Shown one piece after another: positions 1 through 64,000 of a stretch of DNA of 64,000 nucleotides. This DNA comes from Acetatifactor sp. GTDB taxonomy: Bacteria; Bacillota; Clostridia; Lachnospirales; Lachnospiraceae. The notes below the pieces were generated by a model. It was not told the DNA's origin, did not search any database, and saw nothing but the letters and a program-made list of their open reading frames with translations. The translations under genes and the position numbers were made by a program. How positions within the stretch are numbered: position 1 is the first letter of the stretch; each line of letters opens with the position of its first letter. Location of the stretch: contig JAFLRM010000001.1 of assembly GCA_022511465.1 (NCBI GenBank), positions 1-64,000 on the forward strand. Reading direction: 5' to 3'.

Positions 1-29
1 ACTATAACTTTTGGAGGTGAATTGCTCCT

Positions 30-2006
30 GTGGAGTTTAAATTACATTCAGAATATCAGCCCACCGGCGACCAACCCCAGGCCATAGAAGCCCTTGTCAA
101 AGGCTTCAAAGAAGGCAACCAATTCCAGACTTTACTGGGGGTCACGGGTTCCGGGAAGACCTTTACCATGGCGAACGTGATCGCCGCGTTAAATAAGCCC
201 ACTTTGGTCATTGCCCACAATAAGACCCTCGCCGGTCAGTTATATGGTGAGTTCAAGGAGTTCTTCCCTGAGAATGCGGTGGAGTATTTTGTGTCCTATT
301 ACGACTATTACCAGCCGGAGGCCTATGTGCCTTCCTCCGACACCTATATCGCCAAGGACTCTGCCATCAACGACGAGATTGATAAACTACGCCTTTCTGC
401 AACCGCCTCCCTGACGGAGCGAAGGGACGTGATTGTGGTGGCCAGCGTGTCCTGTATCTATGGCCTGGGCAGTCCCGACGAGTACAAGGACATGGTAGTG
501 TCCCTTCGCCCCGGCATGGTGCGGGACAGGGATCAGGTCATCCGCGATCTGATCGATCTGCAGTATGACCGCAACGAGATGGACATCAAGCGCGCCACCT
601 TCCGGGTGCACGGTGATGTATTGGAAGTTTATCCGGCGCAGGGCGGCGATTATCTGATCCGTGTGGAATTTTTTGGGGATGAGATAGATCGTATTTGTGA
701 AGTAGAACCGCTCTCCGGGCAGGTACATGCCACGCTGAACCACGTCGCTATCTTTCCCGCCTCCCACTATGTAGTGTCTCAGGAGAAGATCCGATTGGCT
801 TGCGACAACATTGAGAAGGAGATGGAGGAGCGAGTGCGCTATTTTAAAGGCGAGGACAAACTGATCGAGGCCCAGCGCATTGCAGAGCGCACGAATTTTG
901 ACATAGAGATGCTGCGTGAGACCGGCTTTTGTACCGGCATTGAGAATTACTCGCGTCATTTGAATTTCATGCAGCCTGGGGAACCGCCGCTTACACTCCT
1001 CGATTTCTTTCAGGATGATTTTTTGATCATCGTGGACGAGTCCCATATGACGATCCCCCAGGTGCGGGGGATGTACGCGGGAGATCGTTCCCGCAAGAAT
1101 ACACTGGTGGAGTATGGTTTTCGACTGCCCTCGGCGCTGGACAACAGACCGCTCAATTTTCAGGAGTTCGAGTCTCACATTGATCAGATGATGTTTGTGT
1201 CCGCGACTCCTTCCGACTATGAGACGGAGCATGAACTGATGCGCACGGAGCAGATCATCCGCCCCACCGGTCTGTTGGATCCGCAGGTGGAGGTGCGCCC
1301 TGTGGAGGGACAGATTGACGATCTGATCGGTGAAGTCAACAAGGAAGTAGAACATCACAACAAGGTGCTGATCACCACGCTGACCAAGCGCATGGCCGAG
1401 GATCTGACAGACTACATGAAGGATGTGGGTATTCGGGTGAAGTATCTGCACTCCGACATCGACACGCTGGAGCGCGCGGAGATCATAAGGGATCTGCGTC
1501 TGGATGTGTTTGACGTGCTGGTGGGAATCAACCTGCTGCGGGAGGGTCTGGACATTCCCGAGATATCACTGGTGGTGATCCTGGATGCGGACAAGGAAGG
1601 CTTTCTTAGAAGTGAGACCTCCCTGATCCAGACTATCGGTCGTGCGGCCCGAAATGCGGACGGCCACGTGATCATGTACGCGGATGTGATCACAGATTCA
1701 ATGCGGGCTGCGCTGGACGAGACGGAAAGGCGCCGCAATATCCAGATGAAATATAATGAGGAAAACGGGATCACGCCCCAGACGATCCGCAAGGCGGTGA
1801 GAGATCTGATCAGCATTTCCAAGGTGGTAGCCAAGGAGGAGGTTCGGTTTGAGAAAGATCCTGAGTCCATGAGCCGCAGCGAACTGGAGAAGCTGATCGC
1901 GACAGTCCAGAAGCAGATGCAGAAGGCGGCAGCAGACTTAAACTTCGAAGCGGCGGCAGAGCTGCGTGACAAGATGATCGAATTGAAGCAGAAGCTCAAT
2001 GACTAG
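30..2006 (+). CDS. uvrB: UvrABC system protein B (excinuclease subunit B)
   Basis: [15 protein letters not shown] Walker [17 protein letters not shown] hairpin motif, C-terminal UVR motif; GTG start after ggaggtg RBS. Confidence 0.98.
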
Positions 2007-2032
2007 GCTTTCAATAATGAGGAAAGAATTCA

Positions 2033-3091
2033 GTGAAGCGGTTATTGGATATTATAAGGGTTGAAATAAGGATAGTCTGTGTGCGTAATTATATAAAATT
2101 GTCAGCGATCACACTATTTGTTATCTCGCTGGTCGGATGTGGGAATTTTGAGCCTGATCTCGGCCAAATTAAAAAAGTAGAAACCCACAAAAAATCACCT
2201 AAAGATGTATTGATCGAGAATGATCATGTAGATTTAACTAGAGAATGTATGGAGCTCGGTATATCAACAGAAGAAATCAATATACATATTTCCGGGCTGG
2301 AAAGGGAATATACGTTTCTGTGGCTGTCGGATATGCATATCATTACGGAAAATGATGAGATTGCTGTGGAAGATTTGGAAACAGTAGAGGGTAGAAGAGA
2401 AAGTTTTAAAAATGCAGCAGGTATGTATTCGGACGAATTTTGGTCGCGACTGTCAAAGATTCTGGATGATTGGGGCGCTGATGCACTCTTTTTTGGCGGT
2501 GACATGATAGATTATGCGGCAAATGCTAATATAGCTTGCTTGAAAGAAGGGATTGACAATTTGGACACACCATATTTGTATGTTCGGGCTGATCATGATT
2601 ACTTTCCATATTATTGTGCGGTAAAGGATGAAGAGGCCATTGCGAGATTACATGCGAAAATTGATGGATATGAGGAAATTTCTCTGATAGAATTTGAGGA
2701 TCTATGTCTTGTCGGAATAAATGATAGTACAAGGCAAATCTCTGCAACTGCACTGCAGAAAATGAAAGACATTTGCGCTAAGGGAAAGCCCGTCATTCTG
2801 ATCACACATGTTCCGTTGAACTCATTGTATGATACAAGTCTGGAAGAAGGATCCAAAACGGTGTGGGGAGATAAGGCTTTAGTATGGGGTGAAAATTGTG
2901 CTTATACACCGGATGAAATAACACAGGAATTCATGGATCTGGTGTGTGCTGAGGACAGTCCGGTAAAAGAGGTTTTGGCCGGACATCTGCATTTCTCTTG
3001 GGATGGACATTTGACAGAGAATATTGGAGAACATGTGTTTATGCCGGGATATCATGGAAATATTGGGATTGTAAAGGTGGGTGCTCATTGA
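2033..3091 (+). CDS. Calcineurin-like metallophosphoesterase, putative lipoprotein
   Basis: WLSDMHI, GGDMIDY, RADHDYF, ITHVPL and AGHLHFSWDGH metallophosphoesterase motifs; N-terminal hydrophobic stretch ending in LVGC lipobox; true start could be the GTG near 2081. Confidence 0.8.
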   Translation: MKRLLDIIRVEIRIVCVRNYIKLSAITLFVISLVGCGNFEPDLGQIKKVETHKKSPKDVLIENDHVDLTRECMELGISTEEINIHISGLEREYTFLWLSDMHIITENDEIAVEDLETVEGRRESFKNAAGMYSDEFWSRLSKILDDWGADALFFGGDMIDYAANANIACLKEGIDNLDTPYLYVRADHDYFPYYCAVKDEEAIARLHAKIDGYEEISLIEFEDLCLVGINDSTRQISATALQKMKDICAKGKPVILITHVPLNSLYDTSLEEGSKTVWGDKALVWGENCAYTPDEITQEFMDLVCAEDSPVKEVLAGHLHFSWDGHLTENIGEHVFMPGYHGNIGIVKVGAH

Positions 3092-3213
3092 TGAATATAT
3101 TTAGAGTTAGGCTATTGGAATGAGTACCTTTCAATCGATGCTGTCAATAGAGGATATGTTAAAGGAACGATAAACAAATCAAGATAAAAATAAAACCGCA
3201 GAAGAGGTACACC

Positions 3214-6066
3214 ATGGAAGAAGTCAAGAAAATGCGCCCTCGGGAATATATCCGAATCCGAGGCGCCAAAGAGCATAATTTAAAGAACATCAATGTGGAT
3301 ATTCCCAGAAACGAGTTGATAGTTCTGACAGGGATGTCAGGTTCTGGCAAGTCGTCCCTTGCATTTGACACGATCTACGCAGAGGGACAACGCCGCTATA
3401 TGGAGTCTCTGTCCTCCTACGCGCGACAATTTCTAGGGCAGATGGAGAAGCCCAATGTGGAGAGCATTGAGGGGCTGTCCCCTGCGATCTCCATCGACCA
3501 GAAATCTACCAACCGCAACCCCAGATCCACGGTGGGAACAGTGACGGAGATTTACGACTATTTCCGTCTGCTCTACGCCAGGATCGGCATCCCCCATTGT
3601 CCGAAATGCGGCAGGGAGATCGCCCGCCAGAGTGTGGATCAGATGGTGGATCAGGTGATGGCTCTTCCCGAGGGGACGAGGATTCAGCTGATGGCTCCCG
3701 TGGTGCGGGGACGGAAGGGCGAGCACGCGAAGGTTTTGGAGCGCGCCAAGCGGGGCGGCTATGTCCGTGTGCGCATTGACGGCAGCCTGTATGAACTGAC
3801 CGAGGAGATCAAACTGGATAAAAATATCAAGCATAATATCGATATTGTGGTGGACAGGTTGGTGGTGAAGCCGGGTATCGAGAGACGTCTGGCAGACTCT
3901 GTGGAGAATGTCCTGGATCTGGCGGAGGGACTTTTGACGGTGGATGTCATCGATGGGCAGCCCATGAATTTCAGTCAGAGCTTTGCCTGCCCCGACTGTG
4001 GGATCAGCGTCAGCGAGGTGGAGCCCAGAAGCTTTTCCTTCAACAATCCTTTCGGAGCCTGTCCGGAGTGTTTTGGTTTGGGTTACAAGATGGAGTTTGA
4101 TGAGGATCTGATGATCCCGGACAAGTCTCTGAGTATCAACGAGGGCGCTATCACAGCGCTGGGCTGGCAGTCCTGTGCGGATCCCTCCAGCTTCACCAAC
4201 GCTGTTTTGCAGGCGCTTTGTAAGGAGTATCACTTTGATCTGGACACCCCCTTCGAGGAGTATCCGGAGAAGGTTCACGACGTCCTGATCCACGGCACAA
4301 ACGGCAAAGAGGTGGAGGTCCACTACACAGGACAGAGGGGCAGAGGTGTGTATCCTGTGGCCTTCGAGGGGCTGATCCGCAATATGGAGCGTAAATACAG
4401 AGAGACCGCCTCCGAAGTCACCAAGCAAGAGTATGAGACCTATATGCGCATTACCCCCTGCAAGGAATGCAAGGGGATGCGCCTGAAGAAGGAATCCTTG
4501 GCGGTGACTGTCTGTGACAAAAATATTTATGAGGTGACCAGTCTGTCTATCCGCAAGTTGCAGAAGTTTTTGCAGGGGATGACCCTGACGGAGCATCAGC
4601 GGTTCATCGGGCAGCAGGTGCTGAAAGAGATCAATGCCAGAGTGGGCTTTCTGGTGGATGTGGGACTGGAGTATTTGTCGCTGTCCAGGGCCACGGCGAC
4701 CTTGTCGGGCGGTGAGGCCCAGCGCATCCGCCTGGCCACTCAGATTGGCTCCGGGCTGGTGGGTGTCTGCTATATTCTGGATGAGCCCAGCATTGGCCTG
4801 CACCAGCGGGACAACGACAAGCTGTTAGCGACCTTGAAGCACTTGCGGGATCTGGGCAATACGTTGGTGGTGGTGGAGCACGACGAGGATACCATGCTGG
4901 CGGCGGACTATGTGGTGGACATCGGGCCAGGTGCCGGCTCCCACGGCGGCGAGGTGGTGGCCTGTGGCACTGCGGAGGAGATCATGGCGGTGAAGGAATC
5001 TATCACCGGGCAGTATCTGAGCGGTGCAAAGAGTATCCCGATCCCTGACATTCGCAGAAAGCCTACAGGATGGCTGGAGGTTCAGGGAGCGCAGGAGAAT
5101 AATCTGAAAAATATTGACGTTAAAATCCCTTTGGGAGTGATGACTTGTGTCACCGGCGTGTCCGGTTCCGGCAAGAGCTCTCTAGTCAATGAGATCATGT
5201 ATAAGCAGCTTGCCAGGAAATTGAACCGTGCGAGGTGCATACCTGGCAAGCACAAGGGGATCAAAGGTGTGGAGCAGTTGGACAAGGTGATCAACATTGA
5301 CCAGTCCCCCATCGGACGTACGCCCCGCTCCAACCCCGCTACCTACACGGGCGTGTTTGACATGATACGAGACCTCTTTGCCGCCACGGCGGACGCCAAA
5401 GCTAAGGGCTACAGCAAGGGGCGCTTCAGCTTCAATGTGAAAGGAGGACGCTGTGAGGCCTGCTGCGGTGACGGTATCATCAAGATTGAGATGCACTTTT
5501 TACCGGATGTGTATGTGCCCTGCGAGGTCTGCGGTGGCAAGCGCTATAACCGGGAGACGCTGGATGTAAAGTACAAGGGAAAGAACATTTTCGATGTGCT
5601 GGATATGACGGTGGAGGAGGCCAAGACCTTCTTCGAAAATGTGCCCACCATCCGCCGTAAGATTGAGACGCTTTACGATGTGGGATTGTCCTATGTGAAG
5701 CTGGGGCAGCCCTCTACCACCCTGTCGGGCGGTGAGGCCCAACGCATTAAACTGGCTACGGAGCTCTCAAGACGCAGCACCGGCAAAACAATCTATATTC
5801 TGGACGAGCCCACCACGGGGCTGCATTTCGCGGATGTGCACAAGCTGGTGGAGATCCTCCATCGCCTGGCGGACGGCGGCAATACGGTGGTGGTGATCGA
5901 GCACAATCTGGACGTGATCAAGACGGCGGACTACATTGTTGACATGGGTCCCGAGGGAGGCGACAGAGGCGGCACCGTGATCGCCGAGGGCACTCCGGAG
6001 GAAGTGGCTAAGAGCAAAAAGTCTTATACGGGTCTGTATGTGAAGAAGATGCTAAAGAGGAGATAA
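3214..6066 (+). CDS. uvrA: UvrABC system protein A (excinuclease subunit A)
   Basis: Two ABC ATPase modules ([30 protein letters not shown]), CxxC zinc modules, two LSGGEAQRI signatures. Confidence 0.98.
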
Positions 6067-6074
6067 GTGAAAAG

Positions 6075-7592
6075 ATGGAATGTGCAGCGAATAAAGTAAT
6101 AGACAAAGTTTTTGGGATTGTTGCCTTAGTGAACCTTTTTCTGGTGTTGTGTTATGCACCTTTTGCAGAATATTCATGGAAAAGAAGTGCCGATCTGCCC
6201 AATATTGTATTGTTGCCAGGAGCTGCCATACTGCTTGCACTTTTATACTATCTGATCTATAGATTTCAGAATCTCTTGGCGAATGTCTTTGGAAGGGGGT
6301 ATGCCATTTCCGGTGTGCTTTTTTGGGCAGAGATATACTGGACATGTAATGCCTATTTTAAAACAGGATGGGATGCGGGGAATTGTTTGCTGCCTTCTGC
6401 TATAGAGTTGTCATACGGACTTCCGGTTTCCGATGCAGGATACTTTTCTATGTGTCCCAACAATATAACGCTATTGTGGATCCAATCTAAGGTGTTGAAA
6501 TTTGCATGGCGTTTCAGTATTCTTGACGGAAAAACGGGGATGATGTCCCTGGTGGCGTTGAATTGTCTGATATCGGTAATCTCTGCATTGTTGATATACA
6601 AAATAGTAAATAAGCTCACGAGTCAGCATACTGCTTTGTTTGCATGGGTATTGTATGCAATTTATATGGGGCTTTCTCCCTGGCTTTTGATCTCCTATTC
6701 TGATAGTATTGCGCTTCTATTTCCGATCCTAGTGATGTGGCTGTATATGCAGGATGGCTGGAAAGCGTGGGTAAGATGGTTCCTGATCGGTCTCTTCGGT
6801 TTTGGTACATATTACATTAAGCCGCAGTGCTGTATCATCTTGATTGCCATAGTGTTGGTAGAGCTTTTGGAAAGATTTTACTTGAAAGAGAAAAGGTGGA
6901 AAGAACTGCTGGCGGGAGGTGCGGTACTTTTGCTGGCCATAGCAACGGCATACGGCCTTCAACAGTTGATAATAAGGGATACGGGATTGAAGCCGGAAAA
7001 GGGAGGGGGCTTTGGGGTTGCACATTTTTTGATGATGGGATTAAATGAAAACACGAATGGGTCATACTCGGAAGAAGATGCGATATTTTCTTATGATTTT
7101 TCGGATCCGGCAAAGCGGCGTACAGCAGAACTGAAGATGGCCGGAGAACGTGTCAAAAACTATGGCTTTGTTGGTATGCTGGAGCATTTATCCAAAAAGC
7201 AGTTGGTTAATTTCGGTGATGGGACTTTTGCATGGGGAGCGGGAGACAGTTTTTTCTGGGAGTATTATGAAAGGAAGAATAGTTATATATCCGGTATGAT
7301 CCGCTCCCTATACTACGGAGATGAAAAAAATGTGCATTATATGGAAACATATATGCAGTTTTTCTGGGTCTGGATACTCTGCTTTATGGGAACGATAATT
7401 TTAAAAAAGGGGAAGACGAAAGCTGAAAATATATGTATGCTCTCTGTTTTGGGACTGATCTTATTCCAACTGTTGTTTGAGTCGGGAGCAAGGTATATCT
7501 ACTGTTATGTGCCTCTTATGCTGGTACTTGCGGTGATGGGGCTTGATGATCTGATGGTGAAAATTTGGAATGGGGCCATAAAGAAAAAATGA
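6075..7592 (+). CDS. Multi-pass membrane protein, GT39/GT-C-like
   Basis: 505 aa, many TM segments, architecture like dolichyl-P-Man-type membrane glycosyltransferases; starts 9 bp after uvrA. Confidence 0.6.
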   Translation: MECAANKVIDKVFGIVALVNLFLVLCYAPFAEYSWKRSADLPNIVLLPGAAILLALLYYLIYRFQNLLANVFGRGYAISGVLFWAEIYWTCNAYFKTGWDAGNCLLPSAIELSYGLPVSDAGYFSMCPNNITLLWIQSKVLKFAWRFSILDGKTGMMSLVALNCLISVISALLIYKIVNKLTSQHTALFAWVLYAIYMGLSPWLLISYSDSIALLFPILVMWLYMQDGWKAWVRWFLIGLFGFGTYYIKPQCCIILIAIVLVELLERFYLKEKRWKELLAGGAVLLLAIATAYGLQQLIIRDTGLKPEKGGGFGVAHFLMMGLNENTNGSYSEEDAIFSYDFSDPAKRRTAELKMAGERVKNYGFVGMLEHLSKKQLVNFGDGTFAWGAGDSFFWEYYERKNSYISGMIRSLYYGDEKNVHYMETYMQFFWVWILCFMGTIILKKGKTKAENICMLSVLGLILFQLLFESGARYIYCYVPLMLVLAVMGLDDLMVKIWNGAIKKK

Positions 7593-7663
7593 TTTTCCCC
7601 TAAAGTTTTTTAAAATCCTGCCGATAAACTTTTTACAACCGGATTTTAAAGGTATACAAACGC

Positions 7664-7726
7664 AAGGATGCAGAGTAATAGACGGAAGGAACCGTTTTAT
7701 TCTCTGCATTCTTTTTTGTTTTTTTA
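7664..7726 (+). terminator. Rho-independent terminator
   Basis: ggatgcagagtaatagacgg / ccgttttattctctgcattc imperfect hairpin followed by cttttttgttttttta. Confidence 0.7.
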
Positions 7727-7914
7727 GAGTGTTGAGAAAAAGAAAAGTAGCTGCATAACATCATTTATTTTTTTTTAATTAAAAAATTTAATATCCCCTC
7801 TATGAAAATGGAAAAATTTCAGGTATAATACATTATGTATGACTAAAAAGTTCCAGCAAGTCAAGAATAATGAAAAGCCAGGATGTTAGTAAATAGATAC
7901 CATCAGAAAGGGGT

Positions 7915-8913
7915 ATGAAGCATATGCAGTGCACAGATATTGGAATCGATTTAGGGACAGCCAGTATACTTGTTTACATCAGAGGAAGGGGCGTTGTTTT
8001 AAAGGAGCCCTCAGTCGTTGCATTCGATAGAGATACACAGAAGATCAAGGCCATCGGTGAGGATGCGCGCCTGATGCTGGGAAGGACTCCCGGCAACATC
8101 ACAGCGGTGAGACCGTTGCGTCAGGGCGTGATCTCCGATTACCGCGTCACAGAGAAGATGATGAAGTACTTCATCCAGAAAGCTTTGGGCAAACGATCTT
8201 TCCGCAAGCCACGCATCGCGGTTTGCGTGCCCAGCGGCGTCACCGAGGTGGAGAAGAAAGCCGTGGAGGACGCTACTTATCAGGCAGGAGCCAGAGAGGT
8301 GTCCATCATTGAGGAGCCCATCGCGGCAGCTATCGGTGCGGGGATAGATATTTCCAAGCCTTGCGGCAACATGATCGTTGATATCGGCGGCGGCACCTCC
8401 GATATTGCCGTGATTTCCTTGGGAGGTACGGTGGTCAGCGCATCTATCAAGATTGCCGGTGATGATTTTGACGAGGCGATCGTCCGCTATATGCGTAAGA
8501 AACATAATCTTCTGATCGGTGAGAGAACCGCGGAAGATCTAAAGATCAAAATTGGCTCCGCTTACAAGAGGGCCGAGGTGGATTACATGGATGTCAGGGG
8601 ACGTAATCTGGTGACAGGTCTCCCCAAGACCGTAAAGGTGTCCTCCGAGGAGACAGAGGAGGCTCTGAGAGAGACCACGGCACAGATCGTGGAGACCATC
8701 CACAGCGTTTTGGAGAAGACTCCCCCTGAGTTGGCTGCGGACATTGCGGACAGGGGTATTGTCCTGACAGGAGGCGGAAGCTTGCTCCGCGGACTGGAGG
8801 ATCTGATCTCTGCTAAGACCGGGATCAATACCATGACAGCGGAGGATCCCATGACGGCGGTTGCTATCGGCACCGGAAAGTATGTGGAGTTTATTGCCGG
8901 CTATAGAGATTAA
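7915..8913 (+). CDS. mreB: MreB/Mbl family rod shape-determining protein
   Basis: IGIDLGTASILVYIRGRGVVLKEPSVVA actin-like fold, DIGGGTSDIAVISLGG, LTGGGSLLRGLE; upstream of flagellar rod genes as in Bacillus mbl-flhO-flhP. Confidence 0.93.
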   Translation: MKHMQCTDIGIDLGTASILVYIRGRGVVLKEPSVVAFDRDTQKIKAIGEDARLMLGRTPGNITAVRPLRQGVISDYRVTEKMMKYFIQKALGKRSFRKPRIAVCVPSGVTEVEKKAVEDATYQAGAREVSIIEEPIAAAIGAGIDISKPCGNMIVDIGGGTSDIAVISLGGTVVSASIKIAGDDFDEAIVRYMRKKHNLLIGERTAEDLKIKIGSAYKRAEVDYMDVRGRNLVTGLPKTVKVSSEETEEALRETTAQIVETIHSVLEKTPPELAADIADRGIVLTGGGSLLRGLEDLISAKTGINTMTAEDPMTAVAIGTGKYVEFIAGYRD

Positions 8914-8951
8914 GGGAACCAGTCACAGACAGGTTACAGAAGGAGTAAGTT

Positions 8952-9728
8952 ATGGTTAAGGGATTGTACACAGCGTACACGGGTATGACGAACGAGCAGC
9001 ACAGAATGGATGTTATGACCAACAATCTGGCCAATGTGACCACGGTTGGTTTCAAGAAAGAGGGGACGACCAGTCAGTCGTTCCAAGATATTCTGGCATA
9101 CAGGATCAAGGATAATTCCGTTAATTCCCATCTCGCATATCGTCTTGGCAACAACAATCCCGGTGTGAAGATCGGTGAGGATTACGTGGATTACAAGGAA
9201 GGTTCTTTCCGCATCACGGATAATACCTACGATCTGGCCCTTTCAGGTGACGGTTTCTTTGCCATTGAATTTACCAACAAGGCGGGGGAGACCAGCACCA
9301 AGTACACCCGCGCCGGTCAGTTTACCCTGAACAGGGAGGGATATCTGGTGACCGAGGAGGGCGACTATGTACTGGATGTCCGGAACAACCGGATCCAGAT
9401 AGACACTCTTCTGGATTCTATCATCGACGAGAACGGCAACATTTCCCAGAATGGCCGGGTGGTAGCCCAGATTGGTGTGTTTGACTTTGACGATTACAAT
9501 TATCTGGATAGATACGGAGAGACTTACTTCGAGCCTATTGCGGGGGCGGAAGCTTATCTCACCAACAATGCACAGATTCACTCCGGCTATCTGGAGATGT
9601 CCAATGTATCCAGCGTGCAGGAGATGGTGAATTTGATCGCCATCACCAGACAGTACGAGAGCAATCAGAAGGTGATCCAGACCCTCGACGGCACCTTGGA
9701 GCAGGCGGTACAGCTTGGCAAATTATAA
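8952..9728 (+). CDS. flgF: Flagellar hook-basal body protein (FlgF/FlhO-like)
   Basis: N-terminal LYTAYTGMTNEQHRMDVMTNNLANVTTVGFKKE and C-terminal QEMVNLIAITRQYESNQKVIQTLDGTLEQAVQ motifs. Confidence 0.88.
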   Translation: MVKGLYTAYTGMTNEQHRMDVMTNNLANVTTVGFKKEGTTSQSFQDILAYRIKDNSVNSHLAYRLGNNNPGVKIGEDYVDYKEGSFRITDNTYDLALSGDGFFAIEFTNKAGETSTKYTRAGQFTLNREGYLVTEEGDYVLDVRNNRIQIDTLLDSIIDENGNISQNGRVVAQIGVFDFDDYNYLDRYGETYFEPIAGAEAYLTNNAQIHSGYLEMSNVSSVQEMVNLIAITRQYESNQKVIQTLDGTLEQAVQLGKL

Positions 9729-9793
9729 AGATTACTTGGGATAAAAACAAGGCAGTAAGTTGAGGAGCATTCCTCAGGAAAGAAGGTTACACT

Positions 9794-10609
9794 ATGGTAC
9801 GAAGCTTATGGACGGCGGCGACCGGAATGATCGCACAACAGACCAATCTGGATACGATCGCCAACAACCTTGCAAACGTAAATACCACCGGCTACAAGAC
9901 GCAGGTCAATGAGTTTAAGAGCCTGCTCTATCAGTCGATCCAGACCAAGACCACCTCCGCCAACGGTGAGGACAGACCCAGTGGTGCACAGGTAGGTCTC
10001 GGTGTAAGGAACGCTTCCATTGCTTCAATATTCAGACAAGGTCCTCTGTATGATTCTGACAGCGATACATCGTTTGCCATCGATGGTAAAGGTTTTTTTG
10101 CGGTGAGAGCGGCTGACGGAAATACATACTACACCAGAAATGGTGATTTTAATTTTACCCTTGCCACCAACGGCAACATGTTGGCTAACTCGGAGGGATA
10201 TCCCGTGTTGGACATCAACGGCCAACCCATTATCCTGCCGGAAGAGTACACCGTCAGCAAGATTGTTGTGACGTCAGACGGAAATCTCTGCTATCCGGAT
10301 GAGGTTGGCAACCCGCAGCCTCTTGGCATCACTATTGGCGTGTACCAGTTCAACAACCCCAACGGTCTGGAGAAACTGGGAGGCAGCATCTTCCAGCAGA
10401 CAGCGGCCAGCGGCCAGCCTTTGAACGAGGCTACCAACAACAACCTGCAGCGAAGCAGCATCATTCAGGGCTATCTGGAGGGCTCCAACGTACAGGTTGC
10501 CGATGAGATGGTAAACATGATCGTAACCCAGCGTGCCTATGAACTCAACTCTAAGGCGATCATAGCATCCGACGAGATGCTCCAGCAGGCCAATAACTTG
10601 AGAAGGTAG
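9794..10609 (+). CDS. flgG: Flagellar basal-body rod protein (FlgG/FlhP-like)
   Basis: MVRSLWTAATGMIAQQTNLDTIANNLANVNTTGYK; C-terminal DEMVNMIVTQRAYELNSKAI. Confidence 0.93.
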   Translation: MVRSLWTAATGMIAQQTNLDTIANNLANVNTTGYKTQVNEFKSLLYQSIQTKTTSANGEDRPSGAQVGLGVRNASIASIFRQGPLYDSDSDTSFAIDGKGFFAVRAADGNTYYTRNGDFNFTLATNGNMLANSEGYPVLDINGQPIILPEEYTVSKIVVTSDGNLCYPDEVGNPQPLGITIGVYQFNNPNGLEKLGGSIFQQTAASGQPLNEATNNNLQRSSIIQGYLEGSNVQVADEMVNMIVTQRAYELNSKAIIASDEMLQQANNLRR

Positions 10610-10753
10610 TGAGTCAAGGTCATGCCTGGCATGCTTGTTTTGCATGGCAAGACATGAATTTGACGAACGGAAGACATGAGCGAAGGCAAAACCGAAGCGA
10701 ATGGCGCTGCCGCAGGCAGAGCTTCTCAATAAGAAAGGTAGTGAGGTACTAAT

Positions 10754-11191
10754 ATGGATATTGGAAATCTTGGTTCCGCATATGATGACATTTATTCACA
10801 GGCAGTCAGCCAGAGCTCTTCCAAGCTGGAGAGTCAGCTGAAAGCAGATTACTCCCAGGCCACTGACGACGAGTTGATGGATGTCTGTAAACAGTTTGAA
10901 GCCTATTTTTTGGAGCAGGTCTTGAAGGGTGTGATGAAGACGGTTCCGGAGCCTGAGAGTTCTTCCCAGGCCAACAGCAATCTGGTGAGCTACTTTAAGG
11001 ATGAGATGGTCAAGGAGCTTGCCTCCCAGTCCACAGAACAGAACGGTCTGGGCCTGGCACAGATGCTCTACGAGCAGATGAGACGAAACTATGGTCTGGA
11101 TCCCAACTGCATCACTGCAGCTGAGCTTGCGGCTCGCAAGGCGGCAGAGCAGGTCGGCGCAGGGCAGACGGTGCAGGATGTAGAAGACTGA
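10754..11191 (+). CDS. Rod-binding protein (FlgJ N-terminal-like)
   Basis: CKQFEAYFLEQVLKGVMKTVPE ... GLGLAQMLYEQM rod-binding domain; follows flgG. Confidence 0.8.
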   Translation: MDIGNLGSAYDDIYSQAVSQSSSKLESQLKADYSQATDDELMDVCKQFEAYFLEQVLKGVMKTVPEPESSSQANSNLVSYFKDEMVKELASQSTEQNGLGLAQMLYEQMRRNYGLDPNCITAAELAARKAAEQVGAGQTVQDVED

Positions 11192-11334
11192 CAAGGCTAT
11201 AAAATATCATATGATATTGATCAAAACCTCCCTTTTTGAGCAAATTTGCGGTATAATAGAGTTGTTCCCAAAGCTATATTATCGCGAGAGGCATCAAATG
11301 GGGAGGTTTTTGGGCGCAGAATAAAGGTACAGAT

Positions 11335-13554
11335 ATGGAAACGATCAATGGGTATGTAGATCATATTATATTTCAGAATAATGAAAATGGCTACACGGTG
11401 ATGGAGCTGATCGTGGACGGGGATGAGGTCACCTGTGTGGGGACGTGCAAAGGACTCAGCCAAGGGGAGAACATCTCGGCAACCGGCGACTATATGGAGC
11501 ATCCGGTATACGGCAGCCAGTTTAAGATCCATAGTTATGAAGTGGTTGCGCCCCGAGACAGTGTCAGCATGGAACGATATCTGGGGTCAGGAGCCGTCCG
11601 GGGAGTAGGGCCGGCGCTGGCAGCACGCATTGTGAAGAAATTTGGTGATGACACATTCCGTATCATCGAGGAGGAACCAGAACGTCTGGCAGAGGTCAAA
11701 GGTATCAGTGAGCGGAAAGCTCAGGAGATCGCGATCCAGATGGAGGAGAAGAAGGACCTTCGGGATGCGATGGTGTATCTGCAACAGTTTGGAATCTCCA
11801 ACGCGCTGGCAGTGAAGATTTATGATACCTACGGGACGGAGATTTATAGCATTATGAAAGAAAATCCATACCGTCTGGCGGAGGATATCAATGGTGTGGG
11901 TTTTCGGATCGCGGATGAGATCGCGGCGAAGATTGGCATCCATACGGATTCGGATTACCGCATTCGCAGCGGTCTTCTGTATACTCTGTTTCAGGCTGTG
12001 GGAGAGGGCCATTGTTATCTGCCCATGAATATCCTGTTGGAACGTGCGCATACACTACTTCGCGTAAAAGAGGAAGATATCCGGCCTCAGGTGGATAACC
12101 TGATGATGGACAAAAAGTTGGTGGTCAGGGGGGAGAACGCCTTTGCCGCCTCTTACTACTATGCGGAGTTAAACTGTGCGCGAATGTTGTACGAGCTCAA
12201 TGTGCCTATGCTGGAGGCGGAGACGCTGCCCTCTCAGGAGGGAGCAGCCCGAAAGAAGCTGGAGCGGCTGGCGGAGAGTCTGAAAATGGAGCTGGATGAG
12301 CTGCAGCTGGAGGCGGCGATGGAATGTATCAGGAATGGCTTATTCCTCCTTTCCGGCGGTCCGGGTACCGGCAAGACCACCGCCATCAACCTAATCATCC
12401 GCTATTTCGAGGCGGAGGGGATGGATATCTATCTGGCGGCACCCACCGGACGAGCTGCCAAGCGCATGACGGAAGCCACGGGATTTGAAGCGAGGACGAT
12501 CCATCGGCTGTTGGAATTGAACAGTGCGCTGTCGGATGAGGATACGAGACGGGTGAATTTTGAGCGCAACGAGGAGAACCCGCTGGAAGCGGACGTGGTC
12601 ATCATTGATGAGATGTCCATGGTGGATATTCACCTTTTTCAATCGCTTCTCAAGGCCATTCTGCCGGGGACAAGGCTGATCCTGGTGGGCGATGTGAACC
12701 AGCTGCCCAGTGTAGGGCCAGGACAGGTGCTCCGGGATCTGATGAACAGCAGTGCCTTTCCTATGGTGATCCTGCAGAAAATATTTCGGCAGGCGGAAGA
12801 GAGTGACATTGTCGTCAACGCACACCGGATCAATCGCGGAGAGCAGATCACACTGGATAATAGATCCAAAGATTTCTTTCTTTTGGAGAGGAATGATATA
12901 AACGTCATATATAAACATATGATACAGTTGATCAGGGAGAAGCTTCCGCCCTATGTGAATGCGACACCCTATGATATTCAGGTGCTGACACCCATGCGGA
13001 AAGGACCGCTGGGCTGCGAGACCCTAAACGGCATCCTACAGCGGTATCTGAATCCGCCGGACGCCGGGAAAAAAGAGCATGTGAGCGGTGACACCATCTA
13101 CCGCGAGGGCGACAAAGTCATGCAGGTGAAGAACAATTACCAGCTGGAGTGGGAGATTGTCAGCCGGTACGGGATCCCCATTGATAAGGGGATGGGGATC
13201 TTCAACGGCGACATGGGTCGGATCGTGGAGATCAACGAGATCTCCGCCACACTGGTGGTGGAGTACGATGAGCTGCGTCGGGTAACCTATCCTTTTGCAC
13301 TGCTGGAGGAGCTGGATCTATCCTACGCGATCACCATCCACAAAGCGCAGGGAAGCGAGTATCCGGCAGTCATCATGCCCTTGCTGGGCGGGCCGAGAAT
13401 GCTCTTTAACCGGAATCTCCTTTACACGGGGATCACTCGGGCCCGAAATTGTGTCACTATCTTGGGCAGTAGTGACACTGTCCGCGGCATGATCGACAAT
13501 GTCAGTGAGAACCGGCGTTTTACCGCGCTGGAACAGCGGATCCGGGAGCTTTAA
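11335..13554 (+). CDS. recD2: SF1B ATP-dependent DNA helicase RecD2
   Basis: GGPGTGKTTAINLI Walker A, VIIDEMSMVD, LVGDVNQLPSVGPG, C-terminal SYAITIHKAQGSEYPAVI. Confidence 0.95.
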   Translation: METINGYVDHIIFQNNENGYTVMELIVDGDEVTCVGTCKGLSQGENISATGDYMEHPVYGSQFKIHSYEVVAPRDSVSMERYLGSGAVRGVGPALAARIVKKFGDDTFRIIEEEPERLAEVKGISERKAQEIAIQMEEKKDLRDAMVYLQQFGISNALAVKIYDTYGTEIYSIMKENPYRLAEDINGVGFRIADEIAAKIGIHTDSDYRIRSGLLYTLFQAVGEGHCYLPMNILLERAHTLLRVKEEDIRPQVDNLMMDKKLVVRGENAFAASYYYAELNCARMLYELNVPMLEAETLPSQEGAARKKLERLAESLKMELDELQLEAAMECIRNGLFLLSGGPGTGKTTAINLIIRYFEAEGMDIYLAAPTGRAAKRMTEATGFEARTIHRLLELNSALSDEDTRRVNFERNEENPLEADVVIIDEMSMVDIHLFQSLLKAILPGTRLILVGDVNQLPSVGPGQVLRDLMNSSAFPMVILQKIFRQAEESDIVVNAHRINRGEQITLDNRSKDFFLLERNDINVIYKHMIQLIREKLPPYVNATPYDIQVLTPMRKGPLGCETLNGILQRYLNPPDAGKKEHVSGDTIYREGDKVMQVKNNYQLEWEIVSRYGIPIDKGMGIFNGDMGRIVEINEISATLVVEYDELRRVTYPFALLEELDLSYAITIHKAQGSEYPAVIMPLLGGPRMLFNRNLLYTGITRARNCVTILGSSDTVRGMIDNVSENRRFTALEQRIREL

Positions 13555-13588
13555 CGCCTGCCTCGGAGAAGGGCGGAAAGGCGAACCT

Positions 13589-14332
13589 GTGAAAAAAATA
13601 AAATTAGTGATCGTGTCAGTGGCAAAACAAGTGATCCAATTAACATTACAGCTGTTATTTCCGCGCCGGTGTCCGGTGTGTGACCGGATTGTTCAGCCTT
13701 TTGGCAGGAAGATCTGTCCGGAATGCAGAGGCAGACTGAAGCTTGTAACCCCACCCTGGTGTATGAAATGCGGAAAGAAACTGCGGGAGGAGCGGGAGTT
13801 GTGCGCAGACTGCAGGCGGGAAACGCATGTATTCCTTCGAGGAAGATCGCTTTATGAATACGCAGACGCTGCCCCTTCCATCTATCGCATGAAATATGGG
13901 AAACGGCAGGAGTATGCAGAATTTTTTGGGGAGGAAGCGGCTGAGCATCTGGCGGGATTTATCCGGGAGGTACATCCAGATGCGTTGATCCCGATCCCGC
14001 TGCACAAAAAGCGTCTGAGAAAGCGAGGTTACAATCAGGCAGCGCTGTTGGCGAGGGTTATCGGAGCCTCTGCCGGAGTGCCGGTTTACGAGAAAATGAT
14101 GCTCCGGATCAAAAATACGTCTCCTTTGAAGAAACAAAATCCTGAAGAACGGCAAAATAATTTGAAAAAAGCTTTTATTATCGCTCAAAATGATGTAAAA
14201 TTAAATACGATCATAATAGTGGACGACATATACACTACAGGCAGTACAATAGATGAGGCGGCAAGAGTGTGGAGAGCTGCCGGAGTGCCAAATGTTTATT
14301 TTATTGCGCTGGCCTGTGGTGCAGGCGTTTGA
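13589..14332 (+). CDS. comF: ComF family phosphoribosyltransferase
   Basis: CPVCDRI/CPECRG zinc motifs and IIVDDIYTTGSTIDEAA PRPP motif; GTG at 13589 preferred over the ORF-track start that overlaps recD2. Confidence 0.88.
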   Translation: MKKIKLVIVSVAKQVIQLTLQLLFPRRCPVCDRIVQPFGRKICPECRGRLKLVTPPWCMKCGKKLREERELCADCRRETHVFLRGRSLYEYADAAPSIYRMKYGKRQEYAEFFGEEAAEHLAGFIREVHPDALIPIPLHKKRLRKRGYNQAALLARVIGASAGVPVYEKMMLRIKNTSPLKKQNPEERQNNLKKAFIIAQNDVKLNTIIIVDDIYTTGSTIDEAARVWRAAGVPNVYFIALACGAGV

Positions 14333-14374
14333 AAAACATATTATGCGTGTAGTCACGCGGAAATGAGGTAAGGT

Positions 14375-14788
14375 ATGAACGTTAAAAACTGCAGAAACTG
14401 TGGAAGGATCTTCAACTATGTATCCGGCTCCTTTATGTGTCCTGCATGTAGGGAGAAGATGGAAGTGAAGTTCCAGGAAGTGAAGGAGTACATTCGAGAG
14501 AACAGAGGTGTGGGCATTCAGGAAGTTGCGGAAGCTTGTGATGTGGATGTTTCGCAGATCAGACAGTGGCTGCGCGAGGACCGTCTTGAAGTCACGGAGG
14601 ATTCCCCTATCCTGTTGACTTGTGATAGCTGTGGTGCGCCCATTCGATCCGGAAGGTACTGTGAGAATTGTAAGAAGGGTACAGCTTCCGGTTTTCAGGA
14701 TGTGCTCAATGAGAATAGGGAGGCGCAGCGTAAGGCGGCTGCAGCTCTCGAGAAGGATAAGAACGGCCCTAAGATGAGATATCTGTAG
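14375..14788 (+). CDS. Flagellar operon protein, YvyF/TIGR03826-like
   Basis: NCRNCGRIFNYVSGSFMCPAC zinc motif followed by HTH-like GVGIQEVAEACDVDVSQIRQWLREDRLEV. Confidence 0.8.
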   Translation: MNVKNCRNCGRIFNYVSGSFMCPACREKMEVKFQEVKEYIRENRGVGIQEVAEACDVDVSQIRQWLREDRLEVTEDSPILLTCDSCGAPIRSGRYCENCKKGTASGFQDVLNENREAQRKAAAALEKDKNGPKMRYL

Positions 14789-14801
14789 GGAGGCTGATAT
14801 C

Positions 14802-15188
14802 ATGCTGAATGAGGAACGTATCATATTGATGACAAAGATGGCTTCCTACGAGACGCATGAAGGTAAGAAGAATATGCAGATCGGAAAGTATTTCCGCAGC
14901 GATTATATTGCCGTTCAGGTGCTGAAGTCCTTAGTCTGCGCCACAATATCATATGGCATTATATTTGCTTTGTTTATCTTCTATGACTTTGAAGTGTTTA
15001 TGCAGGACATCTACAATATGGATCTGATTACATTTGCCAGAAATGTATTGCTGTATTACGGCATAACGGTGGTGGTGTATGGCGTCGTGTCCTATGGCAT
15101 CTATTCCTATCGCTATGCGAAGGCGAAAAAAAACCTGAAATGCTACTATCAGAACCTGAAAAAGCTAAATTCTCTATACAATGAGTAG
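14802..15188 (+). CDS. Small membrane protein of unknown function
   Basis: Two hydrophobic segments; good RBS; adjacent to conserved genes. Confidence 0.5.
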   Translation: MLNEERIILMTKMASYETHEGKKNMQIGKYFRSDYIAVQVLKSLVCATISYGIIFALFIFYDFEVFMQDIYNMDLITFARNVLLYYGITVVVYGVVSYGIYSYRYAKAKKNLKCYYQNLKKLNSLYNE

Positions 15189-16360
15189 TGGCAGAAAGGT
15201 GTGTTCTGGAGGAAAGAATGACAGTTTTACTGGAATTTAGGGAAAAAGTCAAAGCAATTTACAGTCGATACGAGGCGTTTATTCTGCCAATCGTCAAGTT
15301 TTTGCTGGCATTTGTGGTGCTCACCACCATCAACAGGCGGATGGGATATATGACGCTTTTGAATGGACACATTGAGTTGGTGCTGATCGCAGCGCTGACC
15401 TGTTCCTTTCTGCCATCGGGCGGCATCATCTTTTTTGCTGCGCTTTTCAGTCTGCTGCATATGTATGCGCTGTCAATGGAGGTGGCACTTGTAGGATTCT
15501 GCCTGTATCTGCTCATGTTTCTTTTGTTTTTCCGGTTTACGCCCAAAGATTCTCTGGTGGTAGTTTTGACTCCGCTTCTGTGTGCCTTCCGCGTTCCCTA
15601 TGTGATGCCGGTGGCCATGGGATTGTTAGGAACGCCGGTGTCCGCGGTCTCTGTGGGCTGCGGTGTTGTGATCTATTTTCTGTTTCAGGCGGTGGCCGGC
15701 AATGCAACGACCATCGGAACCTTAGGGGATGAGGATGCCACGGCGAAGCTGCGTTTGGTCATTGACGGAATGATGAATAACCGTCAGATGCTTGTCATGG
15801 TGGCGGCTTTTGCCATCACGGTGATCGTGGTCTATCTGATACGCAGGATGTCTGTGGATTACGCTTGGACAATTGCAATGATAGCAGGTGTTATGGTTGA
15901 CCTGGTCATTTTGCTGGTAGGGGATCTGTTGTACGACACGAACATGTCGGTGGGATGGGCCATCTTAGGCGTGGTGCTGGCTGTTGTCTGTGGTAAGATC
16001 ATTGAATTTTTTCGATTTTGTGTGGACTACAGCAGGACGGAGAAGGTGCAGTTTGAGGACGATGAGTACTACTATTATGTGAAGGCGGTTCCCAAGATGA
16101 CTGTGGCGGCGCCGACGAAGACCGTGAAGAAGATCAATACCCAGAGGCAGGGAAGTTCTTCTGTGGGAAGAGGTTACGAGGAGGATCTGCTATATGACCG
16201 TCCAAGAAGTGTTGTGACAGAGAGAACCAATAGAAATGCCGGCACATCAAGAACCCGGGCGGACTATGTCAGGAATCGGACGGATCGCCAGAGCAACAGA
16301 AGTGTCACTGCCAACAACCGGGCAGAAGATTTGGAAGATGATTATGAGGAGTTGTTTTAG
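15188..16360 (+). CDS. Multi-pass membrane protein with disordered C-terminus, unknown function
   Basis: 390 aa, multiple TM segments, Arg/Asn/Thr-rich tail; directly upstream of cdaA. Confidence 0.6.
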   Translation: MAERCVLEERMTVLLEFREKVKAIYSRYEAFILPIVKFLLAFVVLTTINRRMGYMTLLNGHIELVLIAALTCSFLPSGGIIFFAALFSLLHMYALSMEVALVGFCLYLLMFLLFFRFTPKDSLVVVLTPLLCAFRVPYVMPVAMGLLGTPVSAVSVGCGVVIYFLFQAVAGNATTIGTLGDEDATAKLRLVIDGMMNNRQMLVMVAAFAITVIVVYLIRRMSVDYAWTIAMIAGVMVDLVILLVGDLLYDTNMSVGWAILGVVLAVVCGKIIEFFRFCVDYSRTEKVQFEDDEYYYYVKAVPKMTVAAPTKTVKKINTQRQGSSSVGRGYEEDLLYDRPRSVVTERTNRNAGTSRTRADYVRNRTDRQSNRSVTANNRAEDLEDDYEELF

Positions 16361-16390
16361 CGAAATATAGGAAGTAAGGTTTGAGACAGA

Positions 16391-17269
16391 ATGCAGTGGT
16401 TGAGTGACAGAATAGGCGACTATCTGAATAATTTGGGTGCCTATAGGACAATGATGGATTTCGGCGATGTTGTAGAGATTTTGATAATCGCCCTGTTGTT
16501 GTACTATATTTTGGTGTGGATGAAAAACACTCGCGCGTGGGCCCTGTTAAAGGGACTGATCATCATCTGCATTTTTTTGCTGTTGGCCTATTTCTTCAAT
16601 ATGACCACCATTTTATGGATTGCTCAGAACGTGTTGAGTTTTGCGGCAATTGCTCTGATCGTGGTCATCCAGCCCGAGCTTAGAAAGGCGCTGGAGGAGT
16701 TGGGCAAGAAAAACATTTTAGCGTCGGTGATCCCTTTTGATACAGGACACCGGGAGGAGTTTTTTTCGGAGAAGACAATAGGTGAGATCGTCAAGGCGTG
16801 CGTGGAGATGGGAAAGGCCAGAACAGGTGCGCTGATCGTTATTGAGCAGCAGGAGACGCTGAAAGATTATGAGAGAACCGGCATCACAGTGGATGGTGTC
16901 GTCACCAGCCAGCTTCTGATCAATATTTTTGAGCATAATACACCTCTGCATGACGGAGCGGTCATTATCAGGGGCAATCGCATTGTGTCGGCTACCTGCT
17001 ACCTCCCTCTCTCTGACAATTTGGGCCTGAGCAAGGAGCTGGGAACCAGGCATCGTGCGGGAGTGGGAATTTCCGAGGTGACGGATTCTTTGACTGTGAT
17101 CGTGTCTGAGGAGACCGGCAAGATCAGCGCGGCCTACGAGGGAGTGTTGGATCGCAATCTGAGTGCGGAGCAGTTAAGGCAGCGTATGCAGGAAATCTTA
17201 AACGGAGTGCAGGAGGAGAGCAGTAAGGAGAAACGTATTTGGAAGGGAAGGAGCAAGCTTAAGAAATGA
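16391..17269 (+). CDS. cdaA: Diadenylate cyclase CdaA
   Basis: DAC domain DGAVIIRGNRIVSATCYLPLS and LGTRHRAGVGISE motifs; N-terminal TM helices. Confidence 0.96.
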   Translation: MQWLSDRIGDYLNNLGAYRTMMDFGDVVEILIIALLLYYILVWMKNTRAWALLKGLIIICIFLLLAYFFNMTTILWIAQNVLSFAAIALIVVIQPELRKALEELGKKNILASVIPFDTGHREEFFSEKTIGEIVKACVEMGKARTGALIVIEQQETLKDYERTGITVDGVVTSQLLINIFEHNTPLHDGAVIIRGNRIVSATCYLPLSDNLGLSKELGTRHRAGVGISEVTDSLTVIVSEETGKISAAYEGVLDRNLSAEQLRQRMQEILNGVQEESSKEKRIWKGRSKLKK

Positions 17270-18534
17270 GAAAGAAGTTATTTCACAACTGGGGCTTAAA
17301 ACTTGCTTCTCTTGTGCTGGCGATCATCCTATGGTTTCTGGTGGTGATGGCATTCAACGGTCCGCAGCAAAAAACCTTTCGGAATATTCCGGTGGATCTG
17401 ATCAACACGGAGCTTTTCGAACAGGAAAATAAGGTGTATGAGATACTGGACAACACCAATTATGTCAATGTGAGTGTGATAGCGCCTTCCAATGTGCTTT
17501 CACAGATCAGTGAGAGTGATATTACAGTGACAGCGGATGTGAACAGACTGACAGATATCAGCACGATTCCCATCGAGGTGGATGTGAACAGTTCCAATGT
17601 GATCTCTTCCTCCAGCAGCCGCGAGGTAGTGAGACTGAATGTGGAGGATAAAACCAACAAGAATGTTCCCCTCTCCTATGTCACCGAGGGTGAAGTGGCT
17701 GATGGTTATATTGTCGGCAATGTAGCCTTGGATCTGACGATGATTGAGATTTCCGGCCCGGCGTCTGCCGTGAACGATGTTCAATCTGCGAGGGTCAATG
17801 TAAACGTGGCCAATGCTTCCAGCAGCTTGTCGGCTAACATGGAGATTCATCTCTACGATCAGGATGGCGATGAAATAACAAAAGAGTCCATTCGCAAACA
17901 GACAAATTATGTGCGTGTTTCTGTGGAAGTACTGGCGACCAAGTCCGTGCCGGTTTATGTGTACTATTCCGGTGTCCCTGCGAGAGGCTATCTGACCACC
18001 GGCGAGATCGACACGGATCCGGGACTGGTCAAGGTCGCAGGTACTGCGGCCAGCCTGCTTGGTGTGAGCAATATAACCATCCCCGGTGAAATGATTGACA
18101 TATCGCATGCAGAGGAGGATGTGATCACCAGCGTAGATATCCAGGAACTTTTACCGGACAATGTGCGGCTGGCAGACAGCAGTTTTAACGGGAACGTGAC
18201 TGTAACTATCCATGTGGAGCCGGAGTCAGAGAGGCGAGTGGAGATTTCCGCCGATAAGCTGAGCATTATCAATGTTCCGGACGGTCTGGAGGCGGAGCTT
18301 GCGGGAAACGCAGATTCCTATTTTGTGATCATAAAGGGATTGACGGGATCGCTCAGCGAACTGAGTGAAGGCGCCATCATCGGCATTGTTGACGTGGAGG
18401 CCTGGATGAAGAAACAAGAGATTAGCACGTTGAGTCCGGGATCCTACTATATACCTGTGGACTTACAGTTGGCGGAAGGGATGGAACCGCGGACACCTAT
18501 GACGGTATATGTTACGATCCGTCGGGCGGGCTAG
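17266..18534 (+). CDS. cdaR: YbbR/CdaR family regulator
   Basis: N-terminal TM plus repeated YbbR-like domains; overlaps cdaA stop by 4 bp. Confidence 0.9.
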   Translation: MRKKLFHNWGLKLASLVLAIILWFLVVMAFNGPQQKTFRNIPVDLINTELFEQENKVYEILDNTNYVNVSVIAPSNVLSQISESDITVTADVNRLTDISTIPIEVDVNSSNVISSSSSREVVRLNVEDKTNKNVPLSYVTEGEVADGYIVGNVALDLTMIEISGPASAVNDVQSARVNVNVANASSSLSANMEIHLYDQDGDEITKESIRKQTNYVRVSVEVLATKSVPVYVYYSGVPARGYLTTGEIDTDPGLVKVAGTAASLLGVSNITIPGEMIDISHAEEDVITSVDIQELLPDNVRLADSSFNGNVTVTIHVEPESERRVEISADKLSIINVPDGLEAELAGNADSYFVIIKGLTGSLSELSEGAIIGIVDVEAWMKKQEISTLSPGSYYIPVDLQLAEGMEPRTPMTVYVTIRRAG

Positions 18535-18566
18535 TGTGCAAAATAATTTGTTTTGCGCAAATCTGC

Positions 18567-18595
18567 TTGTGATTATTCTGCAATCATGCTATTAT
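18567..18595 (+). promoter_or_regulatory. SigA-type promoter for HPr gene (TTGTGA-17-TATTAT, extended -10)
   Basis: TTGTGA at 18567-18572, TATTAT at 18590-18595, TGC directly upstream of -10. Confidence 0.6.
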
Positions 18596-18662
18596 AGAAA
18601 GGAGAAGGAACATGTTTTCCCGACGATAAGTTAGGGACGACATAAAATTGGAGGGTAGGCTT

Positions 18663-18926
18663 ATGGTAAGTCAGAAAGTAGTCATCAAAAATCCGACTGG
18701 CTTGCATCTGAGACCGGCAGGTATTCTATGCAAGGAAGCGATGCAATTTAAATCATTAATTACTTTTACATTTCGTGACAGTACAGCAAATGCAAAGAGT
18801 GTGTTGAGCGTGCTTGGTGCATGTGTTAAATGTGGTGATGAGATTGAGTTTGTATGTGAAGGGGAAGACGAAGAAGACGCGTTGAAGACACTGATTGAAG
18901 CAGTAGAAAGCGGTCTTGGTGAATAG
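18663..18926 (+). CDS. ptsH: HPr family phosphocarrier protein
   Basis: NPTGLHLRPAG active-site His region and AKSVLSVLG Ser46-type region; ORF-track start at 18648 is slightly long. Confidence 0.85.
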   Translation: MVSQKVVIKNPTGLHLRPAGILCKEAMQFKSLITFTFRDSTANAKSVLSVLGACVKCGDEIEFVCEGEDEEDALKTLIEAVESGLGE

Positions 18927-18930
18927 TCGG

Positions 18931-18963
18931 CAGCTCATCCGGAGGATGAGCTGTTTCTATTTT
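18931..18963 (+). terminator. Rho-independent terminator
   Basis: cagctcatcc-gga-ggatgagctg perfect 10-bp stem followed by tttctatttt. Confidence 0.85.
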
Positions 18964-18989
18964 AGATGAACTAGAAAGGACATAGAAAA

Positions 18990-20669
18990 ATGTTAAATTA
19001 CAGTCGTTATCGTAAAAACCCAGTGGTGGATCATCCGGAGCGTGAATGGCCAAATAAAGAGATTGAGAAGGCTCCCATCTGGTGCAGCGTCGATCTGCGT
19101 GACGGCAATCAAGCCTTGATCGATCCTATGATCGTGGAGGAGAAGATTGAGATGTTCCAGTATCTGATCAAGCTGGGTTTTAAGGAGATTGAGATTGGCT
19201 TTCCGGCGGCCAGTCAGATTGAGTTTGACTTTCTGCGCCAGTTGGTAGAGCGCAAGATGATTCCGGATGATGTGATAGTTCAGGTTTTGACCCAGTGCAG
19301 GGAGGAGCTGATCGACCGCACTTTTGAGTCGATTGAGGGCTGTAAGCAGGCTATTGTACATATTTACAATTCCACATCCACCTTGCAGAGAGATGTGGTG
19401 TTCAACATGGACAGGGAACATATCACTGAGATTGCGGTGAACGGCACCAAGATGGTGAAAGAGCGTGCGGCAAAGTTTCCCGGCAAAATTATTTTTGAGT
19501 ATTCTCCCGAGAGTTTTACGGGTACGGAACTTGACTACGCGCTGGAGATCTGCAATGCGGTGTCGGCGGCCTGGGGGCCTACGCCGGATAATCCCATGAT
19601 CCTGAATCTGCCATCCACGGTAGAGATGAATACGCCCAACGTGTACGCTGATCAGATCGAGTGGATGATCAAACATCTGGACAATCGGGAAAGCATCATT
19701 TTAAGTGTGCATCCTCACAATGATCGGGGAACCGGCGTGGCGAGCGCAGAGCTTGCGCTGCTTGCGGGGGCTGACCGTGTAGAGGGAACACTTTTTGGAA
19801 ACGGCGAGCGAACCGGCAATGTGGATATTTTGAACATTGCCTACAATATGTTTTCACAGGGGATCGATCCGAAGCTTAACATTGAGCATATCAATGAGAT
19901 CATAGAGATTTATGAGCGTTGTTGTAAGCTGCCCATCCATCCCAGACACCCTTATGCGGGAAAGCTGGTGTTCACCGCTTTTTCCGGTTCTCATCAGGAT
20001 GCCATCAACAAGGGTGTGAAGGCTATGAAGGATCGGAACAGCGAAATATGGCAGGTGCCCTATCTGCCGATTGATCCTTCCGATATTGGCAGGGAGTATG
20101 AGCCCATTGTGCGCATCAATTCCCAATCCGGCAAGGGCGGTGTGGCCTTCATCATGGATACTTATTTTGGATTTAAGCTGCCCAAGGCGATGCACAAGGA
20201 ATTTGCCAATGTGATCCAGGAAATTTCTGAGAAGCAGGGTGAGGTTTCGCCGGATCAGATCATGCAAAGCTTCAAGGCGGAGTATCTGGATCGCAAGGAG
20301 CCCATTCACTTCAGACAGCTTCACATGGACGATCTGAGTAGCTCGGTGAAGAGTGAGTTTGATACCAGAGTCACCGTGGTCTACACGGATCATGGCGAGG
20401 AGAAAAGCTTCGAGGCTGTGGGAAATGGGCCGATTGACGCGGCACAGAGAGGTCTGGCTGAGGCCCTTGGAATTTCTATCAAGATATTGGATTATGAGGA
20501 GCATGCCCTGCAGAGCGGCGCCAACTCTCAGGCAGCCGCCTACATCCATCTGCTGGACAGAGAGACCGGTCATGTGACATACGGTGTTGGTGTCAGCTCC
20601 AGCATCACAAGAGCGTCTGTCAGGGCGATCTTCTCTGCGGTGAATAGGCTGGGACTTACCGGAAGGTAA
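18990..20669 (+). CDS. leuA: 2-isopropylmalate synthase
   Basis: CSVDLRDGNQALIDPM, HPHNDRGTGVASAELALLAGADRVEGTLFGNGERTGN, C-terminal LeuA dimer/regulatory domain. Confidence 0.97.
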   Translation: MLNYSRYRKNPVVDHPEREWPNKEIEKAPIWCSVDLRDGNQALIDPMIVEEKIEMFQYLIKLGFKEIEIGFPAASQIEFDFLRQLVERKMIPDDVIVQVLTQCREELIDRTFESIEGCKQAIVHIYNSTSTLQRDVVFNMDREHITEIAVNGTKMVKERAAKFPGKIIFEYSPESFTGTELDYALEICNAVSAAWGPTPDNPMILNLPSTVEMNTPNVYADQIEWMIKHLDNRESIILSVHPHNDRGTGVASAELALLAGADRVEGTLFGNGERTGNVDILNIAYNMFSQGIDPKLNIEHINEIIEIYERCCKLPIHPRHPYAGKLVFTAFSGSHQDAINKGVKAMKDRNSEIWQVPYLPIDPSDIGREYEPIVRINSQSGKGGVAFIMDTYFGFKLPKAMHKEFANVIQEISEKQGEVSPDQIMQSFKAEYLDRKEPIHFRQLHMDDLSSSVKSEFDTRVTVVYTDHGEEKSFEAVGNGPIDAAQRGLAEALGISIKILDYEEHALQSGANSQAAAYIHLLDRETGHVTYGVGVSSSITRASVRAIFSAVNRLGLTGR

Positions 20670-21798
20670 AGTTGTCGTTATCGATTATGATACAGATCAT
20701 GGTTTTACCGGTATTAAGAAGGATTTCGTTTCCGTTGTCATCGTAGTAATGGGTGGCATCGTAATCGGAGTCCTTTTTCCATGTGACGTGGATTCCCATG
20801 CCGTTGGTAAAGTACCAACCGTCTCTGGTGTCGTCGTGGCACTGGAATACCAGATAGCCCTCGCTCAGTCCCAGATCCTCGCTTTTGATCTTCTGCACCA
20901 GAATATTTTTGAAGGCCAGCTGTTCGCCGGTGGCAGCGTCGATATGAGGGGTATCGATATCTCCTACCAAATGCTGGTAACGGTAGTAGAGCCCGTCTTT
21001 TTCGTTAAAATCAAAATAGCATCTGGTCAGCGGATAGCAGCCGGACATGTCAATGTAAGTAGCAGGGCTGGCGTCCTCGCCATACTGGGTCAGAGTGTTG
21101 GGCTCTGATCTGGTGGCAAAAAGGAAATGGTGATCGTCAGTGAGTCCACGGTAGGACAGGCTATAGCCTTTTTGCTGGATGACCTGAAGCAGTTTTGAAC
21201 CTGTGATGTAGGTGTTGTGAGGCGCTTTACGGTCTGTAGAGCGGTAGAAAGCCGCACTGTCTGAGGCTGACATACCGTCAACATTTTCCGTGGTGGGTTG
21301 GTCGATCAATTCGTTAATAAAGAAAGGCCCGCCGTAGTGTACGAGAAAAGCGTCCCACTCAAAAGCCCAGTATGCATAGTAGGAGCGCAGGCTTCGCACA
21401 TTCCCGATCTGTCCCAGAGCGGCCCAGTCTTCGTAGATTGCCATAAGGCGTGTCATGCGTCCTTCCACGTTGGCCTCGTAGAGTATGGATGCCTTTGAAA
21501 GGTTATACTGGGGGATGGCATCTTTCTCGTTGGGGATCATAACTGCGATAGGGCGGGTATCGGCCACGGAGTCATCCACCCACTCATTGGTGAGGAGGCT
21601 TCGAGTCATACCCTCATGAGGGGGGACAGAGTCGTCTTCGACAACAATGTTGGCAGGGGCGTTTGAGGGGGTGGAGGAGACTGTGTTCTCCTCAGTCTCA
21701 GGAAGAATGGGGCTGCTGGGCCCGTTATATCGTGTTCCGCAGGCTGTCAGCATTGTCAGTGCGACAATGAGAGCAAGGCCTGTTTTGAATCTTTTCAT
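20656..21798 (-). CDS. DUF3048 domain lipoprotein (YerB-like)
   Basis: Lipobox LTAC; RPIAVMIPNEKDAIPQYNLSKASILYEANVEGRMTRLMAIYED typical of DUF3048. Confidence 0.85.
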   Translation of the reverse strand: MKRFKTGLALIVALTMLTACGTRYNGPSSPILPETEENTVSSTPSNAPANIVVEDDSVPPHEGMTRSLLTNEWVDDSVADTRPIAVMIPNEKDAIPQYNLSKASILYEANVEGRMTRLMAIYEDWAALGQIGNVRSLRSYYAYWAFEWDAFLVHYGGPFFINELIDQPTTENVDGMSASDSAAFYRSTDRKAPHNTYITGSKLLQVIQQKGYSLSYRGLTDDHHFLFATRSEPNTLTQYGEDASPATYIDMSGCYPLTRCYFDFNEKDGLYYRYQHLVGDIDTPHIDAATGEQLAFKNILVQKIKSEDLGLSEGYLVFQCHDDTRDGWYFTNGMGIHVTWKKDSDYDATHYYDDNGNEILLNTGKTMICIIIDNDNFTFR

Positions 21799-21946
21799 GG
21801 TAAGCCTCCATGTCTTTCGCAGTAAAAGCGTATTTCAGTAAAACCTATAAATTAGTTTATCATAAAATGGGAGAGAAGTCATTAGAGGGACAGTTTTTTT
21901 AGGCAATCTTAAGAATTAGAAGATCCAAAGGAGATTTAGCTGCATC

Positions 21947-21975
21947 TTGCGATTTGTTTTTTGGTATAGTATACT
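21947..21975 (+). promoter_or_regulatory. SigA-type promoter (TTGCGA-17-TATACT)
   Basis: TTGCGA 21947-21952, TATACT 21970-21975, upstream of GT2 gene. Confidence 0.55.
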
Positions 21976-22015
21976 TTAGAAAGAAGTGATAAGAGAGCGA
22001 AAACGGGAGGAGTTT

Positions 22016-22945
22016 ATGAGCCTGTTAAGTGTGATTGTTCCCTGCTATAACGAGGAGGAAAGTGTGGCTCTGTTTTATGAGGAGCTTGTGAAAAATGATG
22101 CTTTCTTTCAGGGTAAGGGAGTAGAGTTAGAGTTGTTATATATCAACGACGGATCTCGGGACGGGACATCTGCCGAGGTGAAGAAATTGCGTGAGAAGGA
22201 CGAGAGGGTTCATCTGATTTCTTTTTCGCGTAATTTTGGCAAGGAGGCGGCTATGTATGCTGGTCTGGAGAGGTCCAGGGGCGATTATGTAGTGATGATG
22301 GACGTAGATCTTCAGGATCCGCCTTCTCTTTTGCCAGAGATGTATGCTGCTCTGGAGGAGGGATACGATTCCGTGGCCACCAGAAGGGTTACCAGAAAGG
22401 GGGAGCCGCCGATCCGCAGCTTTTTTGCCAGACGGTTCTATCATCTGATGAAGAAAATTTCCCAGACGGAAATGATGGACGGGGCGAGGGACTATCGGTT
22501 GATGACGAGGCAGATGGTGGATGCGATTTTGTCTATGAAAGAATATAACCGCTTTACTAAGGGGATTTTTGGCTGGGTCGGATTTCAGACCAAATGGCTG
22601 GAGTATGAGAATGTGGAGCGAGCCAGAGGGGAGACCAAGTGGAATTTTTGGAAGCTTCTCATGTATTCTTTTGAGGGAATCGTGGCGTTTTCCACGGCCC
22701 CGCTGATGATCGCTTCCTTTATGGGGGTATTGTTCTGTATAGTTGCCTTTTTGATGATCTTGTTTATTGTCGTGCGAAAGCTTGCTTTTGGAGATCCGGT
22801 GTCCGGCTGGCCGTCGCTGGTATGCATTATCCTTATGACCAGCGGTGTACAGTTTTTTTGCACCGGCATCTTGGGACAATATCTTGCCAAGACTTACATG
22901 GAGGTAAAGAGGCGGCCCATTTATCTTGTTAAGGAGGAACTATAG
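22016..22945 (+). CDS. GT2 family glycosyltransferase, GtrB/DPM1-like with C-terminal TM helices
   Basis: LSVIVPCYNEEESVALFYEEL, MDVDLQDPPSLLPEM, RDYRLMTRQMVDAI; two C-terminal TM segments. Confidence 0.92.
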   Translation: MSLLSVIVPCYNEEESVALFYEELVKNDAFFQGKGVELELLYINDGSRDGTSAEVKKLREKDERVHLISFSRNFGKEAAMYAGLERSRGDYVVMMDVDLQDPPSLLPEMYAALEEGYDSVATRRVTRKGEPPIRSFFARRFYHLMKKISQTEMMDGARDYRLMTRQMVDAILSMKEYNRFTKGIFGWVGFQTKWLEYENVERARGETKWNFWKLLMYSFEGIVAFSTAPLMIASFMGVLFCIVAFLMILFIVVRKLAFGDPVSGWPSLVCIILMTSGVQFFCTGILGQYLAKTYMEVKRRPIYLVKEEL

Positions 22946-23061
22946 CATAAAGTATGATTTTCTTTACAGTTTCTTCACGTTACAGAATTCCACACATATG
23001 ATAGAATGAATCCTGACACTAAAAACGCAAATTGTGATTTGATCGCGGCAGAAAGGGGAAT

Positions 23062-23443
23062 GATCATGGATATCGCGACTGTAAAGGATTGTGAGCTGGA
23101 GAGATATATCACAAGCATCATGCTGGATGTTGGGGTTCCGGCACATTTGAAGGGCTATCACTATTTGAGGGATGCCATTTTGCTGACCGGTAGGGATATG
23201 GAGGTGGTCAGCAGTGTGACAAAGCTCTTGTATCCTACGATTGCCAAGCATTTTAAGACCACCAACCAGAAGGTGGAGCGGGCGATCCGCAACGCTATCG
23301 AAGTGTCATGGATGAGGGGAAACATAAACACTTTTGAGGAGATGTTTGGATACTCGGCGGCATCCGGCAAGACCAGACCGACCAACAGTGAATACATAGC
23401 GCGTATTGCTGACAAGGTGAGGCTGGATTATAAGGCGATGTAG
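23062..23443 (+). CDS. Stand-alone Spo0A C-terminal DNA-binding domain protein
   Basis: ITSIMLDVGVPAHLKGYHYLRDAI...SSVTKLLYPTIAKHFKTTNQKVERAIRNAIEVSWMRGN...TRPTNSEYIARIADKVRL closely matches Spo0A effector domain; no receiver domain encoded. Confidence 0.9.
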
Positions 23444-23460
23444 ATTAGGCTAGATGGGAG

Positions 23461-23494
23461 GACGATCATGGAGCGATCCATGGTCGTTTTCATT
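23461..23494 (+). terminator. Hairpin terminator
   Basis: acgatcatgg-agcgat-ccatggtcgt stem (one wobble) followed by tttcattt. Confidence 0.6.
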
Positions 23495-23522
23495 TGTACA
23501 AATAGGATAAATATGGTATAAT
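23494..23522 (+). promoter_or_regulatory. SigA-type promoter (TTGTAC-17-TATAAT)
   Basis: TTGTAC 23494-23499, TATAAT 23517-23522; implies the ORF-track start at 23521 is too far upstream. Confidence 0.65.
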
Positions 23523-23571
23523 GTGCGCAAAGGGCAGAAGGACTCTGCCCGCAACTTGTGAAGGAGTAGCT

Positions 23572-24591
23572 ATGGCTTATCAAATGCTTCGCCTTTTGTG
23601 CTTTTTTATGGTACTGATCCCGCTTTTGCTGGGACGGGGCGCGCTATGTATATCGTATAGGAAACAGCCGATCCGGGAGACCATATTGTCAGACAGTGTG
23701 CTGACGGGATATCTGATCATGATAGGACTGACCGAGGCCGCTCACATGGGAACTGTCGTTCTTGGGTGGTCTTTTTCTGATTGCTGGAAACTGTTTGCGC
23801 TGATGCTGGTGGTGTGTCTGTTTGCGGCCGTCGGTATCCTTTTATGGGACAAGCATGGAAAGAAGAATTCCAATAGGCGAAAGCTTCCCGGAAAAAATCG
23901 AAAACCAGTCACAACAAAAGAACAAGTGTTATTTATCGCTTTTGCGGCGCTGGTATTGATTCAAATTATGCGGATCGTGATTCAAAAAGAAGTTTACCTG
24001 GGCGGAGACATGACTGCGGAAACAGTGAATAGTTTTTTGATAACGGATGCTATTTATAAAGTCAACCCCATGACGGGAGAACTCTACAGTTTGGGGATCC
24101 CCTTTCGTCTACAAATCTTGTGTCTTCCCACCTTTTACGGAACCCTCTGCGCTCTGTTTGGTCTGAGTGCGGAGCAGGTGGTGTGGAGCATTGTGCCCAT
24201 TGCTACGCTGTTGTACAGCTATCTGGCGTACAGTATTCTGGCCCGTGTGCTTTTTCCGGACAAGAGGGATCAAAGGGTGGCTTTTTTGATTTTTGTAGCA
24301 CTTCTCTATCTTTTTGGAGATTATATGTACGGAGTGGATGGCTTTGGTGTGATGCACGGAGGTTTTCGGGGTGTGGTGATCCGGGCGGCGGTGCTCCTGC
24401 CCTATACTTTTGGCGCAGTGATGCGCAGACGGTGGAAGATTGTGATCTTGTGTGTGTTGGCGGAGGCATGTCTGGTCTGGACATTTTATGGCATGGGCGT
24501 ATGCTTGTTTGTGGCAGCGGGGCTGACGTTGGTCAACCGCCTGATAGGCCGTAGGCGTAAATCTGCCGACGGGAAGGAGACGACCGTATGA
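23572..24591 (+). CDS. Multi-pass membrane protein (possibly DUF6077-like), part A
   Basis: Many TM segments; gene starts inside the glycan region; ATG 23572 with aaggag RBS. Confidence 0.55.
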   Translation: MAYQMLRLLCFFMVLIPLLLGRGALCISYRKQPIRETILSDSVLTGYLIMIGLTEAAHMGTVVLGWSFSDCWKLFALMLVVCLFAAVGILLWDKHGKKNSNRRKLPGKNRKPVTTKEQVLFIAFAALVLIQIMRIVIQKEVYLGGDMTAETVNSFLITDAIYKVNPMTGELYSLGIPFRLQILCLPTFYGTLCALFGLSAEQVVWSIVPIATLLYSYLAYSILARVLFPDKRDQRVAFLIFVALLYLFGDYMYGVDGFGVMHGGFRGVVIRAAVLLPYTFGAVMRRRWKIVILCVLAEACLVWTFYGMGVCLFVAAGLTLVNRLIGRRRKSADGKETTV

Positions 24592-25496
24592 GGGAGCTCT
24601 TCAGGAATGCCTGGCTTGGCTGGGGCCGTTATACAGAGAATGGCAAGTTTGCTGCACTCTTGCTGGCTGTGCTTTTGATCTTCTGGCTGCTGCAAAGAGC
24701 AGCCTTCGGCGATCATAAAAAATTTTTAGGATTGATGGTGTATACGTCATTTATGACGGTGGCTTGTATCTGTCCGGTGACAGCGGTATGCTTCATGCTG
24801 TATCAGACACGCTTTTACGATTACGAATGGATCTGGAGTTTGGTACCGGTGACAGCTGTCATCGCTGCCGGCGGAACGGTTTTTCTGGAAAAAATTTGGG
24901 AAGACTATTCTCATCCAAAGGAAAAAAGGTACTTTCGGGCCTCCCTGTTCACAGCCGCTCTAGTGCTGCTGATCTTTTTCAGCGGAAGCCTGGATCAAAA
25001 AGTTTGGAATGACGGTGTGACGGGAAGCGAGCGTGCACAGGTGGAGGCGGTGTTGGAACGCCTGATGACAGAGCAGGATGAGGAAGGTTTGTGTCTGTGG
25101 GCGCCCAGGGAGGTCTTGGAGTGTGCAAGAGCCTATTCCGGTGAGATATTTCTCCTTTATGGCAGAGACATGTGGGACGGTGCGTTGGGGGCGTATACTT
25201 ACGAGGTATATGATGAGACCAGGCGGGAACTGTACCTGTGGATGGATCATGCGGAGGAGAGTGGAAGCCTTGTGGGGATCGTGGAGGTGCTGACCGTCGA
25301 TGAGGCGGGAGAGCAGCACAATGGCGAAAAGCAGTTGGACGGCATAGTTTGTATACAGGATGCTATCAATATGGGAGCCAACCGCATTTTGCTCCCGGGA
25401 AATATGCAGGAAGAGGATCTGGAGCAGATTGAGAAAGCGCTTTCTGTGGAGGCAGAGGAGTTAGGAGGCTATATTTTGCTCAGGTTAGGAAAGTGA
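24588..25496 (+). CDS. Membrane protein with C-terminal soluble domain, part B
   Basis: ATGA overlap with the preceding gene and its own aaggag RBS at 24574-24579. Confidence 0.55.
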   Translation: MRELFRNAWLGWGRYTENGKFAALLLAVLLIFWLLQRAAFGDHKKFLGLMVYTSFMTVACICPVTAVCFMLYQTRFYDYEWIWSLVPVTAVIAAGGTVFLEKIWEDYSHPKEKRYFRASLFTAALVLLIFFSGSLDQKVWNDGVTGSERAQVEAVLERLMTEQDEEGLCLWAPREVLECARAYSGEIFLLYGRDMWDGALGAYTYEVYDETRRELYLWMDHAEESGSLVGIVEVLTVDEAGEQHNGEKQLDGIVCIQDAINMGANRILLPGNMQEEDLEQIEKALSVEAEELGGYILLRLGK

Positions 25497-25510
25497 CGAG
25501 GAGGAAAACC

Positions 25511-26260
25511 ATGATCAGCGTGATTGTGCCGGTCTATCATGCGGAAAAATACATTGTGGAGACAATGGACTGCGTGCGCAGCCAGACCTATCGGGACTGG
25601 GAGCTCCTTTTGGTGGAGGACTGTGGCAGGGATGGCTGTGTGCAGATGATCCAGCGGTATATAGAGGATACGCGCGATGATAGGATCCGACTGATCAGAC
25701 AGCCTTCCAACATGGGGGCGGCTATGGCCCGCAACAGGGGGGTACAGGAAGCCAAAGGACGTTACATCGCCTATTTGGACGCGGACGACTTGTGGGAGGC
25801 TGAAAAGCTGGAGCGTGAGCTGGCCTTTATGAAGGAGAGAGAGGCCGCCTTTGTGTTTACCGGCTATGAGTTTGCCGACGAGTGGGGGAAAGGAACAGGT
25901 AAGGTAGTACATGTGCCGGAAACTCTTAACTATAAGGAAGCATTAAAGAATACTACTATTTTCACAACGACTGTTATGTTTGACACGCAGAAAGTGAACA
26001 AGGAGCTTTTACAGATGCCGGTTATGAAGAGCGAAGACACGGCGCTGTGGTGGAAGATCCTGCGATTGGGGTACACTGCCTACGGTTTGGACGAGAATCT
26101 GGTGAAATACCGCCGTGCGGGTAAATCCTTGTCCTCCAACAAACTGGAAGCTATTCGGCGCATTTGGAACCTCTACCGTAGGGCGGAGGGAATGAGTGTA
26201 ATAAGCAGTGCTTATCACTTCTGTTTCTGGGCTGTCCGGGCTGTGAAGCGCAGGGTGTAG
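25511..26260 (+). CDS. GT2 family glycosyltransferase
   Basis: ISVIVPVYHAEKYIVETMDCVRSQTYRDWELLLVEDCGRDG, AYLDADDLW; aggagg RBS before ATG 25511. Confidence 0.9.
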   Translation: MISVIVPVYHAEKYIVETMDCVRSQTYRDWELLLVEDCGRDGCVQMIQRYIEDTRDDRIRLIRQPSNMGAAMARNRGVQEAKGRYIAYLDADDLWEAEKLERELAFMKEREAAFVFTGYEFADEWGKGTGKVVHVPETLNYKEALKNTTIFTTTVMFDTQKVNKELLQMPVMKSEDTALWWKILRLGYTAYGLDENLVKYRRAGKSLSSNKLEAIRRIWNLYRRAEGMSVISSAYHFCFWAVRAVKRRV

Positions 26261-26375
26261 CAGGCGGGAGAACCGCTGTAGGAGCAATGATTTTGGGAAA
26301 ATTCAGTAAAACCATGTCAAAGTATGGGATAATATGGTATACTATACAAGAATGTAATGCGATTCTATACCGTTA

Positions 26376-27836
26376 ATGCGGAGGAAGATGGTTTTGACTA
26401 CAAATACCAATCAAATTAAATTACAGAGGATGGAGTCTTTTAAACGCCTGATCAACCTTGGGCTGACGGCCGGGTGTCTGGCGCTGGAGATTGCTGTTTT
26501 TGCCTATAACTGGCTGGAGCATTTTCAGTACAGCGTGGTGGAGCCGCTGCGGGACTTCTGGTTCAAAGGACATTTGCTGGAGATAGCCATCTACGGTGTG
26601 ATCCTCTTTTTCTTCTCCAAGATGTACGGCGGTATGCGGCTGGGATATTTGAAAAATGTGGAGATCATCTTTTCGCAGGTGTTTGCCACCTTTATGGCCA
26701 ACGTGCTGATCTATGCGGAGTTGTCTGTCATGGCATTCCAGCTGTTTATGCCTAAAGTGTTTATCTTTATGATGGTGGAGCAGACTGTGATCGTGGTAAT
26801 CTATATCTATGTGACCAATAGGCTGTATAAGTCTCTGTTTCCGCCGAGAAAACTGTTGTTGATCCATGGGGACAGACCCATAGAGGATATCTGCAACAAA
26901 TTTGAGAGCAGGAAGGACAAGTACCGGATCGTAAGGTATGAGCATATTGGAAAGGGAGTGCCGGATCTGTGCAAGGCGATCCTCAAAGAATATACGGAGG
27001 GAACCTGCAATGCGGTGGTACTGTGGGATGTGTCCGTGGAGGACAGGAACAAACTTTTGAAATTCTGCTATTCTCAATCCATTCGAATATACTTAATGCC
27101 AAAGATTACAGATGTTATATTAACGGGTGCAGAGGAATTGCATGTGTTTGACGCTCCCTTGCTTTTGACCAGAGAATACTGCCTTACCATGGAGCAGCGC
27201 TTTATTAAAAGAATGATTGATATTTTATTTGCAGCCCTGTTGCTCGTCATTGCATCCCCTTTTATGCTGATAACGGCTATCGCTATCAAGATTTACGACG
27301 GAGGGCCGGTGCTTTACAGGCAGGTGCGCTGTACCAGGAATCAGCGGCAATTCTACATTTTGAAGTTTCGCAGCATGCGCACGGATGCGGAGAAGGACGG
27401 CGTGGCCAGGCTGGCCCAGAAGAATGATGACCGCATCACACCTATCGGGCAGCTGATCCGCAAGTGCAGGATTGATGAACTGCCCCAGCTCTTCAATATC
27501 CTGCGGGGTGACATGTCCTTCATCGGCCCCAGGCCGGAGCGGCCGGAGATCATCAATCAATATGTGGAGATCATGCCAGAATTTGTCTTCCGCATGAAGG
27601 TGAAGGCGGGCTTGGCCGGCTTTGCACAAGTGTACGGCAAGTACAACACATCACCCTACGATAAGCTGAAGTTGGATCTGGCGTACATTGAACATTATTC
27701 TATCTGGCTGGACCTCAAACTGATGCTTCTGACTTTAAAGGTTCTTCTATGGCCGGACAGCACGGAGGGTGTGGAGAATGAGCAGATCACTGCATTTAAG
27801 GCGTCCTATGACCGCAAGAGAGAAGAGGAAGAATGA
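26376..27836 (+). CDS. Polyprenyl glycosyl-1-phosphate transferase (WbaP/CpsE-type)
   Basis: N-terminal TM helices and C-terminal KRMIDILFAALLLVIASPFMLITAIAIKIYDGGPVLYRQVRCTRN...FYILKFRSMR...RKCRIDELPQLFNILRGDMSFIGPRPERPE. Confidence 0.95.
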   Translation: MRRKMVLTTNTNQIKLQRMESFKRLINLGLTAGCLALEIAVFAYNWLEHFQYSVVEPLRDFWFKGHLLEIAIYGVILFFFSKMYGGMRLGYLKNVEIIFSQVFATFMANVLIYAELSVMAFQLFMPKVFIFMMVEQTVIVVIYIYVTNRLYKSLFPPRKLLLIHGDRPIEDICNKFESRKDKYRIVRYEHIGKGVPDLCKAILKEYTEGTCNAVVLWDVSVEDRNKLLKFCYSQSIRIYLMPKITDVILTGAEELHVFDAPLLLTREYCLTMEQRFIKRMIDILFAALLLVIASPFMLITAIAIKIYDGGPVLYRQVRCTRNQRQFYILKFRSMRTDAEKDGVARLAQKNDDRITPIGQLIRKCRIDELPQLFNILRGDMSFIGPRPERPEIINQYVEIMPEFVFRMKVKAGLAGFAQVYGKYNTSPYDKLKLDLAYIEHYSIWLDLKLMLLTLKVLLWPDSTEGVENEQITAFKASYDRKREEEE

Positions 27837-27882
27837 CGGAAGACAGTGAAAAGCAGGCTAGAAAACGGACAGGAGACGGACT

Positions 27883-28998
27883 ATGTGGGAAGGAAGCTAT
27901 GGAAAGGAACCCTTCGACCTTCGGTTGGCGGTGCTTCGACTGATTAAGAATATACCTGTAATAACAGCCGTTACCGTATTGGGAACACTCCTTTTTGGCG
28001 GCGGTTACTATGTGAAAAATGTGTTGTTCTATCAGGATCACTTATACGCAGCCACCTCTATCTACCGTGTGGAGTACACGGAAGAACCCACTCAGTCGGG
28101 AGATTATTACATTAATGAGATGAGCTGGAACACCTATGTGGAATCTCAGGAGTTTTATGAGGCGGTTATAGGGCACCTGAGCGAGATCACGAAAGATCTG
28201 TCTTATGTCTATCCGCTTTCCAAGGATCGATATGTGGAGGAAGTGGAGGCATTTCTTGCGTCGGACTGGCACGTCCCCTCCACGGTTGTGACCACGGAGC
28301 TTGAAGGGTGGAGTGTGTACATTGCACAGGCTGTGGAGCAGACCATGATACAAGAATTTGTGGAGAGCAATCCTCAAGTTTTGCGGGTTACCGTGATCGA
28401 TCCCGCCGTCACTGCAGTGGAGGTACTTCCTGATGTGCGGCCTCTCAGGGCAGTGATCCTGAGTGCGGTTTTATCCTGTTTTTTTGCGGTGGTGATCTTT
28501 CTTCTTCGGGAACTGGGGGCGGACAGTATTTGGCTGCCGGTCACGTTGAGACAGCGCTATGGTCTTGCCGCAATGGGAACGATTCACAGCACAGAGCTTC
28601 TTCCCAATCTGGAATACCATTTTGCCAAGGCGGAGAGAATTGCCGTCTGTGCGGTTGATGAGCATATTGACCCTGTAGAGGTGTGGGGGGCGATCAAAGA
28701 GCGAGGGGATGGAAGTACCCTCATGGGGAAAGAATGGATCCCGATGCCGGCACCTTTTCTTTGTGGGGAGAGCGGTGATAGTATGCGAAGTATGGATGCT
28801 GTGTTATTAGTCATAGGGGCCGGAAGCCATGTGGGAAAGCCTTTAGAGCGTGCACTGGAGTATCTGACAGAGCAAGAAATAAAAATAACAGGTGCAATAT
28901 TATGGGAGGCGGATGAACGGCTGATCCGCACCTACTATCGCATTCCTTTTGCCTCCAACGCGGAGGATATCCCTTCGAAACGGGAGGGAAGCCTATGA
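27883..28998 (+). CDS. Wzz/CpsC-like chain-length regulator with degenerate BY-kinase-like C-terminal domain
   Basis: Two TM helices flanking an extracytoplasmic domain; C-terminal ~165 aa resembles CpsD/BY-kinase but lacks Walker A. Confidence 0.65.
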   Translation: MWEGSYGKEPFDLRLAVLRLIKNIPVITAVTVLGTLLFGGGYYVKNVLFYQDHLYAATSIYRVEYTEEPTQSGDYYINEMSWNTYVESQEFYEAVIGHLSEITKDLSYVYPLSKDRYVEEVEAFLASDWHVPSTVVTTELEGWSVYIAQAVEQTMIQEFVESNPQVLRVTVIDPAVTAVEVLPDVRPLRAVILSAVLSCFFAVVIFLLRELGADSIWLPVTLRQRYGLAAMGTIHSTELLPNLEYHFAKAERIAVCAVDEHIDPVEVWGAIKERGDGSTLMGKEWIPMPAPFLCGESGDSMRSMDAVLLVIGAGSHVGKPLERALEYLTEQEIKITGAILWEADERLIRTYYRIPFASNAEDIPSKREGSL

Positions 28999-29780
28999 GT
29001 GTACAGGTTCTGGCATCGGTGATGAACAGCTCTGTGGAGCAGATCACAAAACAGATGAATTTGGATTCTGATGCGGTCATCATCAATCAATGTGACCGTC
29101 TTGGAATGGAAGAAATGGAATACAGAGGGCATAGAGTGCGCTTTTTTTCCTTTCCGGACAGAGGGATCGGAAGGAGCCGCAATGAGGCGATCATGAGAGC
29201 AGATAGCGATATCTGCCTTTTTTCGGATGCGGATATTGTGTATGAGGAGGGCTATGCGGAGGCTATAGAGGCAGAGTTTGCCCAAAATCCAATGGCGGAT
29301 ATGATCCTTTTCAACATCTCGGTGGAAGTGGACCGCCGGACCTATCATATCACAAAACGGCGGAAAGTGCACTGGTACAACTGCGGACGCTATGGGGCGG
29401 TAAGCTTTGCAGTAAAGCGGGAGAGTCTGCTTGCATCGGGGGTGACTTTCTCCCTGCTGTTTGGCGGCGGCGCCAAGTACAGCAATGGGGAGGACAGTCT
29501 TTTTTTGAAGGAGTTTATGTCCAAGGGTTATCGGGTCTACACGGCGCCCGTGACTATCGGCAGGGAGATTGCCGGGGATTCCACCTGGTTTTCCGGATAC
29601 AATGAGAAATTTTTCCACGACAGAGGAGTGCTCTATCATTATCTATACAGAAGGCTTGCTGGATTCATGGCAATCCGCTTCCTGATGGCCCATCGAGGGA
29701 AGCTCTGTGCAGAAACTTCTGTAAAACAGGCTTATTCCTGGATGAAGGATGGAATCCGGGTGGGAAAGGGAGGCGAGTAG
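28995..29780 (+). CDS. GT2-like glycosyltransferase
   Basis: DRGIGRSRNEAIMRADSDICLFSDADIVYEEGY; overlaps previous stop by 4 bp. Confidence 0.8.
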   Translation: MSVQVLASVMNSSVEQITKQMNLDSDAVIINQCDRLGMEEMEYRGHRVRFFSFPDRGIGRSRNEAIMRADSDICLFSDADIVYEEGYAEAIEAEFAQNPMADMILFNISVEVDRRTYHITKRRKVHWYNCGRYGAVSFAVKRESLLASGVTFSLLFGGGAKYSNGEDSLFLKEFMSKGYRVYTAPVTIGREIAGDSTWFSGYNEKFFHDRGVLYHYLYRRLAGFMAIRFLMAHRGKLCAETSVKQAYSWMKDGIRVGKGGE

Positions 29781-30914
29781 ATGGAGAGCAGCGCACTGGT
29801 ATATATTTTCCTGACCATAGTGACCCTTCTGCTGGCTCTCTGTGTGGATAACCGGGCCTATGTGCCGGGACACATAAGCGGCAGACGCTTTCCCGGAACG
29901 GATGTAGGTTTTCGCAGGGAGCAGGCCAGGAATCTGGTGGCGGAGATTGCTATTTTTTGTCTGTTGACCGGCGTGTCTGCGTGCCGCATTGCCGTGGGGA
30001 ACGACTATTGGCCCTATCGCTTTAACTTTCGACTGATCGCACAGGAGCGCCATGTGTCCTCAGAGCTGGGCTTCAATTTGATCGTAAAAGGAATGCAGGA
30101 TCTGTTTGGGTATGACAATTATCTGCCGATTTTTGCACTGTTTTCCTTTTTGACAGTTTTATTCTTTGTGCTGGCGCTTCACGATCAGGGGAGCCACTAT
30201 GCATTCTCACTGTTTCTTTTAATGACGGGGGGCTACTATTTCAATAGTTTAAATACCGTACGTTATTATTTGGCGCTGGCGATCGCACTGTACACCATGA
30301 AGTATGTGCTTCGGGGAGAGTACGGTAAATTTATTCTGTGGGTGGTGGCAGGAACCGCTTTCCACAAGTCGATTCTTTTGGTGATCCCTGTGTATCTGGT
30401 AGCCAGATGGCTGGCGGCCACACGACTGAAAAAATGGCATTATGTGGCTGGCGGAATTCTGATCTTAAGTCTCATCTTTGCACAGGATGTTTATCGGGGA
30501 ATTATCTTTCGATTTTACGGCTTTTATGAGAATTCTGATTTTGATAACGGGCGTTTGTCTTATGTGAATATCTTGAAGTGTGTGGCAGTGTTGATCTTGT
30601 GTGGAATCTGCTATCGACGCAGTCTTCGGGACAACATGGCGGCACGGTTTTATTTTTTCCTGAATGTGGCAGGGCTTGTCGCCTTCTGCTGCGGCACTTT
30701 CACCCCGGAAGTGTCCCGTGTTGCCTATTATATGGTTATTTCTCAGATATTCCTGATCCCGAGGCTGCTTGCGGACATGGAGAAGACGTGGCTGCGCAGG
30801 CTTATGTATGTGGGAGTGATCGGTGCATTTACTGTGTACTTTGTCTTTTTATTGCGGGGAATGTACGCGGTAGATGTGAGGCTGCTGCCCTATCTGAATT
30901 GGATCTTTAACTGA
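29781..30914 (+). CDS. EpsG-family (Wzy-like) membrane protein
   Basis: DYWPYRFNFRLI, FNSLNTVRYYLALAIALYTMKYVLRGEYGKFILWVVAGTAFHKSILLVIPVYL typical EpsG. Confidence 0.85.
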   Translation: MESSALVYIFLTIVTLLLALCVDNRAYVPGHISGRRFPGTDVGFRREQARNLVAEIAIFCLLTGVSACRIAVGNDYWPYRFNFRLIAQERHVSSELGFNLIVKGMQDLFGYDNYLPIFALFSFLTVLFFVLALHDQGSHYAFSLFLLMTGGYYFNSLNTVRYYLALAIALYTMKYVLRGEYGKFILWVVAGTAFHKSILLVIPVYLVARWLAATRLKKWHYVAGGILILSLIFAQDVYRGIIFRFYGFYENSDFDNGRLSYVNILKCVAVLILCGICYRRSLRDNMAARFYFFLNVAGLVAFCCGTFTPEVSRVAYYMVISQIFLIPRLLADMEKTWLRRLMYVGVIGAFTVYFVFLLRGMYAVDVRLLPYLNWIFN

Positions 30915-30935
30915 CGGAGCGAGAGGAACATTGAG

Positions 30936-32309
30936 ATGAGAGTGCTATGGCTGTGCAATTTTATGTTGCCTATGATCGCAGAAAAATTTCATTTAGGTTA
31001 TACCAACAAAGAAGGCTGGGTCAGCGGATTAGCGTCCATGGTGTTAGAGCGCAAGGAGGAGAGCGGCATCGAGCTTGGGATTGCTTTTCCGGCACCGGAG
31101 GAACTCTGCGGTGGGAAGGGGCAGGAAATAGAGAATAACACATGTTCTTTTATGGCTTTTGGTTTCCTGGAGGACACCATGCACCCTCACTGTTACGACA
31201 CCGGTCTAGAGGAAAGACTCCGTTCTATTGTGGCTGAGTTTCAGCCGGACGTGATACACTGCTTTGGCACGGAATATCCCCATACGCTGGCTATGTGCAG
31301 GATATTTTCGCGGAAGGACAGGCTGCTTGTAGGGATACAGGGCTTGTGCGCCGTGTATGCAAACACCTATTTTGCAGACTTGCCTCAAAACGTGGTAAAG
31401 TCCACAACTCTGCGTGATATATTGAAGCGAGACAGGCTGCCCGGACAGCAGGCCAAATTTGAAAAAAGAGGTGCGATGGAGAGAGAGGCCCTTCAGATTG
31501 CAGGCAATATCACGGGACGCACGGATTGGGACAGACATTATGCCCATAACTGGAATCCCAATGCCAAGTATTATGTTATGAATGAGACTTTGCGGGAAAG
31601 CTTTTATCAAGGGGCATGGCGGGAGGAGGAATGCATTCCCCACTCCATTTTTGTCAGTCAGGGCGATTATCCCATCAAAGGGTTGCATTACCTGCTTTTG
31701 GCGCTGCCAAAGATCCGACAGAAATATCCCGATGCGCAGGTATTCGTGGCAGGAGATTGTATTGTGGGGAACGGGAGCTTTTGGAAAAGATGGAAGCTGT
31801 CGGCCTATGGTAAATATCTTCGGAAGCTGCTTGGGGAGGGCGGACTGTGGGCTCATGTCACCTTTTTGGGACGGTTGAACGCTCAGGAAATGAAAGAGCG
31901 CTATTTGAAGAGTCATCTCTTTGTCTGTTGCTCGACGATTGAAAACTCCCCTAATTCCCTGGGAGAGGCTATGGTGCTGGGGGTGCCCTGTGTCAGTGCG
32001 GATGTAGGCGGAATTCCAAGCCTGTTTACAGATGGGGAGGACGGTCTTTTGTATCAGGGCTACCGCAGCGAGAAAAATTCCTATGACCGTATCAGCGGTG
32101 ATCATAGGACGGAGGACGAGCGGCGGGAGGAAAACGCAAACGCGCTGGCTGACGCAGTGATCCGAATGTGGAGCGACCCTGACCAAATGCAAGCTTATTG
32201 TAAGCATGCGAGGGAACATGCCGCGAAAACCCATGACAGAGAGGAAAATTATAGAAGGCTGATTGAGATCTATGCAAGTATTGTGGAGCGAGCCTCAAGC
32301 AGCCGATAA
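30936..32309 (+). CDS. GT4 family glycosyltransferase
   Basis: VSQGDYPIKGLHYLLLALPKI...CCSTIENSPNSLGEAMVLGVPCVSADVGGIPSLFTDGEDGLLY. Confidence 0.9.
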   Translation: MRVLWLCNFMLPMIAEKFHLGYTNKEGWVSGLASMVLERKEESGIELGIAFPAPEELCGGKGQEIENNTCSFMAFGFLEDTMHPHCYDTGLEERLRSIVAEFQPDVIHCFGTEYPHTLAMCRIFSRKDRLLVGIQGLCAVYANTYFADLPQNVVKSTTLRDILKRDRLPGQQAKFEKRGAMEREALQIAGNITGRTDWDRHYAHNWNPNAKYYVMNETLRESFYQGAWREEECIPHSIFVSQGDYPIKGLHYLLLALPKIRQKYPDAQVFVAGDCIVGNGSFWKRWKLSAYGKYLRKLLGEGGLWAHVTFLGRLNAQEMKERYLKSHLFVCCSTIENSPNSLGEAMVLGVPCVSADVGGIPSLFTDGEDGLLYQGYRSEKNSYDRISGDHRTEDERREENANALADAVIRMWSDPDQMQAYCKHAREHAAKTHDREENYRRLIEIYASIVERASSSR

Positions 32310-32399
32310 TATGACGGGTGATATTGAAGTTTGGAGAAAAATCAATCGGAGATTAAGTTGCAGGAAATTATGCAGAAACAGGCAAAAAAAGTGATGTGT

Positions 32400-32439
32400 A
32401 TGTCAATAAATGCAAGATTATGTCAAAAAATGAAAGATA
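32400..32439 (+). repeat. Tandem 20-bp direct repeat (2 copies)
   Basis: atgtcaataaatgcaagatt followed directly by atgtcaaaaaatgaaagata; 17/20 identical by eye. Confidence 0.7.
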
Positions 32440-32467
32440 ATGGGGCAAATTATGTGGAAGGGCAGCT

Positions 32468-33697
32468 ATGAGAATTACATTCGTATCTAATTACATCAAT
32501 CATCATCAGATCCCTTTCTGTAATGCCATGAGTAAATTGGCAGCACAGGAAGGTGGCAGCTTTTTCTTTGTGCAGACAGAGCCCATGGAGCAGGAGCGCG
32601 TGCGTATGGGATGGCAGCTTCAGGAGTTGCCGGAATATGCGCATTGTTATTATGAGGAAGAAGCTTTTTGCAGACAGCTGGTTCTGGACAGTGATGTGGT
32701 ACTGTTTGGAGGCTGCGATGAGGAAGCTTATATTGCGGAGAGGTTGACACAGGGTAAGTTGGTGATCCGCTACAGCGAAAGACTTTACAAAACCGGTCAG
32801 TGGAAGGCGATTTCACCAAGAGGGCTTAAGAAAAAGTACCGTGATCACACCTGTTATCGGAAAGCACCGGTGTACTTACTGTGTGCCGGAGGGTATGTGC
32901 CGTCAGATTTCCATCTGGTGCACGCCTATCCGGGCAAGATGTTCTGCTGGGGATACTTCCCGGAGAAGAGGCGCTATGATATTGAGCAGTTGCTGAAGGA
33001 TAAGGGATATCGCGGAGGCACTGGATCTTCGGCCAAGATACCTTATCTTCTGTGGGCAGGGCGAATGATCGACTGGAAGCATCCGGAGCTTCCGCTTCAG
33101 ACGGCGGCCTATCTGAAAGGGCAGGGTCTTACCTTTCACATGGATGTGATTGGGGGCGGCGATATGGAGGAACAGATGCGGAGTCTTTTGCAGGAACTCG
33201 GCTTGGAAAAACAGGTGTCATTTTTAGGTTTCCGGACACCGCAACAAGTACGCGAACACATGGAGAGGGCAGACATCTACCTATTTACCAGTGACCGGCA
33301 GGAGGGCTGGGGAGCTGTGGCCAATGAGGCCATGAACAGTGGCTGTGCACTGGTGGCAGATCATATGATCGGAGCGGTGCCCTATCTTGTGCGGCACGGG
33401 GAAAACGGGCTGATCTATCGGGATGGGGACAAGGAGATGTTGTTTCGACAGGCGGCGGAGCTGGTGCGGGACGCGGACTTTCGCAAAAGGCTTGGGCGAG
33501 CTGCCTATGAGACCGTCACACAGCGGTGGAATGCGGAGTATGCCGCAGAGAAACTGATGGTGTTGTGCGACAGGCTGTTGAATGCCGATGCAGCGCGCTG
33601 GCGGTCAGAAGAGCCTCCGGCGGGGCCTCTTTCCCCCTGTGATCCGGCACCGGTGATAGCGGAGCGGAAAATGCTTCCTTGGCTGATAAGGAAATAG
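32468..33697 (+). CDS. GT4 family glycosyltransferase
   Basis: LWAGRMIDWKHPELPLQTAAYL...FTSDRQEGWGAVANEAMNSGCALVADHMIGAVPYLV. Confidence 0.9.
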   Translation: MRITFVSNYINHHQIPFCNAMSKLAAQEGGSFFFVQTEPMEQERVRMGWQLQELPEYAHCYYEEEAFCRQLVLDSDVVLFGGCDEEAYIAERLTQGKLVIRYSERLYKTGQWKAISPRGLKKKYRDHTCYRKAPVYLLCAGGYVPSDFHLVHAYPGKMFCWGYFPEKRRYDIEQLLKDKGYRGGTGSSAKIPYLLWAGRMIDWKHPELPLQTAAYLKGQGLTFHMDVIGGGDMEEQMRSLLQELGLEKQVSFLGFRTPQQVREHMERADIYLFTSDRQEGWGAVANEAMNSGCALVADHMIGAVPYLVRHGENGLIYRDGDKEMLFRQAAELVRDADFRKRLGRAAYETVTQRWNAEYAAEKLMVLCDRLLNADAARWRSEEPPAGPLSPCDPAPVIAERKMLPWLIRK

Positions 33698-33708
33698 GAG
33701 GTGCGTCC

Positions 33709-34701
33709 ATGGCCGAAAGACCATTGATCAGCGTGATCGTTCCGGTCTACAATATAATAGAGTATCTGCCCAGATGTGTGCACTCCATCACGGATCAGAC
33801 CTATGGGAATCTGGAGCTTTTGTTGGTAGATGACGGTTCCACGGACGGAACCGGTGAATTGTGCGACCGCTTGGCAGCGGAGGACGGGCGCATACGGGTC
33901 TTCCACAAGGAGAACGGTGGTTCCTCCTCAGCCCGAAACCTGGGAATCTCACAGGCAAAAGGTGAGTATCTGGGCTTTGTGGACAGCGATGACTATGTGG
34001 AGCCGGATATGTACGAGCGCCTGTATCAGGGAATTATTGAATTTGGGGTAAAGGCTGCACAGATTGGAAGAGATGAGATTGACGAACAAGGGCATCGGCT
34101 CCCCAATATTTGTGAGCCGCCGAAAGAGCCTGTCTGCTATGAGGACGGAGATTTTTTGAGGGAACTTCTGATGCACCGTGGTGACTGTTCTTTCTGTACA
34201 AAACTGTTGCGCAGAGAGCTATTTGCCGGGGAAAACTTTCCGGAGGGGAGGCTCAACGAGGATTTTTACCTGTTGGTGCGTATGCTGCCTCGGATTGGCA
34301 GACTGGTCTCTCTGCCGGAACAGGCTTATCATGTGTTTTATCGCATTGGCAGCAATTCCCGCAAGGCAGACAGGGAGAACTTTTCTCGAGTTTACGGAGA
34401 CAGCGTGGACAATGCGGATATGGTGGCAGCCATTGTGGACAGGGAGTATCCTGACTTGAGGACCGTGGCACTTCGATTTGGCGTATTCCAGCGGTTGGAA
34501 TACCTGTTGCACATCCCCATCAGCCGGATGCGGCGGGACAATACTCAGTACCGCGCTATTGTGAAGTGGCTTCGTCGGATGTGGACGCGCGGCATGACGA
34601 ACGCCCTTCTTACCGGCAAAAATAAGGCATATCATACTATTTTTGCCATAGCTCCGAGGGGCGCCAGAAAATTTCACCGATTTCTGCGGAAAAAAAGCTA
34701 A
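33709..34701 (+). CDS. GT2 family glycosyltransferase
   Basis: ISVIVPVYNIIEYLPRCVHSITDQTYGNLELLLVDDGSTDGTGELCD, FVDSDDYVEPDMYE. Confidence 0.95.
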   Translation: MAERPLISVIVPVYNIIEYLPRCVHSITDQTYGNLELLLVDDGSTDGTGELCDRLAAEDGRIRVFHKENGGSSSARNLGISQAKGEYLGFVDSDDYVEPDMYERLYQGIIEFGVKAAQIGRDEIDEQGHRLPNICEPPKEPVCYEDGDFLRELLMHRGDCSFCTKLLRRELFAGENFPEGRLNEDFYLLVRMLPRIGRLVSLPEQAYHVFYRIGSNSRKADRENFSRVYGDSVDNADMVAAIVDREYPDLRTVALRFGVFQRLEYLLHIPISRMRRDNTQYRAIVKWLRRMWTRGMTNALLTGKNKAYHTIFAIAPRGARKFHRFLRKKS

Positions 34702-34703
34702 TT

Positions 34704-34732
34704 TTGACATTACCCGGAGAATGGAGTACATT
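34704..34732 (+). promoter_or_regulatory. Candidate internal SigA-type promoter (TTGACA-17-TACATT)
   Basis: Perfect -35 TTGACA 34704-34709; TACATT 34727-34732. Confidence 0.5.
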
Positions 34733-34775
34733 TATAGTAATCATCATATAAAGTTGGGAAATTAGGATAAAATTT

Positions 34776-36656
34776 ATGAAAAAGTTGAATGAAGTGAGAG
34801 CGGGGCTCTTGAAAGTGCCCGTGACAAGGATCGCACTGTTGATCGTGGCGGATCTTTTTGCCATATTGTTGTCGGAAGTGCTGAGCCTGTACGTGAGATA
34901 TGATTTTAAGTTCATGGATGTAAGCCGGGAGTTTTGGGAGGCGATCCTGGTAATTTATCCTTTCAATGTGGTCCTCACGCTGATCATTTTTTATATTTTT
35001 AAGCTGTACAATAGTGTGTGGCGATATGCCTCCGACAAAGAGCTGGTAAACAACGGAATAGCGGTGTTTGTATGTGCCATAATACAACCGATCCTGTGCT
35101 GGATCGTGGGGATGAGGCTGCCTGCAAGCTTTCCTTTCGCTTACTGTTTCTTTTTGCTCTTGTTTACCTGTGGTGTGCGTTTCAGCTATCGTATTCTGCG
35201 GGTACTGCAGAACCGGCGTCTGATGCATAGCGGGAGAAATGAGCGTATCAATTGTATGATCATCGGTGCGGGAGCGGCAGGCAATGCGATCATCAAGGAG
35301 ATTGAAAGCAGTAATTACCTAAGTATGCAAGTGGCTTGTGTTATTGATGACAATCCGGGGTGTCATGGGAAGTATTTGAGGGGTGTGCCCATTGTGGGAG
35401 GACGTGACACGATTTCGGACAATGTGCAGAAATATGCTATTGATGAGATCATTATTGCCATCCCTTCAGCGAGCAGACAGGATCTGAAGCCCATCTTGGA
35501 AATCTGTAAAGAGACCGGATGCCGAATGCGGATCCTTCCGGGAATGTATCAGATCATCAATGGGGATGTGAACGTGTCACAGCTGCGAGATGTGCAAATT
35601 GAAGATCTGCTGGGCAGAGATCCTATTACTGTCAATGTGGATGAGATCATCGGCTATGTGAAAGGCAAAGTGATCCTGGTCACCGGAGGGGGCGGTTCCA
35701 TAGGAAGCGAGCTCTGCCGGCAGATTGCCGGACACGATCCGAAACAGCTGATCGTATTGGATATTTATGAAAATAATGCCTACGAGATCCAACAGGAATT
35801 GAAGAGGGACTTTCCGGAGCTGGATCTGGTAGTGCTCATTGGCTCTGTGCGCAATACGGCGAGAGTGGAGGAGGTTTTTAAGACTTATCGTCCGGAAATT
35901 GTGTATCATGCGGCGGCACACAAGCATGTACCTCTGATGGAGGACAGCCCCAATGAGGCAGTGAAGAACAATGTGTTTGGAACGCTTAAGGTGGCTGCCG
36001 CAGCGGACAGATATGGCACAAGGCGCTTTGTGATGATCTCCACGGACAAGGCGGTGAATCCCACCAATGTCATGGGAGCCAGCAAACGCATCTGCGAGAT
36101 GATCATCCAGAATCTGAATCGAAGATCGCGGACAGAATATGTGGCGGTGCGATTTGGAAATGTGCTGGGAAGCAACGGCAGTGTGATCCCTCTGTTTAAG
36201 AAGCAGATTGCACAGGGTGGCCCGGTGACGGTGACCAGCCCTGATATCATCCGTTATTTTATGACGATCCCGGAGGCAGTGTCCCTGGTGCTTCAAGCGG
36301 GAGCCTACGCAAAGGGTGGAGAAATCTTTGTGTTGGATATGGGTGAGCCTATGAAGATCGTGGATCTGGCCCAAAATTTGATCAAGCTGTCGGGGTATCG
36401 GGTGAATGAGGATATTAAGATTGAATTTATTGGTCTGCGGCCCGGGGAGAAGATGTATGAGGAGCTTCTGATGAATGAGGAGGGACTCAGGGAGACGGCT
36501 AATAAGATGATTTATATTGGAAAACCTATTGAGTACGATGAAGATGTGTTTGAGGAGCAGTTGGAGAGGCTGCGCCAGGTCTCTGCGGATGAAGGAGGGG
36601 ATGTCCGCGAGGTGATCAAGGAGATTGTGCCGACGTATCACTACGAGTCCGAGTGA
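34776..36656 (+). CDS. Nucleoside-diphosphate sugar 4,6-dehydratase (CapD/PglF/FlaA1-like) with N-terminal TM domain
   Basis: ILVTGGGGSIGSELCRQI, AAAHKHVPLMEDSPNEAVKNNVFGT, MISTDKAVNPTNVMGASKR; N-terminal TM helices. Confidence 0.95.
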   Translation: MKKLNEVRAGLLKVPVTRIALLIVADLFAILLSEVLSLYVRYDFKFMDVSREFWEAILVIYPFNVVLTLIIFYIFKLYNSVWRYASDKELVNNGIAVFVCAIIQPILCWIVGMRLPASFPFAYCFFLLLFTCGVRFSYRILRVLQNRRLMHSGRNERINCMIIGAGAAGNAIIKEIESSNYLSMQVACVIDDNPGCHGKYLRGVPIVGGRDTISDNVQKYAIDEIIIAIPSASRQDLKPILEICKETGCRMRILPGMYQIINGDVNVSQLRDVQIEDLLGRDPITVNVDEIIGYVKGKVILVTGGGGSIGSELCRQIAGHDPKQLIVLDIYENNAYEIQQELKRDFPELDLVVLIGSVRNTARVEEVFKTYRPEIVYHAAAHKHVPLMEDSPNEAVKNNVFGTLKVAAAADRYGTRRFVMISTDKAVNPTNVMGASKRICEMIIQNLNRRSRTEYVAVRFGNVLGSNGSVIPLFKKQIAQGGPVTVTSPDIIRYFMTIPEAVSLVLQAGAYAKGGEIFVLDMGEPMKIVDLAQNLIKLSGYRVNEDIKIEFIGLRPGEKMYEELLMNEEGLRETANKMIYIGKPIEYDEDVFEEQLERLRQVSADEGGDVREVIKEIVPTYHYESE

Positions 36657-36701
36657 CGGCACTAGGGGTAATAACATGCAGGTAGAGAGGATGGAAAGGA
36701 G

Positions 36702-37358
36702 ATGAGCTTATTGTATCCATATATTAAGAGAACCTTGGATTTCATAATGGCTCTTTTGGGATTGATCATCTTGTCTCCTGTTTTTTTGGTACTGATCATA
36801 GCGATCAAACTGGATTCTCCGGGCCCTGTTCTGTTTAGACAGAAGAGAATTGGGATCCATAAGTCACATTTTTCCATCCTGAAGTTTCGAACCATGAGGA
36901 CGGATACGCCCAAGGATATGCCGACGCACCTTTTGAAAGACCCGGATCAGTATATCACAAAGGTGGGAAAGTTTTTGAGAAAGACGAGTCTGGACGAGCT
37001 GCCGCAGATCGTCAATATCCTGAAAGGGGATATGGCGGTGGTGGGACCCAGGCCGGCGCTCTGGAATCAGGAGGATCTGATCGCGGAACGGGACAAGTAT
37101 GGTGCCAATGATGTGAGACCGGGTCTGACCGGGTGGGCACAGATCAATGGGCGCGATGAGCTGGAGATTCCCGTGAAAGCAAAGTTTGACGGAGAGTATG
37201 TGAAGCGGATGGGCCTTGGTATGGATTGCAGGTGTTTTTTTGGAACCTTCTTAAGTGTGCTCAGAGGTGACGGTGTCGTGGAGGGCGGTACCGGCGCCAT
37301 GGCGACGGGAATTATGGATGCAACAAGCAGGGCCAGCCGAGAAGAGGATATACAATAA
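36702..37358 (+). CDS. Sugar-phosphate transferase (PglC/WecA-independent PHPT family)
   Basis: KRTLDFIMALLGLIILSPVFLVLIIAIKLDSPGPVLFRQKRIG...FSILKFRTMRTD...RKTSLDELPQIVNILKGDMAVVGPRPAL. Confidence 0.95.
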   Translation: MSLLYPYIKRTLDFIMALLGLIILSPVFLVLIIAIKLDSPGPVLFRQKRIGIHKSHFSILKFRTMRTDTPKDMPTHLLKDPDQYITKVGKFLRKTSLDELPQIVNILKGDMAVVGPRPALWNQEDLIAERDKYGANDVRPGLTGWAQINGRDELEIPVKAKFDGEYVKRMGLGMDCRCFFGTFLSVLRGDGVVEGGTGAMATGIMDATSRASREEDIQ

Positions 37359-37400
37359 GGTAGTTTGGCGGAACAAGCATAAACAGTAAGGAAACAGGTT

Positions 37401-38318
37401 ATGGAACAGGCCGTAAGACGAATTTTGATAACCGGAGTAAACAGTTATGTCGGAAACAGTGTAGAAGCATATCTGAAAGAATATAACAGCGTGCAGGGCA
37501 GGGAATTGTATCGCGTGGGAAAGTGCTCCCTCAGAGAGAAGTCCTGGGAGCAGGAAAGCTGGAATGGCTACGATGCAGTGCTCCACATGGTGGGGATTGC
37601 CCACGCTGATATTGGGCATGTGTCCGAGGAAACGAAGAGGCGTTATTATGAGATCAATCGTGACCTGGCGGTGCGTGCGGCAGAGAAAGCGAAGCGCGAG
37701 GGTGTCAGGCAGTTTGTATATATGAGTAGTGTGATCGTGTACGGCGACAGCGCAACCGTGGGCAAAGGGAAGAAGATTACCGAAGAGACTGAGCCCTCCC
37801 CCGCAAACTTTTACGGGGACAGCAAGTGGCAGGCGGAGAAAGCACTGAAGAAGCTGGAGGATGCTTCCTTTGCCATTGCCATTGTGCGTGCCCCAATGAT
37901 CTATGGCAGGGGCAGTAAAGGAAATTTTCCACTGCTTGCAAAGCTGGCAGAGAAAACTCCCATTTTCCCGTCGATCAACAATGAAAGGAGCATGTTGTAC
38001 ATTGAGAATTTGGCAGAGTTTTTTCGTCTGCTGGTGGAGAGTGGCAGGGGAGGGGTATTCTTTCCGCAGAACCGGGAATATGTCACCACCTCGCAAATGG
38101 TGCAGATGATCGCCGCGGCGAAAGGACAACGGATCCGTCCGTGGCGCGTGATCAACCCGTTGGTAAAGCTGGCGGGCAAAATGCCCGGCAAAATAGGCGG
38201 CATGGTAAACAAAGCGTTCGGTTCCCTGACGATCGATCAGGAGTTGAGTGTCCGCGATATAGATGGATACCGGCGTTATTCTCTGGAAGAGAGCATAGGT
38301 AGAATTTATGAGAGTTAG
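37401..38318 (+). CDS. NAD-dependent epimerase/dehydratase (extended SDR)
   Basis: RILITGVNSYVGNSVEAYL Rossmann start, YMSSVIVYGDS, NFYGDSKWQAEKAL. Confidence 0.88.
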   Translation: MEQAVRRILITGVNSYVGNSVEAYLKEYNSVQGRELYRVGKCSLREKSWEQESWNGYDAVLHMVGIAHADIGHVSEETKRRYYEINRDLAVRAAEKAKREGVRQFVYMSSVIVYGDSATVGKGKKITEETEPSPANFYGDSKWQAEKALKKLEDASFAIAIVRAPMIYGRGSKGNFPLLAKLAEKTPIFPSINNERSMLYIENLAEFFRLLVESGRGGVFFPQNREYVTTSQMVQMIAAAKGQRIRPWRVINPLVKLAGKMPGKIGGMVNKAFGSLTIDQELSVRDIDGYRRYSLEESIGRIYES

Positions 38319-39057
38319 TATCATCACGGTGGCATACAACAGCGAGATGTCCATCGGACACACCATGGAGTCCGTTCTGGGTCAGACCTTCCCGGATGGC
38401 AGGGTGACACTGGAATACTTGATCATAGATGGGAAAAGCAAGGATCGCACCGTGGAAGTGGCGGAGAGCTACAGGGAGGCATTTGAGAAAAAAGGGATTA
38501 CCCTTCGCGTGTTCAGTGAACCGGATGAGGGGATCTACGACGCCATGAACAAAGGTATACGTCTGGCACAGGGCGAGATCATTGGAATATTAAACAGCGA
38601 TGACTGGTATGAGCCGGACACGGTGCAAGTCGTGGTGGAAACCTTTGAGCGGGAGGACTGCGACCTTTTGTACGCCGATATCCGCGTGCACAAGGTAAAC
38701 GGCAACACCTTTGTCAAGAAGGCGAGGAATCGCAACTTTGAGACCTCCAGAGACTGGAATCATCCCACCACCTTTGTGAGGGCAGAACTGTATAAGAAGT
38801 ACCCCTTCCGCGATCTGGGAATCCATGATGATTACGGTTTTTTCCTTCAGATGAAGAAGCAGAAGCGAAGGATTGTGATCGTGAACAAGGTGCTGGCCAA
38901 TTTCCGTATGGGGGGAGCCAGCAATCAAAAGAGCCTGAAGGCAGCCGTGAAACGCATTCAGGACCGTTACCACTATTGCTACCGCATCAATGGCTACAGC
39001 AGATGGTATCTGTTGGAATGTGTGGCGATCGAAGCGGCCAAGATGATCTTGGGATGA
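38308..39057 (+). CDS. GT2 family glycosyltransferase (WcaA-like)
   Basis: VSIITVAYNSEMSIGHTMESVLGQTF, YLIIDGKSKDRT, NSDDWYEPD. Confidence 0.93.
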   Translation: MRVSIITVAYNSEMSIGHTMESVLGQTFPDGRVTLEYLIIDGKSKDRTVEVAESYREAFEKKGITLRVFSEPDEGIYDAMNKGIRLAQGEIIGILNSDDWYEPDTVQVVVETFEREDCDLLYADIRVHKVNGNTFVKKARNRNFETSRDWNHPTTFVRAELYKKYPFRDLGIHDDYGFFLQMKKQKRRIVIVNKVLANFRMGGASNQKSLKAAVKRIQDRYHYCYRINGYSRWYLLECVAIEAAKMILG

Positions 39058-39090
39058 GCAGATATTACCAAAGATAGCACACCGAAAATA

Positions 39091-39099
39091 TGTTATGAT
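39091..39099 (+). promoter_or_regulatory. Candidate extended -10 promoter (TGTTATGAT)
   Basis: TGn-TATGAT, no good -35; followed by TGCGAGCTCGCA palindrome and a TGTCGAA hairpin. Confidence 0.35.
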
Positions 39100-39166
39100 A
39101 ACCGTGCGAGCTCGCAGACCATGTTGACGTGTCGAAGACACCACAGAAAGAGGAAATGAGGTGCTC

Positions 39167-41296
39167 ATGAAGCATTCCATAAAAAAAGTGAAAAAAATAT
39201 TAATTTATATTGTTTGTACTCTTGTCCTGACCGCATCGTTTGGCAGCGTGGAAGGAGCTTCTCGAAAAGCGCATGCGCTGACGGAAGAGGATGAAGCCTG
39301 GTATCAGGAGGCGAGAGCGGCACTTGCGGAGATCGTAGACGAACGTCCGATCATGGCGCTTGTATATCTGAGCGATGAATATCCCGTGCGTGTGGAACCT
39401 TCCTACGACAGTGAGACGATACTCACGGTCCCCAGCGGACAGTTGGTGACGATAGAGGATGCAGTCATCAGTGAGGATCATATGGCGTGGGAATATGTCA
39501 GCCTCTATTATGGGGATACGGAATATTGCGGATATGTTCCAAGAACAAATCTTGCCTGCTCCGATGAACGTTTTCTGGAGTGGGAGAGCAGCTATGGCAT
39601 GAATCCCATGGCGGCGGTTCCCATGATGATCGCGGAGGGGCCTACGCCTTATGCGGATATTAATCAGTTCCCAGCCAGTTATCAGGCGGCACTGGTGGAA
39701 TTGAAAAATCAATACCCCAGCTGGATATTCGTGCCGATGAACACCGGTCTGAACTGGAGCACGGTGATCAATAACGAGATCGGCGGAGGGAAGAGCCTGA
39801 TTTATAAAAATCAGCCGGACTATACCAAGGAAGGTCTGTATGACACGGGAAACTGGTACTATGCCTCCAGAGCTATACTGGAATATTATATGGATCCCCG
39901 CAACAGCCTGACATTGGACTCGATCTTTCAGTTTGAGCAGCTGACCTACAACGAAAGTTATCACACGGAAGCAGCTGTGGAGAGCTTTTTGAATAAAACT
40001 TTTATGAATAGTTCACAGAAAGCACCGGGAACAGTAATGACCTACGCTCATATCTTCTGGTCCATTGGTGCGGAGGAAGGTCGGAAAGTAAGCCCCTTCC
40101 ATTTGGCGGCCCGTGTCTATCAGGAGCAGGGACAGGGAGATTCCCCCTTGATCTCCGGAAATTATCCGGGATATGTGGGATACTATAACTATTTTAACGT
40201 GGGAGCCAGCGGTACCACTAACGAGCAGGTGATCGTAAGTGGTCTGCAGTATGCCAAAGACCACGGATGGGACAATGCCTACCATTCCATTCTTGGCGGT
40301 GCGGATGTGATCTCTGCCAACTATATCCGAAAGGGACAGGATACTCTGTACCTTCAAAAATTTAATGTCAATCCCACCGGTGGATATCCTCTGTATACGC
40401 ACCAATATATGCAGAACATTATGGCACCCACCACAGAGGGATCAAGCATTATGAAGCTGTATCAGGGAGCCAGCTCTCTGGACAATACCTTTGTGTTCAA
40501 GATTCCCGTGTTTAACAATATGCCGGGTTCGGCCAGCGCCAAACCCACTTCTTCCACCAATGTAGTGCTGCAGGTTCCTTCCGGATATGACACCACCGTA
40601 TATCTGGATGGCATGGCATACAGCGCGGTCAGCCGAAACGGCAGATATATTGTGACGGCACCACATGCCAATATGACCAATGCAGTAGTATACCGGTACG
40701 ATGCGAGCGGCGTGCCTGTGGGAATGTATGTGTGGACGCTGGAATATCAGAACGGCGCCTACAAAGTGACGGCACAGCCGCAGCTGACAGACCTTTTGAC
40801 CTATCACGGCTTTTCTATTCGCATTACGGGAAAATCGGGGATCCGCTATAAGACCGGAATTTCGGCCGATCTGAGGAATCAGCTGACCTCCTCCGGTGTA
40901 AACGGTTACACATTGAAGGAGTATGGAACGCTGGTAATGAACAATGCCAACCGGTCTTCCTATCCGATGATCTTAGGCGGAGAGAAGGTATCCAGCGGCA
41001 TGTCCTACGGTGTAAACGCAAACGGTGCATTGGAGGACAAGATTTATGAGACGGTGGGCGGCAGATATCGATTTACCTCTGTACTGGTGGGCCTGCCGGC
41101 CAGTCAGTACAAGGTGGAATATGCTTTTAGGGGATATGCAATTTTAGAGAAAAATGGCGTACAGACTGTGGTATACGGACCTGTGGTAGCAAGGAGCATC
41201 TACGCGCTTGCGGAGCAGGTGCTTAATATGGGACTCTATCCTTCCGATTCGGAAGCTGATGCGTTCCTTAGAACTTTGATCCGGGATGCGCAGTAA
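39167..41296 (+). CDS. Secreted endo-beta-N-acetylglucosaminidase-like cell-wall hydrolase with SH3-type domain
   Basis: Signal peptide; SH3-like region; YPSWIFVPMNTGLNWSTVINNEI and FHLAARVYQEQGQGDSPLISGNYPGYVGYYNYFNVGASG typical of Firmicute glucosaminidases. Confidence 0.85.
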   Translation: MKHSIKKVKKILIYIVCTLVLTASFGSVEGASRKAHALTEEDEAWYQEARAALAEIVDERPIMALVYLSDEYPVRVEPSYDSETILTVPSGQLVTIEDAVISEDHMAWEYVSLYYGDTEYCGYVPRTNLACSDERFLEWESSYGMNPMAAVPMMIAEGPTPYADINQFPASYQAALVELKNQYPSWIFVPMNTGLNWSTVINNEIGGGKSLIYKNQPDYTKEGLYDTGNWYYASRAILEYYMDPRNSLTLDSIFQFEQLTYNESYHTEAAVESFLNKTFMNSSQKAPGTVMTYAHIFWSIGAEEGRKVSPFHLAARVYQEQGQGDSPLISGNYPGYVGYYNYFNVGASGTTNEQVIVSGLQYAKDHGWDNAYHSILGGADVISANYIRKGQDTLYLQKFNVNPTGGYPLYTHQYMQNIMAPTTEGSSIMKLYQGASSLDNTFVFKIPVFNNMPGSASAKPTSSTNVVLQVPSGYDTTVYLDGMAYSAVSRNGRYIVTAPHANMTNAVVYRYDASGVPVGMYVWTLEYQNGAYKVTAQPQLTDLLTYHGFSIRITGKSGIRYKTGISADLRNQLTSSGVNGYTLKEYGTLVMNNANRSSYPMILGGEKVSSGMSYGVNANGALEDKIYETVGGRYRFTSVLVGLPASQYKVEYAFRGYAILEKNGVQTVVYGPVVARSIYALAEQVLNMGLYPSDSEADAFLRTLIRDAQ

Positions 41297-41321
41297 AATG
41301 ATCGCAAAAGTGAGGTAATCT

Positions 41322-42935
41322 ATGAAGAAAAAATGGATATACGGCATGACGGCATGTACCTTGGCAGCTGCTATGCTGACAGGATGCGGGGATGGCAATT
41401 ATTTTCTGAACCTGGAGGGAGATGGCTCAGGAACGCCTGCCGCGTTGACGGGGGAGCCTTTGCTGTCGGAGACAAAGATTGCTATTTTAAATTATGAATT
41501 ACAATATCAGTCGGGAGAATTCTCGCAGGAAGACTATCAGGCACTGGCAGCTCTGTACAAAGAAGCAGGTTTGATCCGCAAGCAGCGGGATATGCTGGAG
41601 CAGTGCTATCGCCTGTACGATGATGAACATGCTTTTGAGGAGCTGCAGACCATCGCTGTCAATCTGGCGGAGGAGGATGCTGCAATCTTGGGAGAAGCGC
41701 AGACTATGTTGCAGAATCTGGAGCTGGAAGATTATCTGGGTGAGAGTATTCATATGATTTTCGGTCAAACATGGTTTGACACCATGATGCCAAAGCTGGG
41801 AGCAGGTATGCGCAGCTATTTCCTCTGTAAGGATGGGCAGACTGTGCTCACGATCCAAGTGGGCTATGATGAGACGGGAGTGCCTTTTTCCAATGTCTGG
41901 CACAATGCGGGGGATCAGACTACACTGCTTAGCTGGACAGAAAACACGGTACAGCTGCTCACCACCGATCTTGTGGAGGAGAATTACAACGGAGACTTCA
42001 CTCTGTGGACAATAAACGGAAACAGTGGTGATATCAAAAAAGAGCAGGGAACCATGGCGAACGGTATCTACACCGGAGTGTATCAGGTTGAGCTTCACAT
42101 TGGCAGTGCCGGCGGAGATGTGTATGATCTTTGGTCCAACAGAAACAATATGAGTTACTCTACTTATGTCGGAGCCTTTGACGGATCCGGCGTGACGACT
42201 GTGGATCAGCCCTCTGCTTCCAATCTGGCCTCCTTTGTGGAGGGAAGCGATCATGGTACCTGTGTGGTGTATGCTTACGATGAGAATAAAGAGAATTGTC
42301 TCTTTATTGGAGTTGTGGATGCAGAGGAAGCGGAGAACTTCGCTTTTGGCATAGGGGCTATGGGAATATCTGCATATCCGAGTTTGTTGATCTATGAGCC
42401 GGTGGAACAGACTGAACCAGAAGGCGGAGAGACCGAAGAAGTGCCACAGGTGCGGATCTTTGACGGACAGATCCAGTTCTTCTCCGGCAATAAGTGGGTG
42501 ACTTTGGGTAGTGTGAGCCAGTATCAGAAAGAAGATCCCTTCCGCGGCTACGGCGAGCAGAAAGTGCAGTCCGATGAAGCCAAGCGTAATGCCGCGAGCA
42601 GTGAAGAGGGAGAACGCGGCAAAAACGGTCAGGGAGTGGGCAGCATAGAACCGGAGAAACCTACCGCACCGAGCACGCCTAGCACTCCTTCCACCACAAG
42701 GCCCAGCAGGCCTTCCACTACGACACCAAGTACACCCTCGGTACCTTCTACACCTGCACCTGCGCCCAGTACGCCGCCGGCACCCTCTTACGATGACGAC
42801 GATGATGACGATGATGACGGCGGAAATTATGACAATGGAAATAATAGCGACGATGGTCAGGACAACAACGGCGGCGGAGACACCGGAAACGAAGGCGGAG
42901 ACGTGGATATTGAGTGGACGCCGGATCTAATGTAA
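41322..42935 (+). CDS. Lipoprotein with Pro/Ser/Thr-rich linker and poly-Asp acidic tail
   Basis: Lipobox LTGC; PSTPSTPSTTRPSRPSTTTPSTPSVPSTPAPAPSTPPAPSYDDDDDDDDDGG C-terminus. Confidence 0.8.
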   Translation: MKKKWIYGMTACTLAAAMLTGCGDGNYFLNLEGDGSGTPAALTGEPLLSETKIAILNYELQYQSGEFSQEDYQALAALYKEAGLIRKQRDMLEQCYRLYDDEHAFEELQTIAVNLAEEDAAILGEAQTMLQNLELEDYLGESIHMIFGQTWFDTMMPKLGAGMRSYFLCKDGQTVLTIQVGYDETGVPFSNVWHNAGDQTTLLSWTENTVQLLTTDLVEENYNGDFTLWTINGNSGDIKKEQGTMANGIYTGVYQVELHIGSAGGDVYDLWSNRNNMSYSTYVGAFDGSGVTTVDQPSASNLASFVEGSDHGTCVVYAYDENKENCLFIGVVDAEEAENFAFGIGAMGISAYPSLLIYEPVEQTEPEGGETEEVPQVRIFDGQIQFFSGNKWVTLGSVSQYQKEDPFRGYGEQKVQSDEAKRNAASSEEGERGKNGQGVGSIEPEKPTAPSTPSTPSTTRPSRPSTTTPSTPSVPSTPAPAPSTPPAPSYDDDDDDDDDGGNYDNGNNSDDGQDNNGGGDTGNEGGDVDIEWTPDLM

Positions 42936-42962
42936 AGAATAAAGAGGAAAAGGTTAAACAAA

Positions 42963-43190
42963 ATGCGCGTTGGAATTGATCTATTGTGGGTTAGGCCAGG
43001 TCTTTGTGGCGGCACAGAGTCTTTTATCCGCAGTATTTTTGTCAAGAAAGCAAGGCTGCGCAGATTTGAGACTTCCCGGGACTGTGATCATCCTACCACC
43101 TTTGTTCGGGCGGAACTTTGCAAGGAATTTCCGTTTTGAGACCTGGGAATCCATGATGACTACGGTTTTTTTCTGTAAATGAAGCCTCAG
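42963..43190 (+). pseudogene. Chimeric GT4-GT2 glycosyltransferase pseudogene
   Basis: MRVGIDLLWVRPGLCGGTESFIRSIF (GT4 N-terminus) fused in frame to VKKARLRRFETSRDCDHPTTFVRAELCKEFPF*DLGIHDDYGFFL*MK, matching VKKARNRNFETSRDWNHPTTFVRAELYKKYPFRDLGIHDDYGFFLQMK of the GT2 at 38308-39057. Confidence 0.88.
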
Positions 43191-43208
43191 GTAATTGTAC
43201 CTGAGGCT
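43183..43208. repeat. 11-bp perfect inverted repeat
   Basis: agcctcaggta-attg-tacctgaggct; no T-tract on either side. Confidence 0.75.
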
Positions 43209-43248
43209 GAACTTTGAGACTATTAGTAATAGATATTTATTTTTTTAC

Positions 43249-43277
43249 TTGAAAAAATACATCAATTGATGCATAAT
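43249..43277 (+). promoter_or_regulatory. Promoter of toxin-antitoxin module with embedded palindrome
   Basis: TTGAAA 43249-43254, 17-nt spacer, CATAAT 43272-43277; perfect CATCAATTGATG palindrome 43260-43271 inside the spacer. Confidence 0.6.
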
Positions 43278-43321
43278 ATTAGATATAAGAATTAAATGAT
43301 ACAAAGGAAAGGAGGAGAAGG

Positions 43322-43717
43322 ATGACGAATCCGAATAGCTTTATTGAATTAAAAGAAAATGTGCAAAGGCATTTGGAAGATGTCAAAAATGCTCTAGACT
43401 CTCCCAATTGCCAAATTGACATTTTGCCCACCAAGAAAGGACAGTCAGAAACGGATCCTTACTCTACGGCGTACACAATGTTGAAGCTGGAATATGATAG
43501 TTCAGATGTCAAAGAGGTTCTGAAAAAGCTAAAAGTCGAAGATTATATTGAAAGTATCAAAGATAATAGAAAGATCGACAGCCCCCCATTTTGGGTGTTT
43601 GGCACTGAAATATCTGAAAATCAAATTTATATAAAAGAAAAATTACGAGACCATAATAATATATTTTGTGTTTCGTTTCATTTTCCGAAATACCCGCTTA
43701 AAAAGGGGCCTTATTGA
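43322..43717 (+). CDS. MqsR-like toxin (type II TA, RelE/MqsR fold ribonuclease family)
   Basis: LKLEYDSSDVKEVLKKLKVEDYIESIKDN...PPFWVFGTEISENQIYIKEKLRDHNNIFCVSFHFPKYPL matches the MqsR family pattern; followed by a MqsA-like gene. Confidence 0.75.
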   Translation: MTNPNSFIELKENVQRHLEDVKNALDSPNCQIDILPTKKGQSETDPYSTAYTMLKLEYDSSDVKEVLKKLKVEDYIESIKDNRKIDSPPFWVFGTEISENQIYIKEKLRDHNNIFCVSFHFPKYPLKKGPY

Positions 43718-43748
43718 TGGTTTACTACAGATGAATACTATAAATTCT

Positions 43749-43768
43749 CAGGGAGATGTTTCTCCCTG
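43749..43768 (+). repeat. Hairpin between toxin and antitoxin genes
   Basis: cagggaga-tgtt-tctccctg perfect 8-bp stem. Confidence 0.7.
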
Positions 43769-43869
43769 GAGGATTTTATACATAAAGCATATTATATGCT
43801 AGTATGGAGACTACTATTAAAATGAATATTCTAGATACTAATTTAGCAATATTGCAGGAGGAAAAAAAT

Positions 43870-44898
43870 ATGGAAAGAGAGGAGAAGAAAACACTTTTGT
43901 ATAATTGTCCATTTTGTGAAGAGATGCATGAAGTTCAGATCAAAGATTATTGGGCAAGAACAACGGTAAAAGAAGAAGAAGTGGAATATCAAAAGACTGT
44001 TTACTATTGTGGACAAAGTGATGAAGAATTTACGCCTGCAGATATTATGGATGTTAATTTATTGAAGGCGAGAGATGCCTATCGTAGAAAGAAGAATTTT
44101 TTGACTTCGGGGGATATCAAAGCAATAAGGACAAAATATGATTTGACGCAAAAGGAATATGCAAGGCTTTTGGGTGTTGGAGATGCAACAATTCAGCGAT
44201 ATGAGACCAAGGCAATACAGGACAATATATATGATAATTTGATGCGATTGACGAATCAAAATCCGAGCTATTGTCTTGAACTTCTTGAACAAAACAAAGC
44301 AGCATTTGAAAGTGCAAGATACGAACAGATCAAAAGAGGTGTTGCCTATCAAATTAAGCTGTACGGTGAAGATTTTTACTTGGAAGAAGCGATTAAGGTA
44401 AAATATGTGGATTATGATGATTGCAACAGTTGCAATGGATATATTCTGCTAAGCTTGGATAAGGTGAAAAATCTATTAGTTTATTTTGCCACATACATTC
44501 CGGAGTTATATAAAGTAAAATTAATGAAGCTGCTATGGTATACAGATGCTGAATCATATCGCCAATATGGTCATTCTATTACCGGATTAGTGTATCAACA
44601 TATGCCGTTAGGCGCTGTGCCAATAGCCCATAACGAAATTATGGGATTGGGCTGTATAAAAGTAGAAGAGCAAGTGCATGATGATTATGTTGCCCAGAGA
44701 GTGTATCCGAATAAGAATATCAGCATAAATAACTTTTCAATAGAAGAGCTTGGAGTCTTACAAAGAGTGACAGAGAAATTTATACACTATTCTACCAAAA
44801 AGATAGTGGAATATATGCATGAGGAAACAGCATATAAGTGCACCGGACCAAATGAGATTATAGAGTTTACAAATAAAAATAAGATAAGAAATCTATAA
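43870..44898 (+). CDS. MqsA-type (YgiT zinc finger + HTH) antitoxin fused to a Panacea/DUF4065 domain
   Basis: CPFCEEMHEV...YYCGQSDEEF zinc-binding Cys pairs; LTSGDIKAIRTKYDLTQKEYARLLGVGDATIQRYETKAIQD HTH; KVKNLLVYFATYIPELYKVKLMKLLWYTDAESYRQYGHSITGLVYQHMPLGAVP DUF4065; ATG 43870 has aggagg RBS. Confidence 0.82.
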   Translation: MEREEKKTLLYNCPFCEEMHEVQIKDYWARTTVKEEEVEYQKTVYYCGQSDEEFTPADIMDVNLLKARDAYRRKKNFLTSGDIKAIRTKYDLTQKEYARLLGVGDATIQRYETKAIQDNIYDNLMRLTNQNPSYCLELLEQNKAAFESARYEQIKRGVAYQIKLYGEDFYLEEAIKVKYVDYDDCNSCNGYILLSLDKVKNLLVYFATYIPELYKVKLMKLLWYTDAESYRQYGHSITGLVYQHMPLGAVPIAHNEIMGLGCIKVEEQVHDDYVAQRVYPNKNISINNFSIEELGVLQRVTEKFIHYSTKKIVEYMHEETAYKCTGPNEIIEFTNKNKIRNL

Positions 44899-44914
44899 TT
44901 TCTAAATTTTACGT

Positions 44915-44961
44915 AAAAATCAATAGTTTTATGGAGGATATCCATAAAACTATTGATTTTT
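44915..44961. terminator. Strong, potentially bidirectional intrinsic terminator
   Basis: aaaaatcaatagttttatgga-ggata-tccataaaactattgattttt: 21-bp perfect stem, A-tract and T-tract at the ends. Confidence 0.85.
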
Positions 44962-45020
44962 TGTTTATAAAGACATGTGCAAAAGCTGAACATTGTGAAT
45001 AAAACCACGGAAACTCAAGG

Positions 45021-45049
45021 TTGCGCACATAGATTATCAGTGGTATAAT
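45021..45049 (+). promoter_or_regulatory. SigA-type promoter (TTGCGC-17-TATAAT, extended -10)
   Basis: TTGCGC 45021-45026, TATAAT 45044-45049, TGG upstream of -10. Confidence 0.65.
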
Positions 45050-45085
45050 ATGCCAACGAGAGATGTGTTGTGAAATGGGGGACAT

Positions 45086-45640
45086 ATGCTAAAGTTTAAC
45101 AGTTATCTGCCCAGAATTTTTTATAAGTTGAATCGTGTGAAATATGGTAAAAAACTAGTGTTGCATGGTTGGCCGTTTGTATTCCGATTTTCGGCGGCTG
45201 CTATTGAGATAGGAAGCGGATGTACGATCAACAGCGGTTTCTTTTCTAATCTTCTCGGATTGTATCATAGAACCATCGTGGTAGCTAGAGGGAATGGCAG
45301 AATAAAGATTGGTGACAACACAGGAATTTCCGGGGCTACCATCTATGCTTGGGAGGACATTCAGATTGGGAATAACTGTATTATTGGGGCGAATGTCAAG
45401 ATTTTTGACACGGATTTTCATCCGGTAGATGCCGAAGAGCGCCTGCGCGGAAACCGCGATGCGGTGAAGACAAGACCGGTAAAGATTGGTAATAATGTGT
45501 TTATCGGGGTAAACTCTATTATCCTGAAGGGCACCGAGTTGGGGAATAACTGCGTGGTAGGCGCGGGAAGTGTTGTGAGCGGTAAGTTTAACGATGGAGA
45601 GATCATCGCAGGTAATCCGGCGAGGGTGATAGCAGAGTAA
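45086..45640 (+). CDS. Hexapeptide-repeat acyltransferase
   Basis: Left-handed beta-helix repeats IGDNTGISGATIYAWEDIQIGNNCIIGANVKIFDTDFHP ... IGNNVFIGVNSIILKGTELGNNCVVGAGSVV. Confidence 0.92.
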   Translation: MLKFNSYLPRIFYKLNRVKYGKKLVLHGWPFVFRFSAAAIEIGSGCTINSGFFSNLLGLYHRTIVVARGNGRIKIGDNTGISGATIYAWEDIQIGNNCIIGANVKIFDTDFHPVDAEERLRGNRDAVKTRPVKIGNNVFIGVNSIILKGTELGNNCVVGAGSVVSGKFNDGEIIAGNPARVIAE

Positions 45641-45664
45641 ATCAACGTGGGAAAGGCTTTGGCA

Positions 45665-46864
45665 ATGAGAATCTTTCAGATTAACATCTGCGGCAATCTC
45701 AGTACAGGGAAGCTCGCGGTGGAGATAGCGAAAAACCTGAAGCAAAATGGTGATGAGTCCCTTATCGCATTTGCAAGGAACGAAATAGCCGACGGCGTTG
45801 ACTATTATAGGATCGGTAGCCGCTTAAATGTCTTGTGGCATGCTGCAATGAGCCGATTGACAGATCGGGCGGGGTTTTATTCTAAGCGGTCAACCAGGAA
45901 GCTGATACATGAGATTGAAAAGTATCGGCCCGACATCATTCAGCTTCATAATCTGCATGGCTATTACCTTAATATAGAGATATTGTTTCACTTTTTAAGA
46001 GAATATGGGAGGCCGGTGGTCTGGACATTGCATGACTGCTGGGCATTCACAGGGCATTGTTGTTACTTTGACTATACACAATGTAATAAATGGGAGACGG
46101 GCTGTTCGGATTGTCCTGCCATTGATAGATATCCCAAAGCCTTTGTAGATGGATCCTCAAGGAATTATACACAGAAAGAGGCATTGTTTACTTCCATTGA
46201 GAATATGACGTTGGTCACCCCATCGCACTGGTTGAAAGGGCGGGTAGAGCGTTCTTTTCTGAAAAAATATCCTGTGGAAATGATCTACAACGGAATTGAT
46301 CTGGCATATTTTCGTCCGGGGATTGATGCGGAGCTTGTGAGGCAGGAGTATCATCTGGAAGAGAAGACAATTATATTAGGGGTTGCGAGCGCTTGGGATG
46401 CAAGAAAGGGACTGCTGTATTTTCAGGCACTGGCGGACAGACTTCCAGACAAATATCAGATTCTCATGGTAGGGCTCAAACCTAAACAAATAGAACGGTT
46501 GGACAGAAGAATCCTGGGGTTAGGGCTTATCCGGGATGTAAAAACGCTTGCCCGGCTCTATGCGGCGGCGGACATATTCCTGAATGCCAGCGTGGAGGAA
46601 ACTTTCGGGTTGACAACGATTGAGGCACTGGCTTGCGGGACATATACCATTGTCCTGCGCGATACAGCCTGCGCGGAGATAGCCAAATTGAGCGGCGGAA
46701 AAGTTGCGGAGCGTAACCTTCAAGCGATTGAGGATGCTATTTATGAATATGATCCACAAAAAAAAGTGAAGCCGATCGACCCGAAACTGTTTTCGGGAGA
46801 AATCTATGCCCAAAATATGATTCGGTTATATAAGGAAAAGTTAAAAATACAGTTTACTGATTGA
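45665..46864 (+). CDS. GT4 family glycosyltransferase
   Basis: QLHNLHGYYLNIEILF, WTLHDCWAFTGHCCYFDYTQCNKWETGCSDCP, NASVEETFGLTTIEALACGT. Confidence 0.93.
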   Translation: MRIFQINICGNLSTGKLAVEIAKNLKQNGDESLIAFARNEIADGVDYYRIGSRLNVLWHAAMSRLTDRAGFYSKRSTRKLIHEIEKYRPDIIQLHNLHGYYLNIEILFHFLREYGRPVVWTLHDCWAFTGHCCYFDYTQCNKWETGCSDCPAIDRYPKAFVDGSSRNYTQKEALFTSIENMTLVTPSHWLKGRVERSFLKKYPVEMIYNGIDLAYFRPGIDAELVRQEYHLEEKTIILGVASAWDARKGLLYFQALADRLPDKYQILMVGLKPKQIERLDRRILGLGLIRDVKTLARLYAAADIFLNASVEETFGLTTIEALACGTYTIVLRDTACAEIAKLSGGKVAERNLQAIEDAIYEYDPQKKVKPIDPKLFSGEIYAQNMIRLYKEKLKIQFTD

Positions 46865-46894
46865 GCGGTTAAAGGAATGGGGATTAGGCTGCAT

Positions 46895-48049
46895 ATGAAG
46901 ATTGTTCATGTATGTTTGTGCGGAATATTTACAGATGGGTTAAGCTATCAAGAGAACTTGTTGACAAAATACCACGTAAAGGCAGGGTATGAAGTAACTG
47001 TCATAGCTCCTCAATGGGTATATGCAAAGGAGGGTATTGTTAAAAGTTCTGATACTAATTATTTTAACGCAGATGGTGTGAAAGTCATCCGATTGCCAAT
47101 AAAAGGGGACAAGCATTTTAATTATAGAATTAAGAAATATATAGGAGTTATAGATGCTGTTTCAAAAGAGGATCCAGATATACTATTTATTCACGGCTGC
47201 CAATTTTTAGATATATTAAGTCTTGCCCAATATTTAAAGCGTAACAAAATTAAGTGTTATGTAGATAATCACGCTGACTTTTCAAATAGTGCAACCAATT
47301 TTTTGTCAAGACATATTTTACACGGAGTACTGTGGAGGTATTGTGCTCATAGAATATTGCCATATGCTGAGCGATTTTACGGGGTATTGCCGGCCAGAGT
47401 TGATTTTTTGATCGATGTTTACCATGTGCCTAAAGAAAAAGTGGAACTGCTGATCATGGGGGTGGACGATGAGTTGGTAGCTAAAATAGAAAATTCTGAT
47501 GCTAAGAATACAGTTCGAGAGAATTTTAGTATTGCTCCGGAAGATTTCCTCATTGTTACCGGCGGAAAAATTGACATGGCAAAGCGGCAGACACTTTTCT
47601 TGATGGAGGCAGTTAAAAAGATCAATGATGAGAGATTGAAATTAGTAATATTCGGTTCGATTGAAAAAGAGATAGAAGACAAAGTGTTCCAAATGTGTGA
47701 TGGGAAGAGAATTCAGTACGTGGGCTGGGCTGATAATGAAAAGGCATATAATCTTTTTTATGCTGCGGATCTGGTAGTGTTCCCCGGCAGACACTCAGTG
47801 TATTGGGAACAAGTGGTAGGACTTGGCAAGCCGTTGATCGTAAAATATTGGGAAGGTACAACACATATTGATATAGGCGGAAATGTCATATATTTATATG
47901 AAGATGGCGTTGATTGTGTTTTGAGGCAATTGAATCAAATTATTGAGTCAAAAGAGTTATATGAAAACATGGTTAGGAGTGCGCAGGGAAAAGGGAAGCA
48001 GGAATTTTACTATAGTAACATTGCGACAAAAAGCATAAAAGCGGAATAA
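46895..48049 (+). CDS. GT4-like glycosyltransferase
   Basis: MKIVHVCLCGIFTDGLSYQENLLTKYHVKAGYEVTVIAPQW; C-terminal domain with YVGWADNEKAYNLFYAADLVVFPG. Confidence 0.85.
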   Translation: MKIVHVCLCGIFTDGLSYQENLLTKYHVKAGYEVTVIAPQWVYAKEGIVKSSDTNYFNADGVKVIRLPIKGDKHFNYRIKKYIGVIDAVSKEDPDILFIHGCQFLDILSLAQYLKRNKIKCYVDNHADFSNSATNFLSRHILHGVLWRYCAHRILPYAERFYGVLPARVDFLIDVYHVPKEKVELLIMGVDDELVAKIENSDAKNTVRENFSIAPEDFLIVTGGKIDMAKRQTLFLMEAVKKINDERLKLVIFGSIEKEIEDKVFQMCDGKRIQYVGWADNEKAYNLFYAADLVVFPGRHSVYWEQVVGLGKPLIVKYWEGTTHIDIGGNVIYLYEDGVDCVLRQLNQIIESKELYENMVRSAQGKGKQEFYYSNIATKSIKAE

Positions 48050-48053
48050 AAAA

Positions 48054-49319
48054 GTGGATGTTATGAAAAATATGGGTCATATTATTCTGAAAATTAGGAA
48101 CTCAATAGGAAGTGGGAAAAAGATCATTACAGACTTCGGGTATAATATTCTTGCCACAATAGCAGTAACTGCGGCACTTCAGCTTGTTGTATATCCATAT
48201 TTGGCTGTATGCTTTTCGGGAGAAATATATGGGCAATTACTTACCATTATGGGAGTCGCGAATGTTTTTATTAGCTCACTGGGGGGCAGCCTGAACAATG
48301 TGCGTTTGCTTCAAAAGGACTCCTATAATGAAAGAAATGTAACAGGTGACTTTAGCTTATTGCTTATAGGTTTTTCCGCTATAGGAACTTTGATTTTTGG
48401 AATGATTATTTCCATACAATTTAGAGTTCTGGGCTGGCCACTATTTATCCTCTTATTAATGGTTTGCATTGGAATCATTGAGGGCTATTGGACAGTTGCA
48501 TATAGAATTGTAATAAATTATAAAGCCTATCTGATATATAATGTCCTAATGAGCATAGGATACTTGGTTGGTATTTTCATTGCCAAGCAGATCAATATAT
48601 GGTCCATTCCTTTTATTTTAGGCGAGTTTTTCGCACTGTTATTTTTGATCAAATCTACGTTGATTTATAAAGAGCCATTTAAGATCACTCCATTATTCCC
48701 TAAAACGCTTAAGATTTATGTAATCCTTATTGGTACAAATCTAATTGTTAATGCAGTAAACTATTTAGATCGCTTTTTCTTATATCCGATTTTGGGCGGT
48801 GAGCAGGTTTCAATCTATACAGTGAGCTCTTTTGTGGGGAAAAGCATAGGACTGTTGGTTACGCCTATAGCCGGTGTTTTGCTCAGCTATTATGCACAAA
48901 GTACCTTTAAAATGACAGTTAAAAGATACTGGACGATTAACGGAATAACCTTAGTTGTGGGAGGTGTGGCAGGAATTCTTGCTGTCATCTTATCTCCATG
49001 GGTTACAGGAATCTTGTATCCGACACTTATTGAAGATGCCAGACAATATCTTTGGCTTGCTAATATAGCATCACTTATTGGAGCTTTAGCAAACATTTTA
49101 GCGCCTTCCGTATTAAAGTTTGCTAACATTTTCTGGCAAATTATTATACAACTTGCATATGTTGTTATTTACCTGGGGATGGGTTACTTATTATTACTTA
49201 ACTATGGTCTATTAGGTTTTTGTGTGGCAACACTAGCTGTTAATTTAATAAGAATGTTATTTTTGATGTTAATTGGGCATATTAGCATCAGGAACTCTGT
49301 TTTTAAACAATATGTGTGA
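48054..49319 (+). CDS. Polysaccharide flippase (Wzx-like, MATE/MOP superfamily)
   Basis: About 12 TM segments; glycan cluster context. Confidence 0.82.
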   Translation: MDVMKNMGHIILKIRNSIGSGKKIITDFGYNILATIAVTAALQLVVYPYLAVCFSGEIYGQLLTIMGVANVFISSLGGSLNNVRLLQKDSYNERNVTGDFSLLLIGFSAIGTLIFGMIISIQFRVLGWPLFILLLMVCIGIIEGYWTVAYRIVINYKAYLIYNVLMSIGYLVGIFIAKQINIWSIPFILGEFFALLFLIKSTLIYKEPFKITPLFPKTLKIYVILIGTNLIVNAVNYLDRFFLYPILGGEQVSIYTVSSFVGKSIGLLVTPIAGVLLSYYAQSTFKMTVKRYWTINGITLVVGGVAGILAVILSPWVTGILYPTLIEDARQYLWLANIASLIGALANILAPSVLKFANIFWQIIIQLAYVVIYLGMGYLLLLNYGLLGFCVATLAVNLIRMLFLMLIGHISIRNSVFKQYV

Positions 49320-50453
49320 CAAATATAAAAGTGATAAATTCCAGCCAACGCTTAGGGGCCAATGCTCCATGAAGCCGTATAGTGCCATCGTGCTGAGAAT
49401 AATTACCTCATAAGGCCTGTTTTTCCTAATGCAATTCCACATTGTGTATAGATAGGCAAAAAAACATACCAATGCCATAACCCATCCATAGTTATACACC
49501 AAGTAGAAATAGCTGCTGTCAAATGGTTCACGAGGGGCATTTCCTAAAGGCAGAGAGCCCAGAGGACTCCAAAATTGAATGAGATGGTGTATCCTGCCTG
49601 TCAGATAGTAATCCACGGTGGATAAAAAGGCATCATTCCGCATTCCGATCAGAGGCAGCAAAAAAGTCAACATTGCCATTGTGACAGGTATTAAGAGAAG
49701 CAAAGTGAGATATATTCTTTCCCATTTCAATTTACAGCTGATCTTGTAACCCAATACTATGATCAGCAATGCACCCCATACAAGAAGGCCGGTGCGACAT
49801 ATTAAAACAGAATATACAGCTAATAGAACAAGGGAAAAGCCTGCATATGCATACCATTTTAGCTTGTCTTTCCATACGAGGATAGCAATAACAAAGATAA
49901 GAAATATATTTGCAAATGTTGCGTTAGGATGAATATAGCCATAGCAATAAATTAATATATGTTCACTGTTTTTAGGAAGCAGCAGAGCTTCATTTTCAAT
50001 AATGCCCACAGAGGCGCAGAGAATAGTTCCCACTGTCAACACTATTTTCAGCCACAGAGATTGCCGAAAAACCTTTTCTAACGAGATATTTTTGGCTCCA
50101 AAAACACCAATGACAGTCATGATCAATGTTTTTTCGCCGTTTCGCAGAAGGTTAATCCCCAGTAGCAAAGTGATGACTGCCATCCATAGAATCTCTCGCC
50201 ATGTAAAATCAGTAACTGCCATCTTTAGCAAAAGAAACAAAGTGGCGACAAAAAAGACAACCAGATAAAATTTATCCTCCGAATTAAAACCGGCAGAAAT
50301 CAGTCCCACCATGGATAAGATAAACACCAGATAAAATTGTTCCTGATATTGTGCCAACTTTTTCCTCAGTTTGAGCATTCTGTTCTCCTTCTTCCAATTC
50401 CCAGATCCGTTAAGGACATCATGATCCTCTCTTTCTTCGTATAATCTTAGCAT
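49269..50453 (-). CDS. O-antigen polymerase/ligase-like membrane protein (Wzy-like)
   Basis: Many TM segments; opposite orientation to neighbours; 3' end overlaps flippase by 51 bp. Confidence 0.7.
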   Translation of the reverse strand: MLRLYEEREDHDVLNGSGNWKKENRMLKLRKKLAQYQEQFYLVFILSMVGLISAGFNSEDKFYLVVFFVATLFLLLKMAVTDFTWREILWMAVITLLLGINLLRNGEKTLIMTVIGVFGAKNISLEKVFRQSLWLKIVLTVGTILCASVGIIENEALLLPKNSEHILIYCYGYIHPNATFANIFLIFVIAILVWKDKLKWYAYAGFSLVLLAVYSVLICRTGLLVWGALLIIVLGYKISCKLKWERIYLTLLLLIPVTMAMLTFLLPLIGMRNDAFLSTVDYYLTGRIHHLIQFWSPLGSLPLGNAPREPFDSSYFYLVYNYGWVMALVCFFAYLYTMWNCIRKNRPYEVIILSTMALYGFMEHWPLSVGWNLSLLYLSHILFKNRVPDANMPN

Positions 50454-50497
50454 ACATTTATTTTAGACGCAATGTTTTTTGGAATAGCTTAATCTGC

Positions 50498-50527
50498 TTG
50501 ACTAAGCAATGTCCCTAAAGATATAAT
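50498..50527 (+). promoter_or_regulatory. SigA-type promoter (TTGACT-18-TATAAT)
   Basis: TTGACT 50498-50503, TATAAT 50522-50527. Confidence 0.6.
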
Positions 50528-50585
50528 ATAAACGAATATTTAAATTAGGGTAAGCTTGATTTACTTGATCCTTTTGGAGTGTACA

Positions 50586-51995
50586 ATGTATCAAAAGAAG
50601 AGTAGGATTGAAAAATATTTAGTATTACTTATAGATATAATTTGTGTCGTGTTCAGCCTTACCATCAGTCTGCGCATCCGTTTTGACAGATGGATGTGGC
50701 AGAGTGGGGAGGATCAGTGGATCCTTTATTTTGTCTTACTGGCATATCTGGTTGTAGGTCTGATATTTGATTTTTACCGCCATTTCTATCGCCGGGGGTA
50801 CTGGGAAGAGTTTCGGCGGGTGCTGGAGTCAGAGCTTGCCACGATTCTGGTGATATTGACGCTTTTATACATTATTCACCGGACGGAGCTTTTTTCCAGA
50901 CTGGTGTTTGGCTATTTTATTGTGATCAATACCACAGTGATGTACGCTTTCCGCCTGATCTTTAAGCAGGTCATGACGAAACTGTATCGGACCAGCAGGT
51001 ACAGCAACCGACTCCTTCTCATCACCAATTCACGGCAGGCTGCCGCGATGGTGTACAATATTTCCCTCTATAACGAATGGTATCGTCAATTGATTGGCAT
51101 TGCTCTGACGGATGATTCCGGAGAAACGGAAATTGCCGGGATCCCGGTGGTGGCAAATACAGATAATCTGCAGGAGTTTGTGGTACGCGGAGACATTGAT
51201 GAGGTATTTATTGCCGATGGAGCGCTTCTGGGAACCGAGACGCTGAACAATTGGATCACTGAATTTGGCCAGATGGGAATCGTTATCAATGTCAATATCA
51301 GTGAGTTTGATCTGGAGTTTGCCGGCAAGAAGACACTAAATCGGGTAGGAAAGTATGCAACGGTCACTTTTTCCCGGAATATCTTTTCCAACCGGCAATT
51401 GCTGCTCAAACGCACCATGGATATTGTCGGAAGCCTGGTAGGGATGGTGATATTAGGTATAGCCACTGTTTTTGTGGCACCGGCGATCAAGCTGGATTCC
51501 CCGGGACCGGTCTTTTTTGGACAGACCAGAGTCGGGAAGAACGGACGGAAGTTTACCTTCTATAAATTCCGTTCCATGTACGTGGACGCAGAAGAGCGCA
51601 AGAAAGAGTTGATGAATCAAAATGAAGTTCAGGGATTGATGTTTAAGATGGAAGATGACCCCAGGATCACAAGAGTCGGGAAATTTATACGCAGGACAAG
51701 CATTGATGAACTGCCGCAGTTTTGGAATATCTTAAGGGGTGATATGAGTCTGGTGGGAACCAGACCGCCTACAGTGGATGAATTTGAGCATTATGAGATG
51801 CAACATAAGGGACGGTTAAGTATGACGCCGGGGCTGACAGGGTTGTGGCAGGTCAGCGGTCGGAGCAGCATTACGGACTTTGACGAAGTTGTCAAGTTGG
51901 ACATGGAGTATATTGATGATTGGAACATCGGGAAGGATATTAAGATCTTGCTGATGACAGTGAAGATTGTATTGACGGGGAAGGGAGCGAAGTAA
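50586..51995 (+). CDS. Polyprenyl glycosylphosphotransferase (exopolysaccharide initiating enzyme)
   Basis: N-terminal TM domain; LLKRTMDIVGSLVGMVILGIATVFVAPAIKLDSPGPVFFGQTRVGKNGRKFTFYKFRSMYVDAEERK...RRTSIDELPQFWNILRGDMSLVGTRPPT; ATG 50586 preferred. Confidence 0.95.
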   Translation: MYQKKSRIEKYLVLLIDIICVVFSLTISLRIRFDRWMWQSGEDQWILYFVLLAYLVVGLIFDFYRHFYRRGYWEEFRRVLESELATILVILTLLYIIHRTELFSRLVFGYFIVINTTVMYAFRLIFKQVMTKLYRTSRYSNRLLLITNSRQAAAMVYNISLYNEWYRQLIGIALTDDSGETEIAGIPVVANTDNLQEFVVRGDIDEVFIADGALLGTETLNNWITEFGQMGIVINVNISEFDLEFAGKKTLNRVGKYATVTFSRNIFSNRQLLLKRTMDIVGSLVGMVILGIATVFVAPAIKLDSPGPVFFGQTRVGKNGRKFTFYKFRSMYVDAEERKKELMNQNEVQGLMFKMEDDPRITRVGKFIRRTSIDELPQFWNILRGDMSLVGTRPPTVDEFEHYEMQHKGRLSMTPGLTGLWQVSGRSSITDFDEVVKLDMEYIDDWNIGKDIKILLMTVKIVLTGKGAK

Positions 51996-52020
51996 ATGGA
52001 AGGAAAAATAAAGAAAGATG

Positions 52021-52416
52021 CTACACCTTTCTCATAAACACCAAGAACTTCTGTCCCAAGTAATTTACCGTCATTCCGCAAATTGTGGCTGCCAGATATG
52101 CTAACAATTTGTATCCTGTACAGTTGAACACCAGATAATTTACGCCGAGATTAGTTCCCAAATTAGCGCCAAATACCAAATAAAACCTAATGATATACCA
52201 TACATCTGTCTTATCCTTGTTTTCAAAAGTAAAGCTTTTATTTGCTATGTATGAGAATATCGAAGAGATGATCATAGAAATACCCTTTGATAAAGTGATC
52301 GGCAACTTCATGGACAGTAGTATATAGATTACAAAATCTATGCCTGTGGAGCAACCGCCTACGATCAAAAACTTCAATATGATATTGGTTTTAACTTTGT
52401 TCCATAATTCATTCAT
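52021..52416 (-). CDS. GtrA family membrane protein
   Basis: ILKFLIVGGCSTGIDFVIYILL ... ISMIISSIFSYIANKSFTFENK typical GtrA; four TM segments. Confidence 0.88.
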   Translation of the reverse strand: MNELWNKVKTNIILKFLIVGGCSTGIDFVIYILLSMKLPITLSKGISMIISSIFSYIANKSFTFENKDKTDVWYIIRFYLVFGANLGTNLGVNYLVFNCTGYKLLAYLAATICGMTVNYLGQKFLVFMRKV

Positions 52417-52419
52417 ATA

Positions 52420-52800
52420 TCAGTTATATCCAAATACCTTTACATATTTCGCACCGGAAAGTTCTGCCGCTTTCAGTCCAGCCTCAGAATCTTCGAAAAT
52501 AATTGTATTTTCTATTCCTACGCCAGCAATATCCATAACCTTCATGAAGCATTCAGGGTCTGGTTTCGTTTTATTTACATCTTCTTGGGTGATTATAAAA
52601 TCAAAACTATTTTTCACGCCAAATTCCATCAAAATATCCATTGTATTAGCCTTTGACGCAGTGGTCACAAGAGCTAACTGATACGCAGGCTTTATCAGAT
52701 CAATGATCGTAAACATCTGTTCATTCTTTTTGGCGAGATGCAGACATTTCTTGTATATCTTCTGTAAGCGCAAAGTAATAGGGTGTTTCACCTGAAAAAC
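52420..52800 (-). pseudogene. 5'-truncated HAD-like hydrolase
   Basis: LALVTTASKANTMDILMEFGVKNSFDFIITQEDVNKTKPDPECFMKVMDIAGVGIENTIIFEDSEAGLKAAELSGAKYVKV present; N-terminal DxD nucleophile motif absent; joins transposase sequence. Confidence 0.75.
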
Positions 52801-52810
52801 TAGGGAGTTC

Positions 52811-53528
52811 TCACTCGTTAGATTTATTGACACAGCATTCCTGGACTGCAGGACTTCAAGGTGCCATCTTTTCAAGTCCCTCGTCAGACATGTTTTTATC
52901 TGGTCTTGCTTCGAGAAGGTATTCCAGATATTTCTGGGGATTCAGACCATTCAATCTTGCAGTCTCGAGCAGGGAATATACCATCATACTGGCATTAGCT
53001 CCGTCTGTGGAATCGCAGAACAGCCAGTTGCGCCTGCCCACGGTCACGGGACGGATAGAATTCTCGCTTAAATTGTTCGAAATGCTACAGTGTCCGTCCT
53101 CAAGATAGGTCATCATGTAGTTTTGCTGGTTTCGTGCATAAGTCAGTGCTCTGGATAAACGGCTTCCGATTGGAGCGTTCTGCTTATTGATTCACGCCAA
53201 GAAAGCCTCTACGACAGGTTTTTGATTCTTGAGACGGCGGTTATATATCTGCTTGTAGGAGAGCCCTTTTTCACGGTAACTCCCCTCGTATTCGAATAGT
53301 TTATTGCAGTAGAGGAATCCCTGTACGGCAGGATTGGTGTAATCCTTTTCTTTGCCCTTGGGGATCGCCTACAGAAAGTATCTTCTGATGTGTGCATAGC
53401 AGCAACACCTTTTGAAGTCCTTTAACTTGTTGTATCCGGCATATCCGTCTACGTTGATGTAGGTGCCGGGTTCCAATCCTTCAAAGAACTTCGCGGCAGC
53501 ATCACCATTTCTTGTTGGATGTATTTAA
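52811..53528 (-). mobile_element. IS66-family transposase remnant (C-terminal half, several nonsense mutations)
   Basis: HPTRNGDAAAKFFEGLEPGTYINVDGYAGYNKLKDFKRCCCYAHIRRYFL*AIPKGKEKDYTNPAVQGFLYCNKLF...VVEAFLA*INKQ...NNLSENSIRPVTVGRRNWLFCDSTDGANASMMVYSLLETARLNGLNPQKYLEYLLEARPDKNMSDEGLEKMAP*SPAVQECCVNKSNE*. Confidence 0.88.
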
Positions 53529-53644
53529 CGTTAGAGCCCCAGATATTGCCAAAAACAATGGTACAGAAAATTTGCAAAACACCGATTTACTCGTCTGTCT
53601 ACCAAATTTTGAAGATTCCTTCCATATCCCTTATATTTGGTTTT

Positions 53645-54015
53645 AGTCAATAAATGTATTCATATTTTGCCGTTTCGGAAATGCTGTAGATCATGGCGCT
53701 TGCTTCGGCACCTTTGATAGAGTCATGGAATAACCCGTTCTTTTTGCCGATACAGAATGTCCTGATGGCGCGCTCCGCGGCGGAACTATTGATCGATATC
53801 TCACCATCAGTCAGGAAAACTTTCCGGTATTCTTCCTGATTTACGCTGTAACGCAGGCCTTCAGCAGTTTTACTTTTCAGTGGAACAGCATTCTATTCAA
53901 GCTGCTGTTTTACCCACGCAAAATACTCTTCAACAAGCAGCTTTATTGGTGTCTGCCGCTCCAGATGTCATTCATGGGGGTGTGTTCCTTCAGTGCCTCC
54001 TCCAGTTTATATAGC
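53645..54015 (-). mobile_element. Second IS66-family transposase remnant (C-terminal part)
   Basis: YKLEEALKEHTP ... KSKTAEGLRYSVNQEEYRKVFLTDGEISINSSAAERAIRTFCIGKKNGLFHDSIKGAEASAMIYSISETAKYEYIY* read on minus strand; distinct from the first remnant. Confidence 0.8.
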
Positions 54016-54278
54016 AATGCAATCTGGCCTACTGTCTATGATGTTGTTAATGGATGCCCACCGTTAAGCCACGTATATAACGGTGCCAATCCTGATGTCG
54101 AACAAACTCATCTTACTGTTACCGAAACCCAAATAATCAAGGGAATGATCCATAATAACAATTAAGGAACATATAAACTGAGTCCATCTTATCTTTTTAC
54201 TCGTCAATATGCTAATACTTGCTTTTTCATCCACAATGTAATTCCCTCTATTTTCAATTCTTAAATGCTTTGGTACGT

Positions 54279-55838
54279 TTACTTATCGACTCTTCTGTCT
54301 ATTACTTTTAAGACAAAGTCTCTCGTTTCCGTAAATAGTGAATCTTTTTTGTAAATTATATAAAATAGAATACATGGTATAATAATACATAAGATTCCTC
54401 TGATCATTAAATCAGCAAATAAATTAATGTTTACTAACTGACATACTGAAAAGCAGAAAACACCAACTATTGTTGTAACAAATATGTATTTTATATAATT
54501 CCATATATATGAAACAACACTGTATTGCTTAAAATAGTTATTGAACAGAATTTTCGTCTGCCATATAAAGTTAAAGAAAAAGAGTGTTATAACAGTTGCC
54601 AGTACAATTCCAAATACTCCCCAAAAATAGCCCAAAAAAATATTCAATAATAAATTGCAGATAGATTCAAATATTGTGCGATAGCGATTCTCCCACCAAA
54701 GACCGACGGCTCCTGAATAAGCATTTGTAATATCACCCATCGTCTGCCACAAGAAGTAGATACACAATAGAATTACAATGTAAAAGGGAAACATATTCTC
54801 AGTCCCAACCCAAAGTTCCATAAAAGGTTGATATAAGCATAGCAAACAGATTGCGCACCAAGACGCAATCAACGAATACATAAAGGTAAATTTGTTGTAA
54901 TCGCGATAGTTTTTTTCGAGAGATTCCAATGCTACACTATTGCCTATTCCTGCTTTCATAGATGTTACAAATATGACAAGCACACTAGCAATATTACTTA
55001 AAATGTAAAAATAGTTCCCATAAATTGCCACAGTTGTCAGACCTAAAAAAGATGAAATGATAATACTATCAAAAGTATTTCTGGTCATTCCGCAAAATTT
55101 GCTGACTACTGTTCCGCTTACTTTCTCTTTTACATCTTTAAGGATATCATCCGGAACTTTTCCCAAAGGTCGATACTGAGGATAATATTTTTTTGATAAT
55201 ACGTTTGTAATAATATTATTAGCAATACTAATCGCTGGAACTAAGATATAATAGCAATAGTAATTTCTAAAGACAACTAATACTACTGCCTGCGCCCCAT
55301 ACTGCACAATCAATAAGGCGGAATATATTTTACTGATAACATCTTCTCTTTGAAATGCAGAAAAAAGTACGCTTTTATATGCAAACATGAAGTAGCTGAC
55401 ACTTGCATTGAATAGGTATAGCAAGTACAAATAATAGATGTTAATATTTGCCGGCACATCTTCATGAATGAATAAATGAAGAAATGGCATGAATATTATC
55501 CCTATTCCCAAAATCATAATGCCAACAATTTTATAAATCTTTCTATAGAGATTCAGTAATTGGCAAATTAGTTCTTCGTCATTGTTTGCAATCGGTCCAT
55601 ACATACTAAAGGCAATTGCCGAGCCGAATCCCAACTCCGCCATGCTCAAAACCTGCAGTATAGATGTAAACAAACTACTCAATCCAAGGTATTCTACTCC
55701 AAGCATGTATATAATCAGAGTTCTGATTAAAAATGGTCCCAATAAAGCAATCGCGCGGTTCAAAATACCCCATATTGAATTCCTAATCGCATTTTTTTTG
55801 CGCTCAAGTCTCATATATAATTCCCTCGTTATATCCAT
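54279..55838 (-). CDS. Polysaccharide flippase / oligosaccharide transporter (Wzx-like)
   Basis: Many TM segments; MLGVEYLGLSSLFTSILQVLSMAELGFGSAIAFSMYGPIA typical of Wzx-like proteins. Confidence 0.88.
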   Translation of the reverse strand: MDITRELYMRLERKKNAIRNSIWGILNRAIALLGPFLIRTLIIYMLGVEYLGLSSLFTSILQVLSMAELGFGSAIAFSMYGPIANNDEELICQLLNLYRKIYKIVGIMILGIGIIFMPFLHLFIHEDVPANINIYYLYLLYLFNASVSYFMFAYKSVLFSAFQREDVISKIYSALLIVQYGAQAVVLVVFRNYYCYYILVPAISIANNIITNVLSKKYYPQYRPLGKVPDDILKDVKEKVSGTVVSKFCGMTRNTFDSIIISSFLGLTTVAIYGNYFYILSNIASVLVIFVTSMKAGIGNSVALESLEKNYRDYNKFTFMYSLIASWCAICLLCLYQPFMELWVGTENMFPFYIVILLCIYFLWQTMGDITNAYSGAVGLWWENRYRTIFESICNLLLNIFLGYFWGVFGIVLATVITLFFFNFIWQTKILFNNYFKQYSVVSYIWNYIKYIFVTTIVGVFCFSVCQLVNINLFADLMIRGILCIIIPCILFYIIYKKDSLFTETRDFVLKVIDRRVDK

Positions 55839-55842
55839 ACAA

Positions 55843-56955
55843 TTAATTAACTAACGAAGCAATAAAATTAAACGATTCATTCTTTAATTTTATGAGTTCT
55901 GTTGATTCAAATTCATAACTCATTTCCATTTCCATTTTTTCTAAAAGATCAGTCGGATGCAAAACACGATTGTTAGTTTGTAGAATTTCCATTATATCAT
56001 TTATTCGATCATCCAATATATTATCATCCGAATTCTTTAAAAACCAAAATTGTTTTTGAAATATATAAGAGAACAACGTTCCATGGAAAGATTCCACCAA
56101 TGAAAATTTACAGTATCTCATTAGGCTTAAAAAAGCTATTGGTCCAGATCTTTTACATATCTTAAATCCATATTCTTTTTCTTTTCCATCACACCATCTA
56201 GATACATTAATAACATAGACAGGAAGTCCTGCCTTTGCAGCAAACAAGGCCACCATTTGATTTTTAATTTCATCCCCGTAATTAAATGAGTAATAAAATA
56301 TAAAAGGAATCTGAGGCACTACATTAATATCAGTTAATGTTTCCCATTCTTCATATTCCAATAGCAATGTTGGATCAAGACATAATTCTACATTCTTTGT
56401 ATAAATCCTATTGAGTCTTATTAGAGCGGATTTTTCACGCACAGAAACAGCAAAGAAATCATCTATTTCAGCAAGTTTTTCTTTTAGTCCTTCTAGTCTT
56501 TCATTTTTCTTGTCCCCCAAACTAACAGCATATCCCGCCTTTTTTGAGATTTTGCACCATTTCAGCAAATATGCATCATCAAAATCCCACATGTCAGTAT
56601 TCCATACTTGATCACTACCGCAAACAATTAAATCATATTTTCCATCAGCCAAAACCAAGTCAGACGAACTGCTATATTTATGCATACTCATAATTAAATA
56701 GTTATTTCTAAAATCCTGATAATCTTTTTTTTGACTTTTTAACTTATCATATCTGACGAACGAACCAATCAGCTTCTTAGGGTCTTTGAAATAACTAGGA
56801 TGAAATATCCTATACATTTTCTTTGATTTTTTAGTAATAAAATCTAATATTTCTACTTCATGTCCAGCACTTATCAATACTTGTTGCAATGCATACGCTT
56901 GTAATAAAGAACCACAGTTATCTGAAGCGCTCAACGTTAATATGGCAATGTTCAT
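55843..56955 (-). CDS. Polysaccharide pyruvyl transferase family protein
   Basis: NIAILTLSASDNCGSLLQAYALQQVL, LIVCGSDQVWNTD, AYAVSLG-like region, SLVESFHGTLFSYIF. Confidence 0.93.
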   Translation of the reverse strand: MNIAILTLSASDNCGSLLQAYALQQVLISAGHEVEILDFITKKSKKMYRIFHPSYFKDPKKLIGSFVRYDKLKSQKKDYQDFRNNYLIMSMHKYSSSSDLVLADGKYDLIVCGSDQVWNTDMWDFDDAYLLKWCKISKKAGYAVSLGDKKNERLEGLKEKLAEIDDFFAVSVREKSALIRLNRIYTKNVELCLDPTLLLEYEEWETLTDINVVPQIPFIFYYSFNYGDEIKNQMVALFAAKAGLPVYVINVSRWCDGKEKEYGFKICKRSGPIAFLSLMRYCKFSLVESFHGTLFSYIFQKQFWFLKNSDDNILDDRINDIMEILQTNNRVLHPTDLLEKMEMEMSYEFESTELIKLKNESFNFIASLVN

Positions 56956-57300
56956 ATTAAACCTCCCGTACTATCAGTTTCATAAAAGGGTATTTCTTCT
57001 CTGCCTAGGGCAAGAACTAACGGGCAGATCAGTATTTGGGAAAAAGCATACCTACTTTTACTAAGTGGACATAGAATGAGTACTAATATGCTGATCAAAA
57101 CAGGACACAAACAACATATGGTTTTTCTCTGATGATCTGAAATCAATTTGCATAACACCAGACTTGGAATAACCCATACATAGGTAAATTTATAAAAAAG
57201 ATAATTCCACTGAACATCTGTCAAACAATTATAAAAGTCTAATACTACTTGATAGCTCCTATCAGTACATCTGATTCGTTGTATGCGTCAAATGATATTC
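56952..57300 (-). pseudogene. C-terminal remnant of a multi-pass membrane protein
   Basis: Open frame RSYQVVLDFYNCLTDVQWNYLFYKFTYVWVIPSLVLCKLISDHQRKT...; no N-terminal part; upstream DNA is transposase-derived. Confidence 0.5.
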
Positions 57301-57445
57301 TCTTCAGATGCACCAGTTCTCTTTCGTCTATACCCATCTCCAACTTTCCCTTATCTCACTTTGTGAATTGTAAATCCAAGAATATACTAGGTCATGGAAA
57401 GCACAGGTCGCGTCCAGAACTATTGTCCTATGGTTTTCATTTTCA
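57240..57445 (-). mobile_element. Degenerate IS5/IS1182-like transposase fragment
   Basis: Minus-strand pieces ENHRTIVLDATCA and GKLEMGIDERELVHLKRISFDAYNESDVLIGAIK* match LDATCAP and RISFDAYNES..LI.AIE motifs of these transposases. Confidence 0.6.
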
Positions 57446-57482
57446 AAGTTTCCCTCTGATCTATCTAACCTCTTCAAACTAT

Positions 57483-58076
57483 CTACTTACTTAATTTCAC
57501 AATGAAGTGTAACTTTCTATCAAATAGCAAATGAAATAATCCAGTGTATAAATTCAAATGAGTGATTTTTATGTCAATTTTTAGCCCATTTTTCGCAAAA
57601 CAATCCCTCCATTGTCTTTCTGTCCAGTAATTATAAGGTAGGCGGACATGGTAATGGGCATTACCAACATAGTCCATAGCACGAAGTTTTATATAAGATA
57701 AAAAACCATGTTTTATATGATCTTTGATTATGATATGTTTATTTGCCACCCGAACCAATTCTGCAATGAGCTTCTCTGGTTCATCTGTATGATGCAGCAC
57801 ATCTATAACCGTTACCGCATCAAAAGAATCATCATCATATGGAATCATCTTTCCATCATATTCTTGCACTTCAATAAATGTATCTGGACGCACAAGGACA
57901 TCTATCCCACGAATTGATATGTTGACATTTTTTTTAATCAGGTAATCTATTCTCCCATCGCCACATCCAACATCTAATACCGAATGCGAGTCATCAAGTA
58001 ATGGAGTGATTAACTCTGCTAATCTGCTCATTCTACGGGTGTAAATCATCTTATCATGAACCTTTTTTGTAAACAT
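57483..58076 (-). CDS. Class I SAM-dependent methyltransferase
   Basis: HSVLDVGCGDGRIDYLIKK, DSFDAVTVIDVLHHTDEPEKLIAELVRVA. Confidence 0.92.
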   Translation of the reverse strand: MFTKKVHDKMIYTRRMSRLAELITPLLDDSHSVLDVGCGDGRIDYLIKKNVNISIRGIDVLVRPDTFIEVQEYDGKMIPYDDDSFDAVTVIDVLHHTDEPEKLIAELVRVANKHIIIKDHIKHGFLSYIKLRAMDYVGNAHYHVRLPYNYWTERQWRDCFAKNGLKIDIKITHLNLYTGLFHLLFDRKLHFIVKLSK

Positions 58077-58159
58077 ACTTTTCCATCCTTTATTATTTCT
58101 TATGGGTTTTATTCATAATTAGTGTCTACTCTACAACAAACTAAACTTTATCCTCAATA

Positions 58160-59368
58160 CTACCAATAAAACCAATACCAGACCATTTCAATACAGTTCC
58201 ACGCTACAGCAAATAGCAATAATACGTTTGCGACCCTACGTTTTTTCTTACTTAAACTCATAAGCCACTGTAAAAAGTAAGCTAATGGCCAAGCGATTAA
58301 TGTCAAATAATTGACATAAGCCCGTCTCCCAATTCCGGCCGGAGCCCAGCTAGCACATACAAGATATAAATCTACTAACAGGCACAATAACAATCCTATT
58401 ACCGTATACCTATTACTTTGTTTATCTCTTAGCATAAATATAACTCCCGGAATTGTTACCAATAATAATGGTGAAAGTTTTATCATGCCAGAAATAGTAT
58501 CTTCTCCAAACATAACTTTTATAATTTGCGGATGGAACCAGTCAAAACTCCATTCTCCATAACTATTATATATCCATTGACCTGAAGACAGTTTCCAATA
58601 GAGCATCATTGGAAAAAAAGCTATAATAAAACCTATCGCGGCAATAAGCAAATCCATCAAGTAATTTTTATACTTAATTTTATCCTTTTGAGAAACACAG
58701 TCGCCTAATATATACATCATTGGAACTATAGCAATAATAATGTTTACGTTCCGCAAATTGGTTATTAATCCCAATAAAACTCCACATATTATCGCTTTCC
58801 ACCGTGTTTTGTATGAAAAATATCTATAGAAAGATACACAGAATAAAGCAATTGTAGCAAAAGAATATGTATGAGAAAGACATGCATCTATCGACGAATA
58901 ATGAAAAAGTCTAGTACCAAACGTTATTAAGACACATGATAGCAATGCAATCCTTTTTTCAAATTTTTTACATAATAACCAATATGTGCAAGCTATTCCA
59001 ATAACCCAGTATATTATTGCATTTAATAAGATAGCTTTCTCATAAATAAATCCGTAGCCCGTTACATTTCCTTGAACAAACAGCTGAATAACCTCTGCAA
59101 CAAAAAAAAGGGGCATCCAACACACCGCAACTCCCAATGGATATCTGTTAACTCCGTTCACCAAAAATGAATTTGTACCATTCCCCAAAAAAGAAAAGGA
59201 AATATCTTTATAGATAAAAGTCGCTGGAAGGTACGCATAGTAACCAATTCCATCCACTCGTATAGTACTTGTATACGCTTCACAAGAAGAATATATCCAC
59301 ATATCCACTAGGCCCAAAGCAAAAATGCCTACAATAATGAAAAGGAAAAATTTTCTATCTTTGAACAT
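58160..59368 (-). CDS. Membrane glycosyltransferase-like protein (GT39-like)
   Basis: 402 aa, many TM segments, DGIGYYAYLPATFIYKD periplasmic acidic loop. Confidence 0.7.
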   Translation of the reverse strand: MFKDRKFFLFIIVGIFALGLVDMWIYSSCEAYTSTIRVDGIGYYAYLPATFIYKDISFSFLGNGTNSFLVNGVNRYPLGVAVCWMPLFFVAEVIQLFVQGNVTGYGFIYEKAILLNAIIYWVIGIACTYWLLCKKFEKRIALLSCVLITFGTRLFHYSSIDACLSHTYSFATIALFCVSFYRYFSYKTRWKAIICGVLLGLITNLRNVNIIIAIVPMMYILGDCVSQKDKIKYKNYLMDLLIAAIGFIIAFFPMMLYWKLSSGQWIYNSYGEWSFDWFHPQIIKVMFGEDTISGMIKLSPLLLVTIPGVIFMLRDKQSNRYTVIGLLLCLLVDLYLVCASWAPAGIGRRAYVNYLTLIAWPLAYFLQWLMSLSKKKRRVANVLLLFAVAWNCIEMVWYWFYW

Positions 59369-60305
59369 TGCATCCCCCCCTTTCTCTCAAATAATTTTTC
59401 ATAAATGTATTCCTTATTCCCGCGTCTACAAAATCACATCCCTGGCAAAATCCATATAAATTGCGATCTTTACCTAAACTCTTTCGTATACTTTTAAATA
59501 CATTACCACTCCAAATTTCTTGCAATGATGAATAGTTTACATTTCCTAAATTTGTTTTTTCAATTGCATCACTACAACACAAACCTATCACTCCATCCGG
59601 ATATATAATTATGTCTGTATATGGCATAATACAAATTTTGTGATTTATTCTACCTGTTTTCTTGTTCGGTGCGAAACCGGCACGGTTCGTTAGTATTTCA
59701 TGAATATATCGTATTTGTATTATAATGTCTTTGGATAACAATTCGGGCGAAGACTTCACACATTCAATTAATTCTTTTAAATTTGAATGTAATTCCAATG
59801 TTTCTGAGTAATTGTTAATTATCATTTTGTCAACATAAGGTATAATTTTATGAAACCGATCTTGTGTAATAAGCGTACCGTTTGTATACAACAACATTTT
59901 TGCATTAGGAAGATTATCCTTTGCATATTTGTACAAATCTTCAATTCTTACATCGATAAAAGGCTCATTATTAACGTATAAATTCAAGTAACCACTATAA
60001 TCCATATCCGCAAGTTCTGCAATTATCTTTTGAAATAATTCATCAGACATTTTCTTGAAGGGTCTTTTTTCTGCATTCTTATTTGCTGGGCAAAAATCAC
60101 AAGTACTATTGCATCTATTAATCGTTTCAATTGATATAATGCATGGTTGAAAACATTCCTTTTCAAATTCTTCTATATACCTTTTAAACAAACTCTTTCG
60201 TAAAAAATATTGCATCTCTAAGTATGCTTTACTAGTATAAGATGAAAAATGCTTACGAAGAAACCAGCCGAATTTCCCACCATATGTTACTACCTTAATT
60301 CCCAC
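59355..60305 (-). CDS. Radical SAM/SPASM domain protein
   Basis: SIETINRCNSTCDFCPANKN CxxxCxxC cluster motif; C-terminal IYPDGVIGLCCSDAIEKTNLGNV...CQGCDFVD SPASM-like cysteines. Confidence 0.92.
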   Translation of the reverse strand: MGIKVVTYGGKFGWFLRKHFSSYTSKAYLEMQYFLRKSLFKRYIEEFEKECFQPCIISIETINRCNSTCDFCPANKNAEKRPFKKMSDELFQKIIAELADMDYSGYLNLYVNNEPFIDVRIEDLYKYAKDNLPNAKMLLYTNGTLITQDRFHKIIPYVDKMIINNYSETLELHSNLKELIECVKSSPELLSKDIIIQIRYIHEILTNRAGFAPNKKTGRINHKICIMPYTDIIIYPDGVIGLCCSDAIEKTNLGNVNYSSLQEIWSGNVFKSIRKSLGKDRNLYGFCQGCDFVDAGIRNTFMKNYLRERGGCNVQR

Positions 60306-60307
60306 TA

Positions 60308-61471
60308 CTAATCCCCCCCTGAACTCTCTTGTTTATTCAAATCAAGAATGCCTATAAAAAAGCTGGAAAAAATAAATTCTATACCAAGTGCAATTAGAAC
60401 AGCAGCAGGAATAGTAAGCCGCATAAAACTTTCAGGAAACAATGCTCCATAATCCTTTTGAGACCATATAACAAAGGCTATAATAGTTAAAACACTTCCA
60501 ACTATCACGAAAATAGCCCCCCCGAAAATACCAAAATCAACACTAAACTGTTCAATTAGATCCGCCTTTTGGCATTTTACAAGAAAATGCGAATTTCTGG
60601 CATACACTTTAGTGAACGTATATAAAAAGATGATTTTTACTCCTATAATGATAAAGAAAGCCATATAAAGTAATGTATGAACCCCAAACGCCACCTCCCC
60701 TATTTCAACATTTCCAAACAGTTCAATCAATACACCTCCCAAAAGTCCAATTACACATAAAGTCACCCCTGGGTATAAAAAAAGCCAATCCGGGCAATAC
60801 ATGAACAGAAACTTCAAATGTCGCCACCCATCCTTAAAGCTTCGTAAATGAGGCCGGCGACTCCTTCCATCTTTTTTTAATGTAGTTGGAACCTCCGCAA
60901 TTCTCAGTCCGTGCAGTTCAGACATCACCACCATTTCACTTGCATATTCCATTCCCGTAGTTTTTAGGTGAAGATTTTTTATTGCCTCTGTATGGTATCC
61001 TCTTAGACCGCAATGAAAATCTTTGATATTACTTTTGTAAAAAACTCTGCCAATATAAGAAAGAATAGGATTTCCTATATATTGATGCGACCAAGGCATT
61101 GCTCCCTTCTCTATTCCTCCAGCAAATCGATTTCCCATGACCAGATCGTATCCTTCCTGAAGTTTCAATAGAAAGGGGTGCAGATTAACAAAATCATAGC
61201 TGTCATCAGCATCTCCCATAATGATGTATTTTCCGTGTGCCGCATTGGTTCCTGCTATTAAAGCGCTTCCATATCCTCTCTGCTCTACCGATATCACTCT
61301 TGCGCCCAAATTAATTGCAATATCAATACTTCCATCCGTGCTGCCATTGTCTGCAATCAGCACCTCTCCAGATACATCATTGTCATGTAGAAACTTGAAA
61401 GCTTTTTGTATACAGGTTCCTAAAGTTTCCGCCTCATTCAAGCAAGGCATAAGTATAGTAAGTTCGCACAT
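60308..61471 (-). CDS. GT2 family glycosyltransferase, DPM1-like with C-terminal TM domain
   Basis: LTILMPCLNEAETLGTCIQKA, LIADNGSTDGS, MGDADDSYDF; two or more C-terminal TM segments. Confidence 0.93.
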   Translation of the reverse strand: MCELTILMPCLNEAETLGTCIQKAFKFLHDNDVSGEVLIADNGSTDGSIDIAINLGARVISVEQRGYGSALIAGTNAAHGKYIIMGDADDSYDFVNLHPFLLKLQEGYDLVMGNRFAGGIEKGAMPWSHQYIGNPILSYIGRVFYKSNIKDFHCGLRGYHTEAIKNLHLKTTGMEYASEMVVMSELHGLRIAEVPTTLKKDGRSRRPHLRSFKDGWRHLKFLFMYCPDWLFLYPGVTLCVIGLLGGVLIELFGNVEIGEVAFGVHTLLYMAFFIIIGVKIIFLYTFTKVYARNSHFLVKCQKADLIEQFSVDFGIFGGAIFVIVGSVLTIIAFVIWSQKDYGALFPESFMRLTIPAAVLIALGIEFIFSSFFIGILDLNKQESSGGD

Positions 61472-61497
61472 ACTACATCCTCCATATATTCTTTTCT

Positions 61498-61722
61498 TTA
61501 CCAATCAGGCGGAAGATCTAGTGGTATAATGTCGTATCCGTGATAAAACAAAATTTGTCTTCTGTAATAATTTATAGAAGAGGAAAAGTAACTGGTTCCA
61601 AAATCTTCGAATGTACCTACTCGCCTATCTTGAAGTATTTCATATGCAACTCTCCTATTGTTTTCACAAATACTCCAATCACTAGAGCAACTAAGCTGAA
61701 GTGTTGGAATTTTAATTACCAA
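61498..61722 (-). pseudogene. C-terminal fragment of an unidentified glycan-cluster protein
   Basis: ...RRVAYEILQDRRVGTFEDFGTSYFSSSINYYRRQILFYHGYDIIPLDLPPDW* lacks an N-terminal domain; abuts the SDR fragment. Confidence 0.45.
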
Positions 61723-61730
61723 AAATACTA

Positions 61731-61894
61731 TTATTTCAGCACAATATAATTGTTCGATAACAAATGCCTAATATTTTCTTTGCTTCCAGTAAAGAGATTA
61801 TCAACACATATGACATCATTACTTTCCCTGATTAATCTGTCACACAAATGCGATCCTAAAAAACCTGCCCCCCGGTCACTAATACTCTCTTCAT
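61731..61894 (-). pseudogene. Frameshifted N-terminal fragment of a UDP-glucuronate decarboxylase-like SDR
   Basis: MKRVLVTGG then, after +1 correction in the G run, [45 protein letters not shown]. Confidence 0.8.
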
Positions 61895-62182
61895 TTTTCT
61901 TTTTTGCCCCTTTATTTCTTTTTGAATAGTCTTTTCACTTCAATCAAATACACGCTCCTTGTTATCATCAAGCGTAACATGCGCAAGGAGCTTCCAAGTG
62001 ATTGGCTGGACGGGCTCCATAATGTATACACAAACATCAAGGAACCTCATGAAGAAAAAAAGGAGTACATAGGCCAACCTTTCGAAGGAACTCACTTATG
62101 ATAAGTTATGCTGCAAGTGGGGCTGAAGTAAGTAACATTGGGGCTCCATTTTACATTTGTTACAAATAATAGATAATTTACT

Positions 62183-62914
62183 CTATTTCTTTTCCCCTAT
62201 TGTTACCAATAAGTACCCTTGTCCCAGCTCATCCAAGTTAAATTTTTGTTTTAATAATTTTGACATCGCTTTTCTAAGATAATGTCTTGGAGGCAAGAAA
62301 TTCAATGCATGCTGTGTTCCAATTGTATATTCATAAATTTCATTATATCCTGCTAAATAAAATTCATTTTTTAGGCTAAATTGTGGTATTTCAAGCCCGT
62401 ACTCCCATGTCCCATTGTCTTCCATCATCTTTTTACCAACTCTATATGCCAATGAAGCGGCATTAGGCACCATACATATCATTCTATTTGCCAATCTCCG
62501 CCAACTTCTTATCAAATTGATCCGCTCATCCTGTTCAAAATGTTCTAAAAGTCCACAATGAAAAACCGTATCAAATTCATTGTCATTAAAGGGCAGTTCC
62601 TTTGTAGCATCTAAACATTTTGTATCAATTTTTATATCCATCCTTTTTGCCAGTTCATTTATCAAATTTATACTATCTTCTGAATAATCAAGTGCAGTAA
62701 GAATTCTGCCCTTTGTAGCCAAATATGCCGATGTCTGCCCTGTTCCACAACCTATCTCAAGGCATTTTTCTCCCACGGAAGTCAATTTTAATAATTCTCT
62801 GCTCCAACAGGGTATTCTATCATTTGAGATATCTTCCACTATTTTTTCTGCTAATCCAATTTGAGCATGTTTCGCCCATTCCTCTTTTTTTAATGCTTTT
62901 TCTTGACTACTCAT
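62183..62914 (-). CDS. Class I SAM-dependent methyltransferase
   Basis: EKCLEIGCGTGQTSAYLATKGRILTALDYSEDSINLI, FDTVFHCGLLEHFE. Confidence 0.92.
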   Translation of the reverse strand: MSSQEKALKKEEWAKHAQIGLAEKIVEDISNDRIPCWSRELLKLTSVGEKCLEIGCGTGQTSAYLATKGRILTALDYSEDSINLINELAKRMDIKIDTKCLDATKELPFNDNEFDTVFHCGLLEHFEQDERINLIRSWRRLANRMICMVPNAASLAYRVGKKMMEDNGTWEYGLEIPQFSLKNEFYLAGYNEIYEYTIGTQHALNFLPPRHYLRKAMSKLLKQKFNLDELGQGYLLVTIGEKK

Positions 62915-62936
62915 AATTATTCCTCCTTAACAAAAA

Positions 62937-64000
62937 TCACTTACTCTTATTCGTAAAATACGCAGTATTTCTAATAGCATTATTCTGAAATCCGACACAC
63001 TCATAAAAACTTACACGCTCCCTCTGAGCCTTCCAACTTAGATTTGCAGCTATAATAACTGGGAATATTGCTGTCGGCGACAATATTGTATTTTCCGCAA
63101 GCGCAATGACAGAATATAATATTAAACAACATGAACTCCTAAAGTCTATCCTTTTTCTAGCTTTCAAAAATAGAAATGATATCAATATCAGATAAAAAGT
63201 GCCATATTGTATCATCATCATATAATAGGCATTATCCACAACTAAAAAAAATGCACTATTTTCCCTTTTCATCCAATAAAAAAACTCCAGATTTGACTGC
63301 CCAAACATTGATATTCCATATGTCTCAAATCCCAGTTTTCCCAAGGTCAATCTTCCTGTTACAAACTTATTAATGACATTATAGATAAGGCTATTTTCAA
63401 ACCTTAATATCAAAAGGCTTAATATCCATAACCCCACAAAGCTGTATCCCCCATATTTCTCAACAAATTTCCTAAAACCTGTTCTATGTCCCAGATATAC
63501 AAGCATAGACATCGCCAAAATCAATAACAGTGTATCCGAGAGCGTACATAGATAAAAGAAAATTGTAACAGTAAAAATCAACAATTTCTTTAAAATGGGG
63601 ATTCTTTTTTCTGCATTTACATATAAAAATAAAACAAACCAAAATATCCAATATCTTGCAGCTTCGTTTGCACCAATAAATGTCATGCCATATTTTATAA
63701 CTGTTCCGTCCTTATGTGCTAGCAATGAGGATGGCACAAAAACATATTGAAACAAAAATATACTAACAGCAATCAATATAAAAACGCTCATGCATCTATA
63801 AACAATTTTTATAGCTACTTGAATATTTATATTCTTTGCAAATGCGACAAGTATCATTGAATACAACGTCCATTTACTTCCAGTCAGGAACGAAGTATAA
63901 GCGCCGATCGCGATCAACGAAAAGGCCACTGCTAATTCTATAAATGTATAACTTTTTTCAAACATTAATACTAAAATCATCACAATAGCGCTTCCAAGCA
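62937..64000 (-). CDS. O-antigen polymerase-like membrane protein (5' end runs out of window)
   Basis: Many TM segments; frame stays open to the window edge (LGSAIVMILVLMFEKS). Confidence 0.7.
   Translation of the reverse strand, partial: LGSAIVMILVLMFEKSYTFIELAVAFSLIAIGAYTSFLTGSKWTLYSMILVAFAKNINIQVAIKIVYRCMSVFILIAVSIFLFQYVFVPSSLLAHKDGTVIKYGMTFIGANEAARYWIFWFVLFLYVNAEKRIPILKKLLIFTVTIFFYLCTLSDTLLLILAMSMLVYLGHRTGFRKFVEKYGGYSFVGLWILSLLILRFENSLIYNVINKFVTGRLTLGKLGFETYGISMFGQSNLEFFYWMKRENSAFFLVVDNAYYMMMIQYGTFYLILISFLFLKARKRIDFRSSCCLILYSVIALAENTILSPTAIFPVIIAANLSWKAQRERVSFYECVGFQNNAIRNTAYFTNKSK

Follow-up and report, generated by a model that had tools for sequence, protein, structure and literature searches.

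A toxin-antitoxin cassette in a glycan gene cluster

Within the window (the whole stretch of DNA analysed, 64,000 nt), inspection of the open reading frames reveals an intact two-gene toxin-antitoxin cassette at 43249-44961, inside a sugar-polymer (glycan) gene cluster. It is flanked on one side by a lipoprotein-like gene and on the other by a run of glycan genes comprising a hexapeptide transferase, two glycosyltransferases, and a putative flippase, the last named from its sequence only. No chaperone gene adjoins the cassette among the neighbouring genes examined. The DNA ahead of the cassette carries a scar (42963-43184, forward strand). Its first part (42963..43037) corresponds to codons 1-25 of a glycosyltransferase and shows 73% nucleotide identity, across the junction, to an intact gene in a related locus, L114, where the whole glycosyltransferase stands at the same place behind the same lipoprotein-like gene. 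In the window, this gene is cut after ~25 codons and is followed by an internal 147-nt piece of a family 2 glycosyltransferase (43038..43184), which has stop codons inside and is 77.6% identical to 38710-38856, and then by the cassette. Since two glycosyltransferase pieces lie upstream and the first of them is whole in L114, the cassette site can be regarded as a rearranged, variable spot. A perfect 11-bp hairpin, AGCCTCAGGTA/TACCTGAGGCT, is also located just 5' of the cassette promoter (43183-43208) and has no clear T-run.

The upstream gene (43322..43717, forward strand) is preceded by an AGGAGG ribosome-binding site and encodes a 131-aa protein predicted to be an MqsR-like RNase toxin. The protein matches Pfam MqsR_toxin (PF15723) with an E-value of 1.8e-5 and a score of 25.5 bits that falls slightly short of the curated cut-off of 26.2, and 16 of 50 aligned toxin proteins match this model at E ≤ 1e-3. 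When the toxin sequence was compared with the PDB, only chance matches were returned, so its fold was compared instead. An AlphaFold2 model built from the 50 aligned proteins has a pLDDT of 95.5 and a pTM of 0.89. When the whole PDB was searched with this model by Foldseek, both MqsR chains of 3hi2, the E. coli MqsR:MqsA complex, came out on top with a probability of 1.00 and a TM-score of 0.70-0.71 by target length, and the remaining matches were far weaker. In a profile-profile comparison, the expected region of E. coli MqsR was aligned, at a low probability (27%); taken by itself, the sequence evidence is weak. According to our modeling, the toxin has the MqsR fold. The preliminary description had proposed an MqsR-like toxin and had named a first ORF outside the MqsR fold as the finding that would speak against it; the fold comparison, with 3hi2 ranking first, supports the proposal.

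The downstream gene (43870..44898, forward strand) encodes a 342-aa antitoxin with a zinc finger at about residues 1-66, an HTH domain at about 80-140, and a Panacea domain at about 218-323. It matches the MqsA family model NCBIfam TIGR03830 (E 1.7e-25, 89.3 bits against a cut-off of 61.8), Pfam SocA_Panacea (PF13274) over the full model length (E 3.3e-20, 73.5 bits against a cut-off of 25.7), and Pfam HTH_3 above its cut-off, and it matches Pfam MqsA_antitoxin below the cut-off of that model. The reading frame is open from ATG 43804, the longest-ORF start, but translation likely starts at ATG 43870, because an AGGAGG at about 43857 lies just upstream of this ATG and it aligns with the starts of relatives.

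The toxin stop and the antitoxin start are 152 nt apart; in 68 relatives this distance has a median of 25 and does not exceed 96. The gap contains a hairpin with 8 of 8 positions paired, CAGGGAGA-TGTT-TCTCCCTG (43749..43768, forward strand), and a 15-nt palindrome, AGCATAT-T-ATATGCT (43786..43800, forward strand, inverted repeat 7/7), which the closest relative, L028, does not have between its two genes. These two elements might set the toxin:antitoxin ratio. Behind the antitoxin gene, a terminator-like hairpin with a perfect 21-bp stem (21/21 inverted repeat) and a 5-nt loop (44915..44961, forward strand) closes the unit, and the hexapeptide transferase is the next gene. The earlier picture of a self-contained unit set in a glycan cluster and ending in a 21-bp-stem terminator holds.

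Conservation of the pair and a candidate operator

A search with the antitoxin alignment confirmed 339 relatives in bacterial and archaeal genomes, and 80 of these loci were kept; with one viral contig they form a set of 81. Single-protein scans of genome contigs and viral contigs gave no relatives, whereas the alignment-based scans did find them. An MqsR-like ORF lies directly upstream of the antitoxin in 70 of the 81 related loci, which were found independently, mostly 14-36 nt ahead of the antitoxin start, confirming the toxin-first order of the preliminary description. Of the 11 loci lacking an upstream MqsR, two are truncated where their contig stops and nine appear to hold solitary antitoxins; no other toxin in the place of MqsR could be recognised by eye in these 11. 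The pair recurs in genomes of the same genus, and its occurrence is patchy: among 146 sampled genomes of the genus and order, the window's own included, seven have an MqsR relative and eight have the antitoxin. A plasmid search with the toxin gave no match. In addition, two unannotated human-gut (faecal) phage contigs, MT835652 (L111) and MT835488 (L112), contain the MqsR:PanA pair together with the operator described below, so phages may carry the cassette.

A consensus scan predicts a promoter at 43249..43277 on the forward strand, with a -35 TTGAAA, a -10 CATAAT, and a spacer of 17. Nine such matches occur in the window and 9.5 are expected, so the scan alone does no better than chance, and a consensus match by itself was excluded from evidence. 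The predicted promoter is supported, instead, by a conserved palindrome that sits inside it. This candidate operator, CATCAATTGATG with the core ATCAATTGAT, is located between the predicted -35 and -10 (43260..43271, forward strand) and is the sole copy in the window, where 0.29 would be expected. Of 54 regions upstream of mqsR (the window's included), 50 contain the core, usually as ACTATCAATTGATAGT, and the palindrome is often doubled at a distance of 19-20 bp and frequently followed by a TATAAT-like -10. Exact copies of the core number 81 across the paired loci, 70 in total; each copy precedes the toxin gene, and the rest of the 434 kb of these loci has none. Eight copies that our script scored as outside are ahead of toxins for which too short an ORF had been called. 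Several loci without the exact core have near variants such as TATCAAATGATA, and a second antitoxin subclade has sites of the form GGTATCA-(AA/TT)-TGATACC. The claim that the unit has its own promoter is supported by the operator and not by the promoter consensus.

Because the operator is conserved ahead of mqsR, it provides good sequence evidence for autoregulation by the antitoxin, whose HTH domain would bind this DNA. Six solitary antitoxins retain the operator (L054, L060, L066, L075, L088, and L099). In four of them (L054, L060, L066, and L075), the operator stands immediately before a gene for a zinc-finger-HTH-Panacea protein, and autoregulation would thus seem to persist in the absence of a toxin. 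Of the two other genomic copies of ATCAATTGAT, one falls within a dehydrogenase-like gene and the second precedes an unrelated ORF; therefore, we do not claim a wider regulon. A literature search with the operator string returned unrelated papers only, and no mention of an operator site was found in Kurata et al. 2023 (PMC10440598).

Three further arrangements were seen. In L007 (G011 contig C46), an MqsR-like gene from the second subclade stands alone and is apparently frameshifted near its start; its operator is still present, and an IS110-type transposase gene, recognised by eye, lies behind it in the place of the antitoxin. In L022 (G013 contig C3:62000-68500), a second-subclade MqsR:PanA pair is located directly downstream of an AbiEi-type antitoxin-like gene, also recognised by eye. 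About 13 kb beyond the end of the window (G000 contig C1:77271-80071, L018:13271-16071), there is another antitoxin that shares the architecture of the window antitoxin (36% identity) and has no MqsR; a complete hipB-hipA pair (HipA_C E 9e-50) stands 129 nt ahead of it. This antitoxin has no operator palindrome of its own and may have joined a hipBA operon. Neither of the two Panacea papers searched (PMC10440598, PMC8832971) names HipA in its text among the partners of Panacea.

Comparison with known MqsR systems

The combination of MqsR with a zinc-finger, HTH, and Panacea antitoxin, which the preliminary description had set against a canonical MqsA lacking Panacea, is not novel in architecture or partner, as MqsR:PanA pairs were described and tested by Kurata et al. 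2023 (PMC10440598). Like the window cassette, the pairs of Bacillus fungorum and Lactobacillus rossiae join an MqsR toxin to a Panacea antitoxin, in other species, and the B. fungorum antitoxin has the same zinc-binding domain, HTH, and C-terminal Panacea. In B. fungorum PanA, the zinc-binding domain alone or together with the HTH neutralises the toxin, whereas Panacea alone or HTH-Panacea does not (PMC10440598). These truncations largely answer, in a homologous system, the earlier suggestion that either or both domains neutralise: the zinc-finger part stands, while the Panacea part does not. Kurata et al. favour Panacea as a sensor (PMC10440598). In PanAT systems in general, a Panacea antitoxin also adjoins a small toxin gene, and MqsR-like proteins are the commonest recognised Panacea partner (90 of 1,268 putative toxins; PMC8832971). 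Many PanA proteins, however, lack the zinc finger that the window antitoxin has, and stand-alone Panacea neutralises directly (PMC10440598). The PanA-paired MqsR of Herbaspirillum is toxic in E. coli and is not rescued by its PanA (PMC8832971). The E. coli K-12 MqsR/MqsA pair (3hi2, PMC2791442, PMC9636575) shares with the window cassette the MqsR fold, the toxin-first order, the zinc finger with HTH, and a tyrosine at the catalytic position, but its MqsA has no Panacea. MqsRAC (PMC9519451, PMC10783111) has the MqsR/MqsA core in common; the window cassette, instead, lacks the chaperone and has an antitoxin extended by Panacea.

The zinc finger departs from that of E. coli MqsA, in which four cysteines (C3, C6, C37, and C40) hold the zinc and were reported as perfectly conserved among the homologues compared at that time (PMC2791442). 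The pattern C-x2-C-x3-H...C is found in 89 of 90 antitoxin proteins, and 84 of the 90, the window's included, lack the fourth zinc cysteine; it is retained in five proteins that also have the histidine and in one relative without it. The window antitoxin thus offers C-C-H-C as candidate ligands in place of four cysteines, and the alignment suggests that the conserved histidine took over as a zinc ligand. Alternatively, the histidine might contact the toxin: in E. coli MqsA, the toxin is touched by His7, whose position is close to that of the histidine without being the same (PMC2791442). Since the fourth cysteine is absent, we call the antitoxin MqsA-like by its family model and not a canonical MqsA; the three-domain reading of the protein stands on the family matches, without the canonical four-cysteine zinc finger.

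The toxin may also depart from its E. coli counterpart. Tyr103, Lys105, and His120 are invariant in all 50 aligned toxins, and we take Tyr103 as the counterpart of E. coli Tyr81 and of the predicted catalytic tyrosine of B. fungorum MqsR, whose substitution abolishes toxicity (PMC10440598). In E. coli MqsR, Lys56 and Tyr81 are essential and the Glu/His pair of other RNases is absent (PMC9636575). By the low-probability alignment, the position of Lys56 is occupied in the window toxin by Glu77, which is found in 46 of the 50 toxins, and the clade has SFH where E. coli MqsR has SFK. A Glu/Tyr/His active site is only suggested by the sequences.

Proposed mechanism and alternatives

Taken together, the conserved pair, its domains, the predicted toxin fold, the operator, and the dissected homologue make it very probable that the cassette belongs to the MqsR:PanA (mqsRA-Panacea) class of type II toxin-antitoxin operons. 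By analogy with its homologues, MqsR would be an mRNA-cleaving RNase with a RelE-like fold, and the N-terminal zinc-finger domain of the antitoxin would bind it and block the RNA substrate. Repression of the operon would come from the HTH dimer, by itself or together with the toxin, bound to the palindrome ATCAATTGAT between the -35 and -10. The Panacea domain would be dispensable for neutralisation and, as a hypothesis only, probably senses or transmits the trigger that frees the toxin. Against this reading stand the toxin score just under the Pfam cut-off, the weak profile similarity to E. coli MqsR, the glutamate at the K56 position, the absent fourth zinc cysteine, and the unrescued Herbaspirillum MqsR (PMC8832971).

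The lost canonical zinc ligand in this clade, together with the direct neutralisation by stand-alone PanA proteins (PMC10440598), would fit a Panacea domain that itself neutralises the window toxin, alone or jointly with the zinc finger. We consider this improbable, as Panacea alone does not neutralise in the homologous B. fungorum pair (PMC10440598), and the remaining zinc-site residues are invariant in an alignment of 52 antitoxins and the zinc-finger domain is thus under selection. The toxin gene could also have decayed, leaving the antitoxin mainly as a solitary repressor, as is conceivable from the six solitary antitoxins that keep the operator and the one relative in which a lone toxin is frameshifted and adjoins an IS110-type transposase. 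However, the window toxin ORF is open behind a good ribosome-binding site, has every invariant residue of the family, and gives a confident fold, which makes decay very improbable.

An anti-phage function concerns the role of the cassette and is compatible with the MqsR:PanA mechanism. Surface glycans often serve as phage receptors, and the same pair with its operator is present on the two human-gut phage contigs. In addition, MqsRAC protects E. coli from T2 (PMC9519451, PMC10783111). Selection as an anti-phage system nevertheless seems rather unlikely, since the cassette has no adjoining chaperone gene, its neighbours are glycan genes, and PADLOC defence models give nothing beyond two HTH matches at E 0.03. 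Phage defence and retention of the locus, both raised in the preliminary description, are hypotheses only for its biological role.

The window pair is a real, intact, and, as a system, ordinary member of a type known from 2023. Our analysis adds the operator, the zinc-ligand change, a possible active-site difference, and the scar at the site, which are modest but testable. Tentatively, the mainly Bacillota MqsR:PanA systems may form a distinct subfamily with a Glu77/Tyr103/His120 site, a C-C-H-C zinc finger, and a TATCA-N2-TGATA operator, whose centre and flanks differ between the two antitoxin subclades. The conserved operator offers a simple DNA probe for locating MqsR:PanA cassettes. It would also allow any effect of Panacea on DNA binding or toxin release to be measured. 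The two subclades with slightly different operators provide a natural test of recognition specificity, and the solitary antitoxins with their operators suggest that the regulator can outlive the toxin.
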